Program-made: the position numbers and the translations under genes | In this document: positions 1 to 22,196 of the stretch, one piece after another | Layout: each line of letters begins with the position of its first letter | Numbering within the stretch: the stretch's first letter is position 1 | Origin: a virus | Strand: one strand, 5' to 3' | DNA: 22,196 bases | Virus record (IMG/VR): IMGVR_UViG_3300021962_000719 | Span: 1-22,196 of that record | The notes under the pieces: model-generated | What the model saw: the letters and a program-made list of their open reading frames with translations, nothing else | What the model was told of the DNA's origin: nothing | Database searches by the model: none

Positions 1-222
1 GTTCTTCTCCTTTAGCTTTGTTTCAATTGCTCTGGCAAACTCTAGTGGGTGAGTTGTTTCTCTGGCTATGTCTAGGATTTCGTTGCGAGTCAGATCAACC
101 CAAGGCTTCTTGTAGTCTTGGATGTCATCGTCATCTTCAACGGCTTTCTGACACATGCCTTGGCACTCACCAGTTGGGAAGTTGCATAGGTAGTACTCAC
201 AGTGTGGTTGTACTTTAATCAT
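1..222 (-). CDS. Partial small phage protein with four clustered cysteines
   Basis: This gene runs off the left edge, so only its first 74 codons are visible. It starts at ATG 222-220, preceded by the ribosome binding site GAAGGAG (complement of 229-235), which overlaps the end of the neighbouring gene. The N-terminus MIKVQPHCEYYLCNFPTGEC is followed by another cysteine. Cysteines at residues 8, 13, 19 and 23 could bind a metal, but this is inference. An acidic run (EDDDD) lies near residues 27-31. The family is not recognised. It is probably co-transcribed with the gene at 235-651. The opposite-strand frame over the same bases has no ribosome binding site and is treated as a shadow. Confidence 0.7.
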   Translation of the reverse strand, partial: MIKVQPHCEYYLCNFPTGECQGMCQKAVEDDDDIQDYKKPWVDLTRNEILDIARETTHPLEFARAIETKLKEKN

Positions 223-234
223 GTTAGAACTCCT

Positions 235-651
235 TCAATCTGATGGTGGACTGTCTAGCCCAGACCTGTATTCGTCTAGGATGTATTCTGCTCTTGATGG
301 AACAGCCCCAAACGCGCTAGGCATGGTAGTTCCGTTCATACCGTTATAAAGAGCCGTTGTAGGGGCGGGAAAGCGTTTTTTCATGAGATAGTCTGACATG
401 CTCATTGGCCTCTCTACTGGCAATAGTTTGGTTTCGATTGGTTCTTCATGTTCGCCTGCCATGATAGACATGACCTCGCCTGTAAAGAAACTACGATGCG
501 CCTCGGTCAGTCCCGCTTTTACTGCATCTACTTCTTCTTGCGTCATGTATGGAAGTGCCCGATTAAAGGCACTTGTGTACTTGTTTTCAATGACAAACTC
601 TTCAGGGTGTGTCTTCATGCGTTCAAGCATGATCTCAATACCGTGTAACAT
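235..651 (-). CDS. Hypothetical phage protein, 138 aa
   Basis: The family is not recognised. A longer frame opens at a GTG at 696 with no ribosome binding site. ATG 651 follows GGGGAA five bases upstream and is preferred. The protein starts MLHGIEIMLERMKTHPEEF. It has a charged helical N-terminal half and a Pro/Gly-rich C-terminal half, with no membrane segment. It is the first gene after the terminator at 735-761. Its leader carries the palindrome at 692-707 and the shared motif AACTGGTATCAAAA at 672-685, so it may be a separate transcription unit from the genes upstream. No sigma70-like promoter is obvious in the short gap. The next gene begins 12 bases beyond its stop codon. Confidence 0.7.
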   Translation of the reverse strand: MLHGIEIMLERMKTHPEEFVIENKYTSAFNRALPYMTQEEVDAVKAGLTEAHRSFFTGEVMSIMAGEHEEPIETKLLPVERPMSMSDYLMKKRFPAPTTALYNGMNGTTMPSAFGAVPSRAEYILDEYRSGLDSPPSD

Positions 652-691
652 CTTAATTCCCCAAATTACAGAACTGGTATCAAAATAGCTT

Positions 692-707
692 CCCACGGAG
701 TCATGGG
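692..707 (-). repeat. Conserved leader palindrome, copy a
   Basis: Bases 692-707 read CCCACGGAGTCATGGG and are followed by TCGCTATCTAA. This is a diverged copy of the element at 5196, 7347, 9348 and 9999. On the minus-strand RNA it can fold as a 6-bp stem (one G-U pair) with a 4-base loop. It lies just before the gene at 235-651. Confidence 0.6.
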
Positions 708-734
708 TCGCTATCTAAAAGATTCAATAGTTAC

Positions 735-761
735 AAAAAAGGGCGTGGACAAGCCACGCCC
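735..761 (-). terminator. Intrinsic terminator of the early operon
   Basis: Read on the minus strand, GGGCGTGG and CCACGCCC form a perfect 8-bp stem around a 5-base loop, followed directly by six T. It sits just past the stop codon of the DUF3310 gene and closes the long minus-strand operon. Confidence 0.9.
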
Positions 762-767
762 AATAGA

Positions 768-1187
768 TTAGAGAGCGCTGATCTCTCGCTGAAGATACCA
801 AACTGCCTTCTCAAGGTCTTGCTTGCGCGCACCCTTGTAGTCAGCACGAGCGACATACTTCACAACATTGCCGAGGTTGTAGTTGAGTTTCTTGGCTTCG
901 ATGAAGTCAATCGTCTCAATGCCCCCTGCCTTGTAGTGTGGAGGATGATTCACCAAGTCATTTAAGGTTGGTTCTTTCATCACGATTGGAACTGTCTTGT
1001 TAACCTTTCGCTTAGCTTTACGCTCACGCACTAGAGTCTGACGAGACTTTATTCCAAGCTCTTTTCTGGCAGTAGAAACCATTACATGAATGGCGGGTCG
1101 TTCCACGCCTGACCGTTTGATCAAAGTGTCGATCTTCATGGCGGGATTTTTCTGTAACAGTTCACGAATGATAGCGATCTTACTCAT
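768..1187 (-). CDS. DUF3310 family protein (SaV-like)
   Basis: The C-terminal half (about residues 80-137 of 139) carries the DUF3310 signature: a VNHPPHYKAGG opening, an ETIDFIEA helix, then NVVKYVARADYKG and DLEKAVWYL. This family is common in tailed phages and has no firm biochemical role. The N-terminal 50 residues (MSKIAIIRELLQKNPAMKI onward) look like a small winged-helix or helix-turn-helix segment, followed by a strongly basic linker, which suggests nucleic-acid contact (inference). The start at ATG 1187 follows AAGGAG with good spacing. A longer in-frame extension has no such site and would overlap the upstream gene extensively. The chosen start overlaps that gene's stop by 8 bases. 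An intrinsic terminator follows directly. Confidence 0.85.
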   Translation of the reverse strand: MSKIAIIRELLQKNPAMKIDTLIKRSGVERPAIHVMVSTARKELGIKSRQTLVRERKAKRKVNKTVPIVMKEPTLNDLVNHPPHYKAGGIETIDFIEAKKLNYNLGNVVKYVARADYKGARKQDLEKAVWYLQREISAL

Positions 1188-1392
1188 CGCTCTTCTCCTT
1201 CTTGGCATAACGCCGTTTGATTGAAACAATGCCCCCTTCCTCAGAGGGCTTCCTTGCTTGAGCCATACCATCAGCAAGCTCATACGCTAGAGTTGGAACG
1301 CGTAGGACAGAACAATCTCCTTTCATCAGTAATCCTATCATTGCAAATCCAGCGTGTAAGTCGCGTAGATATTCTTGTTCTTGTTCATTCAT
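1180..1392 (-). CDS. Small hypothetical protein, 70 aa
   Basis: The family is not recognised. The protein begins MNEQEQEYLRDLHAGFAMIG and ends in a basic tail (KRRYAKKEKSDE). It has one cysteine and no clear membrane segment. Its start lies two bases after the stop of the nuclease gene and has only a weak ribosome binding site, so translation is probably coupled. Its last codons contain the ribosome binding site of the following DUF3310 gene. The reading frame is supported by this tight packing more than by any similarity. Confidence 0.65.
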   Translation of the reverse strand: MNEQEQEYLRDLHAGFAMIGLLMKGDCSVLRVPTLAYELADGMAQARKPSEEGGIVSIKRRYAKKEKSDE

Positions 1393-1394
1393 CG

Positions 1395-1703
1395 TTAGGC
1401 AACATTGCGCCTCTCTAAATGTTCAATGGTTGATTCAAGAGTGCCGTTAGCGAGGGTTTCTTCATCCACCACTAGCGACACCCCACCACTTGATCGGATG
1501 TCATCCATGTTCTTGACTTGTAGAGCAGTCGGTTTACCTCCTTTTGCTTTTGCCTCTATTGCCAAGAACCATCCTTGCACACAGCACAGAAAATCTGGCA
1601 CACCTGCGTTGCCATATCCTGCGCCATGCGGCATTGCGTAATAGATTCCCTTTGCTTTGAGAATCTTTTTGATCTTGTCTTTGACTTTACCCTCTGGGGT
1701 CAT
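1395..1703 (-). CDS. VRR-NUC domain nuclease
   Basis: At 102 aa this is a minimal VRR-NUC fold nuclease, part of the PD-(D/E)xK superfamily. These are commonly found in phages and act on branched or damaged DNA during replication and repair. Visible signature: GVPDFL with Asp37, then FLAIEAKAKGG with Glu50 and Lys52 as the catalytic E-x-K, and a Gln near residue 62 in the following helix (ALQVKNMDDI). The N-terminal helix PEGKVKDKIKKILKAKG is typical of the family. The start overlaps the upstream stop by four bases (ATGA) and has AGGTG just upstream. The intact catalytic residues suggest an active enzyme. The specific substrate is not determined by the sequence. Confidence 0.88.
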   Translation of the reverse strand: MTPEGKVKDKIKKILKAKGIYYAMPHGAGYGNAGVPDFLCCVQGWFLAIEAKAKGGKPTALQVKNMDDIRSSGGVSLVVDEETLANGTLESTIEHLERRNVA

Positions 1704-2668
1704 ACATCACCTGCGGGAGTAAACACCCAAGTATGGTCATAGTGTGTTGGCCTGTTGTCATAACAAAAGACAGCATCAAGACTTTCGTTGTACTCATCAA
1801 CGATGGGTATAAAGTCAGCTTTCTGATACTGACTGTTTTCGTATGCCAACTTGGTCATGGTGATGAATGGCAAGAGTTCTTCGTGATCCTTGGGGTTGAT
1901 ATAACGCTTAAATGGCTCAACCGCTTCGATGTCACATTTGCGATTTCCTATATCCATATTGACCGCCTTGAACTTGCCAACAAGCATGTGCCCATACTCG
2001 TCTATCCCGATCTGATAGTAGGGGTTAGTGAAGAACCGAGTCACTTCCAATGTTTTCAAGTTTTGTAGCTCATCAGCCCTGTTCATTTTGTCAAGTTCTA
2101 TTTTACATTTAGTTAGGTCGATGTCAAGCTTTTCTGTATTAGTACTTTCCCCTAGTCGGTAGGCTAGTAACGCATGAATCTCGTCTGGAGAAAATTCGTT
2201 TGATTTATTGCTATTGCCTTTAGACTTTTGGAGGATGTACATTGCATCGCCTACCTTCTTGGTTTTCCTAGCAGTCAGGGCATCCTTATCAGGCACGACT
2301 TCCTGGCGTTTAATAGCCGCCATGAGTGATGAGATTTTTGTGCTATGTAAGGTTTCTTTATCAGCCCTGCTACTACCTCGTTGCTTCAAGTAGTATGGTG
2401 AGCGATAGCAATACTCCGTAGTATTGTTGTCAATACCGCCATTGGGTGTGACAAAGAGTTTGCACACAGCAATGCCATATTGATTAACCATCTGATAGGC
2501 ATTTTGTTTCTCACTTGATAGTGGATCGTTAGCTTTTGTGCGTGACAAGACTTTCAAACCATACTTGAAGTTCATCTCACGCACGAGTGCATACACAGGG
2601 TCTGCTTTGAGTTCTTCGATGCGTTGCTCACTCACGCAATCTTCGTAAAAAAGTTTTTCAATCATCAT
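1700..2668 (-). CDS. Hypothetical phage protein, 322 aa
   Basis: The family is not recognised. The protein is soluble, mixed in charge, and rich in Tyr, Asn and Lys. It shows no Walker motif, metal-binding cluster or membrane segment. It opens MMIEKLFYEDCVSEQRIEEL. Two adjacent ATG codons are possible starts. The ribosome binding site AAAGGAG lies 3 bases before the first and 6 before the second, so the second (2665) may be the one used. It lies 10 bases after the equally long unknown gene at 2678-3676 and overlaps the nuclease gene by four bases, so it is one operon with the VWA/AAA+ module upstream. Its size and position make it a possible partner of that module (inference). Confidence 0.8.
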   Translation of the reverse strand: MMIEKLFYEDCVSEQRIEELKADPVYALVREMNFKYGLKVLSRTKANDPLSSEKQNAYQMVNQYGIAVCKLFVTPNGGIDNNTTEYCYRSPYYLKQRGSSRADKETLHSTKISSLMAAIKRQEVVPDKDALTARKTKKVGDAMYILQKSKGNSNKSNEFSPDEIHALLAYRLGESTNTEKLDIDLTKCKIELDKMNRADELQNLKTLEVTRFFTNPYYQIGIDEYGHMLVGKFKAVNMDIGNRKCDIEAVEPFKRYINPKDHEELLPFITMTKLAYENSQYQKADFIPIVDEYNESLDAVFCYDNRPTHYDHTWVFTPAGDV

Positions 2669-2677
2669 GTTCTCCTT

Positions 2678-3676
2678 TTAGTCTGCTGAATATCCATACT
2701 GTTTGACAGGTGTGCCATTGACGGTGATAGTAATAGGCCAAGCTGATGCCGCAAACTTTTCACCTATGTCAAAGGTCTTCTCTACAAAGACATCGGGCGA
2801 GTTCTTGTACAACATCTTGGTCATGTTTCGCTTCGTTTTCTCAAAGATTGCTGAAGGCGAGTCTACTCTCGCCCACCCTGAGTGCTTACCAGAACGCGCC
2901 ATTGAGCACATGGAGCCATACCGGTGGTAGATTGCGTTCAGGACAAATGCATCAAGTGGCGCACCATTGATGATCTTCATAGCTTCCTCCATGACATCAA
3001 TATCGTCATAGTCAGTGCGATCAGGGAAGTGATCATCCCATACATCCTTGACTGTTGATGCCCACACATCCATATCAGTTATCGCACTTGCCATTACCTC
3101 GGTAGTCTTGAAGAAATTTTCATACTGCTTTACCAATGCTTTGCTTTTAGTTCGATTGACACTGAGCGTTGTGACTTTCACATCGCCTAATGGTTTCATA
3201 TCTTTGTTCACTCGCATGCCATGGTAGATCGGGAACATTTGCCCACTAGTGTGATATACCACCCCACCCCTTCGTGAGTCATTATTGAATAATCCTACTG
3301 AAAACCTGTTCAAGAAACATCTGTTGCCTTGACCGTAGTGATTAGCAATAAATTCAAATGTTTCATCAGGTCGAACTCTTAGTAGAGTGTTGGGGCGGCT
3401 AACATACTTGTAGTATTCATTGGTATGAGACTTGAATGTGTACTCTCCCTTAGCTTCCAGTTCGTCATATTCCTTTTTCGTGATAGGAACACGCTCACCG
3501 GTCTTGTCATAACAAAGATCAAACACTTTCTCGCCGTTCTCTTCCTCAACGAGCAAGTAGTAGCGCAACTCCCTGCGTGATGCCAATGGGAATCGGTTGG
3601 GGGAGCCACGATAGTGGTTATTGTTAGCAACTCTATTGCAGAGAGACTTGTAGCTGATGTAGTCGTAGAAACTCAT
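2678..3676 (-). CDS. Hypothetical phage protein, 332 aa
   Basis: The family is not recognised. It starts MSFYDYISYKSLCNRVANNN after the ribosome binding site AGAGG. It is rich in aromatic and basic residues, with an ITKKEYDELEAKG segment and a C-terminal part (FDIGEKFAASAWPITITVNG) that looks beta-rich. No catalytic motif is evident. It follows the VWA protein gene by 17 bases and precedes another unknown protein of similar size, both co-oriented and tightly spaced. This suggests a conserved unit working with the AAA+/VWA pair (inference). A frame in the other phase at 3379-3630 is a shadow. Confidence 0.8.
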   Translation of the reverse strand: MSFYDYISYKSLCNRVANNNHYRGSPNRFPLASRRELRYYLLVEEENGEKVFDLCYDKTGERVPITKKEYDELEAKGEYTFKSHTNEYYKYVSRPNTLLRVRPDETFEFIANHYGQGNRCFLNRFSVGLFNNDSRRGGVVYHTSGQMFPIYHGMRVNKDMKPLGDVKVTTLSVNRTKSKALVKQYENFFKTTEVMASAITDMDVWASTVKDVWDDHFPDRTDYDDIDVMEEAMKIINGAPLDAFVLNAIYHRYGSMCSMARSGKHSGWARVDSPSAIFEKTKRNMTKMLYKNSPDVFVEKTFDIGEKFAASAWPITITVNGTPVKQYGYSAD

Positions 3677-3693
3677 TTTGAAACCTCTTTCTG

Positions 3694-4974
3694 TTATTCA
3701 TTGTCAATCATGACTTTCTTACCCGCAGGTGGAGTCCAGTCTTTGTTCTGAGTAACCATCCACAGGGTGGGTGGGACGATATTCCACTGAGCGTCATTCT
3801 CGACATACCCATCGGTGAACACGATCACACACTCTGCTCGGATGTTCTCTTTGTTGATGTAATCAGAAACACACCCAACACGAGTACCACCGCCACCCTC
3901 AGGCTTGAGCAGTTTGGCAATGTCGGAATACTGTTCCGGTGCAAACTTCTGCACAGAATGAACAGAAGTGTCCCACCACATTACACGCACAGCTTCGGGC
4001 TGAGTGAGTTCGCAAATAGAGACCAGTTCCGTAGCAAACTCGCTCAACTCACGCTGACCGATAGAACCTGATGTGTCGATGGCAATGACGATCTCGCCTA
4101 TGGTTTCATTCTCCATGCCTGGCACTACAAAGTCATTAGCCAAGTGACGCTTGTTCAGCTTGCGCCATGTGTACTCGTCCTTGCCCCTCATGGCACTCGA
4201 CACGAATTCACGCAGAACCTCACGCCAATCTACCTTTGGCTCAAGAAGATCAGATATGACACGAGGCACTTTTGAACCCATGCGACCCGCAAGCAGACCG
4301 CCTTCACGCAACGCCTTGTCGATCTCTTTGCCTAATGCTTGGGCTTCCTCAGGCGATAGTTCACGAAAGTCATGCTCATCTAGCTTGGACACATCATAGG
4401 TCTTACCGTTGACTGTTACAGTCTCAGGCTGATCCTCTTCGATATTTTGTCCTCCACCTGATGGTGGGGTATTACCTTGCCCCCCATTTCCATTCCCCTT
4501 CCCCTTCCCATTCCCCTTCCTAGGTTTGGCGTGTTTCTTGAGATACTCAAACACCTGACGCATTGACCAGTCATGGAACATCTCGTCATACACCGCACCG
4601 TCAGGCAACTCAACGATTGGCTCATTGGAGTTAGCTACATTGCTCTTGATGTTCACAATGACATCATTGACTATAAAGTCAGCCGCCAAGTTCGCCATCT
4701 TGGGGTTTTCCTCAAACATGGCACGACCATGGGTGACATGCTTCAAAGCAATGTGGAGATTCTCGTGTAGAACCAAGCCACGCTTCTTAGACTCTTTGTC
4801 GATGGTATCCAAGTACCAACGGGAATAGCGCTTGTTGACCCCATCTGTGTATGCGGTGAACTTCCTGTCTACTACGGTAGACTCGCCCATGAGAATCACA
4901 CCCGAATACAACGCAGTATCTGGATGTTTCATCAGTGCTACATGTGCGCGTTTGATTGCAGTTTCTTGGTTCAT
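3694..4974 (-). CDS. VWA protein with metallopeptidase-like N-terminal domain (DUF2201/CobT-like)
   Basis: At 426 aa it has two domains. The N-terminal domain (about 1-145) holds HENLH at residues 70-74, an HExxH zinc-metallopeptidase signature, and a following AADFIVND helix (97-104) as in the DUF2201 putative metallopeptidase domain. A low-complexity Gly/Asn/Lys linker spans about 152-176. The C-terminal VWA domain (about 292-426) keeps the MIDAS motif DTSGS (Asp300, Ser302, Ser304), Thr364 in GGGGT, and Asp388 in FTDG. Such proteins pair with MoxR-type AAA+ ATPases, as in CobS-CobT and RavA-ViaA, where the VWA part recruits the target. The matching ATPase is encoded just upstream at 5220-6335. 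Whether the peptidase site is active cannot be told from sequence. The start follows the 63-aa gene by two bases. Confidence 0.88.
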   Translation of the reverse strand: MNQETAIKRAHVALMKHPDTALYSGVILMGESTVVDRKFTAYTDGVNKRYSRWYLDTIDKESKKRGLVLHENLHIALKHVTHGRAMFEENPKMANLAADFIVNDVIVNIKSNVANSNEPIVELPDGAVYDEMFHDWSMRQVFEYLKKHAKPRKGNGKGKGNGNGGQGNTPPSGGGQNIEEDQPETVTVNGKTYDVSKLDEHDFRELSPEEAQALGKEIDKALREGGLLAGRMGSKVPRVISDLLEPKVDWREVLREFVSSAMRGKDEYTWRKLNKRHLANDFVVPGMENETIGEIVIAIDTSGSIGQRELSEFATELVSICELTQPEAVRVMWWDTSVHSVQKFAPEQYSDIAKLLKPEGGGGTRVGCVSDYINKENIRAECVIVFTDGYVENDAQWNIVPPTLWMVTQNKDWTPPAGKKVMIDNE

Positions 4975-4976
4975 GA

Positions 4977-5168
4977 TTACTTTACCTCTTTGAATTCAAA
5001 ATGATCTTCGGTTTCCACGACTTTGATTTTGTTCTGCGCTATTTGACGCAACAACATGATCGTGTGGTGCATGGTTTGTTTGCGATGGTTGTGTGCATCA
5101 TGCCAAAACGCAGTGGCGATGAACGCCCACGCAAACAACACCATCTCAGTGATTGATACTTCAATCAT
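4977..5168 (-). CDS. Small membrane protein, 63 aa
   Basis: The N-terminus MIEVSITEMVLFAWAFIATA forms one hydrophobic membrane segment (about residues 6-22). A His-rich basic stretch follows (WHDAHNHRKQ), then a charged C-terminal tail. The ribosome binding site AAAGGAGAG is strong. The gene lies between the AAA+ and VWA genes, with palindrome copy b in its leader, and its stop is two bases before the VWA start. It might tether the module to the membrane, but this is inference. No family is recognised. Confidence 0.72.
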   Translation of the reverse strand: MIEVSITEMVLFAWAFIATAFWHDAHNHRKQTMHHTIMLLRQIAQNKIKVVETEDHFEFKEVK

Positions 5169-5195
5169 GATTCTCTCCTTTCAGTTAAAAACAAA

Positions 5196-5213
5196 TCCCA
5201 CGATGTCGTGGGA
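5196..5213 (-). repeat. Conserved leader palindrome, copy b
   Basis: An 18-base perfect dyad, TCCCACGATGTCGTGGGA, followed by CGCTAAT. It lies between the stop of the AAA+ gene and the ribosome binding site of the 63-aa gene. It has no T-run, so it is not a normal terminator. It may be an mRNA hairpin or a protein-binding site. Confidence 0.8.
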
Positions 5214-5219
5214 CGCTAA

Positions 5220-6335
5220 TCAGAACAACTCGTGATTGGCTTTAGCCCAGTCAGCGATCTTCTGATTGTTACGAGCGAGCCGCAGACTGCGACTGTTACG
5301 CATCATCATGGTGAAGAACACGCTTTGTACCTCGGCACTTGGGATACGCTCAACGAACTGCATGAACTTCGTTAGCTGATCTTGAGTATCCATGGTGTCG
5401 ATAGCTTGGAACATGAGCATCAACTGTGCGCTGATTTCCTTCGGAATATCAACAGAGGTGGGGTCTTTGATAATGTCCTTGAAGTCAGCCAAGGTTTTCT
5501 CAAGCGAGAGGAAAGCCGCCATGTCAGCCGCAGCAGCCGCACCGATAGTACCTGCCAATGCCACCTTCGTACCATTCTCACCGAGGATGTCACGATAGCG
5601 CACGATTGCATCTGCCTTTGCCAACGAGCGAGGCGACACAAACGATAGTGTCGTCATTGATGGCTTGAAGATGTATGGATTATCTTTCTGATCACCATCG
5701 GTGTAGGACGCCAAGCAACGAGGGAACATCGCAACAAACGCACGAATGATACGAGAGATACCATTCTCCGATGCCCACTCAAGCCACTCATTCATTGTCG
5801 GCTTCGCCATGCGCATGATGCACACACGATTACCCGCATGAGCAAGCATGGTATCGCCCACGCCGTCTGAGGCATTGTTACTTGTTGCAAAGATCATTGA
5901 GTGTTTTGTCAATGGACGATCGCCCACCATACGCTCAAGCATCAGCCTAGTGAAGATCACTTGCAACAACTTCGGAGACTTCATGAACTCGTCAAGCAAG
6001 ATGATCTTGGGTTTGGGGTCATCAAGATTGAAGAGACTCGACACATAGTATTCCAACTGCTTGGTTGTATGGTTGGGAATAGTCATACCAATGTCTGACA
6101 TATCCTTCACAGGACAGTCAACATAGATGTAGTCGTACTTGTCTCCATCAATGCTAGTGCCATCGGCCGGAGAGCGCCACTTGTCACCGTTATCCATTGC
6201 CATCATAGACAACAGGGAAGTCTTGCCACATCCAGGCTCGCTCTGAATCACAGGCGTAATGAACTCAGCGATGGTTGGGATGATGGTGCGCAACTCTTTG
6301 ATGGTCACGGTATCGTGGGTTACTACTTTAGACAT
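5220..6335 (-). CDS. MoxR/CobS-like AAA+ ATPase
   Basis: This 371-aa ATPase is of the AAA_5/MoxR type. Walker A is SEPGCGKTS (residues 32-40; the usual first Gly is Ser32). Walker B is IILLDEF with Asp115 and Glu116. Sensor 1 lies in MIFATSNN (Asn153/154), and an arginine in AGNRV near residue 170 fits the expected arm of this family. MoxR proteins form hexameric rings that remodel a partner through a VWA adaptor. The adaptor candidate is encoded at 3694-4974. Phages are known to carry CobS/CobT-like pairs, but their target is generally not established. The start ATG 6335 follows GGAG by eight bases. The gene is flanked by the DUF3150 gene upstream and a small membrane protein downstream. Confidence 0.9.
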   Translation of the reverse strand: MSKVVTHDTVTIKELRTIIPTIAEFITPVIQSEPGCGKTSLLSMMAMDNGDKWRSPADGTSIDGDKYDYIYVDCPVKDMSDIGMTIPNHTTKQLEYYVSSLFNLDDPKPKIILLDEFMKSPKLLQVIFTRLMLERMVGDRPLTKHSMIFATSNNASDGVGDTMLAHAGNRVCIMRMAKPTMNEWLEWASENGISRIIRAFVAMFPRCLASYTDGDQKDNPYIFKPSMTTLSFVSPRSLAKADAIVRYRDILGENGTKVALAGTIGAAAAADMAAFLSLEKTLADFKDIIKDPTSVDIPKEISAQLMLMFQAIDTMDTQDQLTKFMQFVERIPSAEVQSVFFTMMMRNSRSLRLARNNQKIADWAKANHELF

Positions 6336-6403
6336 GATGTATTACTCCATTAACTGATTGAAAACTTAAAAGAAAAACGGAAATTCGCTCTAAGAATTTT
6401 TAC

Positions 6404-7324
6404 CTATACGCATTGAAATGCGCCGAACTTTCCGAGGATGGAATCTACATCCTCTTTGACCGAATTGCGCATAGCATCACTCTCTCGAATGATCTCAGCA
6501 TCAACACCGGACAATGCTTTCTCTAACGATACCCTTGCTTCCTCCAAAGCGGGGTCTGAGGTGAGGTTGAAATCCTTGAATGAATTGCACATATCAAGGG
6601 CTTTTTGGATTGTCGAATCATAAATCTTACGCTTCCTGAGCTTGGTCTCTCCGGTGTTGTCATCCACGCCCATCTCGTCATAGCCACAGCAATGACTGAT
6701 GGACTTCATCACTTCGATGAACCTTGTTTTCTGTTCCACGACAATGTGGGAGACTATTTCCTCGGCTTGATTCTTGTATGTCTGGAACAAGTCATCAGCG
6801 ATGTCCTGAGCGATGGCGCATCGAAAGTCGTTCATCGGAACCTCTGAAACGAAAAGGCGCATGCCAAACTTTGATGCCAGTTGCTCTTTAGGCGGGTAGT
6901 CATTGCGGTCAAACATATCGCCTTGCTTGAACGCCATGTCCGAGACGATAGACTCATACTCATTGATAAAGTCTGTAACCAACGCATTGAGCGCCTGATC
7001 GTGCGCATGGTACTCACGCTTGAACTTCTCAAGGCTGACCGAGGGCAGGTAGTCTTGTGCATTGTTCCACCGATAGGTGACACGCTTTTGCCAGTTGTAG
7101 ATGGTCTGTCGATAGTTCACTATCGCCTTGTGTTTCGGATGGTTAGCAAGCAAGTTCTTGACATACTTGCCCGCGTTCTGATCAGCGTTCTTTGAGGTAG
7201 TAACCTCATTGCTGATGGCACGGTCTTGCTTTGTAGCAGACCACACATTCACATCTATCGCTACCAACACCCCGCTAGATGCAAGGCTGATAAGGTGCTG
7301 AGGTTTTTGCAGTTCAACATTCAT
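6404..7324 (-). CDS. DUF3150 family protein, 306 aa
   Basis: The sequence resembles DUF3150 proteins, found in phages and mobile elements and often near AAA+ ATPases. I assign it from overall pattern: an early GVLVAIDVNVWSATKQDRAI, a Lys-rich NAGKYVKNLLANHP region, a YNWQKRVTYRW segment near residues 80-90, and a long helical C-terminal half. No catalytic motif is evident. The true start is ATG 7324: GGAGAG lies four bases upstream, while the ATG twelve bases earlier overlaps that site. It is the first gene of the unit driven by promoter P1 (7407-7435), with palindrome copy c in its leader. It probably works with the AAA+ and VWA proteins (inference from order). Confidence 0.75.
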   Translation of the reverse strand: MNVELQKPQHLISLASSGVLVAIDVNVWSATKQDRAISNEVTTSKNADQNAGKYVKNLLANHPKHKAIVNYRQTIYNWQKRVTYRWNNAQDYLPSVSLEKFKREYHAHDQALNALVTDFINEYESIVSDMAFKQGDMFDRNDYPPKEQLASKFGMRLFVSEVPMNDFRCAIAQDIADDLFQTYKNQAEEIVSHIVVEQKTRFIEVMKSISHCCGYDEMGVDDNTGETKLRKRKIYDSTIQKALDMCNSFKDFNLTSDPALEEARVSLEKALSGVDAEIIRESDAMRNSVKEDVDSILGKFGAFQCV

Positions 7325-7346
7325 GATTCTCTCCATTCAAAATGAA

Positions 7347-7364
7347 TTCCACGATGCCGTGGGA
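7347..7364 (-). repeat. Conserved leader palindrome, copy c
   Basis: TTCCACGATGCCGTGGGA is followed by CGCTAAGTAAGG. It matches copies b and d except for small changes in the outer arm and centre. It lies in the 5' leader of the DUF3150 gene, downstream of promoter P1. Confidence 0.78.
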
Positions 7365-7406
7365 CGCTAAGTAAGGGCGTTTATAAGACGCCTTCTCACT
7401 ACCATT

Positions 7407-7435
7407 AGTATAACATAACTTTACTTATAAGTCAA
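7407..7435 (-). promoter_or_regulatory. Sigma70-type promoter P1
   Basis: On the minus strand the -35 box TTGACT (7430-7435) and the -10 box TATACT (7407-7412) are separated by 17 bases. The whole segment is nearly identical to promoter P2 (26 of 29 positions). A partly palindromic stretch (7419-7436, CTTTACTTATAAGTCAAC) covers the -35 box and could be an operator. It should drive the DUF3150/AAA+/VWA operon. Confidence 0.85.
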
Positions 7436-7463
7436 CCCTTTTACAGAAGTTTTTTAAGCAAGG

Positions 7464-7886
7464 TCATTGCCAGTCAGTGACAATCTGTCGGCTCACTTGC
7501 ATCCAATCCCAAACATAGTCACCTCCGAACTCTGTCGCAATATCGTCGGTGTCCTCGCCTATACGGATGAAGATGTAGCCTAGTGGGTAGTCGCTCACAT
7601 TGACAGAGACCTCTCCTGTTTCTTTTGCGTGGATATGATCGCAACTCGCTATCCATGCTTCGGCAAGTTCGATGAGTCGGGTATGCACTTGCACCTCAGG
7701 GAATGTGTCGTACCATTTCTGACTATCGGCAAAGAAATTGATATGTTTCCTGTTCATATCTATCTCACACTCATCCAACGCGGCGCCAAGGTCTTTACTC
7801 TTGGCTTCGGCTAGGAAAGTCTCAAACAAGTCCTTGCCTTTCTCATTGAACCTGATGGTGTATGCGACATCACTTCGATAGCCCAT
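7464..7886 (-). CDS. Hypothetical phage protein, 140 aa (MGYRSDV type)
   Basis: Begins MGYRSDVAYTIRFNEKGKDL, an opening I associate with conserved phage proteins of unknown function. The chosen ATG 7886 follows AAGGAGG with five bases between; an adjacent ATG three bases upstream is the alternative. A longer frame reaching 7979 lacks a ribosome binding site and overlaps the real gene at 7870-8034 in another frame. The protein is acidic and soluble, with a conserved-looking end (GGDYVWDWMQVSRQIVTDW). It is the last gene before promoter P1 and overlaps the upstream small gene by 17 bases. Confidence 0.78.
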   Translation of the reverse strand: MGYRSDVAYTIRFNEKGKDLFETFLAEAKSKDLGAALDECEIDMNRKHINFFADSQKWYDTFPEVQVHTRLIELAEAWIASCDHIHAKETGEVSVNVSDYPLGYIFIRIGEDTDDIATEFGGDYVWDWMQVSRQIVTDWQ

Positions 7887-8034
7887 CATTACCTCCTTCT
7901 GAGTTAAGAATCTCTCGTACCTCTTTCTGCGTAGGAACGCGCGCGGCTTGCTTCTTGTCCTTGTGCTTTTTCGTTCCACGGTTTGGGTGGGTCACTAAAA
8001 AGCCAACGATAGGATTGCGGGGTGCTTTGCTCAT
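7870..8034 (-). CDS. Small basic protein, 54 aa
   Basis: A short frame found by reading the overlaps. Its ATG (8034-8032) forms a four-base ATGA overlap with the stop of the upstream gene at 8031. AAGGA lies eight bases before the start. The product begins MSKAPRNPIVGFLVTHPNRG and continues with a Lys-rich stretch and a TQKEVREIL helix, so it is strongly basic and may bind nucleic acid (inference). Its last codons contain the ribosome binding site of the MGYRSDV-type gene. The family is not recognised. Overlap coupling on both sides supports it. Confidence 0.68.
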   Translation of the reverse strand: MSKAPRNPIVGFLVTHPNRGTKKHKDKKQAARVPTQKEVREILNSEGGNDGLSK

Positions 8035-8222
8035 GGTAGTTGTCCTTCATGCGTGGGGTAGTCGTACTTGATCTCGTAGCCCAGTGCCCGAATCTGCTTT
8101 ATGGTGGGCACGGTTATGGTCTTGGTGTTGGCAATGTTTGAGAAGATCTTTGCCCTCTCGCAGTTGGGGTAGAACACAGACTTGCCGTACTGGTCTGCCA
8201 CTAAAAGTCTAATCTCCATCAT
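8031..8222 (-). CDS. Small hypothetical protein, 62-63 aa
   Basis: The family is not recognised. Two adjacent ATG codons (8222 and 8219) follow GGAG at three and six bases respectively. The second fits spacing better, while the first gives a four-base overlap with the preceding stop. The sequence MEIRLLVADQYGKSVFYPNC continues with a TVPTIKQIRALGYEIKY segment resembling a short helix-strand unit. No membrane segment is seen. It lies inside a chain of four overlapping small genes, which implies translational coupling. Confidence 0.7.
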   Translation of the reverse strand: MMEIRLLVADQYGKSVFYPNCERAKIFSNIANTKTITVPTIKQIRALGYEIKYDYPTHEGQLP

Positions 8223-8338
8223 TTACTCCAAAGTTCAATAGTTACTATCACAATCAATGCGCATAGGAACACGCACCGCTCCGCCTTCTCAAGTGGGGTG
8301 CGATTGAGCGCACCTTCCTCATGCCTGTCATGTCTCAC
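8219..8338 (-). CDS. Very small membrane protein, 39 aa
   Basis: Starts at GTG 8338, which overlaps the stop of the upstream zinc-ribbon gene (GTGA), and ends overlapping the ATG of the next gene (ATGA). The product has a charged N-terminus (RHDRHEEGALNRTPLEKAER) and one hydrophobic segment, CVFLCALIVIVTIELW (about residues 22-37). The longer frame to 8491 would overlap the well-supported zinc-ribbon gene and has no ribosome binding site. The family is not recognised. Support rests on overlap coupling and the membrane segment. Confidence 0.55.
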   Translation of the reverse strand: MRHDRHEEGALNRTPLEKAERCVFLCALIVIVTIELWSK

Positions 8339-8565
8339 TTGACTAGTCCCCCCTTGTTGTTGATGCCTTTCAAGTCCTCCATGTTTGTACAGAGAAAGTA
8401 ATTGCTCTTGTGCATTGGGACGACAGTGCGCACAGTGCGGGATGCCGCCACCTCGCCACACTCCATGCAGAGCATGTAACCAAGCCTCCACCTAGCCGTG
8501 GAATACAAAATGCCGCACATGAGGCAGCTTGCGTTTTCATCTCTATTTTCTATATCATCAGCCAT
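8335..8565 (-). CDS. Zinc-ribbon-like small protein, 76 aa
   Basis: Two CxxC pairs, CLMC at residues 14-17 and CMEC at 33-36, are separated by 15 residues. This is the spacing of a small treble-clef or zinc-ribbon finger. The start ATG 8565 follows GGAGAG by four bases; the ATG twelve bases upstream overlaps that site and is rejected. The C-terminal half is basic (ASRTVRTVVPMHKSN). Such proteins often bind nucleic acid or RNA polymerase, but no specific role can be assigned. It is the first of four overlapping small genes. Confidence 0.75.
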   Translation of the reverse strand: MADDIENRDENASCLMCGILYSTARWRLGYMLCMECGEVAASRTVRTVVPMHKSNYFLCTNMEDLKGINNKGGLVK

Positions 8566-8587
8566 GATACTCTCCATTGATATTAAT

Positions 8588-8648
8588 GTCTATTCGACGG
8601 GGTTGTGTGTAGCACACAAGTCAAGCCTCGCGTTGGAGTCAGGCTTGA
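8588..8648 (-). promoter_or_regulatory. Leader with two inverted repeats and a -35-like box
   Basis: The gap between the 106-aa gene and the zinc-ribbon gene carries two perfect 7-bp inverted repeats: TTGTGTG-TAG-CACACAA, and CAAGCCT ... AGGCTTG around 12 bases. On the minus strand CTCCAACGC lies just before TTGACTT, matching the leaders at 12780-12800 and 13440-13460. No good -10 box is seen at the expected distance, so promoter activity is uncertain. Confidence 0.4.
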
Positions 8649-8959
8649 CCGTGATCAGGGATGTGATAGCGTGGGTTTTGAGGGTCTCCAGGCTCGTAGT
8701 TGTCAAAGTCTGGGAACGCCTCGGCGTAGGTCATACCAATGAGGGGCAGCTCAATCACACGGCATGGGGGAGCGCCCTCTTCAAAGTCTAGACCCATCGG
8801 GTCATTGAGATAGTGGCACTCAAAGTCTGCCATCTCTTTGTCGGTGTATATGGCATAGTGCCCATCGGGTCTACCGTCTGTGACCAAGTAGGCGATGGTT
8901 AGTGTTGAGACAGGGGTGGTGGGGGCGGTGAGGGTGGTGGGTTTAGATTGTTCTAACAT
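8639..8959 (-). CDS. Hypothetical phage protein, 106 aa
   Basis: The family is not recognised. It begins MLEQSKPTTLTAPTTPVSTL, a Thr/Pro-rich stretch encoded by G-rich repeats on the plus strand (8910-8945), then a compact acidic domain (TDGRPDGHYAIYTDKEMADF). The ribosome binding site AGGAG precedes ATG 8959. It lies 34 bases after the gene at 8994-9314 and is probably driven by promoter P2. Confidence 0.72.
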   Translation of the reverse strand: MLEQSKPTTLTAPTTPVSTLTIAYLVTDGRPDGHYAIYTDKEMADFECHYLNDPMGLDFEEGAPPCRVIELPLIGMTYAEAFPDFDNYEPGDPQNPRYHIPDHGQA

Positions 8960-8993
8960 GATTCTCTCCTAAGATAGTCTTAATTGATACTGA

Positions 8994-9314
8994 TTAAAGG
9001 ATGTTGTAGCCGGTGCAGAATTCAAACAGCTCGGCTTCGCTCATTGGCTCGTGGATGGTCAGTCCATCGAACTCGTCATCGATGTCGTTGAACTCATCGA
9101 AGTCGAATGGGCGATCAAGGAACTCAAGGTTCTGTGTGTGGTAGGTGTCGATGCGCAGCTCGGTGCGCATATAAGAGTCCACGCCATCGTGGGTTTGTGG
9201 TTTAGGTTTTGCGGGTCGGCGCAGGCTCAAGGTCTTGCGCACGATGCGGGGCAGTTGCTGACGATCAGCAATGGGTGTCGCTGTTGAGGCGACAAAGGCA
9301 AAGCGTATGGACAT
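8994..9314 (-). CDS. Hypothetical acidic phage protein, 106 aa
   Basis: The start ATG 9314 follows AAGGGGA. A longer frame reaching 9437 would run through the palindrome, leader and promoter P2, and is rejected. The product opens MSIRFAFVASTATPIADRQQ, has a basic middle (RRPAKPKP), and a very acidic C-terminal third (FDFDEFNDIDDEFDGL). This acidity could suit a DNA-mimic or protein-interaction role, which is speculation. It is the first gene after promoter P2, with palindrome copy d in its leader. Confidence 0.72.
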   Translation of the reverse strand: MSIRFAFVASTATPIADRQQLPRIVRKTLSLRRPAKPKPQTHDGVDSYMRTELRIDTYHTQNLEFLDRPFDFDEFNDIDDEFDGLTIHEPMSEAELFEFCTGYNIL

Positions 9315-9347
9315 GATGTTCCCCTTCAAAGTTTGGATGAAAATGAA

Positions 9348-9365
9348 TCCCACGATGTCGTGGGA
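9348..9365 (-). repeat. Conserved leader palindrome, copy d
   Basis: Identical to copy b over the 18-base dyad TCCCACGATGTCGTGGGA, followed by CGCTAAGTAAG. It lies between promoter P2 and the gene at 8994-9314. Just upstream on the transcript, AAGTCG and CGACTT (9372-9401) can form a second stem. Confidence 0.8.
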
Positions 9366-9408
9366 CGCTAAGTAAGTCGTATGCAGAGATGCCTTCCGAC
9401 TTAATTCA

Positions 9409-9437
9409 ATTATAACATAACTTGACATATAAGTCAA
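9409..9437 (-). promoter_or_regulatory. Sigma70-type promoter P2 with operator-like palindrome
   Basis: On the minus strand the -35 box TTGACT (9432-9437) and the consensus -10 box TATAAT (9409-9414) are 17 bases apart. A perfect 6-bp inverted repeat, CTTGACATATAAGTCAAG (9421-9438), overlaps the -35 box and spacer, as expected of a repressor operator. It is nearly the same sequence as P1, so both are probably controlled together. Confidence 0.88.
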
Positions 9438-9487
9438 GCGATTGCGTAAGAAAGATAAATAGGATGGGGCGGGGTGGGGGCAAGGGA

Positions 9488-9816
9488 TGTTCTATGTTCT
9501 ATTTTTGAGGGTTTTGTTCTACTTTACATTTGGAACGAAAAAATGAGGTTTGAGCGCTGTAAGTCGTTGATTTCATTAGGTTTTTTTAATAAAAAATATA
9601 AAAATATATATAAATGTTCTATGTTCTATGAAAAAAGAGAGTGTGGTCTATAAAAATGTGTTTTTTGTGTGGGATGGGTTTTGCACTGGCTGAGCCTTTC
9701 TTGCTCTGACAGAAAAGTTGAAATTTTCCAGACCACCCTAAAAACAGTAGAACAAATAGAACGCGCTAAGTTGTTGATTTATAAGGCTTTTTTCGGACGG
9801 TTTTGTTCTTGTTCTA
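9488..9816. repeat. TGTTCTA iteron-like repeats
   Basis: TGTTCTA occurs at 9488, 9495, 9515, 9615, 9622 and 9810, plus once inverted (TAGAACA) at 9748. Two pairs are directly abutted head to tail. Seven copies in about 330 bases is far above chance for a 7-mer. They probably bind a phage initiator or regulator (inference). Confidence 0.75.
9581..9614. other. 34-base pure A/T tract
   Basis: Every base from 9581 to 9614 is A or T, lying between two clusters of TGTTCTA repeats. It could serve as a DNA-unwinding element. Confidence 0.8.
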
Positions 9817-9874
9817 CTTGACATATGGAACATGCTTAATTTTTAAGCAAAAACGACCTTTTTAAGTATAGTTA

Positions 9875-9997
9875 GCGTCATTTAATTTTTTCAGAAATGA
9901 AGTCGAGTAAAAATGAGCGCATCATTTACCGTTCTCAGAAATGACGCCATAAAAATGAGGAACATCATCTACCGTTCTCAGAACTGATGCAATATGG
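9875..9997. repeat. Three tandem 43-44 bp repeats
   Basis: Units begin at 9875, 9919 and 9962. Each starts with G/A-C-A/G-TCAT-C/T-TA and holds a CTCAGAA(A/C)TGA core; units two and three share TACCGTTCTCAGAA. TCATTT and AAATGA within a unit form an inverted repeat. The last unit is diverged and runs into the palindrome at 9999. Confidence 0.72.
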
Positions 9998-9998
9998 A

Positions 9999-10016
9999 TT
10001 CCACGCCTGCGTGGGA
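9999..10016 (-). repeat. Conserved leader palindrome, copy e
   Basis: TTCCACGCCTGCGTGGGA is followed by CGCTAATTAAG. Compared with copies b and d, the innermost pair changes from A-T to C-G with both sides altered, a compensatory change that supports a real stem or dyad. Confidence 0.75.
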
Positions 10017-10040
10017 CGCTAATTAAGAGTTCACCCGCTC

Positions 10041-10076
10041 ATCACGCGCGCGACCACAAATAACTGGTCTCAAAAT
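10041..10076 (-). repeat. Cassette-boundary repeat, copy 1
   Basis: A 36-base element including GCGCGCGACC and ACAAATAACTGGTCTCAAAA, identical to 10856-10891. It lies just downstream of the terminator of the gene at 10118. GACCA and TGGTC form an inverted repeat in this copy. Confidence 0.8.
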
Positions 10077-10085
10077 TGGGGGCAC

Positions 10086-10111
10086 AAAAAAGGGGAGGCT
10101 TTCGCCTCCCC
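10086..10111 (-). terminator. Intrinsic terminator
   Basis: On the minus strand GGGGAGGC and GCCTCCCC form a perfect 8-bp stem with a GAAA loop, followed by a T-run (10086-10091). It follows the stop of the gene at 10118-10714. Confidence 0.92.
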
Positions 10112-10117
10112 TGTCCG

Positions 10118-10714
10118 TTAGGCGTTATACGCCTTCCAGAACGATGCCACCGCCGCCTTGAACTTGTCAGGCTTCGCTGATGCGTCACCACGACTCGCCT
10201 TAGTCTTCACTGACTTCTCCCAGTCGCTGAAGACTTTCTTAGCCGATTCTTCAAATGACTTGGTTTCCCTAGTCACGCCACCCTGAGCCTTGTTCAGGAT
10301 TTTCTTAGCCGCGCGCTTCAGGTCACCAAGCCTATTGGAGCAGTAATCCTGTGCCGATGTCCTGATGTCTTCCACGATTTTGCGGAGCTGTGGATTTTCC
10401 TGTCCAAGCTTACCGTACTCATGCGTGGAAAAACTGAAGGCGTAATCCACACCTATTTCGATTTTCTCCACCTTCTTATTGGAGAGAATCTCAGGTGTTG
10501 CCAAAGTGTAGTTTCCACCGATGATGGCGTAGACTTTGGCGGGATTGCGTTCAGACCACCGGCGGCGGTATCCACGGTACAAGGCGTCGCGCGCTTCAGC
10601 GCTGACTTCTTCAGGAAAGCCAGGGATTACATCCATAGCTTCGTTGGCACGGTCTTCCAGTGAGTCACTGGATTGGGCCTGTGCATAGCCCAGTTTTTCA
10701 AGGTTTGCAGTCAT
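10118..10714 (-). CDS. Unrecognised phage protein, 198 aa, paralogue of 10944-11594
   Basis: The family is not recognised. It aligns along nearly its whole length with the neighbouring gene product. Shared blocks are GFP(E/D)EV..EARD.LY.GYR.R, NPAK.YA.I.G.Y, the central VEIGVDYAFS-like block, and YCSNRLGDLKR. A central variable region is followed by a basic helical C-terminus with SRGDA. There is no membrane segment and no known catalytic motif. The ribosome binding site CGGAG precedes the start. The leader (10715-10800) holds a CTGAC/GTCAG hairpin and a TTTACT box like the other cassettes. A strong terminator follows. It forms a single-gene unit between repeat elements. Confidence 0.82.
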   Translation of the reverse strand: MTANLEKLGYAQAQSSDSLEDRANEAMDVIPGFPEEVSAEARDALYRGYRRRWSERNPAKVYAIIGGNYTLATPEILSNKKVEKIEIGVDYAFSFSTHEYGKLGQENPQLRKIVEDIRTSAQDYCSNRLGDLKRAAKKILNKAQGGVTRETKSFEESAKKVFSDWEKSVKTKASRGDASAKPDKFKAAVASFWKAYNA

Positions 10715-10794
10715 GGTTGATTCTCCGATTGACTGGTTGATTCACCTGACGCCCGTCAGATGATGGTCTAATAGTGCCATAGTGGAACGACTTA

Positions 10795-10830
10795 AGTAAA
10801 GTCTCACGGTGGAATGGGACGCTATTTAAG
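10795..10830 (-). promoter_or_regulatory. Possible cassette promoter with degenerate palindrome, copy f
   Basis: A TTTACT -35-like box (10795-10800) lies just downstream of a degenerate version of the palindrome element ending in GGGACGCTATTTAAG. The -10 match is poor (CACTAT at 18 bases), so this may be a regulated or phage-specific promoter, or not a promoter at all. Confidence 0.4.
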
Positions 10831-10855
10831 GATTCGCTCAGCCACACACGCACAC

Positions 10856-10891
10856 ATCACGCGCGCGACCACAAATAACTGGTCTCAAAAT
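10856..10891 (-). repeat. Cassette-boundary repeat, copy 2
   Basis: Identical over 36 bases to 10041-10076. It lies between the terminator of the gene at 10944 and the promoter region of the gene at 10118. Confidence 0.8.
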
Positions 10892-10900
10892 AGCGGGCGC

Positions 10901-10935
10901 AAAAAAAACCCCGAGGGGCAAGCCCCCCGAGGTTT
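10901..10935 (-). terminator. Intrinsic terminator
   Basis: A long stem with a short loop, followed on the minus strand by a run of eight T. Two mismatches in the plus-strand arms become G-U pairs in the minus-strand RNA, which fixes the direction. It follows the gene at 10944-11594. Confidence 0.88.
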
Positions 10936-10943
10936 TGCATGGT

Positions 10944-11594
10944 TTATTCGCCGTGTTTCCACGCTACCATAAACGCTACTTTTGCCTTGTTGAACCGATC
11001 AAGATCGGCAGTGGCATCGCCCCTAGATTTTGCGGATTTCAACCGATCAAAGGCATCAGTAAAAAATGCCTCGACATACTCCGAGAAATTCTTGTTAGCA
11101 GTACGCTTGCGCTCTTTGCCCTGATTGAGAATTTTCCGGCATTGGCGCTTGAGATCGCCCAACCGGTTGGAGCAATAGGTTGAGGTTTTTTCCCTGATCT
11201 CTTTCACCAACTCATGCAGTGCCGCATTGGTGCTAGATAGTTTCCCAAACTCTTGGCTAGAGTATGAGAATGCATAGTCAACCCCGATCTCTACCCGCTC
11301 TTGCTTGGGATTCTTGAGTTGATCTTCGGTTGGGGTCACATAATGACCATTGATAACCGCATAGGTTTTAGCGGGGTTGATTTGAGAGAAACGCTTGCGA
11401 TACCCCGCATAGAGTTTGTCCCTTGCCTCTTGGGGTACCTCATCGGGAAACCCTGCAATGTTATCAAGCGCATATTGCGCTTGCCCAACTGATGCCTGAT
11501 ATGTTCCGGCTTGTTGGTAACCGAGATCCTCAAGATCTTTGATGATCAGAGGGGCGATACCCGCCTGAGCGGGATGGTTTGCTTTAGTAGCCAT
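10944..11594 (-). CDS. Unrecognised phage protein, 216 aa, paralogue of 10118-10714
   Basis: The second member of the paralogue pair, with the same conserved blocks: GFPDEV.QEARDKLYAGYRKR, NPAKTYAVINGHY, VEIGVDYAFSYSS and YCSNRLGDLKRQ. The C-terminus again ends in a basic helix with SRGDAT. The start is ATG 11594 after ATGAGG. A longer frame to 11738 would run through the leader hairpins and promoter-like box, and lacks a ribosome binding site. Divergence from its partner is substantial (roughly half the residues by eye), so the duplication is not recent. The function is unknown; basic tails and the lack of membrane segments suggest a cytoplasmic nucleic-acid or protein-binding role (inference). 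Confidence 0.82.
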   Translation of the reverse strand: MATKANHPAQAGIAPLIIKDLEDLGYQQAGTYQASVGQAQYALDNIAGFPDEVPQEARDKLYAGYRKRFSQINPAKTYAVINGHYVTPTEDQLKNPKQERVEIGVDYAFSYSSQEFGKLSSTNAALHELVKEIREKTSTYCSNRLGDLKRQCRKILNQGKERKRTANKNFSEYVEAFFTDAFDRLKSAKSRGDATADLDRFNKAKVAFMVAWKHGE

Positions 11595-11626
11595 GATAAA
11601 CCTCATAATGATGAGAGTTGATAAAA

Positions 11627-11657
11627 CCCCTTGCGGGGACTGAATCGCTTGATTCAG
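11627..11657 (-). promoter_or_regulatory. Leader hairpins resembling an attenuator
   Basis: In the minus-strand leader, CTGAATC/GATTCAG (11640-11657) forms a 7-bp stem. It is followed by CCCC-GCAA-GGGG (11627-11638) and TTTT. The second resembles a weak terminator inside the 5' leader of the gene at 10944-11594, as in attenuation. Confidence 0.45.
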
Positions 11658-11666
11658 TATTGGTAG

Positions 11667-11725
11667 AGTATCAGTTGAGGGACTGATAAGTAAAGTTTCA
11701 TGGTGGAGTGGGACACTATTTAGCG
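11667..11725 (-). promoter_or_regulatory. Possible cassette promoter with degenerate palindrome, copy g
   Basis: On the minus strand, TTTACT (11689-11694) and GATACT (11667-11672) are 16 bases apart. A degenerate palindrome element (TGGGACACTATTTAGCG) lies immediately upstream. It would drive the 216-aa paralogue. Confidence 0.45.
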
Positions 11726-11747
11726 ATCTCGCTCCCACGCGCCCGCT

Positions 11748-11785
11748 TCACGCGCCCGACAACAAATAACTGGTATCAAAAGTGG
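11748..11785 (-). repeat. Cassette-boundary repeat, copy 3
   Basis: Contains ACGCGCCCGACAAC and AATAACTGGTATCAAAAGTG. It is closest to copy 4 (12823-12865) and a variant of copies 1 and 2. Here the GACCA arm is GACAA, so a hairpin is not conserved and the sequence itself matters more. Confidence 0.75.
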
Positions 11786-11793
11786 TGGGCAAT

Positions 11794-11815
11794 AAAAAAA
11801 GGGGCCGAAGCCCCC
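11794..11815 (-). terminator. Intrinsic terminator
   Basis: GGGGC-TTCG-GCCCC on the minus strand, a very stable UUCG tetraloop hairpin, followed by seven T. It ends the gene at 11820-12062. Confidence 0.9.
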
Positions 11816-11819
11816 TTGA

Positions 11820-12062
11820 TTATTCTGGTACGGATGGTTTATCCGCATATGATGGGTGCAGTCTGAGTTTGTCCCCTGAGCATGGACATTCCCGCTCGCC
11901 TGGATCACCCTCAAAAAACAACGACCGGGCAAACCCGATTGCCCCGTCAAGTGTCATCACACCACCAATGTTTTTTGTTGACCAACGCAGGTGCGGGTGA
12001 TCCATACAGATCACGCTGATATGCACTCCGTATGGGGCCTTGTCAGTAATTCTACCGTACAT
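11820..12062 (-). CDS. Small hypothetical protein, 80 aa
   Basis: The family is not recognised. The start ATG 12062 follows GGAGAT; a longer frame to 12146 runs through the terminator at 12074-12095 and is rejected. The product begins MYGRITDKAPYGVHISVICM, has a compact domain with DHPHLRWSTKNIGG, and a CPC pair near the C-terminus. It is isolated between two intrinsic terminators, which is unusual for so small a gene. Expression probably depends on read-through or on a promoter not recognised here. Confidence 0.7.
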   Translation of the reverse strand: MYGRITDKAPYGVHISVICMDHPHLRWSTKNIGGVMTLDGAIGFARSLFFEGDPGERECPCSGDKLRLHPSYADKPSVPE

Positions 12063-12073
12063 GATTATCTCCG

Positions 12074-12095
12074 AAAAAATGGGGGCCGAAGCCCC
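12074..12095 (-). terminator. Intrinsic terminator between cassette genes
   Basis: GGGGC-TTCG-GCCCC on the minus strand, then CATTTTTT. It has the same tetraloop hairpin as 11801-11814. It lies between the genes at 12100-12432 and 11820-12062. Confidence 0.85.
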
Positions 12096-12099
12096 AAGG

Positions 12100-12432
12100 T
12101 TATAAGAAAGCCACTTGGCGAAAAAATGAACTATCCTCTTCGACATCTACTATTTTTGTGTCCTTTATTTTTTGTTTGATGTCACTGAACCCTGATATAT
12201 AGTCACCGCCTTCAAGCCCATAGCGAGCGCCAATGTAGCCACCCTTTGGATCAGTGATGTAAAACAAAACCCTATCATGCTGCGTTGTCACTGCAATTAA
12301 CATAAAGCGTCTCAAGCGCACCTCTATAGTGTGGGCACTGTTCGCCCATATCAGCATGTCATGTGGGAGCAGCTGTATGCTGTTGGGCCATTCTGCCTTC
12401 TGAGCAGCCCATAGTCTTGTGAATGAAATCAT
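12100..12432 (-). CDS. Hypothetical phage protein, 110 aa
   Basis: The family is not recognised. It starts MISFTRLWAAQKAEWPNSIQ after CGGAG. The middle looks beta-rich (IEVRLRRFMLIAVTTQHDRV, then VLFYITDPKGGYIGARYGLEGG), followed by a short acidic C-terminus. No catalytic motif is evident. It sits between a G/C-rich hairpin (12451-12468) and an intrinsic terminator (12074-12095). Confidence 0.7.
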   Translation of the reverse strand: MISFTRLWAAQKAEWPNSIQLLPHDMLIWANSAHTIEVRLRRFMLIAVTTQHDRVLFYITDPKGGYIGARYGLEGGDYISGFSDIKQKIKDTKIVDVEEDSSFFRQVAFL

Positions 12433-12450
12433 TTTGATTCTCCGGTTGGT

Positions 12451-12468
12451 GGGGGGCTTGTGCCCCCC
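12451..12468 (-). other. G/C-rich hairpin without T-run
   Basis: GGGGGGC-ACAA-GCCCCCC on the minus strand forms a 7-bp stem immediately before the ribosome binding site of the gene at 12100-12432. It lacks a T-run, so it is more likely an mRNA stability or processing hairpin than a full terminator. Confidence 0.6.
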
Positions 12469-12477
12469 GGTTGATAA

Positions 12478-12708
12478 TTAGATACGCTGAGGATCACCAA
12501 TCTTCGCTTTGATTGATGCCTGTAGTCGGGATTTGAGATCCTCTCGCCCCTTCACTTCACGCTCCCACTCAGCGTGGGCATAGTTCAGCACTAGCACCAT
12601 CATCCGCCACGCTTCAGCGGGTTTGGACATGTTGTCCGCGATGTCGGTAAGCTCTTCGATGCTTGCCGGGGTAACGAACAGTTTGCTGTTCGGGAATGGA
12701 TTATCCAT
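12478..12708 (-). CDS. Hypothetical phage protein, 76 aa
   Basis: The family is not recognised. ATG 12708 follows GGAG by seven bases and gives MDNPFPNSKLFVTPASIEEL, then a helical, charged C-terminal part. A longer frame from GTG 12807 would add 33 residues but has no ribosome binding site. That added segment overlaps the leader duplicated at 13381-13459. It is the first gene of its cassette. Confidence 0.68.
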   Translation of the reverse strand: MDNPFPNSKLFVTPASIEELTDIADNMSKPAEAWRMMVLVLNYAHAEWEREVKGREDLKSRLQASIKAKIGDPQRI

Positions 12709-12721
12709 TTCAGTACTCCAA

Positions 12722-12800
12722 ATCTGCAAGGGCTCAGTTGCCTTGCATTGAGTACATCCTGACACATCAGCAGTGCATAAGTCCAGTTTGGCGTTGGAGT
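12722..12800 (-). repeat. 79-bp duplicated leader, copy 1
   Basis: Aligns without gaps to 13381-13459 at roughly 80 percent identity. Shared blocks include ATCTGCAAG, TTTGCATTGA (one change), and ATAAGTCCAGTTTG near the end. It precedes the gene at 12478-12708 and probably carries its promoter. A TGGACT box is present but no convincing -10 box. Confidence 0.7.
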
Positions 12801-12822
12801 CCGCCACTATTTAGCGCTCGCC

Positions 12823-12865
12823 CTACGCGCCCGACCACAAATAACTGGTATCAAAAGTGGAGGGC
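12823..12865 (-). repeat. Cassette-boundary repeat, copy 4
   Basis: Contains ACGCGCCCGACCAC and AATAACTGGTATCAAAAGTG followed by GAGGGCAC. It is nearly the same as copy 3 and lies just downstream of the terminator at 12868-12894. Confidence 0.78.
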
Positions 12866-12867
12866 AC

Positions 12868-12894
12868 AAAAAAAGGGTGGCTTGCGCCACCCTT
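12868..12894 (-). terminator. Intrinsic terminator
   Basis: AAGGGTGGC and GCCACCCTT form a 9-bp stem around a 4-base loop, with a run of seven T on the minus strand. It ends the gene at 12910-13359. Confidence 0.9.
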
Positions 12895-12909
12895 CCCGAT
12901 CATCGCTGA

Positions 12910-13359
12910 TCAGTCGCACTCTATCCTATAGAGCGGCTCGGTTTTTGTCTCAACACCGATCACTACCTTCCGGCAAGTAGGACTGTCGGATTTCACATAT
13001 GCGTTAACGCATACTGATATTCCCGATACATCATACCGGTATTCCCTGTTAAGGTATTCCGGCCAGTCCTTTGTGTTGGTCACTGTACCCATGGTATCCA
13101 GTGTCCAAAGCATGTTCATCAATGCAAGGCATTTAAATGACTCAAGTTTGTTCATAGTGATTTGAACATGCGGCTTGTCACCTACCATAAACAGATGCAT
13201 GCTATCCGCTTCGCTCATGCACCCGGCGAGAGGCTTTGTGACTTTGCTAATGTCCTTCCGCATCTGAGTAAGCTTGATTACTTCCGACCGGGCATGGCGG
13301 ACAGTGGAGCGTGCTTGGCTTAGGGCACGGTTGAAAGCCAGAACATGAGTACTAGTCAT
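12910..13359 (-). CDS. Hypothetical phage protein, 149 aa
   Basis: The family is not recognised. It starts MTSTHVLAFNRALSQARSTV after AAGGGGA. An N-terminal basic helical region is followed by a mixed domain with NKLESFKCLALMNMLWTLDT and a C-terminal beta-rich part (SGISVCVNAYV, then KVVIGVETKTEPLYRIE). No known motif is seen. It is the rightmost minus-strand gene, next to the divergent control region, so it is probably expressed early. A terminator follows. Confidence 0.72.
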   Translation of the reverse strand: MTSTHVLAFNRALSQARSTVRHARSEVIKLTQMRKDISKVTKPLAGCMSEADSMHLFMVGDKPHVQITMNKLESFKCLALMNMLWTLDTMGTVTNTKDWPEYLNREYRYDVSGISVCVNAYVKSDSPTCRKVVIGVETKTEPLYRIECD

Positions 13360-13380
13360 GTGGTTCCCCTTTCATGGGTT

Positions 13381-13459
13381 ATCTGCAAGAGCACTATTGC
13401 TTTGCATTGAATACATCTTGACAGATTGGTGATGGATAAGTCCAGTTTGACGTTGGAAT
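13381..13459 (-). repeat. 79-bp duplicated leader, copy 2
   Basis: Partner of 12722-12800, roughly 80 percent identical without gaps. It precedes the gene at 12910-13359 by about 20 bases and ends before its ribosome binding site, so it probably serves as promoter and leader. Confidence 0.68.
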
Positions 13460-13678
13460 AGAGCATTTTCTGGCATCCGGCACCCCCCAGCCCGGCACCC
13501 CCCAAACGCCATTTGGGTCCCCCTCGCGCCCCATACCCCAAGATCTACACAAATACCTCACCACATTTCCAACTTTTTCGTCGCGGCACCTACGAACATT
13601 ACATATCTTTTCCTTATAAATCAACGACTTAGACCAAAAAAACTGAAAGCGGCAATAACTATCGTACCTTTCCCCTCC

Positions 13679-13708
13679 TTGACACCCCCCACCCCCTTGT
13701 GTTATGTG
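13679..13708 (+). promoter_or_regulatory. Possible late-operon promoter
   Basis: A perfect -35 box TTGACA (13679-13684) is followed at 18 bases by TATGTG (13703-13708), a weak -10. The spacer is C-rich. It lies about 100 bases upstream of the first rightward gene. Activator-dependent late transcription is possible. Confidence 0.42.
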
Positions 13709-13809
13709 CTAGGACCACATTTATTTCTATTTGGAAACACCCCCCGTCATGGGACCCATACCTCCCCTTGTACAAAAATAAATTTTTATGTTACATTTCA
13801 AAGCACAAA

Positions 13810-14424
13810 ATGTCGGAGACCCCCGCATACATGGAACAAATCGTGCCCAATATTGATGAAGATGTTTCCTTGCCAGCCAATGCCAAGGAAGCGTTTCCAG
13901 AACTCACTCCAGCCCAAGAATTGGAGATGAGAGCCAATACCATCAAGTTAATGTCTGATTTAACAGGCACGCCGCTTGTTCCTACTAAAGAGAATTCTGA
14001 CGCGGCTGTTGACATTGCTAAGCAGATGGTCTCAAACCCTAAATTGCGTCCCGATTTTGCAAAATATCCCAATGAAACACTTGCCATGCTCGCTGGCATG
14101 GTTGCTCAGATGAACGTCTCCATCGTGGAAGAGTTGTCTGACTTTAAGTTGTATGTTGTTAATAAGCTTGTCCAAGAAGTAGAGACTGCAAAAGATTCAA
14201 AATCACGCATTGCAGCCATCCGTAGTCTTGGTGAAATTGATGGCGTAGACGCATTTAAGCGCCGCAGTGAGGTCACGCACAAGATCATGTCGATTGAAGA
14301 GGTCGAAGAGGAGCTACTGCTCACTCTGAGTAACCTAGAGGACAAGATTATTGATGTCGAAGCACGAGATATCGTTGCACAAGAAGTGAAAAATGGCCCA
14401 GGCACAACGCAAACTGACGCCTGA
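13810..14424 (+). CDS. Probable small terminase subunit
   Basis: This 204-aa protein starts MSETPAYMEQIVPNIDEDVS. It is the first gene of the late operon and overlaps the large terminase gene by 32 bases, the usual place of a small terminase. The sequence is mostly helical and acidic, with an early ELTPAQELEMRANTI segment and long helices around residues 80-170 that could form the oligomeric ring. The small subunit recognises viral DNA and stimulates the motor. No helix-turn-helix is certain by eye, so the call rests on position and composition. No clear ribosome binding site precedes ATG 13810; an in-frame ATG at 13831 is an alternative. A longer GTG-started extension is rejected. Confidence 0.7.
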   Translation: MSETPAYMEQIVPNIDEDVSLPANAKEAFPELTPAQELEMRANTIKLMSDLTGTPLVPTKENSDAAVDIAKQMVSNPKLRPDFAKYPNETLAMLAGMVAQMNVSIVEELSDFKLYVVNKLVQEVETAKDSKSRIAAIRSLGEIDGVDAFKRRSEVTHKIMSIEEVEEELLLTLSNLEDKIIDVEARDIVAQEVKNGPGTTQTDA

Positions 14425-15919
14425 ACAGCTTTTTAAGCTGCGTCAGTCCTTAAAGACGCTGCCTGACAAGCAAAAACGCCGTACTTTAGAGCTAATTAAG
14501 CGCTATGACACCGAGATTACGCAAGAAATCGGCAAGGATTCGTTCCTAGACTTCGTTAAGCATGTCTATCCGGGCTATAAAGTAGGTCCACACCACCTAA
14601 AACTGATTCAAATCTTTGAAGATATTGCTCGTGGGGTTAAAAAACGAGTGATTGTTAACATTGCACCGCGTCATGGTAAGTCGGAGTTAATTTCTTACCT
14701 CGCGCCTGCTTGGTTTTTAGGTAAGTATCCGAATAAAAAAGTGATCATGTCCTCTCATACTGCGGACTTGGCTGTTAACTTTGGCCGTCGAGTGAGAAAC
14801 TTAGTAGGATCTGATGACTATAAGGAAATATTCCCGCAAATTGAGCTGCAAGCGGACTCTAAGTCAGCGTCTAGGTGGGGTACTAACTTTAATGGTGAGT
14901 ATTTTGCTATTGGTGTTGGAGGTGCTCTTGCTGGTAGGGGTGCTGATCTGTTCATCATTGACGATCCGCACTCTGAACAGGAAGCTAAGACAGGGCGGCC
15001 AGAGGTTTTTCTCACTGCTTGGGAATGGCTCCAGTCCGGTCCCTTGCAGCGTCTTATGCCCGGGGGCGCAATCATTATCGTGATGACTAGATGGTCTAAA
15101 TTGGACCTGACTGGGATGATCGTCGACCAAATGGGGCGTGAAGAGGGGGTTGATCAGTGGGAAGTGGTAGAGTTTCCGGCGATCAAGGATGATGGAGAGC
15201 CTCTATGGCCAGAATTTTGGCCAATTGAGGAACTCTTAGCCAAAAAAGCTGCTCTGGACATCCGGTATTGGAATGCCCAGTACATGCAAAAGCCTACCTC
15301 TGAAGAAGGAGCGCTGATTAAACGGGAGTGGTGGAGGATCTGGGAGCAGGAAAGCCCACCTTCGTGCGAGTTTACTATTATGAGTCTGGACGCTGCCCAA
15401 GAAGCCAATAATCGTTCAGACTACAATGCGCTGACTACATGGGGTGTCTTTTTTAATGAAGAAACCAACAACTACGCCATTATTCTGCTCAATTCCATCA
15501 AGCGACGTCTGGAGTATCCAGACTTAAAAGCCATGGTGCTTGAAGAATATAAAGAGTGGCAACCAGACGCATTTATGGTCGAGAAGAAATCTTCTGGATC
15601 CGTGCTTTATCAAGAATTTCGCCGTATGGGTATCCCGGTATCTGAGTTTACCCCCGGCAAAGGGCAGGACAAAATAGCTAGGGTAAACGCCGTTTCTTCC
15701 CTTTTCCAGGGCGGAGTGGTGTATGCTCCAGATAGGCGTTGGGCTAAGGAAGTTGTGGAGGAATGCAACGACTTCCCAAGCGGGGCCAACGATGACTTAG
15801 TAGACTCCACCACCCTTGCGCTGTTAAGATTTAGGCAAGGTGGTTTTATTCGTCTGCCGACAGATGAACCAGAAGATAATTTTCTCAATCGTCCTCGGCG
15901 TAAAGCTGCATATTATTGA
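14393..15919 (+). CDS. terL: Terminase large subunit
   Basis: This 508-aa packaging motor has both required domains. The ATPase part shows Walker A as APRHGKSE (residues 91-98, Lys96) and Walker B as LFIIDDP (Asp190/191). The nuclease part shows SLDAAQE (Asp333), VEKKSSG (Glu397) and GANDDLVDS (Asp467/468, Asp471), an RNase H-like acidic cluster. It pumps DNA into the procapsid through the portal and cuts the concatemer. Its length is normal for the family. It overlaps the upstream gene and lies eight bases before the portal gene. The GTGAAAA sequence before the ATG is only a weak ribosome binding site, so coupling with the upstream gene is likely. Confidence 0.96.
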   Translation: MAQAQRKLTPEQLFKLRQSLKTLPDKQKRRTLELIKRYDTEITQEIGKDSFLDFVKHVYPGYKVGPHHLKLIQIFEDIARGVKKRVIVNIAPRHGKSELISYLAPAWFLGKYPNKKVIMSSHTADLAVNFGRRVRNLVGSDDYKEIFPQIELQADSKSASRWGTNFNGEYFAIGVGGALAGRGADLFIIDDPHSEQEAKTGRPEVFLTAWEWLQSGPLQRLMPGGAIIIVMTRWSKLDLTGMIVDQMGREEGVDQWEVVEFPAIKDDGEPLWPEFWPIEELLAKKAALDIRYWNAQYMQKPTSEEGALIKREWWRIWEQESPPSCEFTIMSLDAAQEANNRSDYNALTTWGVFFNEETNNYAIILLNSIKRRLEYPDLKAMVLEEYKEWQPDAFMVEKKSSGSVLYQEFRRMGIPVSEFTPGKGQDKIARVNAVSSLFQGGVVYAPDRRWAKEVVEECNDFPSGANDDLVDSTTLALLRFRQGGFIRLPTDEPEDNFLNRPRRKAAYY

Positions 15920-15927
15920 GGTGATTC

Positions 15928-18462
15928 ATGGCCACAAATTTTGACAAAGCGCTTTATCAGGCTCCACAGGGTCTTGACCAATTGGGTGAGCAAGAAATGC
16001 CAATTGAGATCGAGATTGAAGATCCTGAGGCAGTTGAGATAGGTATTGATGGCCAGCCCATCCTACGTATTGAGCATGATGAGAATGCCAAGGAAGATTT
16101 CTATAAGAATCTTGCTGAGGATATGGACTCTCAGGCGCTTGCAACTTTGTCTGGCGAGTTGATCGGTGACTATGACGCAGACGTGGCTAGTCGTAAAGAT
16201 TGGGTGCAGACCTACGTTGATGGGTTGGAACTCTTGGGGATGAAACTGGAGGAGCGTAGCGAGCCGTGGGAGGGTGCTTGTGGTGTGTATCACCCCATCC
16301 TTGCTGAGTCAGTGGTCAAATTCCAAGCTGAGACCATGATGGAGACGTTCCCCGCCGCTGGTCCAGTTAAGAGCAAGATCATCGGCAAAGAGACCCCCGA
16401 GAAGAAAAAGGCGGCTGAGCGTGTTCAAGATGATATGAACTATCAGCTTACCGAGGTAATGGTTGAGTATCGTCCCGAGCATGAGCGGCTTTTGTGGGGC
16501 TTGGGATTGGCTGGTAATGCGTTCAAAAAGGTCTATTTTGACCCTTCAATTGACCGGCAAGTAGCCATGTACGTCCCGGCTGAGGACGTGGTGGTGCCCT
16601 ACGGAGCCTCAAGTCTTGAGGCAGCTGAGCGTGTGACTCATGTGATGCGCAAGACCGAGAATGATGTGCGCAAGCTACAGCATGAGGGGTTTTACTTAAA
16701 TATTGACTTGGGTGAGCCTCAGCAGGTCTTGGACGAGGTGGAGAAAAAGATTGCTGAGCGGCTGGGCTTTAGAGCTACTGAGGACAACCGCTTCAAACTC
16801 CTTGAGATGCACGTTGACTTGGTGCTGCCGGGCGATGAGCACAAGGATGAGGATGGGGAAGAGACCGGTATTGCGCTACCCTATATTGTGACGATAGAGA
16901 AGGGTACTACGCGCATTCTGGCTATTCGTAGGAATTGGAAAGAAGACGATGAAACTCATCAAAAACGTCAGCATTTTGTCCACTATCCCTACATCCCGGG
17001 CTTTGGCTTTTATGCGTTTGGTTTGATCCATCTGATCGGGGCATTTGCCAAGAGTGGCACGTCTATCCTGCGTCAGCTTGTTGATGCGGGTACGCTTTCT
17101 AACCTGCCCGGGGGTTTCAAGACCCGTGGGTTGCGAACCAAGGGTGACGATACTCCCATCTCCCCCGGAGAGTTCCGAGATGTGGACGTTCCTTCAGGCA
17201 CTATGCGTGACAACATCATGCCCTTGCCTTACAAGGAGCCGAGCCAAGTTCTGGCTACATTGATGAATCAGATTATCCAAGATGGTCGTCGTTTTGCTGG
17301 AACGATGGACTTACAGATCTCTGATATGGGTTCCGCCGCTGCCCCAGTGGGCACCACTTTGGCAGTTCTTGAGCGGACTTTAAAGACAATGAGTGCTGTC
17401 CAGGCACGCATTCATTACTCCATGAAACAAGAGTTCAAACTCTTGAAGGAGCTTATTAGAGATAACACACCTCCTGACTATGCCTACGAGCCAGATACGG
17501 GCAGTAGGGCGGTAAAACAGTCAGACTATGACCAAGTCGATGTGATCCCTGTAAGTGACCCCAATGCGGCTACTATGGCGCAGAAGGTAGTCCAGTATCA
17601 AGCGGCTCTACAGTTGGCGCAGACTGCCCCCAATCTGTATGACTTGCCGTTGTTGCATCGCCAGATGCTTGATGTACTTGGCATCAAAAATTACCAGAAA
17701 TTGGTGCCGATGCAGGACGATATGAAGCCGCGTGACCCAATTACGGAGAACATGGATATTTTGAGGCAAAAGCCGGTCAAGGCCTTTTTGTTCCAAGACC
17801 ACCGTGCTCATATTGCCGTACATATGGCCGCAGCGCAAGACCCCCATATCCAGCAGCTTGTTTCTCAAAGTCCGCAGTTGGCTCAAGGTATTCAAGCCGC
17901 GTTGTCTGCTCACGTAGCTGAGCATTTGGCTATGGAGTACCGCAAGCAGATGGAGCAGGTTATGGGTATTACGCTACCCGCCTACGAGGAAGACCAAGAC
18001 GAGGACATGTTGCCGCCAGAAATGGAGGTACAAGTGGCCCAACAAGCCGCCCAAGCAGCTCAACAACTGCTCCAGCAGCATCAGCAAGAGGCTCAAGCAG
18101 CTAAGGCACAGCAGCAGGCTCAAGACCCGCTTATTCAGCTTCAGCAGCAAGAACTCCAGATCAAGCAAGGCGATTTGCAACGTAAGGTGCAAAAGGACCA
18201 AACCGATGCTCAGCTCAAGGCTGCTCAGTTGGCTATCGAGCAAGCCAGAATTACAGCGCAGCAAGAGGCCGAGGGGTTCAAAGCAGCTGTACAAATGGAG
18301 AAAAACAAAGAAGATAGGGACCATAAACATCAGTCTGAAGGTTTTAGAACCATGGCTGATATTCACAAGCTTGAAGCGCAGCAGCGTCATCAGATGCAAC
18401 AGCAACGCATGCTGGAGCAGCGTCGTCAAGCACAGGAAAAACCGAAAGAGAAGGCTAAATGA
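15928..18462 (+). CDS. Portal protein
   Basis: This 844-aa protein forms the dodecameric ring at the capsid vertex through which DNA enters. It is identified by position directly after the large terminase, by size, and by portal-like blocks: RKDWVQTYVDGLELLGMK, EPWEGACGVYHPILAESVVK near residue 110, and a VYFDP...VPAEDVVVPY block. The C-terminal 150 residues (from about 695) are extremely Gln/Ala-rich and predicted coiled coil, ending in basic KEKAK. This long tail resembles the barrel of P22-type portals (inference). The ribosome binding site GAGGTG precedes ATG 15928. The stop overlaps the next gene by four bases (ATGA). Confidence 0.92.
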   Translation: MATNFDKALYQAPQGLDQLGEQEMPIEIEIEDPEAVEIGIDGQPILRIEHDENAKEDFYKNLAEDMDSQALATLSGELIGDYDADVASRKDWVQTYVDGLELLGMKLEERSEPWEGACGVYHPILAESVVKFQAETMMETFPAAGPVKSKIIGKETPEKKKAAERVQDDMNYQLTEVMVEYRPEHERLLWGLGLAGNAFKKVYFDPSIDRQVAMYVPAEDVVVPYGASSLEAAERVTHVMRKTENDVRKLQHEGFYLNIDLGEPQQVLDEVEKKIAERLGFRATEDNRFKLLEMHVDLVLPGDEHKDEDGEETGIALPYIVTIEKGTTRILAIRRNWKEDDETHQKRQHFVHYPYIPGFGFYAFGLIHLIGAFAKSGTSILRQLVDAGTLSNLPGGFKTRGLRTKGDDTPISPGEFRDVDVPSGTMRDNIMPLPYKEPSQVLATLMNQIIQDGRRFAGTMDLQISDMGSAAAPVGTTLAVLERTLKTMSAVQARIHYSMKQEFKLLKELIRDNTPPDYAYEPDTGSRAVKQSDYDQVDVIPVSDPNAATMAQKVVQYQAALQLAQTAPNLYDLPLLHRQMLDVLGIKNYQKLVPMQDDMKPRDPITENMDILRQKPVKAFLFQDHRAHIAVHMAAAQDPHIQQLVSQSPQLAQGIQAALSAHVAEHLAMEYRKQMEQVMGITLPAYEEDQDEDMLPPEMEVQVAQQAAQAAQQLLQQHQQEAQAAKAQQQAQDPLIQLQQQELQIKQGDLQRKVQKDQTDAQLKAAQLAIEQARITAQQEAEGFKAAVQMEKNKEDRDHKHQSEGFRTMADIHKLEAQQRHQMQQQRMLEQRRQAQEKPKEKAK

Positions 18463-18662
18463 GTTATGAAATCCTTCAAGCCACGGGTGTGGTCTTGAAA
18501 CAAATTGACGAAAGAGTCAAACAACTCGAAGAAGCAATTGGGCGTAAAGCGGCCAAAAGCTTTGACGAGTATTGCGGGATGTGTGGGGAAATTAAAGGTC
18601 TGCTCACCGCCCGCAACTTAATCACAGACCTTACAAAACGTATGGAGCAACTTGATGAGTGA
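18459..18662 (+). CDS. Small helical protein, 67 aa
   Basis: The family is not recognised. The product starts MSYEILQATGVVLKQIDERV and is almost entirely helical, with EYCGMCGEIKGLL in the middle giving a CxxC pair, then a second amphipathic helix. It overlaps the portal stop by four bases and the next gene by eight, so it is made in step with the portal. A head-assembly or coiled-coil partner role is possible, but this is inference. Confidence 0.8.
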   Translation: MSYEILQATGVVLKQIDERVKQLEEAIGRKAAKSFDEYCGMCGEIKGLLTARNLITDLTKRMEQLDE

Positions 18663-19062
18663 AACACTCGATCTCAGCAGTGCTGTGGACTTGTCCCAGA
18701 TACTGCACAAACGAGAAGAAGAGAAGGCACGACAACTACCAAAACCCACTGGGTACAAGATTCTCTGCGCCATTCCTGATCAGGAAAAGGAGTATGAGAG
18801 TGGTCTGGTAAAGGCCGATCAAACCATTCGCTATGATGAACTGCTTACTACAGTGCTATTTGTAGTCGATTTGGGATCTGATTGTTACCTTGACAAGGCC
18901 AAATTCCCCACCGGTCCGTGGTGCAAGAAAGGCGATTTCATTTTGGTTCGCCCCAATTCTGGTACTCGTCTGGTGATTCATGGCCGCGAGTTTCGCATTA
19001 TTAACGACGATTCTGTCGAAGGTATAGTGGAAGATCCTCGTGGTATTAAACGTTCTTCATAA
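18655..19062 (+). CDS. GroES-like co-chaperonin domain protein
   Basis: This 135-aa protein has a GroES (Cpn10) barrel from about residue 31 to 128. The pattern is PTGYKILCAIPDQEK, a mobile-loop-like stretch YESGLVKADQTIRYDE, then VLFVVDLGSDCY, KKGDFILVRPNSGTRLVIHG and REFRIINDDSVEGIVEDP. T4 gp31 shows that phages can replace GroES to fold their capsid protein. Here the gene lies among the head genes, which fits that role. The mobile loop is shorter than in GroES and its hydrophobic contact is GLV instead of IVL. The start ATG 18655 follows GGAG by seven bases; a TTG one codon earlier is rejected. Confidence 0.82.
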   Translation: MSETLDLSSAVDLSQILHKREEEKARQLPKPTGYKILCAIPDQEKEYESGLVKADQTIRYDELLTTVLFVVDLGSDCYLDKAKFPTGPWCKKGDFILVRPNSGTRLVIHGREFRIINDDSVEGIVEDPRGIKRSS

Positions 19063-19072
19063 GGAGACGACT

Positions 19073-20059
19073 ATGGCAACGTTCAAAGGTGAAAATTTTA
19101 AATTTCCTGATGAAGATCAGGGTAAACCCGAAGAGGAATTGAAAATTGAGGTTGAAGGTGAGGGTGATGAAGACGATATAAAGATTGAAGTCGTCGATAC
19201 CACTCCCCCCGAAGATCGCAATGTCGAACCTCTCAACGAGGATATAAAGCAGGAGTTGGAAAAAGCAGATACTTCTGCTGATTACAGCCATAATGTCAAA
19301 ACCAAGTTCAAGCAATATAAAAAGGCTTGGCACGATGAACGTCGTGCAAAAGAAGCAGCATTGCGTGAACAGCAGGAGGCTTTGACTGTTGCCCAAAAGA
19401 TACTTGACGAAAACAAGCGTCTCAAGGGAATGCTTCAGACTGGTGAGAAAGAGTTACTTAGCACTTATAAGTCTTCGGCTAAGCTGGAGCTTGAGAAAGC
19501 TGAGCGCTCGTACTCAGAAGCGTACGATATGGGTGATAAAGATAAGCTAATTGAGGCCCAAAAAGAGCTTATCCGAGCCCAAAATAAGATAGATCAGGCA
19601 GAAAAGTTTAAACCAGCTTTACAAGAACCTGAAAATGATGTACAAATAGAGCAGAAGCAGGTTTCGCAAGAACCTCAAATGGACGCCAAAGTGGCTGCAT
19701 GGGTTTCTCAAAACCCCTGGTTTATGGATCCATCCAAGATCAGAATGCGCAGATATGCTGAAGGTGTTCATGAGGAACTAGCAGGCCGCTACGGACGAGC
19801 CTTTATTGGCACGGACGAGTACTTTAAGGCAATTGACCGAGAAGTACGAACAGTATTCTCCAACGAGTTTGGAGGTACACAAAATGATGACGATAACCAA
19901 ACGTCACAACGCCAGAAACCAAGCACGGTGGTTGCCCCTGCGAAGCGCAGCACTGCCCCTAAAAAGGTAACGCTCACTCGTGAGCAGGTCAGCTTGGCCA
20001 AGAAACTTGGAATCACCCCCGAGCAGTATGCCCGGGAAATGTCAAAATTGGAGGCCTAA
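19073..20059 (+). CDS. Capsid scaffolding protein
   Basis: At 328 aa, with a very acidic N-terminus (about residues 12-65), a long Lys/Glu coiled coil (about 75-195) and a basic, Ser/Thr-rich C-terminus (about 280-328), it has the composition of an internal scaffold. Scaffolds guide shell assembly and then leave or are degraded. No protease gene is seen in the window. The blocks VAAWVSQNPWFMDPSKIR and GTDEYFKAIDREVRTVFSNE look like a folded capsid-contact region. The start ATG 19073 follows AAGGAG; the longer frame from 19040 overlaps the previous gene without a ribosome binding site. The position between portal and capsid genes supports the call. Confidence 0.82.
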   Translation: MATFKGENFKFPDEDQGKPEEELKIEVEGEGDEDDIKIEVVDTTPPEDRNVEPLNEDIKQELEKADTSADYSHNVKTKFKQYKKAWHDERRAKEAALREQQEALTVAQKILDENKRLKGMLQTGEKELLSTYKSSAKLELEKAERSYSEAYDMGDKDKLIEAQKELIRAQNKIDQAEKFKPALQEPENDVQIEQKQVSQEPQMDAKVAAWVSQNPWFMDPSKIRMRRYAEGVHEELAGRYGRAFIGTDEYFKAIDREVRTVFSNEFGGTQNDDDNQTSQRQKPSTVVAPAKRSTAPKKVTLTREQVSLAKKLGITPEQYAREMSKLEA

Positions 20060-20060
20060 A

Positions 20061-20507
20061 ATGGGCGAAAACAGATTAGAACGCGAGATGGCTAGTCGGC
20101 AAAATTCAGAGCGGCCCAAGCAGTGGCAGCAACCTGAACTTTTGCCTGAACCTGACAAGGCTCCTGGCTTTGCGTACCGATGGATCCGTGTTGCAACTCT
20201 TAACCAGAATGATCCCCGCAACTTGTCGGCCAAACTCCGAGAAGGCTGGGAACCCGTTGGAATTGAAGAGCAACCGAAATTTCAACTGCTAGTCGATCCC
20301 GATAGTCGTTTTAAAAACAATATTGAGATCGGCGGATTGTTGCTTTGCAAAACTCCGGTTGAGTTTGTTGAACAGCGTAATGCTTTTTATCAAAATCAGT
20401 CCGAAGCGCAGACCACTGCTGTAGACAACAATTTAATGCGCCAGAGTGACCCAAGGATGCCGATCTTCCAAGAACGGAAATCCTCGACTAGCTTTGGTAA
20501 AGGTTAA
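20061..20507 (+). CDS. Conserved head-operon protein, 148 aa
   Basis: The function is unknown. It starts MGENRLEREMASRQNSERPK after GGAGG, one base beyond the scaffold stop. The middle reads FAYRWIRVATLNQNDPRNLS and WEPVGIEEQP, then an IEIGGLLLCKTPVEFVEQRN block. This layout is familiar from unknown proteins between scaffold and capsid genes in other phages. A minor head or scaffold-associated role is likely by position. No catalytic motif is visible. Confidence 0.8.
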   Translation: MGENRLEREMASRQNSERPKQWQQPELLPEPDKAPGFAYRWIRVATLNQNDPRNLSAKLREGWEPVGIEEQPKFQLLVDPDSRFKNNIEIGGLLLCKTPVEFVEQRNAFYQNQSEAQTTAVDNNLMRQSDPRMPIFQERKSSTSFGKG

Positions 20508-20527
20508 AAATCTTTTAGGAGCTTAAC

Positions 20528-21106
20528 ATGGCTTATCCCACCGTTAGCGCCCCTTACGGCTTCCGCCCCATCAATAGTATTGGTGGCACTCCGTATGCGG
20601 GTTCTACTCGCCTAGTGCCGATTGACTCCGGCGCTATGTATACCGGCGATCTCGTCGAAATGCTGTCTAGCGGCAAATGTAAAGTTGTTGCTGATGGTAC
20701 CGCTGCCCCTCAAGCACTTGGTGTTTGTGTGGGTGTTCAGTACACCAACTCATCGGGTCAAACCGTTCAAGCCCAGTACGCTCCGTCGTCTGGTGTGACC
20801 AACGCTACCGCCTATGTGGTTGATGATCCCCGCGCCCTGTTCCAAGTGGCTGTTGTGTCTTCTGGCACGACTATCGCTTCCTTGGGTCGCACTGCTGTTG
20901 GTCAGAACACTTCGGTGATTCTGAACGCTGGCAATGCCAACACCGGCGATTCTGCTCAGGCTATTGACGACACTACCGCTACCACCAATACGCTACCCAT
21001 TCGTATTGTGGACGTTGTGCCTGCAACTGCTACCGGCAGCGATGCGTATGTGGAGATGGTCGTCAAGATCAACACCCATACTTATAACAACACCACAGGC
21101 GTCTAA
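20528..21106 (+). CDS. Putative head decoration (cement) protein
   Basis: This 192-aa protein is rich in Ala, Thr, Val and Gly with short alternating strands, the makeup of an all-beta capsid surface protein. It opens MAYPTVSAPYGFRPINSIGG, and includes GDLVEMLSSGKCKVVADGTA and ALGVCVGVQYTNSSGQTV. It lies directly before the major capsid gene, the usual place of cement or decoration proteins. Such proteins stabilise the expanded shell. The ribosome binding site is AGGAG. Base composition is more C-rich at third positions than in the preceding genes, like the capsid gene, which suggests high expression. Confidence 0.68.
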   Translation: MAYPTVSAPYGFRPINSIGGTPYAGSTRLVPIDSGAMYTGDLVEMLSSGKCKVVADGTAAPQALGVCVGVQYTNSSGQTVQAQYAPSSGVTNATAYVVDDPRALFQVAVVSSGTTIASLGRTAVGQNTSVILNAGNANTGDSAQAIDDTTATTNTLPIRIVDVVPATATGSDAYVEMVVKINTHTYNNTTGV

Positions 21107-21116
21107 GGAGTAAATC

Positions 21117-22025
21117 ATGGCAATTAGTCGCGCACAACTGCTCAAGGAATTGCTCCCCGGCCTGAATGCTTTGTTCGGCCTTGAGTACGCCAAGTATGGC
21201 GAAGAGCACAAGGAAATCTACGAAACCGAAACTTCGGAGCGTAGTTTTGAAGAGGAAACCAAGCTGTCTGGCTTCAGCGCCGCACCGGTGAAGAACGAAG
21301 GTTCTGCCATCGCGTACGACAATGGCCAAGAAGCCTGGACTGCTCGATATACCCACGAGACCATCGCTATGGGTTTCAGCTTGACTGAAGAGGCTATTGA
21401 GGACAACCTCTATGACTCTCTGTCGGCTCGTTACACCAAGGCGCTGGCCCGCTCGATGGCCTATACCAAGCAGGTAAAAGCTGCCGCTGTATTGAACAAT
21501 GGCTTCTCTGCTAGCTACCCCGGTGGCGACGGAGTTGCTCTGTTCTCTGCATCGCACCCTCTGGTGTCTGGTGGTACCAACAGCAACATCCCCACTACCC
21601 CTGCTGACCTGAACGAGACTTCTCTGGAAGCCGCCGTTATTCAGATTAGCTTGTGGACTGATGAGCGTTCGCTGCTGATCGCTGCTAAGCCCAAGAAACT
21701 GATTGTGCCCCCGGCACTCCAGTTCGTCGCTACCCGTCTGCTGGATACCGAACTCCGTGTTGGTACTGCTGACAACGACATCAACGCACTGAAGAACAAT
21801 GGTTCCATCCCTGATGGCTACACCATTAACCACTTCTTGACCGATACAAACGCATGGTTCCTGACCACTGACGTTCCTAACGGCATGAAGCACTTTGTGC
21901 GTACCCCGTTGCAGCAGTCTATGGACGGCGACTTCGATACCGGCAACGTCCGTTACAAGTCTCGTGAGCGTTACAGCTTTGGCTGGAGCGATCCGCTGGG
22001 CATGTACGGCTCTCAAGGAGCCTGA
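21117..22025 (+). CDS. Major capsid protein (Mu gpT-like)
   Basis: This 302-aa protein matches the Mu gpT-type major head protein, an HK97-fold relative. Visible blocks are an N-terminal YEETSERSFEEETKLSGF-like region, the MGFSLTEEAIEDNLYD segment, FSASHPLVSGGTNSN near residue 145, PKKLIVPPALQFVATRLL near 195-213, and DINALKNNGSIPDGYTINHF followed by LTDTNAWFL. It forms the capsid shell. The ribosome binding site AAGGAG precedes ATG 21117. Codon use is C-ending and strongly biased, which creates a long empty antisense frame. An intrinsic terminator follows directly. Confidence 0.92.
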   Translation: MAISRAQLLKELLPGLNALFGLEYAKYGEEHKEIYETETSERSFEEETKLSGFSAAPVKNEGSAIAYDNGQEAWTARYTHETIAMGFSLTEEAIEDNLYDSLSARYTKALARSMAYTKQVKAAAVLNNGFSASYPGGDGVALFSASHPLVSGGTNSNIPTTPADLNETSLEAAVIQISLWTDERSLLIAAKPKKLIVPPALQFVATRLLDTELRVGTADNDINALKNNGSIPDGYTINHFLTDTNAWFLTTDVPNGMKHFVRTPLQQSMDGDFDTGNVRYKSRERYSFGWSDPLGMYGSQGA

Positions 22026-22028
22026 TGG

Positions 22029-22057
22029 AAGGGGGGCCTTGTGCCCCCTTTTCTTTT
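22029..22057 (+). terminator. Intrinsic terminator after the capsid gene
   Basis: GGGGGC-CTTGT-GCCCCC is followed by TTTTCTTTT on the plus strand, four bases past the capsid stop. It would reduce transcription into the tail genes relative to the head genes. Confidence 0.88.
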
Positions 22058-22158
22058 AGTGTATATTGCAATTATTCCGGGGTTTCCGGTGTTTCTGACA
22101 GTCCCGGCTGACGACATGCAGACAGAACACCCAAACATTACTCGCATGTGAGGAAAAA
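22058..22158 (+). promoter_or_regulatory. Leader between capsid gene and next gene
   Basis: About 100 bases after the terminator and before the next gene. It holds ATTCCGGGGTTTCCGGTG and CTGACAGTCCCGGCTGACGA, with CCGGGG/CCCGG segments able to pair. No standard -10/-35 pair is clear. A separate late promoter or a structured leader is likely, because a terminator precedes it. Confidence 0.4.
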
Positions 22159-22196
22159 ATGGCTCAAACTACGTTTTCTGGCCCGGTAAACCTTGG
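22159..22196 (+). CDS. Start of a further late structural gene (partial)
   Basis: Only 12 full codons are visible, reading MAQTTFSGPVNL, before the window ends. GAGGA lies six bases before the ATG. Openings of the type TTFSGPV occur in unknown structural proteins of other phages, so a head or neck component is plausible. The fragment is too short to assign. Confidence 0.6.
   Translation, partial: MAQTTFSGPVNL

Follow-up and report, generated by a model that had tools for sequence, protein, structure and literature searches.

A phage cassette of MoxR-type ATPase, metallopeptidase-VWA and DUF3150-like genes with relatives on plasmids

The DNA analysed here, a viral stretch of 22,196 nucleotides (IMG/VR record IMGVR_UViG_3300021962_000719, positions 1 to 22,196; the window), encodes a MoxR-type AAA+ ATPase and a metallopeptidase-VWA protein among several companions. 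An earlier note had described phage MoxR-VWA pairs as having no settled target; such pairs have, however, been studied before. The genes for gp24 (AAA+ ATPase) and gp25 (VWA) are core genes of N4-like phages, Schitoviridae (PMC4193335, PMC7650795), and a study of group 2.2 jumbo phages proposes a virion-assembly role for their MoxR and metallopeptidase-vWA pair (Iyer et al. 2021, PMC7824862). For the N4-like family, the pair still has no listed function.

Gene arrangement and conserved motifs

ORF analysis revealed six genes on the minus strand, separated by at most 68 bases, in the order DUF3150-like, MoxR ATPase, 63-aa, metallopeptidase-VWA, 332-aa and 322-aa (Table 1). The first four constitute a module extending from 7324 to 3694, and the last two continue the same predicted operon. 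Since this order is retained in about 80 IMG/VR contigs, the arrangement is not attributable to chance, and judged from the sequence the six genes form one operon-like cassette. DNA comparison of the window with deposited phages revealed no close relatives.

Table 1 Features of the cassette and its downstream genes in the window
Feature	Position	Strand	Basis
DUF3150-like third component, 306 aa	6404..7324 (ORF open to 7336)	-	profile homology
MoxR-type AAA+ ATPase, 371 aa	5220..6335	-	PHROG 1297 (ATPase), E 3.7e-50
Walker A SEPGCGKT, ATPase residues 32-39	6219..6242	-	nearly invariant, 26 relatives
Hairpin GTCCCACGACATCGTGGGAT with T-rich tail, between ATPase and 63-aa gene	5195..5214	-	sequence
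63-aa protein, one N-terminal hydrophobic helix	4977..5168	-	hydropathy
Metallopeptidase-VWA protein, 426 aa	3694..4974	-	Pfam DUF2201_N and DUF2201
HENLH zinc motif, VWA protein residues 70-74	4753..4767	-	invariant
MIDAS DTSGS, VWA protein residues 300-304	4063..4077	-	invariant
332-aa protein, confident predicted fold	2678..3676	-	model pLDDT 92.9
322-aa protein, confident predicted fold	1700..2668	-	model pLDDT 91.5
Small VRR/Hjc-type nuclease-like protein, 102 aa, next operon gene	1395..1703	-	PHROG 93 endonuclease, E 6.4e-16
DUF3310 protein, 171 aa, further downstream	768..1283	-	Pfam DUF3310, 2.6e-18

Pfam gave only a marginal AAA match for the ATPase (E 0.04). Besides Walker A, the protein contains Walker B (ILLDEF, residues 112-117), sensor 1 (TSNN, 151-154) and candidates for the Arg finger (R170) and sensor 2 (SPR, 234-236), and nearly all of these motifs are invariant among 26 diverse relatives. 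Its profile is related to that of the MoxR proteins of N4-like phages and plasmids (hhalign 99.9%, E 6.6e-37). While the window profile itself detected no solved-structure relative in the PDB, the N4/plasmid profile found midasin as the best solved relative (2e-29) and, more weakly, CbbQ/NorQ (1e-4). Motifs and profile relations place the predicted protein in the MoxR clade.

Both domains of the VWA protein exceeded the curated Pfam cut-offs, DUF2201_N, the metallopeptidase domain, with 80.9 bits against 23.2 (E 1.5e-22) and DUF2201, the VWA domain, with 66.3 bits against 26.4 (E 3.6e-18). In an alignment of relatives, T364 and D388 are invariant along with the zinc motif and the MIDAS, and HExxH and D.S.S are each kept in 66 of 66 proteins. 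The profile matched that of the N4/plasmid VWA proteins (hhalign 100%, E 8.9e-62). Its sole solved-structure matches, flagellins, were obtained via a low-complexity linker region and were rejected as an effect of composition. Only the 63-aa gene separates this intact-MIDAS VWA gene from the ATPase gene, an arrangement characteristic of MoxR-VWA pairs. A similar small ORF is present in this gap in 45 of 76 relatives, and the 63-aa protein is an optional part of the locus, common but not universal.

The ORF positions of the earlier note, all on the minus strand, and its single operon were confirmed, as were a MoxR-type ATPase with Walker A, Walker B and sensor 1 and a VWA protein with HENLH and intact MIDAS. 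Its membrane peptide has the hydrophobic helix, but is optional.

The DUF3150-like protein and its distribution

For the DUF3150-like gene, the start at 7324 was preferred over the longest-ORF start at 7336, because the corresponding proteins of relatives begin with MN(V/M)ELQKP. Searches of Pfam and NCBIfam gave no DUF3150 match for the window protein, and the PF11348 matches in three relatives (14-16 bits) were below the Pfam gathering cut-off of 24.9. Profile comparison related it to plasmid proteins of about 300 aa whose genes separate MoxR from VWA (hhalign 99.9%, E 2.6e-31) and to a protein of Synechococcus phage MinM2 annotated 'DUF3150' (E 9e-13). The PF11348 member of IncA plasmid pRA1 was weakly related (E 0.003), with the best value among ten pRA1 proteins. 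The DUF3150 label given earlier is thus backed only indirectly, by clear profile homology to proteins whose records name this family, and is a distant-family assignment. A direct search revealed no close relatives in deposited phages, the profile found none among solved structures, and pRA1 DUF3150 as query retrieved none from viral contigs.

The third protein was found well outside the window's relatives. In a second phage clade of 80 contigs, every contig extending far enough has the order MoxR, DUF3150-like, VWA, and the same order occurs in a cyanophage and on Burkholderiales and Rhodovastum plasmids. All three plasmid proteins are homologous to those of the window, but the order differs, the DUF3150-like gene being first in the window, and no 332-aa or 322-aa genes were seen on the plasmids. 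Each of the three gene trees places the Rhodovastum plasmid together with cyanophage MinM2 (support 0.97-0.996), and the trees correlate with each other (r 0.96-0.98), from which it follows that the three genes moved as a set. The DUF3150-like protein is therefore best regarded as a predicted conserved partner beyond the phage lineage of the window, plasmids included. Literature searches for DUF3150 found nothing, and a third partner of this kind common to phages and plasmids appears not to be described in the literature searched.

Known systems resemble the cassette in part. In N4-like phages, homologous ATPase and metallopeptidase-VWA genes (gp24/gp25, PHROG 1297/1314) are located side by side, in N4 itself in a similar non-structural, middle position. 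Unlike the window, these phages retain just the two genes, without 332-aa and 322-aa genes, and no DUF3150-like gene was found in them or in Rhizobium TM27B and Pseudomonas jumbo phages. The group 2.2 jumbo phage pair likewise joins a MoxR protein to a VWA protein built of these two domains, but the available text mentions no third partner and assigns the pair to virion assembly (PMC7824862). On pRA1, a true PF11348 DUF3150 gene is located beside bet/exo recombination genes and genes for CbbQ-like AAA_5 and CobT-like VWA proteins. This trio follows the same logic of AAA, DUF3150 and VWA on a mobile element, with the difference that its proteins are of the CbbQ/CobT type and have no metallopeptidase domain. 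MoxR-vWA ternary conflict systems also combine MoxR and VWA with a dedicated third protein, but their third components (VMAP, iSTAND, FtsH, beta-propeller) belong to other families and their distribution is in multicellular bacteria rather than phages and plasmids (Kaur et al. 2020, PMC7159879). None of these components was matched in the third, 332-aa or 322-aa proteins by Pfam, NCBIfam or PADLOC.

The 332-aa and 322-aa proteins

Comparison of the two models with the PDB gave no clear fold match, the hits of the 332-aa protein being weak throughout (best Z 4.4) and those of the 322-aa protein having Foldseek E values above 0.1 (best Z 4.9). For each, only three viral predicted structures stood out as matches. 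The neighbourhood search proposed in the earlier note showed the two genes to belong with the module: wherever the contig is long enough, loci anchored on either one also have the other genes, so that linkage is 100% both ways, a count that refers to one phage lineage and overlapping contig sets. The nuclease-like gene accompanies the 322-aa gene in 65 of 65 loci. After VWA in the second clade comes a candidate homologue of the 332-aa protein (hhalign E 3.7e-6), but none was found for the 322-aa protein. Paralogy of the two proteins was rejected (hhalign probability 0.2%), and single sequences did not support homology to the products of the two genes of about 300 aa after VWA in MinM2.

Possible function of the cassette

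In the relative G005, the cassette stands at the beginning of the arm that encodes a DNA polymerase of family A (3e-30) together with a PD-(D/E)XK nuclease, opposite the structural arm. A family-A polymerase gene is located about 3.4 kb downstream of VWA in the second clade, and helicase and DNA polymerase genes come after MoxR and VWA in the N4-like phages EcP1 and nACB1.

We favour, with a probability of about 0.5, a remodelling machine of mobile elements that acts early, at the DNA stage, and is not a virion component. This reading is preferred because the ATPase, zinc and MIDAS motifs are all intact and conserved, because the cassette is near replication genes in the phages just named, because DUF3150 of pRA1 adjoins bet/exo, and because known MoxR-VWA pairs such as NorQ/NorD work as remodellers (PMC9976466). 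The MoxR-type protein, presumably as a ring, would power the VWA co-chaperone with its putative zinc-metallopeptidase domain at the N terminus, and the DUF3150-like protein would join them as a dedicated third partner. Presumably made early from the operon shared with replication genes, the complex might remodel or clip its client protein while the element is at the DNA stage of its life, the client being either a replication or recombination nucleoprotein or a host factor bound there. The fast-changing 332-aa and 322-aa proteins could act as partners specific to the lineage or as adaptors that face the client, and the 63-aa protein as an accessory that is optional. Several observations weaken this reading. 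In phages, gene neighbours say little about function, and no DUF3150-like gene was detected in the N4-like phages. The gp24/gp25 homologues of N4-like roseophage RPP1 have the genes of four virion proteins nearby (PMC4193335). In the related ICE SXT, deletion of bet, exo, s067, s068 or s070 lowered transfer by no more than 10-fold (PMC2791158), so transfer can for the most part proceed without this region; the deleted genes may or may not include the DUF3150 gene.

Plasmids have no virion but carry the same cassette, and the phage copies are located upstream of DNA polymerase genes on the arm opposite the terminase, portal and capsid genes; a machine that chaperones head or tail assembly, its metallopeptidase domain processing structural proteins, therefore fits poorly. 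This explanation is unlikely, even though it has been published for this domain pair, the tail system of archaeal ATV serving as its precedent (PMC7824862), and even though RPP1 has a second module of structural genes close to gp24/25 (PMC4193335). In N4, gp24 and gp25 belong to the middle genes (PMC4193335). Since the third partner is conserved and the trio occurs on plasmids, a purely virion role is argued against and the function has to make sense without a virion: the task is probably not particle building but a need of phages and plasmids alike, most likely early DNA handling or host control.

Host takeover or counter-defence would mean that the machine acts on a host protein, one of defence or regulation, by unfolding or cleaving it, with the 332-aa and 322-aa proteins as target-specific adaptors. 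We consider this possible, though clearly less probable than action at the DNA stage. Phages and plasmids face the same defences, the zinc motif is intact, and the completely linked 332-aa and 322-aa proteins show only 36% and 42% identity to their G005 copies, compared with 81% for the ATPase, 87% for TerL and 92% for the capsid protein. However, VRR, g70 and DUF3310, other early genes of the lineage, diverge almost as much, the ATPase and the DUF3150-like protein rank near the top of the early arm in conservation, and PADLOC defence models matched no window gene and gave only weak P-loop matches for the ATPases of relatives. A chaperone of the NorQ/NorD or chelatase kind, inserting metal or cofactor into a metalloenzyme of the phage or its host, is very improbable: bacterial MoxR-VWA pairs do have this activity (PMC9976466), but no metalloenzyme gene was recognised in or beside the cassette in the relatives examined, and the VWA partner carries a peptidase-type N-terminal domain instead.

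A broader reading is offered more tentatively, at less than even odds. MoxR, metallopeptidase-VWA and DUF3150-like proteins may together represent a three-part machine that is general to mobile elements and so far undescribed; it would remodel or cleave proteins on the element's DNA or disarm a host factor, the 332-aa and 322-aa proteins serving as lineage-specific client adaptors. If so, one unit would be common to phages that are only distantly related, to cyanophages and to large plasmids. The conserved third partner and the presence of the trio on plasmids narrow the search for a function and provide a short list of candidate partner proteins.

The hairpin upstream of the 63-aa gene is a candidate attenuator, terminator or operator, and relatives again have it close to these gene starts.

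Conservation and distribution of the cassette

An earlier note on this DNA had proposed a cassette encoding a MoxR-type ATPase, a metallopeptidase-VWA protein and a DUF3150 protein. This cassette is real and well conserved, and its distribution is wider than could be known then, including plasmids, a second phage clade and the Synechococcus phage MinM2. Intergenic spacing among its first six genes in the window is at most 68 bases if the longest ORFs are taken. An ATPase-based scan yielded 80 contigs (70-81% identity), across which the order g310 (the DUF3150-like gene) - ATPase - (63 aa) - VWA - 332 - 322 - VRR - (g70) - DUF3310 is constant.

Features of the window
Feature	Position	Strand
IMG/VR virus fragment (window)	22,196 bases	
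Terminase, portal and major head protein genes		plus
Small early-type genes and cassette	~9.4 kb down to 1	minus
DUF3150-like protein (g310)	7324-6404	minus
MoxR-type ATPase	6335-5220	minus
63-aa protein	5168-4977	minus
Metallopeptidase-VWA protein	4974-3694	minus
332-aa protein	3676-2678	minus
322-aa protein	2668-1700	minus
Small VRR/Hjc-type nuclease-like gene, then DUF3310 gene	after 322-aa gene	minus
198-aa ORF	10118-10714	minus
264-aa ORF	10944-11738	minus
Near-identical short peptides	~10810-12980	
Palindrome CCCACGACATCGTGGG (16 bases)	5197-5212, 9349-9364, 7348-7363, 692-707, 9178-9193	

The note had also considered the two long downstream genes as possible partners, and their linkage was borne out from both anchors. 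Starting from the 322-aa family, the genes for the 332-aa protein (50/50), VWA protein (35/35), ATPase (28/28) and g310 (25/25) were found in every contig long enough to reach them; starting from the 332-aa family, the same applied to the 322-aa protein (61/61), VWA protein (43/43), ATPase (39/39) and g310 (35/35). Since both contig sets overlap and belong to a single lineage, part of this complete linkage is due to common descent. The lineage consists of many uncultured phages, L079, L048, L063 and others being contigs of 60-66 kb. A DNA-level search of the window against 50,697 deposited phage records gave no match.

The 63-aa membrane peptide, previously counted as a cassette member, does contain one hydrophobic helix, and a small ORF of like shape with a shared motif occupies its place in 45 of 76 loci. 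However, 17 loci have a gap of less than 100 bases there, and it is thus not a universal part. Modelling with AlphaFold2 gave mean pLDDT values of 92.9 for the 332-aa and 91.5 for the 322-aa protein. Against the PDB, Foldseek (322-aa model) and VIA-align (both models; best Z 4.4 for 332 aa, 4.9 for 322 aa) returned weak rows only; among predicted structures of viral proteins, three rose above the rest for each model. Comparison of the two proteins led to rejection of the idea that they are paralogues.

The DUF3150-like partner and its relatives

A Pfam search of g310 gave no significant match. The arrangement MoxR - ~300-aa hypothetical protein - VWA-like protein is found on plasmids of Cupriavidus, Robbsia, Variovorax, Paraburkholderia, Burkholderia and Rhodovastum, and hhalign shows the ~300-aa family to be a homologue of g310 along almost its entire length (99.9%, E 2.6e-31). 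One plasmid member is annotated as DUF3150, as is the MinM2 member, which matches g310 with E 9e-13. The protein was named DUF3150-like because its tie to bona fide PF11348 is weak: the pRA1 DUF3150 protein, a bona fide member (E 1e-90), matched g310 with E 0.003, top among ten pRA1 proteins, and PF11348 itself scored 14-16 bits against three g310 relatives. While the pair of MoxR and metallopeptidase-VWA proteins is already known, no description of a DUF3150-like partner common to phages and plasmids was found in the largely open-access literature searched, in which DUF3150 yielded no paper at all.

Scanning viral contigs with the plasmid profile detected 180 relatives, of which 80 were kept as a second clade. 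MoxR - DUF3150-like - VWA occurs in this order in every contig extending far enough, in many cases followed by DUF3310 and a VRR-like gene. In 60 of the loci, a ~296-aa family lies 3' of VWA. Its match to the 332-aa profile (E 3.7e-6, 160 columns) beats that of any other cluster by four orders of magnitude, and it has a PDNTFEF-like motif in common with the 332-aa protein; it is a candidate for a fourth shared component. For the 322-aa protein, this clade yielded no counterpart. Trees of the three shared proteins agree in outline (r 0.96-0.98, values raised by clade structure), and the Rhodovastum plasmid pairs with MinM2 in all three (support 0.97-0.996). By this pairing, the three genes are judged to have passed between phage and plasmid as a group.

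Possible function

MoxR-VWA pairs of known function remodel proteins (PMC9976466; PMC7159879), and for phage pairs PMC7824862 proposes a role in virion assembly with proteolytic processing. Service to a virion is not possible for the plasmid copies. In the relative G005, the arm opposite the structural one opens with the cassette and also encodes a family-A DNA polymerase (3e-30), a PD-(D/E)XK nuclease and a DUF927 protein; the second clade has a family-A polymerase ~3.4 kb downstream of VWA. Helicase and polymerase come after the MoxR/VWA genes in the N4-like phages EcP1 and nACB1, an HNH gene and primase after the MinM2 trio. On the IncA plasmid pRA1, bet and exo are followed by DUF3150 and a CobT-like VWA gene, with a CbbQ-like ATPase gene immediately upstream of these. 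N4 gp24/gp25, the AAA+ ATPase and VWA genes, are middle genes (PMC4193335). With plasmids lacking a virion, phage copies beside replication genes and the N4 expression class, the favoured reading is that the cassette would specify a putative remodeller/peptidase complex acting on a client at an early DNA stage.

The main rival is host takeover or counter-defence. Mean pairwise identity falls from 78% (ATPase), 72% (g310) and 68% (VWA) to 41-42% for the 332- and 322-aa proteins; between window and G005 it is 92% for capsid, 87% for terminase, 81% for ATPase, 66% for VWA, 42% for the 322-aa and 36% for the 332-aa protein. Other early genes are variable too, so that this fast change alone is no proof of an arms race. 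Deletions of SXT genes, some of which may correspond to trio members, are only a lead: loss of bet, exo, s067, s068 or s070 had small effects on transfer (≤10-fold), loss of s063 an effect of ~100-fold (PMC2791158).

Sequence motifs and repeats

Walker A (SEPGCGKT), Walker B (LLDEF), sensor 1 (TSNN), R170 and SPR are nearly invariant among 26 diverse ATPase relatives, and HENLH, DTSGS, T364 and D388 are all kept in 35 relatives of the VWA protein. HExxH is present in 66/66 window-clade, 63/63 second-clade and 14/15 N4-like/plasmid members. D99, invariant in window relatives and aligned with a D that is likewise invariant across the N4/plasmid set, may be the third zinc ligand. The window's VWA protein (DUF2201_N metallopeptidase plus VWA) belongs to PHROG 1314, which is labelled "HNH endonuclease"; RefSeq phage records name members so or "homing endonuclease", likely a mis-annotation that has spread.

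The adjacent 198- and 264-aa ORFs, without a match in PHROG, specify similar products that have GFP(D/E)EV and SNRLGDLKR stretches in common, and look like a tandem duplication. At several intergenic places, near-identical short peptides such as TRPTTNNWYQKW and TRATTNNWSQNS can be read, suggesting repeated non-coding DNA that separates the early and late arms. The palindrome has eight matches in the window at ≤3 mismatches (0.12 expected). No copy was detected in the second clade. In the window its copies, often with a T-rich tail behind them, lie directly 5' of the starts of several early genes on the minus strand, and they recur near the same genes in relatives; it is a candidate attenuator, terminator or operator.
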